Shown: positions 1 through 64,000 of the stretch, one piece after another | Position numbering within the stretch: position 1 is the first letter of the stretch | How the letters are laid out: every line of letters begins with the position of its first letter | NCBI GenBank assembly: GCA_001600875.1 | Contig: BCLD01000011.1 | Span: forward strand, 124,001-188,000 | DNA: 64,000 nt | Source of the DNA: Solicoccozyma terricola | Lineage: Eukaryota; Basidiomycota; Tremellomycetes; Filobasidiales; Piskurozymaceae | Direction: 5' to 3' | The notes under the pieces: generated by a model | Databases searched by the model: none | Told to the model about the DNA's origin: nothing | What the model saw: only the letters and a program-made list of their open reading frames with translations | Position numbers and translations under genes: made by a program

Positions 1-3266
<3,266 letters not shown>

Positions 3267-3569
3267 TCAGGGAGATTACAAGGCTATTACAAGGCAAGTA
3301 TTTGTGGGGTTCTTTTTCAATGAAAACAGACAACAAAGGAGGAAATATCAAGGGTCATTTGGCAGGCAATTCCTATCCTTTGAAGGTATCCCTTTGAAAT
3401 GGTGCAGATGGTGGAATGATACACACATCTTTACCAGACTTCCAAAGGCTTGGTTACTCCTCACCAAACTTGAATATCTTCTGGTTGATTTGACCCCCCT
3501 ATATGAGCATGGTCTGGATATCCTGACTATCGCTCTCTACATGTATCGACTGTAGACACTGTAGACTGG

Positions 3570-3660
3570 CGCATGTAACGGTCTGACGACTATCGTCACA
3601 CTCGAGGATAGATAGTCACTTGACTCTCTATCCAATATCGATCAGGCAATCCTAAGTCCA
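3570..3660 (+). repeat. Dispersed repeat, copy 1 (second copy at 24,741-24,826)
   Basis: The two stretches align over about 85-90 bases with small substitutions and indels. The best part reads GGATAGAtagTCAC..GACTCTCTATCC at 3,606-3,632 and GGATAGActagTCAC..GACACTCTATCC in the second copy. Copy 1 lies just beyond the 5' side of the CpG-poor ABC transporter block. Confidence 0.65.
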
Positions 3661-4815
3661 GGCGAGGTTGGTTGAGGTCGGTCAAGATCAACTGGTGTGT
3701 CGTTCGCATGTGTGCAAGCGGCTTCTACTAGGATATAGGGACCATATCTTCGGGCGTGTTGGGTTTTTCTACAACTGCAAACTCAATTCCACTTTGAGCA
3801 TGGAATTGTGGCCTTTTGCCATAATGGTGAGAGGTCCGGTTAATGAGTGTTACTTTGCCAGTTACATTCTTTACAACTTCACTTAGTAATGTCTAATGTT
3901 GAGTGCCTATGGGCAAAGGTCGGTCATGTAATGCAGCGTTCCCTAAGAATGTCGCATACAATGGATAATATTGCTCGAGGAAAGAGAGCAATACAAAGAG
4001 ACATACAAAAGGCTTCCTTATGTACCTAAAATGGACAGGGAAACCCTGGCTGCTCGCCAGTCCTGTACGGGCCATACCGGCTAATGCCGGCATCCCTCAA
4101 ACGACCATATTTGCAATACGGATCGTGACATCCAAAATCCTAAGCGTTCTTGGACCTCCTATGGCGTCCGGGCCATCTGCCAAGGTGCCAAAAGGTATCC
4201 TGGCAATCCCCATTCGTCCATGTCTTGATCGGGACGTCCCATAGGGTATCATCATAAGTCGCTTTGGTCGGTGATACTCGGCTATGAGGATGGAGACTGG
4301 AAGTGAGCTGGTGTAAGGCCCAGATGGGTCGTGGCGGGTCGATACCCATTGATGACGACAGGGAGGTGGAACAGAAGAACGTTGATGGATGGCATGCGAC
4401 CATTTATCCATATCGAACGGTCGTCGGGCCACGTAGCGGGGCGGAGGTCCTTTAGCGCTGTGTACCTCCTACAGGACACAGCAACGGGGCGACGGTTGTA
4501 GTCAGGGGTGACTCTGATATTGGGCGACGCGTATGATGACGTATCGCCAGCGAGCGATACCCTAGAGCGGTGGTGATAGGGGGTCGTTGTTCGTATCAGA
4601 GGAATTCCCGTGACAACCAATCACACCTACATTGGTTCTGATGCATCTGCATCGATTCTGTCATAGCTTCATTGGAACTGGTGTACGTACGTACATCGAG
4701 ACCCATGCACCTACACCACATCCGATGCAAGCCGTTCCCCTCCTCTCCTGCCTACTTCGCTCTCTCGTGACTTTCCACTCTCTATGCGAGTTCTCTTTTG
4801 TTTCACCACTGACTT

Positions 4816-5143
4816 CGACTATAAAGATGGAACCCTTATGGCCCTCTTTCCCTCTTTGTATGTTAATGATCATCATTCCGTGACTCTGCAATTGCCACTG
4901 GCATCTCCTCTAATTGTACCATCGACTCAGGTTCGCTACCTCAAACACATGAATACTACATTAAGACATATATTACAATCATATACATGTATGATAGGTG
5001 AGTTAGGATATAGATCTGAAACTAACTTTCATGAGTTCCTGAATACTGTCACAGCAGTCCTCTCTGCATTAGCCTTTTAGTCCTACTACGTGATACGAGT
5101 AGTCCGAAAACCACGAAGTCCTACGAACGACCAGCACCTGACA
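4816..5143 (+). repeat. LTR-like repeat, copy 1
   Basis: It aligns along its whole length with 26,189-26,514. Both begin at an ACTATAAAG TATA-like box, share phrases such as ATAGATCTGAAACTAACTT and GCCTTTTAGTCCTA, and end with CCAGCACCTGACA. A partial third copy starts near 21,340, and the ending alone recurs at 27,118-27,130. A TATA box and a terminal TGACA are what one expects of a solo LTR, but no matching 5' TGTCA end, target duplication or internal retrotransposon gene could be placed. Confidence 0.6.
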
Positions 5144-6269
5144 CCGTTCCCTCGGGATCCTCGTATCCGGTCCATATCTGTTCACCACCTCTCTTTCTCC
5201 GATTGGTTCGCTTACACACACTCATTAGTATTCACCGCTCCGAAGGCATTCACCGTAGTCACCACATGGTCACCGATGGGATCTCGACAGCCAATTGGTT
5301 CTTCTCGCTGATCCTACATATCTCTTTGGCCCGGATTCCTCTTTTTCTTGTCTTTTTCTCTATCTCGCTATGCCTGATATGCTCTTGTATATAGGGAGCC
5401 AGCCCTGATATTCGGTGGATGGCTTTTCCCTCTTCTTCACCTTGTATTAGAAACAGTCTTGCGGAGTGCACCTCCGGTGTAATGTGACGCAAGCTGGTGT
5501 TGAAGAAGGAGACTGATGGAAAGATGGCGCATTCAGTAATGAGGCCATGAATGTGGTGAAACAAGTGGTTGGTGACTTGAAGAGTTCTGCCGTAACCAAG
5601 CATCTGGGAAAGTGAAATACATCCTCTATTTGAAAACGCAGCGTCCCTCTCATTCCTCTTCCTCCAACTGATCTGGACAGGTAGCGGAGAGACTGAACAA
5701 TTCGACAATGTTGGGCTGTATTTGTGGCTTGATCAATAGCCATACCGGCTTTGTAACGAATCAAGGGGATTCTCGACCGAGTCGACTCAGCTCGAACCTC
5801 ATTTGGCATTACCGACCCGTTAATGCCAGACCGTTATTAACGTACCGTTAATACCGACGCGTCATCGACGACGCGGAGATGCCGGACCTGCATCTCCACC
5901 CCGTGATTCCCCTACCGTCAATCAAGCCCTGGCTTCGCCCGACCATATCGACTCCCTTTTTGCCACTTTCCCTTGTCTCCAAAGCCATATATAAAGCGAC
6001 CGTTCTCAAGGCTGTTTGTCCCCTCTCTTTCTCTTTTCACCCTGTAATCAGCGAGACATAGCTATCTATACCTATACCTCTATTCTCACATTCGCCCATT
6101 ACAGTCGACTCCATCGGACTAGCTATCCAAGTCACTCTACTCCAACACTAGTCTATTCTATTGCCGGTGTATCAAGGCAAGGTCTGAAACCAACATTTGC
6201 AGGACCACGCATACAAGTCTCAGCCGATCCGATGAGAGTTACTTAGGTCGACGATATCGACCAGGGGTA

Positions 6270-6778
6270 CTACCCATCGGATAGGATCAGCGCACGACAG
6301 GCTTGTAGTCGGGTGTTAAAAGGTCCAAATGAGCCATTCTGGAATGCCGAAGAAGGTGTAGTTTGGAGGCCTTCCAGAGCCGCCGTTGCATTGTTTTGGA
6401 GGATTGCAAGTGGCACACAAAGGTCGAGGGTGGACGCTAGGTCCTGTGGTATGATTTGGCGGTCACTGATAGTTCCGGCATATAAGAGAACCGCAGGAAT
6501 TTGAAGACTGCTTTCAAGGGTTTCAAAGACGTCGGCGTATTCTCCCGCCCCGCCACGGGAAATGATAAAACTTTGAAACACCCTGTTTTGATGACTACTC
6601 TTTCGATCCACCGTTTAGGTACGTCAACGAAAAGAATCATTCGCCTACGACCGTCTGCTTTTCGCCCTGTCGGATTGCCAATCACCTTGCATACGGACAA
6701 CATGGCGGTGGGTGTGGTCGTTGATCGTTGGTCGTGGGACTGGCACGTTTGACTGAGGTTCGCTGCGAGCGTGCGCAT
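6270..6778 (-). CDS. Possible hypothetical gene fragment
   Basis: Two adjoining minus-strand open frames (6,778-6,437 and 6,611-6,270) could be exons of one gene. The second runs more than 110 codons with no stop and fairly even codon use, and ends ALILSDG then a stop. No domain is recognised and a splice junction between them could not be fixed. It may be a remnant or chance. Confidence 0.22.
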
Positions 6779-6818
6779 TGGTCAAGTAGGGTATGCCATA
6801 TTAAAATATTACGAGGAA

Positions 6819-7300
6819 TTATTCCATAACCAATCGTCTCCTGAATGCAGCATCATTCCAGCCGTCCGTGGCGACTCGCGATGATCGAATAACAGCGAGG
6901 ACGTCTATGCGTCGGATTTCATGGCGCAGCGGTGTATCTATGAAAGGCACCCACTGATGAGCTCGAGTGCTGATTCGTCTCCGTGTCCGTTCACAATGTA
7001 AACTCACCCACTCAGGAACATTTCAAACTGCGAGTAGAAATCTGCATACCTCGCTTGCCAATCCTTCGAGGAGTCGAAGATGGTCCGCCCGAGTTCGACC
7101 CCAACCGCCGACGACGACGACGAGGACGCTTCCTCCCGATCACCAAGTACTGCTTCGTCGTAAGAATCCCTATGACTCTCAAGAATGGATTGTATTCCCT
7201 TCTGGTAAGCCAAAGAGTTTTTAGCCTTTGGCATGACCAGGCGTCGAAGTCTAGGAGTTGGCGATGGGCCGTTGTATTGACGGCGGATTCGTGGGGGCCT
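6819..7300 (-). CDS. Small hypothetical protein with a serine tract
   Basis: A minus-strand exon starts after an acceptor (CAACACAG) at about 7,300 and encodes MPKAKNSLAYQKG (Met near 7,238), a seven-Ser tract and SKDWQARYADFYSQFEMFL down to about 7,012. A GTGAGT donor follows, and a plausible last exon ends RRRLVME at 6,819. The frame across this intron did not join cleanly, so the last exon is uncertain. The intron before the main exon contains a 21-base poly-C (sense) just upstream of its acceptor. Charged, probably helical and not recognised; it looks coding rather than random. Confidence 0.35.
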
Positions 7301-7307
7301 CTGTGTT

Positions 7308-7328
7308 GGGGGGGGGGGGGGGGGGGGG
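7308..7328. repeat. Homopolymer of 21 G
   Basis: Uninterrupted G run on the + strand. In the sense of the minus-strand gene here it is a poly-C only five bases from a candidate 3' splice AG. Confidence 0.9.
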
Positions 7329-7461
7329 TTAGGTGTCTGCTCGAAGAAGGACGCCGCAGAGGGAGAACAAACACACCTCACAAACAATCCGCTTTGCTAA
7401 ACCTTGTGTAGGTTAGTAACCATTGTAGTAACTACGATTGACTACGGATGACTACAGATGA

Positions 7462-7542
7462 CTGCACTACACTACATTGTGTACACCCAGAAAAAGTTGA
7501 CTACACTACACTACAGAGGGCAAAAAATGTAGTGTAGTGCAG
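7462..7542. repeat. Palindromic repeat; core has an inverted copy at 19,811-19,847
   Basis: The 15-base arm CTGCACTACACTACA (7,462-7,476) is the exact reverse complement of TGTAGTGTAGTGCAG (7,528-7,542). A tighter hairpin inside (7,504-7,540) pairs CACTACACTACA with TGTAGTGTAGTG around the loop GAGGGCAAAAAA. The 37-base core matches 19,811-19,847 on the opposite strand at 35 of 37 positions. The rest of 7,400-7,700 holds no gene that I can see. Confidence 0.8.
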
Positions 7543-7701
7543 ACATTGGAGCGTAGGTGAATGTGCTGCCTAGAAATGGCGGAGATGAACCACGTGGCCA
7601 TTCCTAGGCACGTGAAGAGTGCTCATATTCAACATTGACACACATTACGGCAGAAAGACTTTAGGTTATGTAGGGGGGAAGCTGGTTAATGTCCGGACGC
7701 A

Positions 7702-8806
7702 TTAGACCTCGATACAGACCTTGCCCACGTGGGAACCACCTTGCAAATACTTGTACGCTTCCAAAGCATACTCAAACTCGAACACCTTGTCGACCGGTAT
7801 CTTAAGTTCTCTAGCACACACGAATCGAACGAGTTCCTCCAAGTATTGCTTGGAACCGACCGTGATGCCCCGGACGATGGCACCTTTACTGAGCGCTAAG
7901 CCGGCAACATCCGCATGTTTGCCCTCAGGATCGGCAAGAAAGCCAATCACCGTAATCAAACCGCCCATCTTGATGGCCTCGAAACTCTGCTCAATGGTTC
8001 CAGCCCCTCCGTTCTCGATAACAACGTCGACGCCAACTCCACCCGTCAATCGACGAGCCTCCTCACCCCACTTTGAGTGCGTTTTGTAGTTGATGCAAAG
8101 GTCGGCGCCGTATCGCTCCTTNACAAGCTTAAGCTTATCATCCGAAGAAGAGGTGACGATGACGGTGCAGCCAAAGGCTTTGGCCAGGATGAGAACCGTC
8201 ATCGAAACTCCGCCGGTACCTGTGAAGGCGGAAAAGACACCCTGAGCATCGAAAGACGAGAGACCGCCCGTCAATCACCGGACANTCACCCTGGACAAGA
8301 ATGGTTTGACCAGGACGGATGGTCACGGGTCCAAAAAGAGCATTCCAAGCCGTAACGCCCGTACAAACCAACGAGGCCAATTGTGGATATCCCAGCTTGC
8401 TATTCTCTGGAATCTTGACCAACATAGAAGATGGGACAACANCGTATTGACGCAAGNATCCGTCGACCGGCCCTCCATGACCGTGCTTCCAATCAAGTTG
8501 AGGCCCATAGAGGTTGGTACCGTCAAAAGCCACGAGCACCCTGTCGCCAACAGTGAAACCCTCGACGTTCTCTCCGAGCGTTTTGATGACGGCTGCACAG
8601 TCGGAAACCGGGACTACGCTTTTCGCAATTTCAAAGGGATAAGTACCGTTGGCAACGACGATGTCTCGATAGTTGAGGGCTAGTGCTTTGATCTCGATGA
8701 GGACCTCCCATTTGAAAGGAGAGGGGATGTCCTCTGTGAACCTTTTGATGTCATCAAAGAGAGGAGAGTGTCCGGTAACACGGTAAACAATCTGTTGCGT
8801 TAACAT
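7702..8806 (-). CDS. Quinone oxidoreductase-like NAD(P)-dependent alcohol dehydrogenase (MDR superfamily)
   Basis: Medium-chain dehydrogenase/reductase that would reduce a quinone, enone or carbonyl with NAD(P)H in the cytosol. It has an N-terminal GroES-like domain (ALNYRDIVVANGTYPF, VSDCAAVIKTLGENV, VGDRV) and a Rossmann domain (ILVQG joined across an intron to TGGVSMTVLILAKAFGC, then YGADLCINYKT, GVDVVIENGG, GGLITVIGF). It ends GGSHVGKVCIEV. The catalytic and structural zinc Cys sets of classical alcohol dehydrogenases are absent, which points to the zinc-free QOR branch. One intron of about 70 bases lies near 8,215-8,290. Four N bases (8,122; 8,285; 8,442; 8,457) fall inside, so some residues are unknown. 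Length, about 345 residues, is normal. Confidence 0.85.
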
Positions 8807-8885
8807 GACTGATTATTAGAGAGGGGCGTGGTTGAGACGATCCTTTGAGTCCACGTTGAACAGGTGATGTATGTTGTGTCATCGG

Positions 8886-9210
8886 TCTAAGGATCTACAA
8901 GGCGCGTCAACAAGCGATAGGCGTCTGTCTCCCTTTGTCAGCGGGATATACCCCGGGTCGGAGCCGGAACCCGCTTGCTGCCCAATGAGTTCTGAGAGGA
9001 CCGTGGGGTGTTTAACGGCGGCAAGATCACCCGAATGCATCCAGCTTGCGCTAAGCCCCTTGGCTGTGCCCTGTGGGTCGTCATCAAATACTCCTTCAAT
9101 AACGCTCTGGGGGAAGGCGCCAGCAACTCGGTCTTCAGCAACGGAAGCAATGCCAATAAACTGACTGTTGACCGCTCATATCCTGAGGACTTCGTGCACG
9201 ATTGCATGGT
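8886..9210 (-). other. Coding-like minus-strand open frame, unrecognised
   Basis: Between the QOR gene and the hydrolase, the minus strand has about 105 codons without a stop, from around 9,200 down to 8,886. It includes GVFDDDPQGTAKGL and HPTVLSELIGQQAGS. Codon choice looks coding, but there is no clear start and no known family. It may be an exon of a lost gene or part of an untranslated region. Confidence 0.22.
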
Positions 9211-9493
9211 TGCAAAGACGAAAAGCCGCCGAGCTGGACAGAATATGGAAGACGTCGTCATCGACCGTGAGAATTTTCGGGGTTTTGTGAAATAGCAATT
9301 GACGTTTCGGTGTCATGTTGGTACACATACATCGCAGCCAGTTTTAATCATATAGCTATGCTCTGGTTATATGCCGAATCAGGACACGACTCATAGAGCG
9401 AAGGCACACACTGATAGCGGTGCGATACGCAAAACAACGATATGTAAATACATCGTATCCTCCTTCGGCAATCGCGACTAAAACTTGTTCTCA

Positions 9494-10828
9494 TCACGCC
9501 TTCATATGCTTCACCGCAAACGCCAAACCGGGTTCCAAAGCCTCTTCCCACCAGTTCACTCCTTCCGGCCAGTCCGATTCGTGACGCTCGGCGATACCAT
9601 NNGNCATTCCGTTTGCTCTGGCGAGCTCCACGGGAACACCATTCTCCTCGAAAGCCGACCTCAACTTGTACGAGTGCATGGGATCGAGCAGAGTGTCGTT
9701 CGTTGCTACGATCACGAACCCTGGAGGGAACTCGCTGTTGACGCAATGGATAGGGGAGTCGATGTTGGGGAAAGGTGGATCACATTCGAATTGGTACGCA
9801 TTCAGACATCCATATTTGATGTGCTAGCGAAGTAATTTTCGGACGGTGAGTGAGTGAAACTTCAAGACGAAAGTGTTCTGTTCACTGACACTAAGTAGCC
9901 ACTTCAGCCTGTTCTCGAACTGGTGACCCTTAGCGTTGCCCCAGTCTCTGCGAACAGCGCATTGTCACAAAGAGTCAAGTCACAGAGTCGTCGGACTGCA
10001 AGTAACAGGGCGTAACAGGGCGCCCCAAAGACTCACTGGACGCGTGCTTCCGTCGACACATTCTCCTTCAAAACATCTTGGATGATCTGCCAGTCCTCCG
10101 GGTTATCCTCCTTGAGTTTCTCGATCGCACCAATAGGCTCAGTGAAGGTCATATTGCTGTCCGAGTTGATGTAAGTGCACACGACCGCCTTGAGTGGTTG
10201 CAATCGACAGTCCTGTTCCGCTGCGGCGTTATAGGCCAAGATATCATGCGTGAGAAAGATTGTGCCGGTCGCGCCTGCTGACCATCCCATGCAGGACATC
10301 CTGGTGGCGTCGATTTTAGCCGAGCTGCCTTTTGAAACCAAGGCAGCGTTCAGTTTTGTTTGGAGAAAGATGTACGCGTCCAACAAGTCCTCACGGATCT
10401 GCTTCATGCGAACACTACGCGGGTTGATCAAAAAATCATCAGCAAGCGGTCTTCTGTCGTTGTAGGTAAATATCTCGACGACGTACTGAGGCAGAAGACG
10501 GTATCCTATAGAGCACACAGACACACCGTTGTCCAACAAGTAGTTTACTTGGTTGTACGGAACATGAACCGATTCGCCCAAGGTGAATCCACCTCCGTGA
10601 ATCATGATCGCTGGGCGGCGGCAAGATATCTAATAAGCACCGCATGTATTTACGAACGAGTCGCAACGGCCAGAGCTCACCGAGAGGAAAGAGACTCGAT
10701 TTCTCCTCGCCTTGACTCGCTGGTCCAGGAAGCCAAAGATCAACGGTACACCCTCCGTTGGTACAGTCCTGAACCGGCTTATACACGAATCGAGCAAACG
10801 CTGGAACAGTATTAGATCTTGCAGTCAT
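9494..10828 (-). CDS. Alpha/beta-hydrolase (esterase/lipase-like)
   Basis: Serine hydrolase of the alpha/beta-fold, type with an HGGG oxyanion motif. The first exon (MTARSNTVPAFARFVY..) joins across a short intron to IMIHGGGFTLGES, followed by a GYRLLPQ strand. The nucleophile elbow is GWSAG, the acid region is ATNDTLLDP, and a His is expected in NGMxxGIAE, where three N bases (9,601, 9,602, 9,604) hide it. It ends FAVKHMKA. Three or four exons are needed. The one near 9,880-9,960 (DWGNAKGHQFENRLKW) is the least certain. The family is close to BD-FAE and carboxylesterase-type enzymes; the ester substrate cannot be told. No linked pathway genes are evident. Confidence 0.8.
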
Positions 10829-11828
10829 GTAGCGAGAATGATTGTGAGTTGGTTTGGCAAGGAAAGAGTGGTCTTGTCTTTCTGCGGAGGACGAACTTTG
10901 GAGCTGGAGTATTGGTCATGCGGCGAAACATTGCACCATGGTCGGGGAAACACACAACCGCGGTGCCCCACAAACGCGGTGCCCCATGTCCGCAATTGTT
11001 GCGATTAGGTGTAAAATGAGATGTAATAATTGTCTACCCTTCTAACGAAGAGAGAGAATTCCCTAGAAAGACCTATATACTGAGAGGAACAAAAGAGAGA
11101 GCCAACTGGTTAGGACAATGACAGAACCATGTCCCACAGGTGCAGAGACCTGTTCCAGATGCTATACATGTCTTAAAGCCAAAGAGAAAAGAGGGCAAAA
11201 AGAGCCTATTGTCGGGAGATGAGAATTTGAGGGGCGAGCTGAAATCACGTGATTTTCAACAGCAATACATCACCCCCAAGTCCGTTTTTAAAGAGGAAAG
11301 ATTAGCCATCCGCGGAACTTGTTCATTCATCACGTGCCACCCATGGTCAACCAGGACATCTGGGGTTAATGACGTGTCTCGAGAGAAGTAGTGGACGTTG
11401 TGCCTGAGCACCGGTATCTAAACTTCCTACAACATCAACAACCAGGGTGGCATCCATACTGCCTTCATGAAATGTTGTCCGCAAGACATATGTATGAGAA
11501 TTCACCTAATGTTGTCCGCACGACATATGTATGAGAATTCACCTTCTCCGTAACAATCATCGCAAGCATCCCATTCACCAGGATACTCCCATCCACAGGT
11601 CGACACATTCATGTATACATATGTATATTGGGCTCCCTTTTCTACTGCATGATTTGCGCTTATACGTCTTTTCAGTGATAATGGCCTGCACCGCGATCAA
11701 ACCCTGCGTCAGAACTCTTTAACAACATCAACAGGTTGATGTTCGTCATTGTAGGCACTGAGACGTATCTGTTTCATCGGCCACCCAACGGACCCCAACA
11801 GGATGCAGTTCAACCTGCCCGGCAAATC
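10829..11828. other. Intergenic region
   Basis: No convincing coding region on either strand. It contains the tandem duplication at 11,471-11,544 and short overlapping open frames only. Confidence 0.5.
11471..11544. repeat. Tandem duplication, 37 bp x 2
   Basis: AATGTTGTCCGCAAGACATA.. (11,471-11,507) is repeated at once at 11,508-11,544 with one A/C difference. Confidence 0.95.
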
Positions 11829-12800
11829 CTATGCGCGGGCGTTTTGCTCGGAAGGGTTGGGCAAGTCGAACGGCGCATCGTCACGCCGCTCAGCCAGGAT
11901 GAGATGCTCAAATGTCGACGACCATGCGGTGCGGGGTGTGAACGTGGGGAGATTCCACAGCTGGCCAAGGGTGGCGATGATGGATGAGGCCGAGTACTCT
12001 CCGCCCTGGTTGGCGCTCTTGTGCTCCACAATGCCCTTGCCCACCCAGGGCGAGATGAGCATCGTAGGCACTCGGANACCCAGCCGGTCGAAANGAAAAG
12101 TAATGTTAACGCCGTCCAGCGCTGCCTCGCTGTAGGTCAGGTTGTCGCCCGCAGGGACATTGACTGGCGGAGGAACGTGGTCGGCAAATCCGCCTGCGGT
12201 AGTGAGCACTTAAGTGTCAGCGATGCGACAATATATGATGCGGGCCTTGCCCTGCCCTGCCCTGCCCCCGCCCTCACCATGCTCGTCGAATGTCAGAACA
12301 AACAGCGTCTCATTCCATTGGGGGGAAGTCCGGAGTGCATCGTAAACCTTCTTGACAAAGGCTTCACCCATACCGACTGGGGATGGCGGGTGAAACGAGT
12401 CGTAGCTGCAGCATTCTGGGTTGATATAGGAGAGCTGGGGGAGTTTACCGTCTTTGGCGTTGGTGTAGAACTGGCTGAGGGGCTTGATGTTGGTCTCGTA
12501 TGCCTTGGTTTGGACGGTCCAGTTGTAAAACAAGGCATCCGGATTGAATCCGCCCGAGGCTTTGTCGTTCGGTGTGATGTAAACAGCAGTCGCGTTCGTG
12601 GTGTTTGATTAGTTTATCCACGAGATGTTACTTCTCCGAGAGTGCCTGGAAGATGGAAAGCTGGGGAAGACCACCCCAGTAGAATCCTACGTCGTTACTA
12701 ACGGCCATGGCCGCGGGAGGTGCCCGAGGTGAGATAGGCGCGATTGGGATTGGTGGGACCTGGGACGTCAGCGAACCACCTGTCGAAGAGATGCCCGGAC
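11829..12800 (-). pseudogene. Broken, 5'-truncated phosphoesterase (phospholipase C/acid phosphatase family)
   Basis: The minus strand carries the C-terminal two thirds of a PF04185-type phosphoesterase: DRWFADVPGPTNPNRAY, GLPQLSIFQALSEK, YINPECCSYDSFHPP, FVLTFDEHGEGGG, GGFADHVPPP, VPTMLISPWVGKG and HKSANQGGEYSASSI. Matching family enzymes begin earlier with a metal-binding segment, and nothing of it can be found above 12,800. There are at least two apparent frameshifts (near 12,711 and 12,650) and an in-frame TAA near 12,620, plus N bases at 12,077 and 12,094. The intact C-terminal exons show that the lesions are confined to the upstream part. Either this is a decaying gene or the draft sequence is poor here; truncation makes the first more likely. 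Confidence 0.7.
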
Positions 12801-12986
12801 ATCCGAGAGATGTTTCACCAAGTACAAACTGATATTCAAGCTAAAGAAAAAGCAGAAGCAAAGCAGAAAAGGAGACAGTTGGTGTTGATCGGTCGAGGGA
12901 AAGAAATCCTGGCGGCGAACGCAGCCAAGAAGGAAAGGGAGAGGGAGGCGGCGGCGGCGAGGGTAGCAAGCGATGGTCTTGATTAA
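12744..12986 (+). CDS. Possible small charged coiled-coil fragment
   Basis: An open frame on the + strand from 12,744 ends at 12,986 with a Lys/Glu/Ala-rich helix (QAKEKAEAKQKRRQL, then AAKKERERE). Only the part from about 12,810 looks coding, and the start overlaps the phosphoesterase remnant. It may be the last exon of a gene whose 5' part is missing. No family is recognised. Confidence 0.22.
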   Translation: MGLVGPGTSANHLSKRCPDIREMFHQVQTDIQAKEKAEAKQKRRQLVLIGRGKEILAANAAKKEREREAAAARVASDGLD

Positions 12987-14562
12987 AACTCGAGTCCGAC
13001 GCTGACCCTCACCTCAGCGACCAAAAACAAAGAGCGGAAGCGCCGAGAGTGATATCATGGGTCGAAATCTTTGTAGAATGATATAATCTCCCTATAATCA
13101 TGTTTATTTGACCGCTACTCACTCCTACTACAAAGGACTGCTGCAGGTACGGTATGGTATGAACATGACTTGATGAGAGGTTTCTTCGGCGGGGAGGAAG
13201 TTGCCACCGAACGAACGAACGGTACCTGGTTAAGATAGTATAGACTTGGGAAACCAAGGTAACGTATCACCGCAAGCTCATGCACGCCCTTGCGCGGCAC
13301 TTGCTGATCATTCCTAACAATCTTGTATATGTATTTTTTGACTGAATGGAACGAGTGGTGAACATTTTCGATTCAAAGATTGCAAGTCAGTCAGAAACCA
13401 AGAGTCCCACTTTTGGGTCCTTCCGCTGCAACCGTCAATTCATGCATCTGATGGAACATGTGGTATGAGCTGGACCCTGTGTCTGAAGTATATACTGCTG
13501 GTCCAAGACTGTTGTCTGAGTAGCCCTTCCAAGTCTGAAGTATGAGCCGACATTCTCAATCTGACCTCTGAGTACTTTCAATGTCTGCGATATGAGTGGG
13601 CAACCCGAGTCTGAGGTGTGCGCTGAGGATAGATTTTGAGAGGATAACTGTGAGATATGTAGTACATTATCTTCCGACTGCTCCCACCACCCCGTTTGGC
13701 TCCCGTGTCAAGTAACTTACACGTCAGATATGGATCCTTTTGTGTGCAGTCCTGCAGACTCCTCGTAGTTATTCGCAACTGCTCCTCTCGAGACCTCGTA
13801 ACGTGCTATACATGTCCTTCTCATACGTTCAAAATGTTACCGGTTCCTGGGACAGCTACTGTGGAAGTGTTGGGGATCGGATCGAAAGCCCAAGTACCGC
13901 TAGACGGAGGCGTTCCGAAGACGCAGCGTTGTGCTTTCCACATTCACCGCCTTGCCGTGAATACGGAGATCGTCGTAAATGGATGAAGCCTTCCGGATTC
14001 TCTTCATTGTCGCTTGGCCACTTCACCTGGTATATGCTCTTTGCTACACTCGCTCCCTCTTTCAGATTTCCCACCAAAGGGGGCAATCACCTTGTTGACA
14101 CTTCCGCCTACAGGTTGGAAGCCGAGGTTATCGAAAATCAACATGACATGACTGTCCAATACATGTGTTTCGTTTGTATTCTCATTGTGAATGTTTTTAT
14201 TTCGAGACACGATGTGAACAGGGTATCAACTTTATCGCCATTCGGACGGACCAACGATCAGCCGACCGGTAATTCAGGAGCTCATTCATCAGATCATTAA
14301 ATCGGACATTAGACATTAAAGTTATCGTAAAGGACATCAATCGCGAGAACGACGGAATACTGAATGGGGAGAACGTTCAAAGAGATGGGAGTGATTAAAA
14401 AGGTCGTAAGCGAGTCAGACATTAAAGGGCGCAAGGGAGGAAGTTGATGACGGAACGCCAAGTATTCTTTGAGCGAAGCTTTTGTTGTTGAATTGAAGAT
14501 CGTTGCAGTGGATGTGATACGAAAAGGGGGATAGAGGAAAACCGAACGGGTTCGTTACTGTC
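12987..14562. other. Intergenic region, no supported gene
   Basis: Only short overlapping frames are seen. One + strand stretch (13,831-13,983) reads MLPVPGTATVEVLGIG and onward for 50 codons, but nothing joins to it. Around 13,480-13,620 the phrase TCTGAAGTAT / TCTGAGT recurs irregularly. Confidence 0.4.
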
Positions 14563-17500
14563 CTAGATGACGTCCTCTTCGATGATATCGGGCGGATTCC
14601 AGTATTTCGATGACGAGAGTGTGTGGTTGGTCTCCAAGGTGTTAATTGTGAAATTCTTCGAGTCGATGACAGTCGTCGAGAACTGATGCGCCTGCTGAAA
14701 TCAAACAATAAGGACCCGCCCACCATGACTTTTACCCCCAAACACTCACTTTACCTGGATGACCTTCCGAAGCTATCGATGGCGACGTAGCTGTAGAATC
14801 CAATGACAGCGCTCGTTGCCGAGCACGCGGTGGAGAATGGTCATCTTGGATCGGACCGGCAGTCAACTCGTGTCCAGACGGAGGTATCAGACCGCGGGCC
14901 CAGCTAGAGATCGTGAGTGCGGTCCACTCCCTCTGAGGCCCCGATTGTCCCAAGTTGTCGATTGCCACCTTGGAGCACGAGGCCGCCACCTTGGAGCACG
15001 AGGCCGGTGGTACTTTACCTCCATTGACACCGCTTCTTCCATCCTCCGATTGGTAACGGCCGGAAGTTGAGCGTGCTGGTGCGATCACATGAGAAGCCGC
15101 TGGCCGTCCGCCACCCGATGATGGAAACTCGGGTGCGGATGGTGCGAGAGTAGACTGATTTTGACGAGGAGTTGTGTTCCTGTGACGATCACCCGTGGGC
15201 TGAATACTCGATGACGTTGCGTTGCCACCTAGGATGACACCCTGGCCTGCCTGGCGGAGAATCTCTTGAACGAGTGCAGTGTACTGAGCTTCCCGTTCAC
15301 GGCCCATCCAGAGAATGCGATGTATGACATGATGCGCATGTTGGGGCCCACCGAATCGGGAGATGTTGACGGTGAGGAATTTGGAATAAATCTAAGTGAA
15401 AGCCGAGAGGATAGCGGCGGATGAGCATGTTTAGTACCAGGCCAGCGCTTGATAGCGAGTCTCGAAAGCGATATAGGTACGTACGAAATGCAGATTTCCA
15501 TCCTTCGCCACGTCAAGCGTCATGCCGTAAAAAGACCAGGCGTCGCCCCTTGCTACCATCCCGTAAACGATTTTATCCTGACACCTAGGTTGACCCATGA
15601 GTGGTTGTAAAGACGCAACTCGTTCGAGTTCATGCATCGCTTTCAAGGAAGCCATCATCGGCGCAAAGATCTGACGTTTACCCTTTTGGTAATCACCCTG
15701 GCGCATTTTCACCTCGATGAAGAAGAACGGAAGGATGGCAGAGGGAGGGACTGTGGTAAGGGGGGGGGGGGGGGGGGGGGGGGGAGGGGATTGGGAAGAG
15801 TAAACGAGCGATGAAGGAATATACCGGAGATCGACTCTCCTCAGCATTTTCACATTGGCAACGTCATCGCTACAATCACTCACGGCCATCCAATCCCAAC
15901 ACGATCGAGCCATTCTCGACGACCTTTTCCCACTTTTCCCAGATCTGCGTCTGTGATCGCATACCAACGAGCCGGGACGGCGCATAACCGACTGAGAAAT
16001 CTACAACGTAGTTGGGGAGGTTGGCAAGTCCGAGTCGTGCTGTAACTTTGGCATCCAGTTTATGTTGGGTTCTGGTGGGTGTGGTGGGTGGGGTGGGGTG
16101 GGGTGGGGTGGGTAGGGAACGAGTGTCAAAGCGGTCTTGGTGTCAGTCCTCCTTACATCCCTCGACGAACGTGTCGGACCACAAACTCACTGTAGTCGTA
16201 GGACGGTTGGGTCGTTTATCCAGTTATCGATGTGATCCACGATCAAAGAAACGCAAGCAGAGACAACAACTGCCCATGTCCCTTCCGATGCTTTATTATC
16301 GCCTAGAAAATCCATGCAAGTGTACCTTGTCCAACGAGAGTATATATCGATTTGATGGGAATCTAGATTGGACCACTTGTTTGCTTCGACGTACGTCACG
16401 CCATCCTGAAGGACCGCGCCCCGGGGGGTTGGGGGGGGGGAAGGGGGAGGGTATCGAAGGAGTGATCGAAAGGGTAATCGAAGGAAAATCATTGGAGACA
16501 GATGGTTAAATCGACAAGTTGACGAACAGGACCGTTCGAGCGTTGACGGTTCGAGAGTTAAGAAACCACGTTGAGCCCATCGTTTCGTTGGAGGGACATG
16601 ATAGTTCGTTTGAGGAAAGAGAGGGAGCGTGGGTGCGAACGGGTATAGCGTTCGCGGGAAACGAGTGGAGGAGAGAAAGAGAAAAGGGAACGGCATAAGC
16701 TAATGATATGCCACCCCCCCCCCCCCAATCTCTCACGTCGCCATAAGGTTGGAAACTCACAACGATGTTTGCCGGAATCACAGCGTTGGGATACGCCGCT
16801 ACAGCGGTCAAAACCCATTTCATCCTTGTGGTCGTGTCTGTATACCGAACACTACCATCTTCTTCATCCATCAGACCACTCTGCTCGAGTCGATCCCATT
16901 GCAAAGAAGCTTGAGAGGGAGTATCGCTAGGTGTTGGAATACCCAATAATCCGATGGAATTTCGTGACGAAGTTTCAGAAAGTGTTGGAAACGTGAACAT
17001 GTCGTGAGGTTGTGAAAGTCGAAATGCACTCTCCCATTCGATATGTTCGACATGATCATCTGGTAAATGGGAAGGATGAGATTGAGGAGGTGGACGATGA
17101 TGGTGATGATGATGGGTGGAAGAGGATAGGTCCTCCGTCGCCGCGGTAAGAGGTAGCTCGCGATTCGGAGGTTGCGACGACGACGACGAGGTCAAGTGTG
17201 GCTTGGGAGGGAACAGCGAAGGCGATGGGTGGTCGGGATATGGTTGATGTGACGTCGGTTGAGGAGGTCGTCGTGAACCAGTCGAGCATTCCTGATCAAA
17301 CTGGGGTACACGAGGTTGACCAGGATCTCCAACTCCACTTGCACCTGCATCATCATCGAGACGGAGACCACGAGAATTTCCCGGCGTCATCGGTGAGCTG
17401 ATCGGAATACGGGAAGGGTAGGGGTCCTGATCGATGCGGCGGACGAGGTGGTGTGATCCAGCGAGCGTAGGAGGATGATATGACTGGATTCCACGATCGA

Positions 17501-17672
17501 AGGGCGGTAAATACGATACCCACCCCGTCGGTGAGTAATACACCCATCCCGTTGGCGACATATCAGATCGATTTCGCAGGTCAGGCTCCCATTCTTGCTG
17601 CCGTCCTGTATTCGAGGTACGCTCCGTCTGCGCACCAGGAGGACCAGGAGGACCAGCTGGGACACCGTCCAT
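14563..17672 (-). CDS. Intron-rich unknown protein with a possible PD-(D/E)XK-like core
   Basis: Start Met at 17,672 (MDGVPAGPPGPPG); stop at 14,563 (PPDIIEEDVI). The first exon encodes about 300 residues of Pro/Ser/His-rich disordered sequence and ends in a folded-looking stretch (MKWVLTAVAAYPNAVIPANIV). Shorter exons follow: DGVTYVEANKWSNLDSHQID at 16,410-16,330, KLDAKVTARLGLANLPNYVV and WEKWEKVVENGSIVLGLDG at 16,060-15,890, then FFFIEVKMRQGDYQKGKRQI with a helix ending MASLKAMHEL near 15,730-15,640, and a Ser-rich tail. The order Asp (VVDFSVG), then IEVK, then a Gln-containing helix resembles PD-(D/E)XK nuclease-like folds; that is inference only. One junction near 15,430 could not be placed. 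Three introns contain G/C homopolymers. Confidence 0.62.
15760..15784. repeat. Homopolymer of 25 G (intronic)
   Basis: It lies in an intron of the minus-strand gene. In sense it is poly-C ending eight bases before the acceptor TTACCACAG. Related intronic tracts are (GGGGT)n at 16,088-16,112, a G-rich stretch at 16,423-16,449 and 13 C at 16,714-16,726. Confidence 0.9.
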
Positions 17673-19028
17673 GGTCGGAAGGAATCTGCCAGACCCGATG
17701 ATTGCAACGAGCGACGAACAAATGGTGAGGGGTGAGGGACAAGATAGTTGGCATGGATGGAGTTCATGTTCGGTGTAAATCCATGATGACGTGTCATCCT
17801 CCGGGAAATGTGAGTGAGGAGTGAGGTGACAGACAGACAGACAAGGAAAGCCAGGCCGCCCCGGTGTGGGTGGGTAGGGGGGAACTACCGATATCACCCA
17901 ACAATAGAGCAATCAGGGGGGTTACGTACAGAGACGGAGCTGGGTGGAAAGAGAAAAGATTCCACTGAATACTTTGGGGGAAAACAAAAAGCAACTCGTG
18001 GAAGTTCTACCGACCGAAGCAAATGATTCACCCCCTTTCCCTCCGAGACATGGACCGGATGCGTCGCTGAGATCAGGCTGGCTGGTGGAGCCCCATTAGA
18101 AGACTCTAACCCTCCTATTGATGATGCTGAAGAGAGGGGAACCATAGCTCGTCCGGCGTCGCAGTTTCTATAAGCAGCTGCTACGCGTACGGCTTGCCAG
18201 CGCTGCGAGCGTCATCGCGACAACGCGCGCGTTGCTGTATGTGGTCTAACGTTTTGAATCGAGCTGCGATGCGAGTCGTCCAAAAAAAAAAATGTTCACG
18301 GTACCACGCTCTACGAGATGGAAGCAAGTCTCTGTGACAAGACAGTTTGCAGCGCGGGATACCATCCACATCGATCAGGCTGAGATTGTATTTGGGAAGT
18401 CAAATCCACCACATCCCGATATCTCTCATCACCTTACAATGCTCAATCTTGCCGTGAAAGCTGCCGATTGACAGACCTTCAAGCACTGTACTTTCTTCTC
18501 ACATACTCGTTCTTGGACCACCATTATAGGCGCTAGGCTTCATGTGATGTTCATACAATTCAACCATTGAATTACCCTGGAGTAGATGAGGTGGTACGTG
18601 TCGGGTGCGGGTCTTGTCGATTAGTTAACGTTCGTGGATTGCTCCATTAACGCTTAACGATCGAGATGACTGCAATGACTTCTTTCGGGATCTGCGCTGG
18701 TTGTAATTCAGACCTTGCCTAGATGCCTCTCTTTGCGGATACGTGTGGATGATGGTGTGAGTGTGAGTGTGTATGTAAAGTGGGGTGAGATGAGGATAGC
18801 TAGTCCGAGTGAAGTCGCTTGTCGATAGTATGTTCGATAGATGATTCAGGTGTTATGGTATACCCCTTAGAACTGAGTCTATTACAGGGTGAGTAAAAGG
18901 GAAGTAAGAGGGCTAACAGACGAGCCGATTCTTCTTATTTATACATGAATTGAGTGAAAGAAGTGGAAAGAAATGTCGTGTGTCGCCAAGGGAACGTTTG
19001 GCGTGAGAAGGAAGTAAGGCGAGGTGTC

Positions 19029-19150
19029 GTTGCTACGACTGTTGCCAGAAAGACGAGGTCGTTGTCCTGGCGACATCGGAATGCTAGGTCGTTGCGAATG
19101 TTGTCAGGAAGATGAGGTCGTTTTCCCGGCGACAAATGGAACGCTAAGAT
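19029..19150. repeat. Imperfect tandem repeat, about 60 bp x 2
   Basis: GTTGCTACGACTGTTGCCAG..GACGAGGTCGTT..CGGCGACA is repeated as GTTGCGAATGTTGTCAGG..GATGAGGTCGTT..CGGCGACA, with several substitutions. Confidence 0.7.
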
Positions 19151-19810
19151 GGTTTTGTTGGTGACTAACCGGTCGTGACGTGTCGCTAGTGTCGTATCCT
19201 TACAGTACGATGTCGTTCCTTTTGTAACTGCAGGAGACGGGCATTTTGAGATTCGCCCACACTGCAAGTTTTATCACATTTTCACTGTCGTCTAGTGTGG
19301 TCGTTTGTTGTGCTGTGGGGGTGTATCGTAGCATTCAAAACTCATTTGGGTAACAATGGGACGACAAGTCTGAACATTTAGACACCGCTGACCGAGTACC
19401 AACTGTGCGCAAATGGCCCCCTTCAACAGGGTGGTGTGATAAAGGGTGAAGGGATAAGGCTTGATGGCGCAGATGGTGACAGCTCATGTCTAACACCCTC
19501 CCTTACAAACGCGAGCCGTGACAGTCGGAAGTGAGAAAGTCGAGTTTCACCTCGCCACCCGCATTCATCATGATATGTTCGTTGATTATGCACCTTGCAT
19601 TCGCTGGCATTCGTTGGCATCGCTGGCATCGCTGTCATCGCTGACTGATTTGATGGCCGGTATGTAACCTAGTGATAAAACGTTGCATAACCCATCTTCT
19701 AGCACCTTGTGCACTTAGTTTCCGTAGAAGGTAAACTGGGATATAGGGATAGCAACTGAAGGCAGCTCTAGAAACAGATTGCTTCTGGCTACGTTCCAAT
19801 TGTATACGTT

Positions 19811-19847
19811 ACACTACACTATATTTTTTGCCCTCTGTAGTGTAGTG
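19811..19847 (-). repeat. Palindromic repeat core, inverted copy of 7,504-7,540
   Basis: The reverse complement begins CACTACACTACAGAGGGC and matches the copy at 7.5 kb at 35 of 37 positions; both differences are transitions. The outer 15-base arms of the first copy are not kept here. Confidence 0.8.
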
Positions 19848-20428
19848 AAGGAAAAAAAAATCATTGTAGTGCATCTGGTGTACTACGAAAGAACACTTCT
19901 AAGCCGATAGTTGCAGATGCTATTGGTCTGTACGTCCCTTTACGCTGCAGTGCACCCCTTAGTGTAGGTTCTAATCATTACCCGTTGATTGGATCAGAGC
20001 TACAGATGGCCTTAGCATCGGGCGCTTGGGCTAAATATACGGTCTTTACAGGCTCTAGTATCGGCGGAGCTAGTGATCGGTAAAGGAAAGGTGAGAAACA
20101 TCTGTGTTCGCCTGCGAGTAAGCATGCTGCGCAAGGAGCGTAGACGGGAAACTCAAACAGATGCTTGGGGCATTTCACTCTTGTGGTTTGGAGGGCTAAT
20201 AAGCTGCGACCTTTGTCAGTAAAACATTCTACCTTTGTTCGGTGAAAAATTGTACCTTTGTTCAGTGAAAAGTTAACACCCCGTTGGTTTCATTGCTTTA
20301 TACAGAGGGCAATCCTGAGGAATAGCTACACGCTTGCAATCATCATCAAACCCAACCATTATCACCAAATTCAAATTACGTCTCAAAACTACCCCAATCG
20401 ATCTATTTGGCTGAAAGAAATTGTGGTA

Positions 20429-21144
20429 ATGTCTGAACCTGACAGTGAACTGATATGGCTCGATGGAAAGGACTGGGAAGCCAAAGTCAGAGTGGATGCA
20501 TTCCTGGATTGCCAGCCTGCGCCCAACGATGTTGTTAATGCAGGTAAGCAGTTTGCGGATGACATCATTCGTCTGTTGCGGCTGGCAAACCCGCAAATCA
20601 AGTCATATGATCCTGCCCATGCAGTATTCCGAGATGAAAGCCTAACTTTCAAGGAAAGAACGGAGAAGATCATGGACTTGAAGAGATTCAAGAAGAGGGA
20701 AGTCTCGACGGGCAGCTTGGTCGTCCCGGGTCATACCCGAATGGTGCCGCAGTACTCCACATTCTGGGAAGGAATCATTGCCGGTAAACTGGATATCTCT
20801 GAGATGGAGACTTCTGAGGCTTCTGCGATTCATAGTGTTGATCAGGGTGATTCAGACCACTTGCATCACCAATTGGCAACCAAGCTTGATTCTATACTGG
20901 CTAAAGGTTTTATGAAGAACTAGAGTCTAGTTTGGCAAGCTTGTCGGGTGGCCTTGAAAGCCTGGAGGACAGAAAAATCCTCTCTATGTTCAGCGAGCTG
21001 GATCATGATAGCATTCAATTGGTGTCGGTTTACCAAAAGATTGCACATGAGCATACACGCCGATCAACTGCTGGCGATGAGAACACTGGAAGTGGAAGCA
21101 CTGCACGCACGACACGCACTTTGACTCAACTCACGGACACGTAA
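20429..21144 (+). CDS. Unknown protein, probably one gene with a frameshift
   Basis: The Met at 20,429 begins MSEPDSELIWLDGKDWEAKV, and an acidic helical protein of about 164 residues follows to a stop at 20,921-20,923 (AKGFMKN). I chose this Met over the one at 20,258 because the upstream part has unrelated composition. Directly after the stop, another frame continues in good coding style: YEELESSLASLSGG from about 20,906, then ILSMFSELDHDSIQLVSVYQ, to a stop at 21,144. A small indel near 20,900-20,915, real or from sequencing, would join them into about 235 residues with a leucine-rich C-terminal helix. No domain is recognised. Confidence 0.5.
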
Positions 21145-21820
21145 CCATCCACGCCTGGCTCAACCCTTACTTCCAGTAGGCTCCATCAACCATTTGCACC
21201 TACATTGGTCTGATGCAGCTACCTTGGAATGCCATACGAGCGTTGGGCCGAGGTAACTATATCATTCTGATACGGTACTTTGCTCTCCTGTCATGCCTAC
21301 TTTGCTCTTGCTCTACAGCGACTTTTGCATGTTTTGCCACTTACATCGACTATAACCTTCTTTCCCTCTTTGTAATTCACCCTGTTAATGATCATCATTC
21401 CACGACTCATACTTGCCATCCATATCTGACCTCTCCAATCATACTATCGACTTGGTCTCGCTACCTTACTTCAACCACGTTGGATACAAATCATTTCCGA
21501 TGGCATGTTGTTATCCGCATCCATTTGCAGCTCCCTCCAACGTCACCAACAATCGACGGGATGCTACCCAAAGAATCGGGAGAGAGAATTATGAACGGAC
21601 GCTCTCGTACCGATGACCCACAGCGGGTTCAGTCTACGTCTACCCTGTCAATCACCGCTACCGTTTTCTCTTCGACTGTCTCCTTGGTGTCGGATTCGGC
21701 TCCGTCGGAGTGTCCACAGCCTTTCGTTTCTGGCCCATCTTCCGAGGCACTGTAAGAAAGAGAATCCCGCATCAGCTCTCAAACGGCGGTTGGATATATG
21801 AGCCGAGAGACGCATGGAAC
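21145..21820 (+). repeat. Partial LTR-like repeat and flanking spacer
   Basis: From about 21,186 (CACCTACATTGG, also at 4,626) and 21,340-21,480 (CGACTATAACCTTCTTTCCC, then CACCCTGTTAATG) the sequence follows the LTR-like family of 4.8 and 26.2 kb. A Ser/Thr-rich open frame after it (to 21,755) has no recognisable product and is not counted as a gene. Confidence 0.5.
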
Positions 21821-24607
21821 TCACACGGTCGAGCTTGCTTGTCCGATCCTGACCCCGCTGTCACTGTTTTGGGAACTGGATCTGTGGAGGGGATTATAGG
21901 GCGGTATGCGGGTGAGATGAGAGATAAAAGCAGGCACCAAAAGACTCGCACCTGGGACCACACTCTTCGCACGTTCCATATTCTCGTCTTCATCTGCGTC
22001 TTCATCCTCCCCATCCCCATTCCCATCCCCATCCCCATCCTCCTCCCTCTCAGACTCTACCACGGTAGCAAGTTGCGATTTGGTGGGTTTTGCGGCTGAA
22101 TGGTTGGCGGCGGTCAAGGCGCTCGCAATCATCAGCTTGTCTGAATTGCACATCACGATGATGACGACGACGATGACGCCGACGATTAATTGCTGGTCGA
22201 GGTCAGGGTCACTCACGTTGTTGCTGCTGCTGCTGCTGATATATTGGACCTCGAAACTTGTTTGCAAAGTAACCGAACCCGTCATCAATGGCGAGATCAA
22301 AGTCGCGTTTTGATTTCACCAACTGCTCTTCATCGAAATCCATTTCTAACAATCGCAATGTAGCCTCGTCTCCTTTGGCTAGCTTCCCTGCCATGTGACG
22401 CATCCTATCGATGAGCAGACGGTTTGTGAACTCGTACCTGTTTTTCATGTCGAGGATTGTTTCCATTTTCGCCTTGATCTCTGCCGCTTCCTCTACTGCG
22501 AGACTACAATTCTTCTTCCCCTTGATGGTACACGGACGACAGCTCCATCCCTGCTCTTTGCTAATGTAGCATTCGGTGGAGGTTTGTTCACAGTACTCGC
22601 AAGCGTGATCAGAGAGGTAGCCAGCGAATTTGCCGGAAACGAAACGGGACGTCAATTGGTGTGGTTGTTGAGGGGTGAATATTCGGTGATGGTGTCGAGA
22701 ACGAGGAGGAGGAGGAGCCGGGGGAGGGGAATGTCCAAATGAAGCGTAGCGCTGACGTGGGATATTTCTCGACAACGACGATCGTTGTCTGATTCCTTTG
22801 GGTCGCGTCGGAGATGTACCTCGTTCGTATGCGGCGACGACGTTGTCGGGTTTCGTAGATTGCATTCGTTGTAACGCGGGTTCGTGGTGGTCGTGGTCTG
22901 GTGAACCAAAATCCACATCGTCTTCGTTTGTATCTTCATTCGTATCCCCGTCCGATTCCACGTTCGCTCCGTCATTCTCGTTGGTATCGTCGTCATGATT
23001 GTTGTGACCCGGAATGAATATTTCATCGCCGTCGCCGTAAGGATAGCCACCAACACCTCTATCCCCTTCATCTTCATCTTCGTCTTCGTCTCCACCTTGA
23101 TCATCATCTTTCCCAACCATATTCTCATCCTCCTCACGCCTTAGATTATCAACCCCAACAGTCCGAGTAAGAGGACGACCAACCACACCCGTCGATTTCA
23201 ATCGATTCCCCACCGTTCTTGTTGCGAGAACCGACGATTTGGATTTTCCATTGAATTTCCCATTCAACGTCGTCGTCGTCGCCGCGGTAGCCTGAACTTG
23301 TCCCGTAGTCTTGCTGTGATTGATTGCTAGACGAGGTGGACGCGAAGCAGGATGAGGATGGGTCGGATGAGGATGGGTCGATTGAGGTGGCGGTGGCGAC
23401 GTTGCAAATCGTCCAACTCGTGTTTTATTCCCTCTACGAAATGGTGGAGACTTTATCGGTGTAGTTGTATTTGTAGGAGACGAATGAGATGGTGGGATTG
23501 TGATCTTGATTCGAGGGATGATGTTGGTTTTTACGAGATTCGAAGAGGTTGGAGGTGGTGGTGGAGGTGGTGGTGGTGTTGTATCTTCATCTCGTGGTGG
23601 AAATGAGGATTGATGATGGGTAGGGTATTGATCATCCTCATCATCGTTCTCGCCTTCCACCTCCTCATCCTCCGCTTCCAAACCGTCCTCCCCATCCTCA
23701 TCCTCATCCCCTCCCACGACCACTGAAGAACCCCTACCGTTGCTCATCTTCAACGGTAGAGTATTCTGTGACGTCGACGCTGATGATCGAGGAGGATTTG
23801 AACGACGATGTCGATTGTTGTTGTTGTTCTCCCCCTCGCCGTCGCCGCCGCCGCCGCCCCGGGTATAACCATTCGGTGCTACATCCAGATTCCCATTCCG
23901 AGTGAAAGCAATCACCGTCTCCGGTCTCGTTGGTCGTCGACGACTTGACGACGGCGGCGATACAGACATTGGTGCGGGTGAATGTCGTAAGAGAGGCATG
24001 GGTGAAGGTGGGATTTGTTTCGTTGTCGTAGTTGCACCGTTTGAACCGGTTGATGGTACATCTCGATCTCGATCTCTAGCTCGAGTTGATATTGTTGGGA
24101 AGTTTGGTATTGGATCGATTATCATACCTCGTTGGATGAGTGCGTCCTGGTGCGGGGGGTGGGTGGGGGGGGAGGGGGCATTCCATCAGCATCATCAACC
24201 ACCTCGAGCCACAACAGAGCAGCCCCCCCACCCCCCCCCTCCCACCCCCCACCAACCTCATAATCCCTCGTACAAACCCCAACCCAAACCCACATCCCCA
24301 ACGTCTGATAAGCAATCGCAAACTTGTTCAAAACATCCATCCAAGTGAATCTCAACAATGTACCATTCTTCAATGCATCACGAAACATCTTGTGTGCTCG
24401 TTCATATTCGTATCGTGAGATGTAAGTCATCGTTCCGTCGTCGTCGTCGATGCAAGGGACCACGTCTTTCGAGGTGGTGGCGGTGGTGGAGAATGGGCCG
24501 TCGGGGGGTGGGGGTAGTGGTGCCATGGTGGTGATGACGGTGGTGGTAGTGGTGGTGGTGGTGGTGGTGATGGTGACGGTGATGGGTAGTAACCCTCCTT
24601 CGCTCAA
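21821..24607 (-). CDS. Low-complexity nuclear-type protein with a Zn2Cys6-like cluster
   Basis: The first exon runs from a Met at 24,607 (an inner Met, MAPLPPPPDGP, is near 24,526) and contains RYEYERAHKMFRDALK and WMDVLNKFAIAYQTLG. A G/C-rich intron (about 24,143-24,300) leads to DALIQRGMIIDPIPNF and a long disordered acidic, Ser/Pro/Thr-rich exon. Near its end the pattern C-x2-C-x6-C-x9-C-x2-C-x7-C (CEYCEQTSTEC .. CRPCTIKGKKNC) fits a Zn(II)2Cys6 binuclear cluster but sits far from the N-terminus and has few of the usual basic residues. A helix (KAKMETILDMKNRYEF) and a Gln run follow. An intron at 22,141-22,216 joins to an acidic tail. Probably a DNA-associated regulator; the target is unknown. 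Confidence 0.68.
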
Positions 24608-24740
24608 ATTACGTAATCAGCCAACCAGCCTCGAGGGATCAGTGGCCTCTCGATGTTGGATTCAGATCTACCCGCTAAGACCAACGAAGAGATGACAGAC
24701 CACGAAGGAGGGGAAAGACCGGGTGCTCGATTATGTGTGT

Positions 24741-24826
24741 AACGATCAAACGACGATTGTCATATCCAAGGATAGACTAGTCACCTGACACTCTATCCAA
24801 TGTCGATCAGCATATCCTATATCCAG
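24741..24826 (+). repeat. Dispersed repeat, copy 2 (see 3,570-3,660)
   Basis: It shares GGATAGActagTCACCTGACA and CTCTATCCAATGTCGATCAG with the copy at 3.6 kb, with small differences. Confidence 0.65.
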
Positions 24827-24860
24827 TCGATGTACCGGTCGATGTGTCACGGGAATTCCT

Positions 24861-24917
24861 GTTACGACCGGACCTTGACGGAGAAGTGCCGAGGTACGGG
24901 TGTGCAAGCACACAGGA
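24861..24917 (+). repeat. 57-bp repeat, direct member of an inverted pair
   Basis: GTTACGACCGGACCTTGACG.. to GTGTGCAAGCACACAGGA. The reverse complement of 30,571-30,627 matches it at 52 of 57 positions, and all five differences are transitions (C/T or G/A). It contains the small hairpin GTGTGC-AA-GCACAC. Confidence 0.85.
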
Positions 24918-25183
24918 AACGGTCGGGAGGAATTGCGGAATGGATGGAGAGAGGGCCTAGTCCAGTTGCCAACTTCACAGAGTTGCAGCAAGGAATCACT
25001 TGACCAAGGTGAAGGACTAGGTGGATAGGAGCTCAGTGAAGGCTGAGCTTGATTGGCTAGTAACTTATAATATCTTTTGGTGAAGAGAAAAGGGAAAAGT
25101 ACAAAGAAGGCAAGGATCTGGGCCAGCCTTATATAGTTTTTGGGAACCGACATTTGCCACTGTCGTTCCTTATCAAAGTCAGT

Positions 25184-25295
25184 CCAGTCTCGGGTGTACT
25201 GTCATTCGGTGGAGTTGGTGAGTCGTATGTCGGTCCAGTCTTGGGTGTACTGTCAATCGGTGGATCCAGTCTCGGGTGTACTGTCAATCGGTGGA
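25184..25295. repeat. Three copies of a 30-bp unit
   Basis: CCAGTCTCGGGTGTACTGTC AATCGGTGGA occurs at 25,184-25,213, 25,235-25,264 and 25,266-25,295 with one or two differences. Confidence 0.9.
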
Positions 25296-25377
25296 GATTG
25301 GTGACTCAGCAGGTGGTGAGTCATGATGTTGACCTATTGATAGCTATGTTGCGGTACTGCATTGGCAGGATCGTAAC

Positions 25378-25469
25378 AATTCCTCTGAACACGCTACGAT
25401 CTCCCATCGCCGTCGCTCTGTCACGGGAATTCCTCTGAACATGCTACGACCTCCCATCGCCGTCGCTCT
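25378..25469. repeat. Tandem duplication, 42 bp x 2 at 50-bp period
   Basis: AATTCCTCTGAACACGCTAC.. (25,378-25,419) is repeated at 25,428-25,469 with two substitutions. The spacer TGTCACGGG also occurs at 24,845 and, inverted, near 4,610, and may be a repeat terminus. Confidence 0.9.
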
Positions 25470-26188
25470 AGGATGTCAGATAGGGGCTCCACGTCATTCA
25501 TCATAACTCGCGCATGTTATCATCGTCATTCGCGTGACCCGAACTAGGCTCATACACCTAACAACCATTGTTCAAGGAACAATGGACATATGCCAGGTCC
25601 ACGGCCCGACGGCGGCTAAATCGACTCACGCCATCTGTAAAGAATGCAACTGCAAAGTAACATTCATTAACCATACCCCTTACCATTACGGCAAAAGCTC
25701 ACAATTCCAGACCAGAGGTGGAATTGCATTTGCAGTTGTATATAAACCCAACACGTCTCAGGATCAGATCCCTATAATCCTGACACCATCTCAGACGTGG
25801 TCACCATCAGATGGATCCGTCCAAATCTGTAAGGATATGACCAATCCACTCGACACTGGACACGTCATCTCTCGTATGGCCTCATATGGCCTCAGCCCCT
25901 ACGCGTCTACGTCCGGATTGGGATACGAATCCTTACTCGACTTAACTCTATTTCTTTCGCTCTCCTCTTACGCCTCTTGGACTAATCGGGCTTCCTCGAT
26001 TACAACCAATGCCCCTCGATTGCAAACGACGGATCTCTCTTACAATCGATGGACATCTCTAGAAACCGACGGATCTCTCTAGATATCGATGGATTACTCT
26101 AGGACAGTTAAGACATTCTTATTCTCCTTTCGCGCTTCGAGATATCGCCACTATCCGATATCTCTCTTCATTGTTCTTTACTATCGTT

Positions 26189-26514
26189 TTACTATAAAGA
26201 GCGCTCCCTTACGGACCTCTTCTCTCTATTGTAATTCACCCTGTTAATGCATCGCATTCCATGACACTACATTTGCCACTAGCATCTCGACTAATCATAT
26301 ATCGACTTAGGCTCGCTACCTAAACACTCATACTACATTAGATCATCGGATCCCAGCGTTACATAGTGAGTATAGGGATAGATCTGAAACTAACTTGCGT
26401 GAGTTCCCGAATACAGTCATAGCAGTCCTCTTCGGATCAAGCCTTTTAGTCCTATCTTGTGATACGAGGAGTCCGAAAGCCACTGAGTCCACGAAGAAAG
26501 ACCAGCACCTGACA
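26189..26514 (+). repeat. LTR-like repeat, copy 2
   Basis: Colinear with 4,816-5,143, from ACTATAAAG to CCAGCACCTGACA. The stretch between 25,470 and 27,360 contains no other supported gene. A 182-codon open frame at 25,534-26,082 lies in repeat-type sequence. Confidence 0.6.
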
Positions 26515-27129
26515 GTTATGCGCGGACAATGTATTCTCCGCAGAACTAGGGCTAATACAGGGTGAGGAAAAGGGAAAAGACCGTCTACCGAAAGATAGAG
26601 GCTCCCATATATGTACTCGTGCATATATCACGTAGCGAGATGAAAAGAGGAAAAGAGGGATGAAAGAAGGAACGCAAGAGCAGTCCCCGGTCATACGCCA
26701 TCAGCCAGTCCGCTGTCAGCGAGAGTGACAGTGCGGCATCCGTCTGGATGGGAACGGTGCTGAGGAGGCCATTGGTACGTTGAGGTGTCGATGGTGGACG
26801 AATATTCGTGGAGCGTGGCACCGCGGAACGGTAAGGAGGGCCTGCGAAAGGTCGTATCCTTACAGGGGGGTTGTAAGGATATGATGTTCTTTTGCAATTA
26901 TGTAATAATGAGGTTCTCGATAAAGTCCTTGAATTTTCATATACGGCCAAAGAGGGAAGTTTTCGACTGTTATATATGTAGTCAAGCAGCCCCCAGTGGG
27001 CTGAAAACTTCAGGGTATCTGTCCCAATCCGTACATGTCTTCAGATTTCTCCTTGAGTGAGATCATTCGTCATCTGCTACGCTTTCTTCGACCACCAATC
27101 ACACGGAACCCGAAAGTCCAGCACCTGAC

Positions 27130-27130
<1 letters not shown>

Positions 27131-27164
<34 letters not shown>
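27131..27164. repeat. Homopolymer of 34 C
   Basis: Uninterrupted C run directly after another CCAGCACCTGACA repeat ending. It marks the left side of the CpG-poor block. Confidence 0.9.
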
Positions 27165-27166
<2 letters not shown>

Positions 27167-27367
27167 GACCCTTCTTTTAGGACTTTTATCCGATCAGCCT
27201 ATCCCTAAGCCACCCTTGGTACGTGTCCTACTTCCACAGCGGGATACACTTTGTCGTATTCGATATTTTTAACAAACATCTCGCAGAGAGCGTTCGGTTC
27301 CAGTCCAACAGCATTTGAAAACGTGAGATCCCTGGCAAACTGATCAAACCGGAAATGTGACCATCAG

Positions 27368-30223
27368 TCATCTTGCTTTGGGCTCAGCATTGATGGCAAG
27401 ACACACAAAACAATTGGACAGTCCAATGATCAGACAAACCATCAGAACGATCTCCACCAATTTGGACAATCCACTGATAGGTATCCCCATGTCAGGGCAA
27501 TAAGGTAACCAGGGTGGAGTATTTGTACCCACATAACATCCTGTGCCACTGCCTGACCAAGGAGTGCAAATGAGACATGCATCAATGTCCATCCCTGTGA
27601 AGGATAAGTATAAAGGAACTTCTGTCAGCAATCCATGGATGTTGTGCATTTGAGCATTCACACACTACACACCTGACCAGCTGAGCTGTACCTTGGCCCA
27701 ATTAAGGAAAACCCCAAATCTCCGCTCTGTGACCAATATGCCTGACTACTCATTGCTGTCCAAAATGTGCAGAGGCACATGAGGCCTGTGGACATAGGGT
27801 TATACATGCTCAGAATCAATACTTGGGCATTTCTCAGCCAATGCCACATACTGAGAAAGATCTTATTCAAAACCCAGAAGAACAGGCTATATGGGCATAT
27901 TGGAGTGGTTGTTAGTGGTGTACTCAGCCATTTTCATGACTTGCCTGCTCACCTGGTATTGGCTGCAGGTCAGGTGACATTTGTCAGTGCAACTATATGG
28001 CATATATAGATGTCAGAAGACCCTCACCTGATCCATATGACCCTTGGGTCAACCATGGGAGGATTGACACGGAAGAGTTTTTGTAGAATCCACAGCCAAT
28101 TCCCAGAGTTTGATGTCCCATTGTCTCCTGGGCAAACCTCCAGGCAGCATTATTACAAAGATCACTGGGGTGATTAGGAGGGTGTAAGTGAAGATTCAGA
28201 TGTGTAAAAGCAGTATACCTCACTGAACTACAAGGATGGCAATTATGAGCAGCAAAAAGATAGCTGCTGCAGATGTGGCACACTCTCTTGGCTTGAACCA
28301 CCATTGACCATTGTAGCGCTTTGGCCAACCCCGTATCCAGCTGCAGGAAGCATTCCATTAGGGTAGTGTGACATGTTGACAAAATCACCAACCCCCCTGT
28401 GACTCACTCTCGATTTGGTGCTTCCCTCAATTCGTCCACTATTTCTTGTGAGTAGACTATGTTATACACTGAACCCTCAGTCTCTCCAATCACTTCATGC
28501 AAGTATCGAGGTATGCTGCCAAAGAGGCTGGACAGTATGTGGGGATCACCTCGGTTTTGGTCATATGTTCTATCACCACGACGGTTTTTTCCTTCGCGAT
28601 ACAAGGCAAGCCATTCATCTGACTCTCCGGGTTCTTGATATGGTCGAATACGGCCGTATAAACCGATCAGCACATCAATCAGAGAGCTGATGAATCCCCC
28701 CCAGAGGATGAGGCACCATATAGCTGGAGCACTGTAGAAGTAGTTTAATGTCAGAGATTGAAACTTTAGAGGCAGCAGGTCAGGTGCAACTTGCCGACCA
28801 GATCCTACACTCAAGTTGGTGCATAGACAAACAGTGACCAAGCTAGAACAATATATCCCAGTCAATCTAAAGCCTTGCCAGATAGCACTGTCAAAACTCA
28901 CTACATGGTGGTATATGCTGTTCCCCTGAGGTCATGTTGAGGTGACAAGCAACCCATCCTCCGGCCAGACAGCTCATCAAGGAAAAGCATCAAGCTGAGC
29001 AACACTGTTTGAAAATTGGATCAGAGTGGATACTTGCTTGGGTATGTCTCACTTACTCAGACCCAAATGATGAATGCAATATGTGATTGTGACCCAAGCT
29101 ACAAGGGAGGCAGTCTCAGATGTCATTGTGTATGTCATGTTGTTCCAGACTTACTAAGACTGCCGTTCCAAATGGACTTATGCATAGATGTGTTACCATG
29201 GTAATTGCAATGTGGCTGGGACCAGTCAGTTTGATTTGACAGCTGTGGGTTGGGAATGATACCCAATGCTTTGAGTGTAGGTGAACTCAGGTCATGACCC
29301 TGAGTGTGGACATTAGCTATTGATGACTACATACTTGACAGTATTAAGCCTTTGACTCACCATGGTGCAGATTTGCAAGATAAAAATGCAGACAGCAAAC
29401 ACCATATTGCGGAATTGGCTAGAAATCAATGCTCTTGTAATGCGCCATGTCCTACCCTTTGTCTCTGTGTCCTTGCTTTTGATATCATTCCAAGATTTAA
29501 GGCCCATCAGAGTGTCAAGGGCTAGGAAAATAACACCAGCAATGTTGCTGAAATATATTGCATTAGAACCTATGCCAATGCAAACCCTTGTCACTCACAG
29601 GTAACCACCAGTGGATGTTGTTCCTTCCAGAGACATTATCCAGATCTCCATTAGGAGCAGAGTCAAGATTGCAGCACTGGTTGCTAATAATGACAATATC
29701 AGGCTTCCCCCTACAATCTTGCGACCATGCCCATTGATAACCTTTTCACTTGAGTCATTCTTGTCCCACTTTATGTCAAGGATCAGCATGACAATCCTGC
29801 CTGCAAAACAAGAACAAGCAACTGCAGAGGGATGCCCAGGGATCAGTTTACCATGGCATGCTTGATTTTCTGAAAGCTCACCTAGCAACTCGATGCCCAG
29901 TATCATTGATGGTGCCCACAGTTGGACAGGGACATCTGCTTTCAAGTCATTGGGTGAGATCTCATACCACATGCCATATGTGCATTGCCTGTCAATCCAG
30001 AGTTCAGCAGTATCATCCCTCAGAGCAATGCATATACACACCCCTCAGCTGTACAGTATCCTCTCCCACCAATTGAGATGTTCCTAGCAACTGCATAGCT
30101 GTATTTTGTTGGACCAGACGCCCATGCCAAAACAAGAAAAAGAAGACCAATTATTGAAAGAATGTACCGTGCTGCAGGCCATGCAGATGCCTTGATGTTG
30201 GATTTGTCTGAATTTGATCCCAT
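27368..30223 (-). CDS. Multi-pass membrane protein, unrecognised family
   Basis: Probable start MGSNSDKSNIKASAWPAAR at 30,223, running into a first membrane helix (YILSIIGLLFLVLAWA). Further exons on the minus strand carry hydrophobic helices: LILSLLATSAAILTLLLMEI near 29,690, IYFSNIAGVIFLALDTL near 29,540, FAVCIFILQICTM near 29,380, FYSAPAIWCLILWGGFISSL near 28,700, and KLVEIVLMVCLIIGLSNCF near 27,430, ending LAINAEPKAR. Between them are soluble segments such as IRPYQEPGESDEWLAL. At least seven short introns are needed and several junctions are unresolved, so the exact protein is uncertain. Base composition is AT-richer and CpG-poor, like 1-3.3 kb and unlike neighbouring genes. No known transporter motif is visible. 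Confidence 0.55.
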
Positions 30224-30852
30224 GGTTTTCTTTATGATGGTTATGGGTTTGGTCAAGGTATGGTCAAGTGGTCTGCAAATCACAATGGTATCTGCTGATA
30301 CTTGGTTATCGTTACTGAGCAGGATTTGTGTTCCTTTGTGAAACCCACAGACAGGGGTGTTTCACTGCTGAAGTATTTCAGCCCCTGAAGGAGTCTGTTA
30401 GGGGGTTAGAGTAGCATGTAGCTTCTCAGGGGTTGGTTGTGAATATCCGAGTTTATTGTTTGGACCCATGTGGTAAATATACAAGCGGACACCTGAGTAT
30501 AACCGACCCTTTGGGGTTGAAGTCCGAACCTTGTCAGATGGACTCCGTTCCGTAATTGCTCTCGACCACATCCTGTGTGCTTGCACACCCATACCTCGAC
30601 ACTTCTCTGTCAAAGCCCGGTCGTAACATGCACAAGCTACGGCGAGTAAGAAGATAGAACTGACACTAACCGAGTGTCGATGAGTTGAGCTGTCCCGTGA
30701 AAATTCCAAACAACCACCCGGTTGATGACGTCATCGCCCAAGTTATTTTTGGTTAGCCTATACCTCATCTCATCTCCTTCCGACTGGGTCTTGTCCACCG
30801 TCGTCATTCTGCTGCCACAGATCTTGCTCAACGGGTACTCGGTTTCAAAGTG
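30224..30852. other. Spacer with an inverted repeat; promoter region of the histidine kinase
   Basis: It includes the 57-bp inverted copy at 30,571-30,627. A pyrimidine-rich stretch just before 30,853 may be the kinase promoter. No gene is seen. Confidence 0.45.
30571..30627 (-). repeat. 57-bp repeat, inverted member of the pair
   Basis: Reverse complement of 24,861-24,917 with five transitions. The two copies face each other across 5.7 kb that includes the CpG-poor membrane-protein block. Confidence 0.85.
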
Positions 30853-32909
30853 ATGGAACGGATATTCGCACTGTCACCGGTGCCTATCCTTGTCCTGACT
30901 CCTACACTGACTGTGTTGGAGGCTTCGACGGGCTACCTGAAAATCGCCGGCATTCAACGGGATCAATGTGTAGGAGCATCTCTCGACGATGCACTCGGAG
31001 ATAGGTTGGGTCAAATCTTTGACGAAGAGACAATTCATCAGGGTGTATCCGAGGCCTTGGCGAGACGCATACCATATTTGAGCGAGATCGTCGGCCCTCT
31101 GGAAGAATTCTACTACAGGACACGGAGTACACCGGTTTATGAAGCCGCGGACAAACTCGTGTACATTCTGCTCGAGTTCGTGGATTCATCTACAGAACAC
31201 GCTCGTCAGACTTCGCTACTTGAGCAACTTCGAGCATGCGAAACCTATCGACTTCTAGTCAACACCGTCAAGGACTATGCCATTTTCATGCTGGACACTG
31301 GAGGTCACATTGTTACGTGGAACAAAGGAGCACGCCTCCTCAAGAGATATACAGCAGAGGAAATCATCGGGAAACACTTCTCGATCTTCTACGCAAAGGA
31401 GGACAGGGTAGCGGGAAAACCGGAGAGGGAATTAGCAGATGCTATCCGGGTAGGAGAGGTGGAAGATGAAGGCTGGCGGTACCGTAAAGACGGCTCTAGA
31501 TTTTGGGCTAACGTCATCATCACCCCGATATATGACGGTGATGAACACGTCGGATTCACCAAGGTAACCCGAGATCTCACGCAGAGAAAGGCAGAGGAGG
31601 CTAGAGTGATCGCCGAGTACGAGAAAGCCAGCGAAATGAAGAACCAATTTTTAGCTAATATGAGCCATGAGATACGATCACCCATGCAAGGGATGCTTGG
31701 TGCTCTTGGATTACTTCTGGACACGCCACTCACCTCGGAGCAGCGAGAATTGGCCGGGATCGTCGAAGAAAGTGGCAAGGTATTGCTGCATGTTATGTGA
31801 GTATCGCTGCTATCGGGACGTCGGGCCCAAGGGACAAGTTTGGTGTGGTGGATGCATCACTTATCATGTCATTCCCGGTCCTTCGCGTCCTTTTATTCAG
31901 TAATGACATTCTCGACTACTCCAAGCTCTCTTCTGGCAGGTTTACCATCAATGAACATGACTTTTCTATCTCGCAGATGGTGCAAGCTGTCGTCAAGGGT
32001 CTCAAGGTTGGCTCAACACCCAGCGAGGTTAAACTCTCTGTCAACGTGGACAGCAGGATTCCTACCCAAATATTTGGCGACTCGTTGCGCACACGACAGG
32101 TCTTTCAAAATATCATTGGCAATGCCGTCAAGTTTACAGAGTATGGAAGCGTAACTACGACGGTGAGGCTGTTGGACACCGAAAGCGAGAGCGACACTTT
32201 AACAATCTTCGCCGAGGTAAGGGACACCGGCATCGGCATCGATGCGGGAGCAGCGTCGTCGCTGTTTACTCCATTCGTTCAAGTAGACAACTCGTTGACC
32301 AAACGGTTCCCCGGAACTGGCCTCGGACTGTCTATCTCTAAACATCTCGTCAACTTGATGGGGGGTGACATCGGCTACCTCCCGAATACGGACGGCGGCG
32401 GCAGTGTTTTTTGGTTCACCTTGAAATTCAAGAAATCTCGCAATGTCAAGGTCGACGTAGGCGTTCCTAAAGTTGGAATGGACCTCGGACAGGTCACGGT
32501 TGGAAAGAAAATATTGCTCGTTGAAGACAACCCAATCAACCAAAGAGTAATGCACAAGATGCTTACCAGACTCGGTTTCGCTGTGGTCAAGCTCGCAAAT
32601 GATGGCAAACAAGGCGTAGACATGTTCTTCGCCGAAGACTTTGATTTGGTCTTCATGGACATCAACATGCCCGTCCTTGATGGTATTCGCGCCAGCCAGC
32701 AAATCCGAGCTGCAGGCTACCAGACTCCAATCATCGCCCTCACGGCGAACGCGCTGAAAGGGGATGCAGAAACATGCATCCTCGCCGGGATGAACGATTA
32801 TTTGACTAAACCCGTCGATCGGGAAATGCTAGCCAACCGGTTGGTGCGGTGGCTATCACTCACAACGGCCCTCAATCACCTAAACATAGCTCAAGAAATT
32901 GTCCAGTAA
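30853..32909 (+). CDS. Hybrid histidine kinase, PAS-PAS-HisKA-HATPase-REC
   Basis: Two-component phosphorelay sensor, probably cytosolic since no membrane helix or signal is seen. From the Met at 30,853 (MERIFALSPVPILVL) there are two PAS domains (about residues 5-115 and 125-245; the second has AIFMLDTGGHIVTWNKGA). The phosphoacceptor H-box FLANMSHEIRSPMQGML has its His near residue 272. The ATPase follows with N-box NIIGNAVKFTE, G1 DTGIGID and G2 GTGLGLSISK. The receiver domain has LLVEDNPINQR, acceptor Asp in FMDINMPVLDG, ALTANA and DYLTKP. One intron at 31,797-31,900 splits the kinase domain (VLLHVI to NDILDYSK). All key residues are present. About 650 residues, short for a fungal hybrid kinase, so an upstream exon cannot be excluded. 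The stimulus is unknown. Confidence 0.93.
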
Positions 32910-33131
32910 AGACCGGAACGTAAGGAGGGAAGGAAAAGGCAGCAGGAGAGGGAAGAATTGAGGTCACGCTATTCGAACGTCGGCAAATACTCTGGCAGTG
33001 AATGCGTGCAAAATTAATCGGAACTGGACATAACTTCCAGTGACTGTCTCGCAGCAATAATAGTTGTGTGGGCAGACAGTCTCCGCGTGGCGTTGAAAAC
33101 GACGAGGAGAGCGCGAGCTTTGAAGAAGGGG

Positions 33132-33176
<45 letters not shown>

Positions 33177-34623
33177 GGGGGGCTCCTGCTCTAGAAGAGC
33201 TTGGGGACAGGCAGGGACAGGCGTGGCAGAGGCACAGTGCACCTCTAGCAAAGGCAAGGGTGCCACTTTCTCAGCAAAGTCCGACAGTGTGGAAGCTGGG
33301 ACTAAGGAGGCGCGGTCATGTTACGGCGAGGTCAGCAACAGCCAGGGCAAGACACATGGCAATGCGACTAGTGGGACGTTAGCCAAGGCGAAGGCGAGGC
33401 TCAAGGAGGCCATCTCGCTGAGACTGGTAGGACAAGGCGGATTCCATGGTCACATGATCAACTTGGGAGTGGTCGTGTGCATCAGTCAAAAGGATGACGA
33501 GGTTCCGAAGACGCAGGCAGTCCCGGCCATTCGATGTGGTAGGCGCGGCACGGTACTGGATGCAATGCTTACACATCCAGTAAGATGAAGATTAATGTCC
33601 GGAATGAGAATGTCTTCCGTCTATGTGTGGTTACCTTGACTCCTCTTGTAAAATGCACAGTAGCCTTTGTTAAAAAACAGAGCAAAGCGCATTGACCACG
33701 CATCGTGGCACCAGGGTAGTTTTCCGGGTTGTCCATGTCGTTATCTGTCTGCCAGGTGGAATTATTCTGTGGTCGCCCGCGCAGTTAAGAACGGTCGAGA
33801 GCTGACGCATGACTACACGTACAGAAGATTACCTCGACCAACGACATGCATTTCGGCGTATCCGCTTGAGTCTGTTAACGTTGATGAAGAGTTTAGCGGA
33901 GGCGGGGTGGAACAGGTATTGAAGACGAGCAATAACCCTTTCCAGCGCAATGATGGGTCCCTAAATGATGGAAGGACAGCCTAGCCTAGCCTGTCTTTCG
34001 GTAGCATCTGCAGTCGGAGATGTACTTCACACACTCGCCTCACACACTTAAAGCTCACCCGTCCGTACTCTTAAAGCTCACCCGTACTGGTTGACAGACA
34101 CTGCGACCGTCCAACTCACCATTTACTACTGTCGTGTTGCGTGGCTCTGTTGAGTGGCAAAACCTAGGTGGCGAACTGGCTAGCAAGTTCAGCAGAGATC
34201 CCTAATAGAAAGCACGCTCCAAGGCTGATTTGCAGAGACTGCATGGGCAACAAAATGTTACTGGATCTGATGGACCGCATTGCAAATTTCTATTTTAGTT
34301 TGGGAAGACGGTTTCATCATCTATTATTGGCCATGATGGGGCAGCCTCTTCACCTGATCCTTGACGTCACCACCGTCATCCTCGTCTGGGTACTGTGGGG
34401 TATCATGGTCCCCCGACCAGCCAGAACTGCATTCGTCATCATTCGTCATTATTCGTCATCGTTGCACGTACGTTGTCACGTGTCAGGGCGGGCCCCGCAA
34501 TGGTGATGTCGATCGTTTCGATGGCAATGACGACTGAATGAAACAAACCTTTCCGTGGCCGAGGAACGTATTGCCCATTCGTGTTATTCGGATGAGCCAG
34601 ATCCCCAGTCTAACGTACCAGCC
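32910..34623. other. Intergenic region with a 41-G homopolymer
   Basis: 33,135-33,175 is an uninterrupted run of 41 G. A + strand open frame at 33,223-33,588 (MAEAQCTSSKGKGATF..) and another at 33,667-33,984 have no recognisable domain and no clear splice partners, so they are not called as genes. Short repeats of TTCGTCAT occur near 34,435-34,460. Confidence 0.5.
33135..33175. repeat. Homopolymer of 41 G
   Basis: The longest of five G/C runs of at least 19 bases in this window. Confidence 0.9.
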
Positions 34624-35777
34624 ATGGACCTCCCACCGACATTCGGCGATAAGCTTTATCCATTCAGCCACTTGCTAGGCTATCGCAATCATCACACCTA
34701 CAAACGGGGTCATCCCAAGGTGTTCAGGTCACTGAGGTCCAAGCCGTGGTTTACCAAGGCTGAGCACATCTTGCAGACATTCATTGGTGGGTGTAACTTA
34801 GTCGTGCGGAGGTTAGGGGTAAGCTAAGCGTAGATTTATATACCCTGGTACAGGTGCTTGGGTTGGTCTTGCAATACTGGGTGGGTCTGGTGGAAGTTGA
34901 CGGCGTCCGGCGTCTTTCGACGGTAGCCTGACGGACGATTTACCCCACAACAGGTGCCACATCCAAAGCTTTTCCAACCCGCAATGTTCCCACGGTCGTT
35001 GGTAGTTTTGGAGCTGAAGCAGTGTTGCTTTATGCCGCTCCTGTGAGCCCGAAACCTCACCCTGGACCCGAACCATCTTCTCGCATCTGACATGCCTCCC
35101 CGCCATCGCTTCCTAGACGTCGCCGATGGCACAACCACGGAATATTATCGTCGGCATGGCGTTATCTTCCATACTAGGAGTGGCAATCGCAAAACTCTTC
35201 GCGTTGCAGACCTCGGCTTTCCCGAATTATTCGCACGACTGGGCGGCAGCTGCGACGACGGTGGCTATTAGTCTGATGGTCACTCAGATCTTCAACATAC
35301 CGTGGGTTCACTTCCGCTACTCCCGTAAAAAAACAACAACACAAGGATGCTGATGCTGGAGATTTGCAAATGACAAGTCATCCGCCTGGAGGCGCTTCGG
35401 CGTTGTTAGCAGCCACCAATAAACAAATTTTCCAACTCGGTTGGTTTTGTGAGTGCCCTCGCTCCCACTGTATCAACGCACAGACCCCCGACGGTTCAAT
35501 GCGTCATTTATGTTGTACAGACGTTGGATACATCATGATCGGTAGCTGCCTCATGCTAGGTTGGGGAATGATCATCAACAACATCGGACGCAGGTGAGTC
35601 CCTCCATCAACAACCCACTTGTCCCCGACGTCACCCGGATACTGAGATCACATATCATTCAGACGGTATCCTCAGTATTGGATATCGCCGGATCTCATTT
35701 ATGAGCATGAACAAGGAGATGACGAAGAGTTGGGAAAGGCGCCAGGGTCGTCTAGACCGGAAGAGAATCAAGGATAG
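34624..35777 (+). CDS. HPP-family integral membrane protein (putative anion/nitrite transporter)
   Basis: A small membrane protein with four or five helices. Exons join as MDLPPTFGDKLYPFSHLLGY .. FIGAWVGLAILG, then VPTVVGSFGAEAVLLYAAP, SPMAQPRNIIVGMALSSILG and TTVAISLMVTQIF. The family hallmark HPPGGASALLAA follows, then GYIMIGSCLMLGWGMIINN, RRYPQYW and an acidic tail ending SSRPEENQG. These match the HPP family throughout. Introns follow FIG, AILG, YAAP, IPWVHFRY-type sequence and LGWF. I chose 34,624 because an in-frame upstream GTG is not a usual fungal start. Known: some plastid and cyanobacterial HPP proteins move nitrite. Inferred: placed next to a molybdoenzyme locus, it could serve nitrate/nitrite handling, but most fungal members are untested. 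Confidence 0.87.
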
Positions 35778-36792
35778 GTTATTTCGCTGGGAAGTGGGCT
35801 AGAGCATCTCACGGAACAATCCCTTGTGGTCAACGCGCTAGTTATACACGATGCGTTCGATGGGAGGCGTGCTTTCAAGATTAGGCCAGATACATGGCAA
35901 CCCAAAGTGATATGTGGTCGAGGGTGTCGAACGGTCCCGCGGCGTTCTGTTGACGGGGTGTCACCCAGGAATGGTATGAGGGACAAAACCCTTGGATTCG
36001 AGAAGCGGAGCCAGGATGTGGTTTGTGAAGCTCAAACCAGATGGCCCAAGATCCCCCGACAGCAACTTATGTGAGAGGCTCCAAATTCAATCGTGCCAGC
36101 TGCAGGCCTGAGCCTCCTGGCGGTCGTAATCGTTTCGTAAGCGCCACCACGCCCTCCAAGAGCGTTACTTTCACTTGACATGTTGACCACATGACGGGCG
36201 GCTGACCCAACAATTGGCAACGCCGTGAAGACTCCCGCCAGAGGAAAATGATGGCGATGGTCAAGAGTGTTTGAGGTATGAGAACAGGAGGATACCCACA
36301 GCATGGAATATCTCGCTTTCTCAGCGACTCAGGATTGCCGTCTTCATCCAAATTGTGCCTTTGTGAGCGTGACCATGCTTTCAACTTTGAGCACGACCTT
36401 AAGAAACTTCATTTCATCAAATATTCTGGGAAAGTCAGCTTGGGTCGGCTTTTGCGAAGTTTCTAGACATGATGCCAGATAATACAAACTCAGTGACATC
36501 TAGTATTCGTGGTCAACAGATCTGCTACAACGGGAATTAGGTGTAACTGCACATGAAGCACATGAGGCGAATTGTATGGGTGGCGGCAAACGGTGGGAGT
36601 ACGCCACGGGGTAATGGCCACGACCTGCTAGCACCTTTTCACTTCGCAGTTCCACGTCTGACACAGCGCCCCTCGGACAAGTGTACGGTTGGTATAACAC
36701 CGATCCCGATTTGAGCCATCTCCTTGGTTCGTTACAATTACGAAGGAGTATTCTGATGGCACTTGGCCTTGATACGAATTTCGATCTGCCGA
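35778..36792. other. Intergenic region between HPP and MoeA genes (tail-to-tail)
   Basis: No supported gene. The two flanking genes converge here. Short frames on both strands lack domains and splice partners. Confidence 0.45.
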
Positions 36793-38181
36793 TCAGAACA
36801 TACACCAGTGACCTTCCGCTTCTCCGGCTCCGGTGAGTCTAACCCAAGCCTGTCCGCCTATCAGATCTCGGATGGCCGCTACCCCACCCTTCTTGGAAGG
36901 CACGGGAATGGGATGGCCAGCCGCGTTCAGTGTGGCAACGAAGAACCCTGCGAATCCCAGCGGCAACCTTTCGAAAGCATGCATCCATGCGTTTGCACAG
37001 GATCGGGGTAGAGGTAACCATGAGGATAGTCCAAGCAAGGGCAGGCCGAGAGACCGCATATTGACTGCGGCAGCTAGAGGGTTGCCAGGTAAACTCAGCA
37101 CGGGTGTTGTGGTTGTGTCCGTGACGGAGAGCATCACAGGCCGACCTGGCATGAGCTTGACGCCGTGGAATAGCTGCCGCAGTCCCAAGGAGGTAATGGT
37201 AGTCGGTACGTGATCTGTTGTCCCGATGGAGACGCCACCGAGGGTGACGAGGAGGTCAAGTGGTGGGTCACAAACTATATTTTACAATCCTCGTCAGCGC
37301 TCGTGTATGTGATCACTGGAGAGACTGCGCGCCGGCACGGTGAACGTACCCAGTGCTTCTTTGACGGTTTCGGCGAGTGCCTCAGCGTCATCACCAGTCT
37401 TATGGTACACTTCAACATCGAATCCGAGACCACTCAGCAAGGCCCTCAGGTACGGTGTCACCGTGTCGATGACCTGTCCGCGTGGAGGGTCGCCCGCGAT
37501 GTCGTCCACGCCGGTGACCTCCTTACCTGTTGCTATAACTCCTATGCGTTTGCGTCTGGGTTGAGACGTTTCCGATGTGACATCCTCAAAGGGTATCACC
37601 ACTTCGATATCACTGATCCCAGTCGAGGTGAGCAATAACACCTTCTCAGCGGTGATAACCTGACCAGCTGACATGACCACTTGTCCTGGTTGAACCTGCT
37701 CCCCTCTCCGTCGTCGATTCTGACCCAAGCGAACCGGCGTGATCACCTCTACCCATGTGGCACCAGTCTCGTTGTCCACACGCGCAATAACGTCTTCCAC
37801 CTTGATCACCGAGTCCCAAGCTGGGGAGTGCGGTGGGAACTCGGCACCGGTCATGATCTCCCAGCAACCAGCAGGACAGGGAGGCAGGTGTTTAGGTGGG
37901 TTATCACCGGCAACGATTCGGCCGTGAACGAGGAGGGAGGTGGGGCACTCCGGGGATGCACCGGCCAGGGAGGAGGAGCAGACGAGGTATCCGTCCATAG
38001 CAGAGTTGTCTTGGAGTGGGAAGGGAAGCCTTGCGTGGACGTTTCGCGTGGTTCGACAGTTAACAGCACATTCGGCGGGAAGTGTCGTAGGCGCCGAGGG
38101 TGTGACTTGACGACGTAGCGGGGGGATGTACGACGGCGGAGCGAGGGATTCAACAATGTCCAGAGCATGGTGGAAGGTCAT
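36793..38181 (-). CDS. moeA: Molybdopterin molybdenumtransferase, MoeA-type
   Basis: Inserts molybdate into adenylylated molybdopterin, giving Mo-molybdopterin. Exon 1 (38,181-37,350) and exon 2 (37,274-36,793) join over an intron with a GTACGT donor. A later in-frame stretch near 37,020 may hold a further small intron. The product is about 437 residues, standard for stand-alone MoeA. Visible motifs: LPFPLQDNSAMDGYLV, AGCWEIMTGAEFP, GQVITAEKVLLLTSTGI, IGVIATGKEV, DLLVTLGGVSIGTTDHV, FHGVKLMPGRPV and SLPGNPLAAAV. There is no fused MogA (Cnx1-G) domain, unlike the usual eukaryotic gephyrin/Cnx1 fusion, so this looks like a bacterial-style or extra copy. It lies 138 bases from, and on the same strand as, mobA, which suggests a functional pair. 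Confidence 0.93.
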
Positions 38182-38319
38182 GAGTTTGCGCGAGGGAACG
38201 GCGAACGGATTTGGCGGTTCTTTTCCTATGGGACGGTAATCCGAGATGGCTGATGATTGCAGCGAGGCCTGGTCACCATCCCGACGGTCCGCATGAACAA
38301 CAGGGTTCTTTGGATGTCA

Positions 38320-39166
38320 TCACGACATCTCACTGACCTCGACTTTCCGCCCACCTAGCTTCTCAACGGCATCATCCCATTCTTTCGGTGTATCCGCGTC
38401 CATGACGGCATACTCATCCAGCACCCTCACCCCACCTCTTCCCTCCTCGACTTTCCCACCCAGTACATCTTTTGCAGCCCGACAAGGCCCGCTCTTTCCC
38501 TTGGCGCAGTTGGCTGCTAGTTGTTGCAGTGCCGGAGGAGTCCATATCGAGAAGAGCGGCTCTGGGTTGGAGTCAGACGGGTGGAGGTAGAGCGTGACAG
38601 GTGATGGAGGGTCAGCGAATGCATGCGAGGAGACGAGGTGGGTGATCGATTCGCGAGTGAGGAAGGGTAAGTCGACGGCTGCGGATCAAGTGAGCGAATG
38701 ATGTCAGTGATAATTGACCGGGAAGATGAGCTGAAGAGAACTAGCCTACCTAGCACAAGCCAAGTCGCCTCCGGTCTCATGTCGAAAGCACGAAGGATTC
38801 CTGTGGCAGGTCCGATGTCGCCTGTCAAATCAGGATCATCGACAATCACGCCGACGTCCTTGATTGTTGTCAGGAAGCGGTCATAGATGATTACCCTACG
38901 GAGCCGCACGAAAGAGCCACAGCCGGTCACGGCCTCACATTCGGTAACTCAAGCTCCAGTCGTTGTTCCTGCCTACAGCTGACCCACAAGCCGTCTGGAA
39001 ACATACTTTCTCCATCCATGAGTTGTTTCAGCGTACGTAGGTGATGCTGATACAGTGGAAGGCCGGTGACGGGATGGGTGAGCAGGTGCTTTGGACGGCC
39101 CATCCGGGTGGACTTGCCGCCCAGGAGGAGCACGACGCAATGGACTTGGCAGGTAGAGGAATGCAT
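38320..39166 (-). CDS. mobA: Molybdenum cofactor guanylyltransferase, MobA-like
   Basis: Transfers GMP from GTP to Mo-molybdopterin, the step that makes the guanine-dinucleotide cofactor of bacterial DMSO-reductase-family enzymes. Exon 1 has the nucleotide-binding signature LLLGGKSTRMGRPKHLL (residues 13-29), then GLPLYQHHLRTLKQL. Exon 2 has VIVDDPDLTGDIGPATGILR and WLVLA, which continues over an intron into VDLPFLTRESI with the metal-binding Asp. The tail includes NPEPLFSIWTPPALQQL and MDADTPKEWDDAVE, typical MobA endings. About 235 residues. The junction of exons 1 and 2 is off by one base with the best donor (38,938), so a less usual donor or a base error is needed there. MobA is not part of the standard eukaryotic pathway. 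Confidence 0.92.
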
Positions 39167-39435
39167 GGGGTCATGGATCCGATGTATGTTGAAGGCTGCG
39201 TGTGCTTCATACGGCTTGGATGTCCATGCAACACTGTTCCCTACAAAGTCACAAGCGAATGACGGTCGATGGGCCCCCTACCGGCGGCAATGAATCTCGT
39301 TCCTGGGAAGTGGGATTGAATCATGTGGAGGTCGACACGGGATGACACGAGCGAGCGAGCTATGACGAAGCAAGCTGGCAGAGCTCCTCCCCGGTTTACA
39401 CCACGACAACAGAGACTAACTACAGCTATCCCAAG
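39167..39435. promoter_or_regulatory. Divergent promoter region shared by mobA and the molybdopterin oxidoreductase
   Basis: The 269 bases separate the two start codons, so both promoters must overlap here. This arrangement often gives co-regulation. I cannot identify specific operator sites by eye. Confidence 0.5.
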
Positions 39436-42400
39436 ATGGTGCGCATATCCAATCGTCCTCCTATCGACTTGGGACCATGCGTCGTAGAAACGCGCGATTC
39501 TGTCACGGACGTGTACGGCCCTCGAACCGGATTTCATGGCGATGACGGAGAGTGGCCGGTACGGGTGGATCAGATCCTAACCGAGTTGAGTGGAGTGGAG
39601 TGGAGTGCAACGACGGTGCAATACCCAATAGTTGGGTTGGCGCTGACCTATTGGTCTCGACTCTCAGCGAGAACCCCGATAAATGGGTACAAAGCGCATG
39701 CGTGATGTGAGCGGGGGCGACTGCTGGGATCAGGGACCTCTTCAAGTTCTCATTATTTGCTCTGCCTGTCGGAGAATAGGTGCTCCAACGGGTGCGGGGC
39801 GGATATTGCAGTGAAAGACGGCAAGATCGTGGGCATGCGTGGTCGAGAAGTTGACAGGGTCAACAAGGGTCGACTGGGACCGAAAGGGTGAGCCGGCCAG
39901 GGTCAATCAACCAGAGAAATATTGTTGTCCTCATCAATAAATATCCTCGGCTAGTCTGCATGCATGGGTCAGCCAACGTTCCGAGGACCGGCTGACCACG
40001 CCTGTAAGCCCCGCCATACCCCCTCCGTCATCGATCCTCCGCTGATGTCGCACAACGCGGTAACACACACCGATAGCTTATCCGCTCCAAAGAGACCGGA
40101 ACGCTCGAACCAGCATCATGGGACGAGGCGATGGACCTCATTGTGTCCAAGAGCAAGCACCTGATTGAAAAATACACACCCCACTCGATCGCTTTCTACA
40201 CCTCCGGCCAGTTCTTCCTGGAGGAGTACCATACGTTGGCTTTGATCGGGAAAGGTGGGTTAGGGTGAGTGATGTTATGGCTTTGGGGGTATCGATATGG
40301 GTATGTAGGATGCAGAGGCTGATGCAAGTTATTGGTCCTCATCTAGCACCCTGCACATGGACGGGAACACTAGGCTTTGCACGGCTACAGCCGCCACCGC
40401 CATGCGGGAGAGTTTCGGATGTGACGGTCAACCTGGATCATACCGAGACATCGTGAGTCGCAGCAACTTCTCTCCGGGAGCTTTATCAATTTCTAACTCA
40501 CCCCTTACATCCCAGGACTTTGCCGACACTATCTTCCTCGTCGGCCACAACATGGCCGCCACCCAGACGGTCCTGTGGACCCGTATCCTGGATCGCCTGG
40601 ATGGACCCAACCCGCCGACGATCATCGCTATGGATCCGAGGGAGACGCCGGTGGGCCATGCCGCCAAGAGCAGCGGAGGCGTCATGCTCGGACTCAAGAC
40701 TGGAACGAATCTGGCGCTGTTAAATGGGTTGTTGAGGATCATTTTGAAGAACCCGGCGTGGTATGACAAGGAGTACATAGGCGAGTTCTTTATCGGTTTC
40801 TTCTCTATTTAGTCGTGGAGATAGCTTAGCAGGCTTGACGGTATGGCTACCCTACAGACAACCATACCGTCGGAATCAAAGATCTCATCCACACGGTCGA
40901 GGAGTACACTCCCGAGAGGGTCTCGGAGATCACTGAAGTGGCGGTGGAAGATATCCTGCGTGCCGGAGAGCTTCTAGGGAAGAGCAATCGTCTGCTCAGT
41001 ACCTGCTTGCAGGGCGTCTAGTACGTAACTGAAGTTGAAGTCAGCTCCGGCGGAAACGTCCCATCCCTTGATCATCCTTGTTTGACCTTGCATAGCCAAT
41101 CCAACCAAGCCACAGCCTCAGCTTGTCAGGTAAACAACATCCATCTGATCAAAGGTATGTTGGGAAAACCCGGTTGTGGTATATTGCAGATGAACGGCCA
41201 GCCGACTGCTCAGAACAACAGGGAGGTGAGGTGTAACAGGTGTTGCATCCTTACGATACAGCGCTAATGTTTTCATGACTTCTTGCCTCAGTGCGGGTGA
41301 GTTTCCACTGCTTTGTCTGTCGTCAGACCGAAACCGAAACCGAAACCGAAACCAATCCGTTTACAGGTGTGACGGGGAGTTCCCTGGGTTCCGCAACCAG
41401 TTCAACCCAGAGCATATGAAGGACCTCGCCAACGCATGGAATCTGTGAGACCCAACGACCAGCTTTTTCTCACTGTCGGACTTATAACCCCCCGTTGACC
41501 GAGTGCCTTCGTTATCCTTCCTCAGAACTGTGAAGGACATTCCACACTGGAGTCAGCCGACCCATATCATGAGCCTGATGAATTATATTGAGGCGGGTAG
41601 CGTGAAGATGATATGTAAGTGTTTTGACGCCGTGTGCAGACGATCGTGGTACTGAGGTGTAAGATCGCTGCAGGGATATCGGGGACCAAGTGAGTCCACC
41701 GCAGTGGATCTGAGCTCACCCTCCGTCCTTCAAAAGCCTGAACGCTGTCTTCCTTGTAGTCCGGCTGTATCGATGCCTGAGCTTCAACGTGTCAGAAACT
41801 CCTTCGTCGATTCCGATCTCTTCATCGTGGCACAGGTGGGAGCCGTGAACGTACAGCATTCCGGCAAAGTCCTCACAAGCGATCATCCTCCACAGGACAT
41901 CTTTCCTACAGAAACTACAGCTCTGGCTGACGTTGTGCTGCCGGGAGCTCAGTGGGCTGAGAAAACAGGTTGTCAGTTAGAAGTCCCTTCAATATGTAGG
42001 CAAACGCTTCTACCGCGCTGACACATCCGCTGTTCACCACACAGGCTTCACCAACGCCGACCGTACCGTACACATCTCACACAAAGCGATTGACCCTCCC
42101 GGTCAAGCGTGGAGCGATCTCAAGATCTTTGCCGCATATGGCCATAGGATGGGCTTCAAGGATAAAGATGGGCAGCCACTGATCAAGTGGAACGACGAGC
42201 CGGAAAAGGCATTCAACCACTGGAAATCCTCGACTGCTGTGAGTGTCGGGTACGGCATATGAGAGATATGACACACAATGAATATTGTTCTCCTGCCAGG
42301 GTCGGCCCTGCGACTACACCGGCTTGTCCTACGAGAAGCTCACGGGTGGTTCAGGAATCCAATGGCCATGCAACGAGGTGAAGGGATCGAGAAAGCACAT

Positions 42401-44249
42401 TGTTTGAGATTATAACAGCTCACCATGCCGTGGACCTGCAGGCCAACCCTCGAGGAACCGAGAGACTGTACACTGATGGTGTCTTCCCTACCTCCATGGC
42501 AGATGCCGAATCATTTGGCAACGATTTGCTGACCGGGACGCCGATCAGCCCTGACAAATATCGTGAGCTACAACCGAACGGCCGAGCAATCATCAAGCAT
42601 TGCCGCTACGCTCCGCCCGAGGAGATGAATGATCGAGAGTACCCATATATGTTGAGCACTGGCCGAATCGTCCACCACGTAGGTCGAAGGAAAAGACCTG
42701 CGCCGTCTGTATGTGTGCCTCATGAATTCATGTTCGTCTCCAGTTCCACACGAGAACAAAGACGGGAAGATCTCAGCGACTGCAGGACGCAGCAGCAGAG
42801 GGATTCATCCAGATTTCAGAGGAAGACGCCGCCGAACTTGGAATCAAACAAGGGGACACAGTCCTTGCCAAATCCCGCCGGGGCCAAGTCGAGCTTTCGG
42901 CGAAAGTTGGCGAGATTAAGAAGGGCAACGTTTTTATTCCGTTTCACTACGGCTCGTTCGATCAACAGGACAAGGAAGGCAAGGCCGTCCCGTCAACTGC
43001 TGCCAACGAACTCACAGAGAGCGCTTGGGACTTTACCTCCAAGTGCGTGATCGTGGAATGACTCTGAGGAAGGCCTCACCTGACAAATCATTCTTTTTGA
43101 ACGACGGTTCCCAGGCAACCTTGCTTCAAGGTGAGAGACGACCCTGGGACACACCTCCACGAGCACATTACCTTTCTGACAAGCCCTTGCCCCTATCAGA
43201 GCGGTGCCGTGTCTCTTGAAAGGGTTGATCCGACCGTCAAGATCCACGCCGTCTCACGCCAAAGAGAAATGTCCGACAAAAAGCGAGAGCAAACGGTTCA
43301 AGGCGAGCACTCATCCTCGAACGTAGACGACCATCACAGGCACCTTTGTGACTTGTTAGGAGAGGTGAGTGGGGGGCTAAGGACGACATGGATAAATCTT
43401 TACCACGGTACATCGTGCGGCTGACTCGGCTCGTGGTCGACCCGCAAGTTCGAAGTCTTTGCCAACGCAGCCATCGCGCTATTCCTGACGCTGGCCAAGG
43501 CTCACGAGAAAGAAACGTAGGCTCAGAGACGCTTTTCTCACCCACGGGTCCAGTTCAAAGTGATAGCTTACTGCTCATCTGGCAGTGAACACCGCAAGGT
43601 CCTCAAGATCCTCAACAAGACCTGCTCAGAAGCAATGGACGGGATGCGGCCGTTCATCACGCAGTATGGAGAGGTTACCTCTCAGGCGGAGAGGGATGTT
43701 GGGCTAGCTATGGAAATGCTATTCCCTGCCAAGAGAGTAGGGTCGAACGCGTGAGTTCGATGCTTGTACTGTTCTCAGCAGAGGTTATCCCAATCCTCAC
43801 CGCCAATTTCGTCGTACAGGTACAAGAAACTGATGGAGTACGTCGTGCGCTGAATTGCGGATGAGTGGAAATAGTGCTGATGCCTCAGTGCCTCCCGCTC
43901 CAAGCCTCAACGGAGTGTACATGATCTGTTCCGCGGTGGAAGGGTTCCTGGCACCACTACAACCGGCCGCGCAAGCCCTTCATGACCAGCAATTTGTGGA
44001 GGCAATCGATCATGCCAGCGAGGCGTTCCAGATGGCCAAGATGTGGGCGACGTGAGTGCTGGTTGTTAATGAGTGCTTTGAATAGCATCTGACAATGTGG
44101 TGATGTACTGCTGCCCAGAAACATGAACAAGGTACGTGTAGCGCTACGGCTGTGGTTGAGCCGTCAACTGATTTGCCGTCATGCTGGACCAGGTCGCCGG
44201 TCCTCAGACGCTGATTGTCCCGGTCAAGATCGACGGTCAACTATCGTGA
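39436..44249 (+). CDS. Bacterial-type molybdopterin (bis-MGD) oxidoreductase with a C-terminal helical extension
   Basis: Large soluble redox enzyme, about 1,050 residues from more than 15 exons. In order: GEWPVRVDQ and DKWVQSACVMCSNGCGAD (iron-sulfur segment), GRLGPKGLHAW, WDEAMDLIVSKSKHL, GQFFLEEYHTLALIGKGGLG, MDGNTRLCTATA (Cys at 40,378-40,380 as probable Mo ligand), IFLVGHNMAATQTVLW, LQGVYQSNQATASACQVNN, GKPGCGILQMNGQP, ISGTNPAVSMPELQRVR, LADVVLPGAQWAEKTGCFTN and GRPCDYTGLSYEKL. The dinucleotide-binding domain has YMLSTGRIVHHFHTRTKTGR and GNVFIPFHYGSFD. About 240 further residues form an unknown, mostly helical tail (AHEKETEHRKVLKILNK). Bacterial relatives are annotated as nitrate reductase or formate dehydrogenase-like; the substrate here is undetermined. 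One junction near 43,850 is unresolved. Confidence 0.94.
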
Positions 44250-44679
44250 AGGCTGGAAGGGTCGATATGCACAGCGTGGCGATAGAATCCAATTGATTCG
44301 AAGTTCGATGTTGACCGTAGCGTTGCGTGCGCCTTCCAATTCTGGTCGGCTTTTCACGGGCTCACGAGGTTAGGGGTCAGGCGTGAAGCGAATTGTCGTA
44401 TGGTTATGTCTAGTCCTTATTTTTGCCGATAAGAAGATGTTAAGACCGAATCTGCGTCAATGACCCAGCACTTCGACTGTAAGGATACCACCAATCCACT
44501 CGATTGCGTCGTCGAAGATGTCGGACCGAGCCGTCGCATTCGGGTCGGTACGAAGCTTCGGTGATGCGCCCAGCGCAAAACAGAGACCAGTACAAATACT
44601 CTCGACAACATGGATGAATCTCCATTGCACTCTGACAAACAGTCTTCCATTATCCTATTTGAAGAAAACTTTAGCTGCC

Positions 44680-46582
44680 ATGTCACCCTCCGTTGTGGCC
44701 GTGTCGCGCACCACCAGTCTCCTCTACAGAGATTTACATGGGAGGGATCCAGAGTTGGTTGTTGGGGCCGAAGGAGCGTATTTGATCCTGGATGACGGCT
44801 CCAGGCGAGTGTTTTGAGTCCACGGCGACCGCAAAGTTTGAACGGCACTCACCACCACCCTTTCCGGTCTCGCAAGATCCTGGATGCTTGCGCCGGAGCT
44901 GCCGTGGCGAGCATCGGTCACGGTGACCAGCGCGTTATCACCGCCATTACGAAACAGCTCCAATCGATCTCATACCATCATACCTCTCGCTTCACCAATC
45001 CAGTGCGTACATACATGACGCTCGTTTTGGCCCGTATGAAGCTAAATACGGCCCGCTTTTGAGGACCCTCTAGGCTGCTGAAAAGCTGGCAAACACTCTC
45101 GTCGGTCACAAGCCGGGTGGTCTTTCCAAAGCCATTTTCTTGTCTTCAGGGTCAGAGGCCAACGAATCGGCCATCAAGTTGGCTCGCCAGTACTTTGTTG
45201 AGCGAGGACAGAGCGAGAGAATCAACATCATTTCCAGGAACAACAGCTATCATGGAAACTCCATTGGTTGTGTTTCTCTCACCGGAATCCCGGTAAGCCT
45301 AGGGTGGCATCTCACCCTCGACAGTGAAGCTCATGCGATCGATGATGTCCTCTCAGAGTCGACGACGCCACTTTGAGCCCATACTCTTGAAGACTTGCAC
45401 TCGGGTGTCGCCTTGTTACCCATATCGCTACAAGCAAGCAGACGAGTCCGACGAACAGTACTCTCAGCGGCTGGCATTCGAATTGGAACAAGAGATTCTG
45501 CGACTGGGGCCAGAGACAGTGGCGGCTTTCTATGCCGAAACTGGTAGGCATTGATTGGCCCTCGGTGGGGATTGGAGAGTCTATTTCGTCTGACATTCGA
45601 CCTGTTGTTAACCTCGTCTGCAGTCGGAGGTGCCGCTGCCGGAAATTTGACCCCCGTGCCAGGTTATTTTCTAGCTGTCCGTCAGGTCTGCGACAAGTAT
45701 GGCGTACTACTTATCTTGGATGAAATCATGTGTGGCATGGGAAGGACAGGCAAGATGCATGCTTGGGAATGGGAAGGTATGTCAGCTAAAGTCATACCTT
45801 CCTCTCGTAGCCCATCATCTGATTCACTCACTATACTGGAGCAGGAATTGTTCCCGACATCCAGACCATCGGCAAGGGACTCAACGGCGGATACATGCCT
45901 CTTTCCGCTGTTTTGATGCAAGACCACATCTACCAAGGATTTTGCTCTGGATCCGGGGCGTTCGCTAACGGTCAGACTTTTCAGTGTCACCCTTCTTCTG
46001 CCATGGCTGGCTTGGCGGTGTTGAAAGTGTTCGACGAAGATCATGTGGTTGAGAATTGTCGGCTGCGAGGAGAAGAGGTGAGAACACTACTGGTGAAGAT
46101 TGTGATATCATGTTTCATTTCAGCTCTACCATCTTCTACCACTGTATAACCTCGATAGCTCTACCGTGGTCTAAACGAGAGGCTGGGAAGGCACCCTCAC
46201 GTTGGGGAGATTAGGTGAGTTTCCGTCAGCACTGTTATGGAATCTCGGCGAGCTTAATGCATCCCGAAAACCTTGTAGGGGACGTGGACTGTTCCTATCA
46301 CTCGAGTTCGTTGTGGACAAGGCAGAGAAGTCGACCTTTCCAGTCTCCTTGCCACTCGCATCCATGCTGGACGACGCCATCTTCCGCAGAGGCGTCTCGA
46401 TATACTCAGGGTTCGGAAAGGGGACTGCTGACGGCGTCAGGGGTGATCACATCTTGATCTCGCCCCCGCTCAACATTACGTCAAGTCAAGTTGAGGACAT
46501 AATCCAGGCCATTGCAGAAGGAATCGACGAAGTATTCAGCTCCGAGATTGTGCAGAGTTCCTTGAGCGGGAATCCGTCGTGA
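44680..46582 (+). CDS. Class III PLP-dependent aminotransferase
   Basis: Transfers the amino group of an amine or omega-amino acid to a keto acid, using pyridoxal phosphate. Start MSPSVVAVSRTTSLLYRDL. Then YLILDDGSRR joins ILDACAGAAVASIGHGDQRV over an intron, followed by FLSSGSEANESAIKLARQY and NSYHGNSIGCVSLTG. FYAETVGGAAAGNLTPVPGY is formed across an intron, and then come VLLILDEIMCGMGRTG and IGKGLNGGYMPLSAV, with the Schiff-base Lys at 45,874-45,876. FANGQTFQCHPSSAMAGLAV, GRGLFLSLEFV and ILISPPLNITSSQVEDI follow. All class III hallmarks are present; about 455 residues in eight or so exons. Substrate specificity cannot be read. It follows the oxidoreductase by 430 bases on the same strand. 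Confidence 0.93.
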
Positions 46583-46949
46583 GCTGTGCCTGGCCGGCCT
46601 GCCACGCTGCCAGATGACAATTCTCAAAAACTTTGCAACTTTCCATTCCTGTTACCGTCTTCCATGGTATTTCACGGTTGGATGGCATATAGGACACATG
46701 AAATGGACATTTGGGGAAGTAGCTGGGAAGTAGCTGAGCATATTCTTTCCGGATACGGGTCGGACCGTGCCGCGCCACTAAGATCTCGCGTGACCTCTCG
46801 AATCGATTGTTGAGCCCACTGTACGATGCAATCCGACACCGCTACCTGTCACATAGTCGGCGGAGGCGCTCATCCCTGCCCTCTGACTGCCATTCATCCA
46901 CGTCGCAATCCTCAAACTTTCATCAGAAACGTAGAAACGTCGGTGGTCC

Positions 46950-49853
46950 ATGATGACAGAAACAACGATTGAATCTTCTGCGCCTGGTGTGGATGCCTCG
47001 CGGATACGCCGAGTTCATCGAGCGTGCCAACAATGTAGAGGAAGGTACGCCAGCTGCATGAACGGGGGTATCTTCTTGAAGCAGACGAGTTGATGATAAT
47101 GTTGTCTGCTACAGGAAACAGCGGTGCGATGGACCGACGTCAATTCCTTGTAGACGCTGCCAAAGGGCCGGCTTGAGCTGTTCTTTCGAAGCCGAAGCCC
47201 GAGATCCACGGTACAATCCATACCTGTTGGTCTCTCCTTCCGCAAGAACAGACCGAGGTCCGCCCACATCCTCAGATCCAGTCATCGCCCTGGAATCTAG
47301 CGTGAGTGTGAACCCCTCTCCGACACTGCAAATACTGGCGAACGAGTGAGCTGTATTCCCCTATCAATCCGAGCTCAATGGTACCGTTGTTAACATTCAC
47401 TACCTTACGGGGACAGGATACGCCTCTTAAAGCGGAGGCTGAGCAAGTTGGAAGCCGACGCTGTGTCCCATATTTCACCAGCACGAGTAAATGGCGTTGG
47501 CAACGCTGGAAACTCGTATTTGGAACGGTGTCTCGGCAGCGAAGGGGACTCTGGGGAACCATGCAACGCCTCAGCACACGTTGACGCTGACGGGCCCTCG
47601 CTACTTCCTTCATTCACTATACAAGATTTCCATGGGCCCCCCACATCGCCTGCTATCGCTTTCGATAATGTTCATGCCCATACCACGACACCGCGAGACC
47701 TTAATGTCAGGCTGGGCGAGACCTATACCAGTGCTCCTCTGCAAACAGTGGCACACCTGCATAATGCGGACTCTGTCACCGCTAGTAGTTCGACGTTGGG
47801 AAATTGCGATCCCGTTGCAAGAGGCATCCTGAGTCTCTCCGAGCTGTCGATCCTCCTTGACATGTGAGTCTTGCGTAGATGCAGACGGATTTCCATGTTT
47901 GCTCAGCCATAGCTCTCGCAGTTACTTCCGTCGACTCCATCCCATGGCTCCTTTCATGGATGCACAGAGTCCCGGGTTATTGGCACAGATCCGCAACAAT
48001 AGCATGTTCTTGACATTGTCTATTGCGGTCGCCGCAGGCCGATACTGGGGATACACCTCGCGGTGAGTACATTACGCCGCACTACGTCTGGTTGCCATCC
48101 GAGTTACCCATCTTCCATTCTTCGGTCAGAAACGCAGAAACATGGTTGCACCCTCGCTACACCGACCTCGTCTGCCTTTTGGACGAGGAGATATCTAGAA
48201 TCTCTCTGCGGCCGGAAAGACAGGATAAGAGGTTAGAGACAGTGGAGGGCTGGATCGTGTATGCCCATTGGATGCCCCATGACACTTTGGGTCGACCTCA
48301 AATGTCGAGTCGGTACTCGGAAGCCTCTTCGTGGGCCGCAATTGGTCAGGCAATTCGGTGGGCGACTTTATTGGGCCTAGACAGGTGTGCTTGTGTCCCT
48401 CTGAGCGACGACCGCGAATTTGCGGGGGTAGAGGACATGAGGGCGTATCGGACTTGGATTTATCTGGTCGAATCAGATCACCAGTGAGTCGCGGCTACGC
48501 TGCTGTCCCTCCCATAGACACGCTCACCGAAAACACGGACCTGTATGTGACAATGAAGCCTGGCTGTGACGGGTAGGCTTCCCCCTTCCACAGATCCGGC
48601 ACCTGCAATGGAGGTGTTACAATCCTTCCTGGATCACCCGTTGGGTGCCGCTACTGATAAGAGGCTGGGAACACTCCTCAAGATTGCAAGCGCGACACAT
48701 GACGCTTGGATGGCAAATGGTAATCCCTCGACGATGTGCCTAACGGCAGAAGACTTTGTCTCTTACAATGTCAAAGTGGATGAGATCGAGCGGTAAGCAG
48801 TCGACAGTGAAACAACGACCTGGTCATGCCTTGATGACTCCGTTCGGTCAATCAGAGATTTTCAACCCAAGAATCGTAAGTGCACAGTGGTTCGTGCTGG
48901 CTGCACAAAACAGAGAATGATGTTGCATGGTAGACCTCCCTGAGACTGCCCTGAATGGGGACCCAATGCAACCGGATTTGCCCTTCAGTAAGTGAATCCC
49001 ATGAGGCCCATTTCAAATCTTGTGGCGCTGACATCCGGTGGGACGGTGTCGAAGTGACAACCCGCTGGTATCGACTGGCGTTAAGCTGCTCATTCCTAAA
49101 CAACAACCCACGTGAAGGTCGTCTGCCGTGCCATCTCAGGATGGCGATTGACTGGGCATCACAGATCCTTTATCACCTAAGTTCAGAGTCTACCGCGGCC
49201 TTTGGAAGAGGTAACCTTACGCCACTATTTCGACCCGAACCGAAGTTGGTCGAAAAGATGACTTTTGCCATCGATCAGTACTTCATAGTCATGTATGTGT
49301 CAACGTGATCGGGTCGGTGAGTTCAGCCTCCCAGCCCAACGCATCTAATCGTCTTTTGTTTTCTTCTTCCCCTCACCAGCGCATACGCCGCCATCTTTTT
49401 GGTCATGCTCTGGCGGAGAGGAGCCATCGACGGTATGTACCTTCTGAATACGCCGCTCCTGCTGTTTTCCCGTTTGACGTATCGTCCACCCGATCAGATG
49501 AACTCGAAATCATCACACATGACAACAGAATGCAACCAATAACAAAGCAGACGGCCTCACTTCTCTATAAGCTCGTATCGGTCGCAAGTCAATTCTGTAC
49601 GGAATGCAGTGCCCCCATTGGGCATACGGCCCGCCCATTGGCATCCCTCCTCGCCTCCTTGGCCGAGTGCACGAAAAACCCCGACAATATCACTGGCGTA
49701 TCTAGACATGGTACACCAGCCCCGCATCATCAAAGCCAGGCAGTGGATTGGACCGAACTCGAGGCGATGTGGGACAACACCGCCTTGGAGATAGACGCTG
49801 TCCTCGGCATGACCGATTGGAGCTTCTTCAATGAACATGTGATGCCTCTGTAG
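46950..49853 (+). CDS. Zn(II)2Cys6 transcription factor with fungal-specific regulatory domain
   Basis: Nuclear DNA-binding regulator. The N-terminal binuclear zinc cluster HRACQQCRGRKQRCDG .. CRRCQRAGLSC fits C-x2-C-x6-C-x7-C-x2-C-x6-C, and an intron splits it after CRG. A short coiled-coil dimer helix (RIRLLKRRLSKLEAD) follows, then the fungal-specific middle domain with YFRRLHPMAPFMD and NNSMFLTLSIAVAAGRYWG, and a long C-terminal region ending MTDWSFFNEHVMPL. At least eight exons. The position among the oxidoreductase, aminotransferase, cupin and permease genes makes it the likely local regulator; this is inference from placement, as usual for fungal clusters. The first of two Met codons (46,950, 46,953) is given. 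Confidence 0.9.
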
Positions 49854-50007
49854 AAGTGCAACGCCACGAGCCGCAACACCCAAAGTTTTATATGAATATT
49901 GGTATATTGGTCTTGGACTGACAGACTATCATCCTACACTGTTGTCAAGATCGGGGGTTCTCGTGGTTGTTCCGTTCCGCCAACGCCAATGGACGTGATT
50001 TTCCAAC

Positions 50008-50652
50008 TCAGCGAATAAAACGGTCAACAAAGTCGGCCCCGAAGCCTACGGACTCGTAGTGCTTCTTGGCCAATGCGAGTTTGCTGAAGACGTCCTCCAC
50101 ATATTGAGGGTTTCCCACAGCGTCGCAATAGATATATGCCCCGGTGACGTGGAAGAGAGTGATCATTTCGGTCACACCTTCAGGCACCTCCAGGGTGTGA
50201 ATGTCTCCTGGCGGTTCAAAGGCGTAGCTGCCCTCTTCGGCCCACCAATCTGTAACGAAACGACGGTGAGTATCGTATCGCGTCACAAGGCGGAAGCCAA
50301 AACAGACCAGTGTCTTTCACTTACCGTGCTCAAGGTAATGCCACCGCCCACGAAGTGTCGTAGCGTGAACCGGGCCCGAGTGCCTATGTCGCGACAAAAT
50401 GCCCGACTTTCTCACACGCAGGATGTTGACAAAATATCCCTGGGATACATTGAACACAAGAGGCCTGAACCAAACGTTGTCCGTTTGAGGTACCCAAAGA
50501 CGTTCATCGCACTCCAGGTTGAGGACGTCGAGCACTACCAGGTCGTCGGGTACATTGGGAAGCGGTTCTCCGGCATAGGGCACTGGCTCCGCTTTGGGAC
50601 GAGCATGAAGAGTGAGGGGAGTAGTCGAGATGGATTCCGTATTGTTTGGCAT
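50008..50652 (-). CDS. Small cupin dioxygenase-like protein (ChrR/dihydroxyacetophenone dioxygenase-type)
   Basis: Single-domain cupin of about 190 residues: exon 1 50,652-50,325, intron, exon 2 50,249-50,008. The start MPNNTESISTTPL is preferred; an in-frame Met further up at 50,715 would add 21 residues. The first cupin motif is SGILSRHRHSGPVHATTLRG with candidate metal-binding His residues, followed by GRWHYLEH. Across the intron comes DWWAEEGSYAFEPPGDIHTL with Glu and His of the second motif. The closest family by pattern is that of 2,4'-dihydroxyacetophenone dioxygenase, which cleaves a C-C bond next to an aryl ketone, but many members are uncharacterised. It diverges from the permease gene with 347 bases between starts, so the two may be co-regulated. 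Confidence 0.85.
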
Positions 50653-50999
50653 CGTTGAAAAGGCTTGCTGCTCCGCCAATTGGCGTGCAAAGTGGTCCCA
50701 GGCTTCGTCGACCATTTGTACTTTTTCGAGGCCGGCCAGGACGCCTCATATCATTGGCGATCCGATTCCCGATCGGTCCGTCCCGATCGGTTCGCACCGA
50801 TCGTGCCCAAGCTGCCCCGCACCTACAGAAATCGGGATGGTAGCTGATAGGACGGTAGGCACGGTTCGGGGAGCGGGTGGACGTTCAAGGGTCACTGAGG
50901 TATAAGAAGTCGGACAATGGCCGTCGTGCTAGTTATCATCTCCTACAATCCAATACCGGCAGCTAAGGCGACTCTTTCCAGCTACGAAATACCTTTAAC

Positions 51000-53344
51000 A
51001 TGGAGTCGAAACTTGACGAGGGCGATATGGTGTTAACCAAATCAACTTTTGCTCTAAACTCTACGGCAAACGACAATTCATCCTTCAAGGTCGACGCTGT
51101 GTATCCCGGAGATCACCTACGTACGGGCAGCGTGGCCCTGGAACGCAATTTTACTGCATGGGACTGTATCGGAATCGCACTGACGTGCCTAAACTCAATC
51201 ACCGCTATGTAAGCTTTCCGTGGCTTTACCATCTTGAAATCAATTTTGCTTACAGTCCAGTGATGATAATATCATGCCAGGGCGGCATCGTGAGTCCATA
51301 TGTACCACCGTCCTCCCTATGGATTTTTTGAATAACTGACACTGGCGTGTGGGAACTTCACCCCTTTTAGGTTGTCCCTTGTCCTTCCTTCCGGCGGTCC
51401 TGTGGCTATAACATACGGATTGATTGTCAGCACATGCGGGACTCTTTGCATGGCAGCATCTCTGTAAGCCCCCTGCATGCCTGTGCTGCCTGCATTCAAA
51501 CTTTTGACAGACTACACCTTGACAGAGCGGAAATATGTCATGTATACCCTACTGCGGGTGGGCAATATGAGTGGGCTTGTGAGTCGAAAACAGAACCGCC
51601 TGTCGGACCATCTCTGGATGCCTAACAGCTGGCTGCAACTATTTGCAGACCTCATTGCTCCCAAAGATTGGGCACGCAGCCTCTCGTTCGTCACAGGTTG
51701 GATGGCAACCGCCGGTTGGGTGTCCCTTGCCGCCACCGGCTCGTCACTTGGCGCCAACTTTGTCATCAAGTAAGTGAGATGGAAAAAAACATGGCACATG
51801 CCGCTGACAAGGCTCCTTTCTCAAAGCGTCATCTCGTTTTGGCATCCGGCCTTCACACCTCAGCCATACCAGACTTTCCTAGTCTACCTCGCCTTTACCA
51901 TTGGTGCTTTCGTGTTGAACACTTTCGCGGTTAAGCTGCTTCCTCTGATTGACAGGACGGGATTGTGGTGTGCGTTTGGGGGAGCTGTCGTCGTCAGTGA
52001 TGTGCAGCAGTATATTCAACAGAAGATGACACTAACGATCATTTCGTCATGTCCAGATCATGATCGCAATTCTCGTCGCGGCTCGGGAGTCCTACCAACC
52101 CGCAAGCTTCGTCTTTGCATCGTTTCAAAATGAGACAGGATGGCCCGGGGGAGTCGCCTTCATGCTTGGATTGCTACAGAGCACATTTGGCATCACAGGC
52201 TTTGACGCTATCAGCCACATGGTCGAAGAGATGCCACGCCCGAGCATCAATGCGCCCCGAACCATGGTGCTCGCGGTATTCCTAGGAGCACTCTCGTCAT
52301 GGATCTTTATCCTCGTCCTGTTGTTCTGCTTGACAGACTTCAACGAGGTCATTTCTTCCACAGGGGGTCCGCTTTTGACTATCTACTTTCAAGCTACGAA
52401 ATCAATGGCTGGCGCAACATGCTTGTTGATGTTCAACGTGTTATGTCAGTGACAAGGTACCTGACGGCGATGTTTTCGACTTGCTGAATGTCCTCTTGTT
52501 CGACCCCTGCAGCCATGGCATTCGCCACTCAGGGATTGATGACGATTGCCTCCAGGATGACAATGGCTGTTGCCCGCGATCGCCTTTTCGGTGCTGTTTC
52601 CAAGCCGTTCACACAGATCCATCCTACCCTCAAGGTTCCCTTTTGGAGTGTGCTGTTTGTTTCGGTTTGGGTCGTTATCTTCGGTCTCATCTTGTAGGTG
52701 GTCTGCGGCAAATCTTTCAATGCTTTGAGAAACTCACGATCGACTTGCCATCAGTCTGGGCTCATCGGCCGCGTTGAATGCCATCCTTTCGTCGTCGGTT
52801 GTGCTCGTCCAGATCAGCTATATCATTCCCAGTGAGCTACCAAGCCACGACCAATGACTCTTTGATTCTAACGTCTTCCTTGGCTCAGTCGCTCTCGTCC
52901 TCTTCCAAGGCAATGCCGTCCTCGAAATTCCAGGCCGTCCACCTCGAGCCTTCAGTCTCGGAAAATTCAGACGTGAGTGCAGATTGAGGAGCTCCAGTTG
53001 ACCATGGAGCTGACACGACGCCTATCAATCTCATCTGTAGCTGTTATCAATCTCCTTGGTCTGGCTTTCGCCGTTGTCACCAATGTGTTTTTCGTCTTCC
53101 CGTCCTCCTTGCCTGGTAGGTCGCCATTCCCTCCTGACCTCCTCACACTGCTAATTTGGACTGCTCAGTCTCGGGGACCTCGATGAACTATGTCATCGTG
53201 GTCATCGCCATTGTTACCATCATGTGCGCGATAACCTGGATCGTCGACGGAAAGAAAAATTTTACTGGTCCTCCACACGACACTGTCCTCTACGCTGAAG
53301 GAATAGAAATAGCGGCCCAAGCTGGGGAGCATGTTGCTTCCTAG
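51000..53344 (+). CDS. Amino acid/choline/GABA-type permease (APC superfamily)
   Basis: Plasma-membrane importer with about 12 helices. The start MESKLDEGDMVLTKSTFALN opens a soluble N-terminus, followed by FTAWDCIGIALTCLNSITAM (helix 1) and, over short exons, SLVLPSGGPVAITYGLIVS. Later helices include FVTGWMATAGWVSLAATGSS, AFVLNTFAVKLLPLIDRTG, GGVAFMLGLLQSTFGITGFD with AISHMVEEMPRPS, then MVLAVFLGALSSWIFILVLL, MTMAVARDRLFGAVS and VPFWSVLFVSVWVVIFGLIL. These are hallmarks of fungal GABA/choline (UGA4/HNM1-like) permeases. About nine exons. The ligand cannot be read; it could feed the aminotransferase and cupin next to it. Confidence 0.92.
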
Positions 53345-54929
53345 GAGAGATGGCATTTGGGGTGGAAGGTGCCCGATTACAGGTGGACATAGCTTGCACA
53401 AATGTACATACATGCCTGGCAACGCCAGCTGTGATCAGCCTGTGTGAAGCTTCGGTCCCGAACATGTTTGAGTGATAGGGAATCTTGATAGGTCTTTCCA
53501 GCACATGGTTAACCGGACGAGTCGGCGAGGGGATTTGTTCTGACAGTCTTTTGAGAACACTTATTTCATCATATTAGTCAAATTAACCCACCTCATCCAA
53601 ACGCCGAATTCGACCTCCTTGACGATCCATGTCGGTCTGAAGAGAATGCATCAGTTTGCGAATTCTCTTGGAAGGTAACCTTTCCAACCAATTCACGTGC
53701 TCGACTCGCTGCCACACCCCAGCCTCCCCAATCTCCGGTCTTCAGATCCTCGACGTCGAGCCCAAACGTCCCAGTCCCTTCACAGGGACCCAAGTCGAAG
53801 TTGAGGACGGTCGTGTTGATAGTGGTGGCCGCCATGGTACTTTAGTAGGGTGTATTAGATGGCGGAATACGCTGTTGTTGTGCAAGCATGCTGGATTATA
53901 ATAGAAGACCACACCATGGCGACAGACATGGAACCGGATTTTTCTCTAGATTCTCGGCGCAAGGGCGGTCCCGGCCGTCGGGTGACTCCAAGGCAGATAA
54001 GATAATAATGTTTTCGAGCTTTCACACCCTCTCCCTTCGTTACTGACCGTATGAGGAAGTAGCGCTGTCGATGGGGATGGTGTTGAACAGTTGGCCTTTT
54101 ATGTCCTTCGGTATATCTACTTCGGCCGACTCTTTGGTGCATCGACAACTTTCTCTCGGATTCACCGTCAATCGGATTCAAACGGCGGTCTGCTCAACTC
54201 AGCTCACGACTTCCATGATTCACCCCTGACCCTTTCATCCTCCTCATCTGGCTTTCGACCACTCACGGTAGTAAACACGAATCTCGCACTTTGTTATATC
54301 GATTTGGTAGGCGGGAATATCAACTACACCAGAAAGAAGGTCCTGGTAAACTCGCAAACTTGATCTGAAATTCCCGAAATATGTCTCTGCGTGACAGGTG
54401 CGAATCTGAATGCACGATAACTGAAACTGGTCAAGGATCCTCATGGCAGAACTGAAGGATATATACAATCTTGTGCGGCTGACGGTATGAACAAACGAAA
54501 ACCAGGGAGGTCATACCGCTAGCCAAGTCACAACCCTTGTTTCTCGGACGATCTCCCATTCTTTTTTCGTGCTGGGCACCTGCGTTTCCTTTCGTCATCG
54601 GTTCAGCGGGGAAATCTCTACACTGGCAAATGCAAATGGGGCGGGCTTTTGTCCGGCACATGTCTGAACATTTATTGTTAGACTGCCGGGACCAGCTTTG
54701 ACGATTACCTTCCGGGTAGGCCGTCCGACATCCGTCCGAGAGATGACCGGGAAACTGTCCTATCAGCCGCCGTACAGTCGTAGGTACAGTGAGGAAGCGG
54801 TCTCGTGCTTACGGTTGGGGGATGGTCGGGGATACAAGAGAGTCCTTATTGCGCGGGGTACGGTCTTGTCACCCTTCCAACTGACGACTCACCTCTAGAT
54901 ATCTTCCCAACGACAGCTCCACATAAACC
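53345..54929. other. Intergenic region; one doubtful small open frame
   Basis: Apart from the doubtful frame at 53,593-53,835, I see no gene. The region upstream of 54,930 would hold the alpha-galactosidase promoter. Confidence 0.45.
53593..53835 (-). CDS. Possible small hypothetical protein
   Basis: 80 codons from a Met in good context (ACCATGGC) at 53,835: MAATTINTTVLNFDLGPCEG, then GTFGLDVEDLKTGDWGGWG. No family is recognised. It could be the remaining first exon of a lost gene. Confidence 0.28.
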   Translation of the reverse strand: MAATTINTTVLNFDLGPCEGTGTFGLDVEDLKTGDWGGWGVAASRARELVGKVTFQENSQTDAFSSDRHGSSRRSNSAFG

Positions 54930-57241
54930 ATGTCCAAATGTGAGTATGATCCTAGCGGCTCGACCGAAAGATTAGCTGATGCCGCCTACTTTTACACTTT
55001 ACCAGTCATCACCGTCACCCCAGACCTGACGTTCACCCTTCACGGACCTTCTGTAGCCTACAGCTTCCACGTCGACCCTGAAACCGGCGAGCTCCTGCAT
55101 CGTAATTTTGGCGGGCCATTATCTGCTCCGCCTCCTCTGGCTGTTCCCGGACGGGCAGATGGGTGGGTCACACACCTAGGTAGGAAGCAGAGGGAGTTTC
55201 CGGATCTCGGACGAGGGGATTTCAGGTCACCCGCGGTGAGGATCCGACATGATGCCGGAAAAGGACACGCGGTGGTCCACTTCAAGTACGCCAGTCATCA
55301 AGTTGTCGGTGGGAAGCCCCCGCTCGAGGGACTCCCGTGCACTTTTGCCGAAGTTTCAGATGCTGGGACATTGATCGTCACACTACACGATGAAGTCGCC
55401 AAGCTTTCCGCTCATCTTTATTACACCATCATTCCGGCTCACTCTGCAATCGTCCGTTCGGTCCGCATCGTCAACCACGGACACGCCAGCGTGACAATCG
55501 ATCAGGCTGCTAGCCTGAGTATTGATCTGCCGAACGCAGAGTGGGAGATGTTGCATTTGACGGGAGATTGGGCGAGGGAGTCCAACGTGATTAGGCGGAA
55601 AGTACATCCTGGGACTCAAGGGTAAATTGACGGTGCTCCCCCTTTTCATTCTCCAAGACACAGCAGACTGATCCGAGTTTCGTATACAGGTTTCAAAGTC
55701 TCACCGGCTACTCTTCCCACCTGCACAACCCGTTCCTCGCAATGCTCTCCCCTGCAACAGACGAATCAACCGGCGACGCTTACGGATTTAGCCTCGTCTA
55801 CTCTGGCTCCTACGCCGCTCAAGTGGAGCTCGCTTCAGGCGGTCTCACTCGGGTACAGATGGGTCTGAATCCTCTGCACCTATCATGGGAGCTCGCTCCG
55901 GGGGAGACTTTCGTCACGCCAGAATGCGTCGCCGTGTACTCGTCAGCCGGTTTGGGTGGAATGAGTCGTGCATTCCATCGTTTATACCGCAACCACCTCA
56001 GCCGTTCCCCGTGGACGCAGAGACAACGCCCTGTGCTGATTAACAATTGGGAGGGCACCTACTTTGATTTTGACGACGACAAGCTCTACGGGATCGCCAA
56101 GAAGGCCTCCGAGCTAGGCGTCGACTTGTTTGTCATGGATGACGGCTGGTTCGGGATAAAACACCCTCGAAACTCGGACAATGCAGGTCTGGGCGATTGG
56201 ATCGTGAACCCTGCGAAATTCCCGAATGGGTTGAACGACTTTGTGAAGCGGGTGAATGCTTTGAAGACGGTTGGCAGGGAGGACATGAAGTTCGGCATCT
56301 GGGTTGAGCCAGAGATGGTCAATCCGAAGTCGGAGTTATATGAGGCACATCCAGACTGGATCCTGCATGCGGGAGGATACGAGCGGACTGAACAACGCAA
56401 CCAACTCGTCCTCGACCTCTCTAGACTGGAAGTTCAGGATTACATTATCGACAAGATTGGAGGAATTCTGTCCAGTGCCAACATCGCCTACGTGAAATGG
56501 GACCACAATCGTGGAATGCACGAGATGAACGAGCCTGCGACTGCGCATCGGTATCTCCTTGGACTCTATCGGGTTATCGACACCTTGACCACCAGATTCC
56601 CCGAGATTCTCTGGGAGGGATGCGCATCAGGTGGGGGTCGTTTCGATCCTGGAATACTGCACTACTGGCCGCAGACATGGACAAGCGACAACACCGACGG
56701 CTGGGATCGTCTGGCCATTCAATTCGGTACGAGTATAGTCTACCCGCCTTCTGCTATGGGCGGGCACGTCTCCGCTGTGCCGAATCACCAGTCTGGACGG
56801 GTGACGCCTATCGAGTTCCGAGCTCACGTAGCCATGATGTGCGGGAGCTTCGGGTTCGAGCTGGATCCGGCCAACCTGACGGACGAGGAACGAGAAGCCA
56901 TCCCGTCTCTCATCAAGCTGAGCGAGAAGATCAACCCTCTTGTTATTCGAGGTGACCTATACCGGTTAGCTCTACCTGACCAATCGAACTGGCCGGCAGC
57001 GCAATATGTTAGTGAAGATGGGAAAACCAGCGTTGTCTTGGCTTTCCAGATGCAGAATCGAATCAACATTGTCGTACCTCCACTCAAGCTGCAAGGGCTG
57101 GACGAGAAGGCCACATACACCGTGGAAGGTCTCCCCAATGGAAACACGGACGTGACAGGGGGCGCATTGATGAGCGGTGGTATTGCCCTGAACTTCGGGG
57201 GGGACTTCCAGAGTAAGGTGCTGTGGCTTACAAGGCGTTGA
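54930..57241 (+). CDS. Alpha-galactosidase, glycoside hydrolase family 36
   Basis: Hydrolyses terminal alpha-1,6-galactose from melibiose, raffinose and similar sugars. Exon 1 54,930-55,621 and exon 2 55,690-57,241 give 747 residues, the normal size. An N-terminal beta-sandwich domain (residues 1-340) leads to the (beta/alpha)8 barrel with [28 protein letters not shown] and a KWDHN motif whose Asp (56,501-56,503) is the expected nucleophile. The acid/base Asp lies in SDNTD (56,687-56,689). [14 protein letters not shown] is also present. The C-terminal sandwich ends KVLWLTRR. No signal peptide is seen, so it should be intracellular, fitting uptake of the intact sugar by the permease gene 1.9 kb downstream on the same strand. 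Confidence 0.97.
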
Positions 57242-59115
57242 AAATGACTGTGTAAGGTCTTGTATTTGTAGAAGAATGACCATGACACCCTGTTGATCGG
57301 ATGATGGGACGTAGAACGAAGGGTATTAAGCAATGGAACTTTGCCTGGTGGGAAGACGCTGCGGGTTATCTGACCCAGGGTGAATTCAGCATTGCCATAG
57401 CATGGGGATGTGAATGTCGCCATCAGAGAGACAAGCTATACAAGGCTTCAAGTATCGACGACTGCCCGCCAGACCGGCAGATAAAGAAAGAATGGTAATC
57501 GAACGACTTGACTCACCGCCTGATCCGGATGATCGCCTTCCATCTGATATTCCTCAAGCGATTACGCAACAGAAAAACGTGGAGGGTATAGTCTGGATGT
57601 GCTGACAAGTGGGGATGGAAGAAGGTGGGAAAATACGACAGGTGGGGTGTTGATCCAAGATTTCGAGGGTTGGAACTGTGGAATCGTTGACAAGCATACA
57701 TGCGTGAGTACGAGAGAAGATGCATCCATCGGGGTTTACCATTCAACATCTACCCACATCTGGCGTGCGGGTAATCAAACACACGCACACATTTGGTATT
57801 ACTGCAAGTCATTCAATCCGACTAGATCGCTTTGCCTGGATCTCAAAACCTTTGCAATACCTCCTCTCCTTGATTTTTTTCCTTCATTCATCAATTATTT
57901 TCAACCTCATAAGCGGCGTTACCAACCTCGAACGCGGTGATCAATTGGATCAATTGACACTGACAGCGGATCAACCCACCACATTAAATTTTCAACGAGA
58001 CGTACTCACCCACACTTACTGTTCGTCCATCCCCCATTATTCTCCACTTCCCGCGACTTTGGAAGAAGGGTTACCGACTGTCTCTGTTGTTCTAAAGCCG
58101 CTCCTGCATCTGGGTAAGCGAGCTAGGGAGCCACGTTCTATGAATAATCATCCATATCCAATACTTTCACCCGTCTACAATGTCAAACAATATATCTCAG
58201 CAACTACGATGATGGATGTTGAAAAGAGAAGATCCCGGGTAGTGGATATCTGCCTAGAGATGTCAGTGAGATACCCCGCGTGGCCTTGACACACCCATGT
58301 GAATAGTGCTGCTGATATTCAACAGAAACCGACATCGAACGTTCCCGAAATCATCCGACTCGATCAGATCGTGGACGAGTTGCTCGGCTCTCCCGATTTC
58401 ATGAACTCGTTGCTTAGTAAAGGATATAACCTTCCATCAGGGCATCCTTTTCATCACTCTCACTGTCGCGAACGGAACGCTATGAATTCCCCTACTTGAT
58501 ACAAACGCATAGTTCTTATCTCCGTCGTCGTTATCGCTCGCCCGACAATCGCGGGGGGTTTTCGGATATTTTCCGATTATCTGCCGAAAACATTCCCGCG
58601 TGTGTTCCGGGCTTGCTCTGCTCTATGACGTCGGATGTTTGTCGGACAGTTTCTGGCGCACCGAATGGTCAGCTGCTTGACCCGGCGGCAACAAGTAATG
58701 CATCACACCCCCCCAGATCTCTCGTAGATCTCAGATTCGCCGTGAGGGCGGTCGACCGTGGGGGGGATGGGTGGGAGCGGAAATGTCTCTGGCCGACGTT
58801 GTAGCGGACCATTTTTGACATGGCCAGGGGCCAGGGCTCGCTAGGACGGGGTACCATTGATGTAGCTACCATCAACCCACCAACTGAGCGAAGTATCGCC
58901 GGCGGTATCGACGGTTTGAGAGGAGCTCCTTGTTGGACTCGATGATGGGGTAAAGGGGAGACCCTACTGAGAGTTGTATATAGGTAGCGAGGGAAAGGGC
59001 CCCCAGAGAAAAAAACTCGAAGGATCACTCACACCCACACCCAACACCTCTGATCGCCCTTCCGAATCCTAAACACACCCAGAGTATCAACAGTTCAGGA
59101 CGGTCACCTTGCAAC
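57242..59115. other. Spacer between alpha-galactosidase and sugar permease genes; holds one doubtful short gene
   Basis: The only coding-like sequence is at about 57,950-58,499 on the + strand. The last 300 bases before 59,116 should contain the permease promoter; CA-rich sequence (CACTCACACCCACACCCAAC) precedes the start codon. Confidence 0.4.
57950..58499 (+). CDS. Possible short hypothetical gene or fragment
   Basis: Two stretches read as exons. ATTMMDVEKRRSRVVDICLE ends at a GTGAGA donor near 58,269. After an acceptor CAACAG, the next exon reads KPTSNVPEIIRLDQIVDELL and GSPDFMNSLLSKGYNLPS and stops at 58,499. The phase fits. An upstream stretch ending PTVSVVLKPLLHL at a GTAAGC donor near 58,114 may be another exon. 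There is no clear start and no known family. Confidence 0.33.
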
Positions 59116-61548
59116 ATGTCACACGACGATAAGAAAGACCCTTTACCGATAACATCGACCAACTACGTGCTTGATGCTGGCGAGGAGAAAGTGATTACAC
59201 CCAACGACCAACGTCTCGAGGATGTCGAAGCCAACGAAGATCTTTACACTCTCATTAATCGAAATGGTGCCATTCGCGCAGAAGCAAAGGAACATGGAAT
59301 GACATTCACAGAAGGTGTGCGACTTTACCCTCGTGCCATCTTCTGGTCGTTTGCTATATCCCTATGCATCATCATGGAGGGTTATGACACTGCTTTACCG
59401 GTAAGTCTTCACCGCCGGCTCCCGATTCCAGCCTCGCTGAGTTCCCTTCTTTCAACTTGAAATAGGGTACCCTCGTCGGTCTCCCGGCATTCCGTCAGAA
59501 GTTTGGTCATTATACCGGAGGTGAACCTTTTACAGATAATGCCGCCTATGCGGACGCAAGCTGATGTTCAGAACCTTTGACAGAGGAACACGGTTATCAG
59601 TTGACACCAGCGTAGGCTCTATTTATTTCCATCTCCTGGCTTCCACCTCACTGATGACACTGCACCTCGTATAAGTTGGCAATCGGGACTTGGACAGGCG
59701 TCCGGAGTCGGGAGTATTCTGTAAGCTGCGCTGGCACTTCAAAAGTCTATGCCTTGCTGATGACCTCGGACGCTGTAGTGCTATCTTCGCTGCATCATAC
59801 TTTCAAGATATATATGGCTACAGGCGAATCCTACAGGTCGGTTTGGGCGCAATGTTTTGCTTCATTTTCATCGTCTTCTTCGCGCAAAACATCGTAATGC
59901 TCTGTATTGGGTATCACCTTTGTGGATGGGGTGAGCTTTCTTTCAGGCAGCTCGGTTTCGACTGTCGTACCGAGAGACTGAACAAAAACCCTTATTATCG
60001 CTCGCTAGCTTGGGGTACCTTCCAGGCTTTAGTGGTTTCCTACGCATCTGAAATTACTCCAGTAGCGCTTCGAGGTTACTTGACTACCTATGTCAACCTT
60101 TGCTGGATTATCGGACAGTGAGTTGATTTTCCTGGATATTAGTTTCCCTTGCCTTAACTGATGATCTGGTCTGCCCACAATCCAGATTCCTCGCTGCTGG
60201 CGTTCTATACGGAATGACCGGGCGTGATGATGAGTGGTCATACCGTGTGCGTGGACTCCTTCGGATTATGTTGTTGCGACGATCCTAACCTCTTCATTCA
60301 TTGTCAGATTCCCTTCGCCGTTCAATGGATCTGGCCTATCCCCCTCATGATCTTGATTCAGTACGCTCCTGAGTCACCTTGGTTCCTCGTCCGAAAGGGT
60401 AAAGTAAGTCGCTTCCGCGAAGAAAGCCTCGTAAAAGAAAGAGTTTAGAGTGACTAACACCCTAGGAGGATGTCAACAGCTGGAGGAAGCCGCCCACTCC
60501 GTCAGCCGAATTGCCAAGAAAGGCAGCACCGTCAGCCCTAGAGACACTGTCGCAATGATGGTTCGAACCAACGAGTTTGAGATTGCGACAACTGCAGGCG
60601 CCAGTTACTTGGACTGCTTCAAAGGCACCGACTTGAGAAGGACTGAAATTGCCTGCGTGAGTGTCTTACTGCTTTATGCGAAGAGAATCGCCTGCTGATT
60701 ATATATCGCCTGCACCTGCCTGAACTAGATGGCCTGGATGGCACAAAACCTCGCGGGTCTTCCTTTCGCAGGCAATGCAGTTTACTTCTTTGAACAGGCA
60801 GGAATCTCATCACAACAAGTCCGTATCGTTCTGTTGCAGTTTGAAAATGCGGGACTGCAACTGACAGAAACGGCTCAAACTCGCAGGCCTTTGGCATGAA
60901 TCTAGGAATGACCGCAATGGGTTTCACTGGAACCGTCCTCTCTTGGATTCTTCTTAACAAATTTGGTCGCCGATCCATCTTCCTGTGGGGTATGATCGGT
61001 CTCAGTTCGACACTCCTCATTCTAGGCGGTCTGACCTTCCCTGCGGAAACCATCGACGGGGCGAAGTGGGCGCAAGCTGCCTTGATGTTGATTTGGGTCT
61101 TCGGATTCGACTTGTCCGTCGGTCCATTGGCGTACGGTATCGTTGGAGAAGCTTCGTCTACAAGGCTGAGGGGCAAAACCGTGGGTCTCGCTAGAAACGC
61201 CTACAACATCTGCGGGACCATCTCCGGGGTCTTGATGAGCTATATGTTGAATCCACAAGCATGGAATTGGGCTGGTCAGTATTCACTATTCTCTCAGCAT
61301 ACCTGGTCAGCGCACTTACAAACCCTTATTTTTCCTACTTTCCTTTTATCCCTTTAATTTTCTTTTGGGGTGCAGGCAAGACCGGTTTCTTCTGGGCTGG
61401 TTGCGCCATCCTCACCACGATCTGGACGTATTTCAGGCTTCCGGAAATGAAGGGCAGGACTTTCAGAGAGCTCGACATCCTCTTCGAGCGAAAGGTTTCA
61501 GCGAGGAAGTTCGCCTCCACAGAGGTTGCCCCAGAGGAGGAGAACTAA
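59116..61548 (+). CDS. MFS sugar:H+ symporter (maltose/alpha-glucoside permease-like)
   Basis: Twelve-helix plasma-membrane transporter. The start MSHDDKKDPLPITSTNYVLD opens a soluble N-terminus. Helix 1 is FWSFAISLCIIMEGYDTALP, which continues over an intron as GTLVGLPAFRQKFGHYTGG. Further on are WQSGLGQASGVGSI, SEITPVALRGYLTTYVNLCW, FAVQWIWPIPLMILIQYAPE with SPWFLVRKGK, GMTAMGFTGTVLSWILLNKF with GRRSIFLWG, and LPEMKGRTFRELDILFERKV near the C-terminus. These are the standard motifs of fungal alpha-glucoside permeases. About nine exons with 50-75 base introns. Paired with the GH36 gene, it probably imports an alpha-galactoside such as melibiose or raffinose, although members of this family also carry maltose. 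Confidence 0.93.
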
Positions 61549-62180
61549 CAAGATGGAAAGGGCACGCCTAATCCTGCAGGAGAGATGCGGTATTTATGGC
61601 GACGACATTGGCATTGTCAGTTTCTGCTTTCTTCTAGCAGGCTATGTTTGAAATTGGGGGAAATCGGGGCACAAATGGGAGACGAGTATTTTCTGATATT
61701 TAGGCTCTTGTATATTTTCAAGATATACGTACAGATCTTATCATTTTGCGTACTGTTTGAGACTCTCATCCACTACAGATATGTATTATTGAGGCTTACT
61801 TTGAGTGGCCGCCTTGTTACGATCAAAGACTTCCCAGTACTTCTGTAATGCGACGTGATATTGTGATGTGGCCCGTAGATAGGGAACCTGGTGACGATAT
61901 ACCAGGAGCGACCTTGTAACCCACTACCCGTACCTCTACCTCGCGCGCGGATAACCCTTGTTGAACTGTAAATGCTGCTTGATGAATTCGAGAACCCGAA
62001 TTTTATAAGGACTCTCGGAAGAGGCCAACGAGGGTGGCAAAAAAAAAAGCAGATGTGTAGCTTGGATTACATAGCCGACCCACCCCCTCTTCCCGAACTT
62101 CTTTCCTCCTCGAAACGACACCATATTTCATTGGAAAGATAGCCGCAGTTAGACAAAAGAGTTGACCGTTCCAAATTACG
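61549..62180. terminator. Convergent 3' region
   Basis: Two genes end tail-to-tail here. AT-rich, with no gene seen. Polyadenylation signals are not definable by eye. Confidence 0.3.
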
Positions 62181-63444
62181 CTATTCATCAGACAGAAGAG
62201 GTCCAGTCCAGCTCTGAAGAATCTCGTCGAACGTCCTGGGCTTGATACCCAGATTGCGCTGGTTCTCCACAAAATCCAATGGACCGGTGGCTGACCGGGC
62301 GGTTCTGTCAGTTCGGCCATCCAAAACAAAGTTCTGTCTGCACTTACATCCTACTTCGGTGAAGGCCATGTACAAGTTGTAGAGCCACTCGGCGGCAGGT
62401 CCGAAGTTGGAAACATCCTCAAGGAACTCATCCTTGCTTAGCTGACGACAAACCACCTTCTTTCCGGACGCTGAAGGGGAATAGCGTGAAACTTCTGTCA
62501 GCAGAGGGTAGCGTAAAAGAAGGCCTACACACATACCTTTGCTCACTGCTGCAGCGAACTGATTGAATGATACCAAGCTACCAGTCACCACTTCGGACCC
62601 AGCGCCCAGCTTGGGATTTTCGATAACATCCCGAACATATAGACCGAAGTCGGTGGGACAATCCAACACGGTCAACTTGAGGTCGGGGGAAACAGGCACA
62701 GATAAGACGTAAGTGCCATCGGGCTGTTTCTTAGGTACAGCCAAGCCACCGGGCTGCATTGACTTCGGCGGTCAGTCTCCGCATAGAATTCGGCCCCCGG
62801 GGGGGGGGGGGGGGGGGACACTGCTCACCATGAAGTTTGCGAAGTACCATGCACACCGGACCATCGAATAAGGCACACCGCTAGACTTGACATACTTTGC
62901 TATAGCATCCTTGGTGTCAAAGAATGGAACTGGGTATTTGCCATTCGTAGCGTCGCTGAGCGACTCGAGGGTGGACCAGATAAAAAGTTTCACGCCAACT
63001 GCTTTGGCCTGGTCAACAACTACAGGGAGTCGTGGTCAGCAACTCTCTGCGACGAAAGGGACCAACGGACTCACCCAGCTTGCCTTCCGCAATTTCACGT
63101 TCTTTATCAAAGTGTGCCCAGAAGTCGGTTGTCGACTGCAGAACGAAAGGATAAGCAGACTGGGAAACTCGCCGAACGCGGTACAGACTCACAAAGACGA
63201 TGTCGACGCCTTTGAATGCTGCTCGAAGTTGGTCCTCGTTGCCCACCGCAATCGTGACTTCCTTCATTTCGATGCCTTTCTTCTCCCATTCTTTCGACGC
63301 CGGTTTGGTGGCGCTACGTGTGATACCAACAAGACGATATGGCTTGGACGAAGAAAGGAGAGCATCGGCAACACTGCCGCCTTGCTTGCCGGTGATGCCA
63401 ATGATGGCAACGCGGGGAGCGGTGGAATCGTTTGAGGCTACCAT
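62181..63444 (-). CDS. NmrA-like NAD(P)-binding protein
   Basis: Atypical short-chain dehydrogenase-type Rossmann protein. The start at 63,444 (MVASNDSTAPRVAIIGITGK) includes the dinucleotide motif GITGKQGGSV, followed by RLVGITRSATKPAS, VGNEDQLRAAFKGVDIVF, an exon STTDFWAHFDKEREIAEGKL, then VDQAKAVGVKLFIWSTLESL and the characteristic YVKSSGVPYSMVRCAWYFAN. C-terminal exons carry LDCPTDFGLYVRDVIENPKL, VVTGSLVSFNQFAAA and FDEILQSWTGPLLSDE. Five or six exons; about 310 residues, typical. The catalytic YxxxK of true reductases is not evident, as in NmrA itself, so it may be a redox-sensing regulator. An intron contains a 19-base homopolymer at 62,799-62,817. Confidence 0.9.
62799..62817. repeat. 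Homopolymer of 19 G (intronic)
   Basis: In an intron of the NmrA-like gene; poly-C in the sense direction, following the donor GTGAGC after about six bases. Confidence 0.9.
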
Positions 63445-63806
63445 AGTTCGATAATGAAGAGTTCAAGAGGTAGAAAGGGTGGAGAGATGGAGGGATATCA
63501 GGTCGAGACACGGATTTTGGAGCTTGGGGCTTTTGTAATGAAACGAACGCCTGTTTGTGCGTTCATTACAAATAAAAACAAACGAGAAAGCTGATCAATC
63601 GGCTCCGAATCTGTACGCCTCTTTCCGCTCTGTTGGTTGCTATACAAAGCCTATAGGACGAGGTGCAGGAGGAACCAAACTCACCAACCGGAAAACCTCT
63701 GTCGGCAAGGCCTCGACGAGACTACCTCATGTCGTGCTGGAGTGGGGCGCCATGTGACTGCTATTCGAGCTCACCTATTCGCAAAAACCCTGCCAGAAGG
63801 ACTTAC
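63445..63806. other. Intergenic/intronic stretch
   Basis: It contains the upstream region of the NmrA-like gene. An exon downstream of the partial gene at the right edge may lie here, but no junction could be fixed. Confidence 0.35.
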
Positions 63807-64000
63807 CAACATCAAACTCTTGCCTTTCCTTACCGTATGGGCCATACCTCACCGAGGGCCGCACCAGGTTTGTGATCGTAGGCGTTGTCTTGTCAGCTAT
63901 TTCCTCGTACTCGGGGTTCGGCCAGATCCCGAGGACGTCTATTCTGGTGCAAGCGGAAACAGCTGTAGCTTCCGGAGCCTCGCTGTCGATCAGAAGTTTA
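63807..64000 (-). CDS. Partial gene entering from the right edge, possibly an alpha/beta-hydrolase N-terminus
   Basis: The minus strand is open from the window edge for 64 codons (LLIDSEAPEATAVSACTRID, then NLVRPSVRYGPYGKERQEFD) and ends at a GTAAGT donor at 63,806. The phrase YGP..RQEFDV resembles the strand before the oxyanion motif in esterase-type hydrolases, but the decisive HGG motif is not seen. The family call is weak; that this is an exon is fairly sure. Confidence 0.5.

What the first reader, a model, noticed from the sequence alone, without database searches (positions are those of the whole stretch)
36793..44249. A self-contained bis-MGD molybdoenzyme locus in a fungal nuclear genome
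MoeA, MobA and a bacterial-type molybdopterin oxidoreductase lie side by side, with all motifs legible and genes split by typical fungal introns. Characterised eukaryotic Mo enzymes (nitrate reductase, sulfite oxidase, xanthine dehydrogenase, mARC) use Mo-molybdopterin or its sulfurated form, not the guanine dinucleotide. The set could make and use its own cofactor, which would be a eukaryotic branch of Mo metabolism that I do not know to be described.
Basis: partly seen in the sequence, partly recalled or inferred. Interest (0 to 1): 0.92.

Follow-up and report, generated by a model that had tools for sequence, protein, structure and literature searches.

The report
Fungal molybdenum dinucleotide-cofactor gene cluster
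A yeast-like fungus carries, in its own nuclear DNA, a bacterial-type molybdenum enzyme next to a fused pair of helper domains that should build the guanine-bearing cofactor such enzymes need, a cofactor form that has been written to be unknown in organisms with a nucleus.

The parts
39436..44249 (+). Molybdopterin oxidoreductase (MOR) gene, 26 exons, 1047 aa: 39436-39584, 39632-39706, 39780-39887, 39955-40003, 40077-40264, 40347-40452, 40516-40795, 40858-41020, 41096-41225, 41292-41296, 41367-41444, 41526-41614, 41674-41689, 41760-41835, 41896-41971, 42045-42238, 42300-42377, 42442-42678, 42744-43042, 43115-43364, 43449-43516, 43586-43750, 43820-43837, 43875-44051, 44119-44131, 44193-44249
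   Evidence: Spliced model; Pfam; homologs; 149 of 151 invariant columns kept. The 37-nt intron 43838-43874 is the least certain join.
40378..40380 (+). Codon of the predicted Mo-ligand cysteine (Cys201, DGNTRLCTATA)
   Evidence: Cys in 121 of 121 aligned sequences; role by homology to NapA (alignment of P0001)
39632..39887 (+). Two exons with the Fe-S motif C-x2-C-x3-C and GRLGPKG, where the fourth Cys of NapA is Gly
   Evidence: Gly in 120 of 120 non-gap rows of 121
43115..44249 (+). C-terminal all-helical domain of MOR
   Evidence: Helices at 850-1000 in the model of the relative P0001; fused in 4 of 4 proteobacterial loci, after a stop codon in 12 of 12 actinobacterial loci, 2 of 18 loci with a partial match left out
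36793..39166 (-). Fused MobA-MoeA gene, 687 aa in the preferred model: exons 39166-38939, 38858-38750, 38678-38334, 38249-37350, 37274-36793
   Evidence: fused in P0140, P0141, P0143, P0144, P0147, P0149, P0150
39089..39130 (-). MobA nucleotide-binding motif LLLGGKSTRMGRPK
   Evidence: Sequence; a like motif in 11 of 17 fungal-type MobA sequences scanned, the other 6 being short or late-starting models
38320..38322 (-). TGA that would end MobA if it were a separate gene; inside the predicted intron 38333-38250
39167..39435 (.). 269-bp region shared by the divergent starts of MobA-MoeA and MOR
   Evidence: Follows from the models
34624..35680 (+). TM_HPP membrane protein gene (nitrite-transporter family), ends approximate, introns only partly worked out; HMM matches at 35111-35296 and 35370-35447; HPPGGAS signature
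   Evidence: (C11:159111-159296 and 159370-159447), (123 bits on joined pieces)

Best explanation
This is a fungal gene cluster for a bacterial-type, MGD-class molybdoenzyme with its own late cofactor-maturation protein. The host makes molybdopterin by its usual route (MoaA and gephyrin-type matches in the genome: shown by homology). The MoeA domain of the fusion would insert molybdate, or receive Mo-MPT, and pass it to the fused MobA domain, which adds GMP from GTP to give bis-MGD (inferred). The cofactor goes into the MOR, whose fold, Mo-ligand cysteine and dinucleotide-binding domain are those of NapA/Nas/formate dehydrogenase enzymes (shown by homology and by the model of a relative), perhaps helped by its C-terminal helical domain (inferred). 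The enzyme most likely reduces nitrate to nitrite inside the cell and the neighbouring HPP protein moves nitrite or nitrate (inferred, weaker, about even odds), perhaps under conditions where the ordinary fungal nitrate reductase does not suffice. The enzyme came from bacteria early in fungal history; MobA and MoeA were clustered with it in fungi, and fused in the line of the red yeasts (inferred).
Confidence: 0.62

Rival explanations
1. The enzyme is an MGD-class oxidoreductase but not a nitrate reductase: it acts on another oxyanion or small substrate (formate, arsenite, chlorate, selenate or an unknown one).
Against: Closest solved sequence and best Foldseek match is NapA; HPP neighbour in the fungus and in 4 of 18 bacterial loci; no FdhD match.
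Confidence: 0.4
2. The cofactor is a bis-pterin without nucleotide (as reported for E. coli YdhV) or carries another nucleotide, and the MobA-like domain has another substrate.
Against: Fusion to MoeA, clustering with an MGD-class enzyme, MobA models best and MocA much weaker; MobA chains top in PDB by sequence for P0127.
Confidence: 0.15
3. The pathway loads tungsten rather than molybdenum, the second MoeA being the metal-selective step.
For: A dedicated MoeA for a W formate dehydrogenase is described in Methylorubrum (PMC13197769 passages); the fungal MoeA differs at the K-x-G-K site, and the best solved match of P0144 is 1xi8 (82.8 bits, archaeal by recall), by a small margin over gephyrin (74.5).
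Against: A dedicated Mo route explains the same facts; no tungstate transporter was looked for.
Confidence: 0.1
4. Assembly artefact or contaminant.
For: The families are bacterial in origin.
Against: Introns throughout, the same gene pair in other yeasts, fungal clade.
Confidence: 0.01

Closest known systems
Periplasmic nitrate reductase NapA (Desulfovibrio desulfuricans, 2nap) and assimilatory NasC/NarB-type reductases
   Same: Fold, Cys-ligated Mo site, 32-35% identity of P0001 over the catalytic part
   Different: Fourth Fe-S Cys is Gly, extra C-terminal helical domain, no export signal that I can see in the sequence (no predictor run), eukaryotic gene with introns; family cut-offs not met
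Molybdenum formate dehydrogenases (Fdh alpha)
   Same: Top NCBIfam model; tie in VIA Z
   Different: Score below cut-off; no FdhD match in the genome
MobA, molybdenum cofactor guanylyltransferase
   Same: PF12804, LxGGxSxRMGxxK and DLP motifs, best matches to MobA models
   Different: Fused to MoeA; scores below curated cut-offs; in a eukaryote
MoeA / gephyrin E domain / Cnx1E
   Same: MoeA_N and MoCF domains, DNSAMDGY motif, Mo-insertase fold matches for P0144
   Different: Partner domain is MobA, not MogA; no PF03454 match; separate from the same genome's gephyrin in the tree
MobB-MoeA fusions and the MoeA1-MobB-MobA route of Methylorubrum extorquens (PMC13197769, passages)
   Same: Dedicated MoeA working with MobA for an MGD enzyme; high MoeA1-MobA two-hybrid signal reported there
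   Different: There separate genes, tungsten, FdhD; here a MobA-MoeA fusion, no FdhD found
Fungal nitrate assimilation cluster (nrt2, euknr, nir; PMC2040219, start of abstract in the listing)
   Same: Clustered fungal genes for nitrate reduction
   Different: EUKNR is a sulfite-oxidase-family enzyme with plain Moco (established knowledge); here a DMSO-reductase-family enzyme with its own maturation gene

Membership tests
DMSO reductase (bis-MGD) family | Molybdopterin domain plus dinucleotide-binding domain | tested here: met
   Window protein: PF00384 164 bits, PF01568 93 bits, PF04879 42 bits, all over cut-off
DMSO reductase (bis-MGD) family | Fold of the catalytic subunit | tested here: met
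DMSO reductase (bis-MGD) family | Two pterin guanine dinucleotides on one Mo | not testable with these tools
   Needs the purified enzyme
NapA / NasC nitrate reductase | Curated family score | tested here: not met
   P0001, P0012, P0043, P0063, P0100, P0058 all below NasC, NapA and NasA cut-offs; the window protein itself was not scored against NCBIfam
NapA / NasC nitrate reductase | Cys ligand to Mo | tested here: met
   121 of 121, aligned with the Cys of NapA
NapA / NasC nitrate reductase | Four cysteines for [4Fe-4S] | tested here: not met
   Fourth is Gly in 120 of 120 non-gap rows
NapA / NasC nitrate reductase | Nitrate reduction | not testable with these tools
   No assay
Formate dehydrogenase alpha | Curated family score | tested here: not met
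   453-518 bits against 666 in 6 of 6 homologs
MobA guanylyltransferase | NTP_transf_3 domain with GG..RMG..K motif | tested here: met
   PF12804 72 bits; motif in the window
MobA guanylyltransferase | Curated MobA score | tested here: not met
   TIGR02665 40 against 152 bits; NF011059 71 against 354
MobA guanylyltransferase | GTP and not CTP as donor | tested here: inconclusive
   MobA models outscore MocA; no biochemistry
MoeA Mo-insertase | MoeA_N and MoCF_biosynth domains | tested here: met
   100 and 89 bits
MoeA Mo-insertase | MoeA_C domain | tested here: not met
   No PF03454 match at 1e-3 in the window MoeA or P0140, nor in the precomputed domains of the 7 fused relatives
HPP nitrite transporter | TM_HPP domain | tested here: met
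   123 bits on joined exon pieces
HPP nitrite transporter | Nitrite transport | not testable with these tools
   No assay

The most novel reading that the evidence does not exclude
Fungi possess an old eukaryotic branch of molybdenum metabolism that makes bis-MGD, in red yeasts with a MobA-MoeA fusion as a kind of Mo-cofactor synthase, feeding a widely kept DMSO-reductase-family enzyme beside an HPP transporter: a second, bacterial-type route of nitrate (or other oxyanion) reduction in fungi.
Probability: 0.6. Interest if true: 0.87.

Novelty: new variant of a known kind. Interest (0 to 1): 0.77.

Why it matters
[quoted passage not shown] This locus and its relatives contradict the first three at the sequence level and give a directly testable case in tractable yeasts. 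It would also bear on how fungi reduce nitrate at low oxygen.

Tried and rejected
Separate MobA and MoeA genes: rejected in favour of a fusion because of the homologous linker, the removable stop and 7 of 7 fused relatives; several phase-compatible introns remain and only cDNA can choose. Contamination: rejected. Transfer of the whole trio from one bacterial operon: not supported, as tblastn (window MobA, P0140, P0127 as queries, E 1e-3) found no hit in the stored flanks of 18 bacterial loci, 5 of which are cut short of 10 kb (L012, L013, L015, L018, L028). A formate dehydrogenase: less likely but not excluded. The fungus by name: not found; the Rfam small-subunit search never returned a result, and the tree only places MOR beside Sporidiobolales. 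No solved fold was found for the C-terminal helical domain, but the structure search barely tested it. Prior work on a fungal MobA or fungal bis-MGD enzyme: none recognised in the listings of nine searches (one search found no paper, and searches matched 21, 43 and 154 papers of which 20, 25 and 25 were listed), nor in the passages or section read. Most subscription journals are not held and supplements could not be read. Closest trace: PMC13262936 notes one Aspergillus nidulans MoeA that groups with prokaryotes (passage).

Full report
WHAT IS THERE. The window lies at C11:124001-188000 of a 23.9-Mb genome in 33 contigs. On the + strand at 39436-44249 an intron-rich gene can be spliced at 25 GT-AG introns (37-84 nt) into one 1047-aa frame. 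It carries Molybdop_Fe4S4, Molybdopterin and Molydop_binding domains over their cut-offs. Of 151 columns that are invariant in 51 homologs, the window protein keeps 149. On the - strand, MobA (39166 onward) and MoeA (to 36793) follow each other. Read apart, MobA ends at a TGA at 38320-38322. The stretch upstream of the MoeA ATG, however, aligns with the linker of fused MobA-MoeA proteins of Sporidiobolales, and several in-frame GT-AG introns remove the TGA (12 phase-compatible choices listed). With the intron 38333-38250 the product is 687 aa and aligns with 7 of 7 fused relatives at 44-49% identity; two of the seven relatives' gene models start later, past the first part of the nucleotide motif, and one alignment stops 14 residues before the relative's end. 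I therefore read one gene, not two. A search of the genome for PF00384 found only this gene and matches on C13, which read by eye as the complex I 75-kDa subunit, so MOR appears to be single-copy.

THE NEIGHBOUR OUTSIDE THE COORDINATES. A whole-genome search for TM_HPP returned matches at C11:159111-159296 and 159370-159447, which is window 35111-35296 and 35370-35447 (the second is below the cut-off by itself). The reading frames there hold the HPPGGAS signature, and the joined pieces score 123 bits against TM_HPP. In the bacterial loci an HPP gene lies within about 0.2 kb of the enzyme in 4 of 18: two Microvirga (Pfam), Catellatospora and Auraticoccus (tblastn, about 40% identity to the Microvirga HPP). 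It was not seen in the other 14; five of the 18 loci are cut short of 10 kb, so this is a lower bound. An HPP-family nitrite transporter of chloroplasts and cyanobacteria is described (PMC4137279, passages). The other HPP genes of this genome (C9, C2) are about 42% identical to the cluster one over the aligned pieces of 105 and 57 residues.

HOW WIDESPREAD. The MOR search scored 7998 candidates and lists the best 120: 70 bear fungal names, 4 bacterial names, 46 none (my count of its rows; phyla by recall: Ascomycota, Basidiomycota, one chytrid). Many fungal records already say nitrate reductase or periplasmic nitrate reductase. I built a quick maximum-likelihood tree of 77 rows: the window, 34 of the 70 named fungi, 28 of the 46 unnamed, the 4 named bacteria and 10 of the 18 bacterial loci. 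The window, all 34 fungi and 12 unnamed rows lie on one side of a branch with SH-aLRT 100; all 14 named bacterial rows and 16 unnamed rows lie on the other (root at the midpoint only). Within the fungal side the chytrid comes off first, and the window sits with the five Sporidiobolales rows (100). The fungal form has the proteobacterial layout: its C-terminal helical domain is fused in 4 of 4 proteobacterial loci, but follows a stop codon in 12 of 12 actinobacterial loci (2 of 18 loci, with partial matches, left out). I infer one early transfer from bacteria; later transfer between fungi is not excluded.

SYNTENY ELSEWHERE. Tags of the fused MobA-MoeA and of MOR are consecutive, on contigs of equal length, in four yeasts (JCM10296v2_004600/004601, JCM11641_004351/004350, JCM8097_004840/004841, JCM3775_003873/003872); one further pair shares a contig length under different annotation versions; two of the seven fused proteins cannot be judged. 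Fusarium sarcochroum has MobA FSARC_9539 and MOR FSARC_9541 on a contig of the same length, and a Monosporascus gene model joins MOR to MoeA, which may be an annotation error but points to adjacency. Reading adjacency from tags is inference; I could not fetch those contigs. In a tree of 36 rows the cluster MoeA of the window, six yeasts and four unnamed rows form a clade (100/100) to which the Monosporascus MoeA and the unnamed P0183 attach (97/92), away from the gephyrin E domain of the same genome; that gephyrin row, joined by eye from exon pieces, is a long branch, so its exact place is unsure, and most of the rows used as bacteria are unnamed.

MECHANISM. Shown by homology: a host MoaA match, host gephyrin-type G and E domains, an MGD-class enzyme whose relative P0001 is closest in sequence and in Foldseek to Desulfovibrio NapA, an invariant Mo-ligand cysteine, and a maturation protein with MobA and MoeA domains. 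Inferred: the MoeA domain loads Mo, the MobA domain adds GMP, and the bis-MGD goes into MOR; a two-hybrid link between MoeA1 and MobA in Methylorubrum (PMC13197769, passages) makes such a hand-over plausible. Weaker: that the substrate is nitrate. For it: NapA likeness, HPP neighbour, no FdhD match (exon by exon, so not watertight). Against it: formate dehydrogenases tie with NapA by VIA Z (35.4 against 35.7), the top NCBIfam model is formate dehydrogenase alpha in 6 of 6 homologs, though below cut-off, and the genome has genes that read as ordinary nitrate reductase on C4 and C28, the first beside what looks like the end of a nitrite reductase (by eye; a third PF00174 match on C1 was not identified). 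If MOR reduces nitrate it would be an extra, perhaps low-oxygen, route.

A GAP IN THE CASE. The MobA search returned 19 proteins at E 1e-3; the only fungi named among them are Fusarium, and the fused forms came from the MoeA search. Many genera with MOR, Aspergillus or Colletotrichum for instance, showed no MobA. That search needs shared 5-residue words and a similar length, so distant or fused MobA is easily missed, but I cannot say that MobA accompanies MOR in all fungi.

ODDITIES. The fourth cysteine of the Fe-S site is Gly in 120 of 120 non-gap rows, so a [3Fe-4S] cluster, as in arsenite oxidase (recalled), is possible. Filobasidium P0019 has lost most of the motif, by a bad gene model or in truth. 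The MoeA domain lacks a PF03454 match and reads MPGR, or RPG in relatives, where Cnx1E has K294-x-G-K297 (the mapping is mine), so its catalysis is not certain.

WHAT IS KNOWN. PMC9370521 says all E. [quoted passage not shown] PMC6147048 names only the SO, XO and MOSC families in eukaryotes (section 7 read); [quoted passage not shown] no eukaryotic member named in the passages). PMC11733289 says fungi either kept the MogA-fused MoeA or lost it, having kept only hits with all three MoeA Pfam domains (passages), a filter that would drop the present MoeA (inference). PMC13262936 notes an Aspergillus nidulans MoeA grouping with prokaryotes (passage). None of the nine searches named under Tried and rejected surfaced a description of the fungal set.

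VERDICT. Real, fungal, old and conserved. Each part belongs to or resembles a known family; the combination in a eukaryote and the MobA-MoeA fusion are, as far as I could search, undescribed. The decisive fact, GMP in the enzyme, is missing.

Noticed in passing
window 41292-41296: A predicted 5-nt micro-exon in MOR, flanked by introns of 66 and 70 nt, needed to keep a conserved Cys-Gly stretch.
   Followed up: partly
window 31671-32906 (+): Open frame with HATPase_c and Response_reg domains: part of a hybrid histidine kinase, about 1.7 kb from the HPP gene.
   Followed up: no
window about 44464-46582 (+): Class-III aminotransferase gene with introns directly downstream of MOR (domain match for 45074-45373; none for 46175-46579).
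   Followed up: no
window 54927-57238 (+): GH36 alpha-galactosidase (Melibiase) in two long frames.
   Followed up: no
window 11988-12605: The frame translates with X residues, so a few bases there are ambiguous.
   Followed up: no
L030 (G000:C4:254792) and L031 (G000:C28:20191): Frames that look like two ordinary fungal nitrate reductases, the first beside a probable nitrite reductase end (by eye).
   Followed up: partly
L016-L027 (actinobacteria): The C-terminal helical domain of the bacterial enzyme follows a stop codon in 12 of 12 loci, while it is fused in the proteobacterial loci and in fungi: a possible subunit or chaperone.
   Followed up: partly
P0131: A metagenomic protein with MoaC and MobA-type domains fused is among the weaker MobA relatives.
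   Followed up: no
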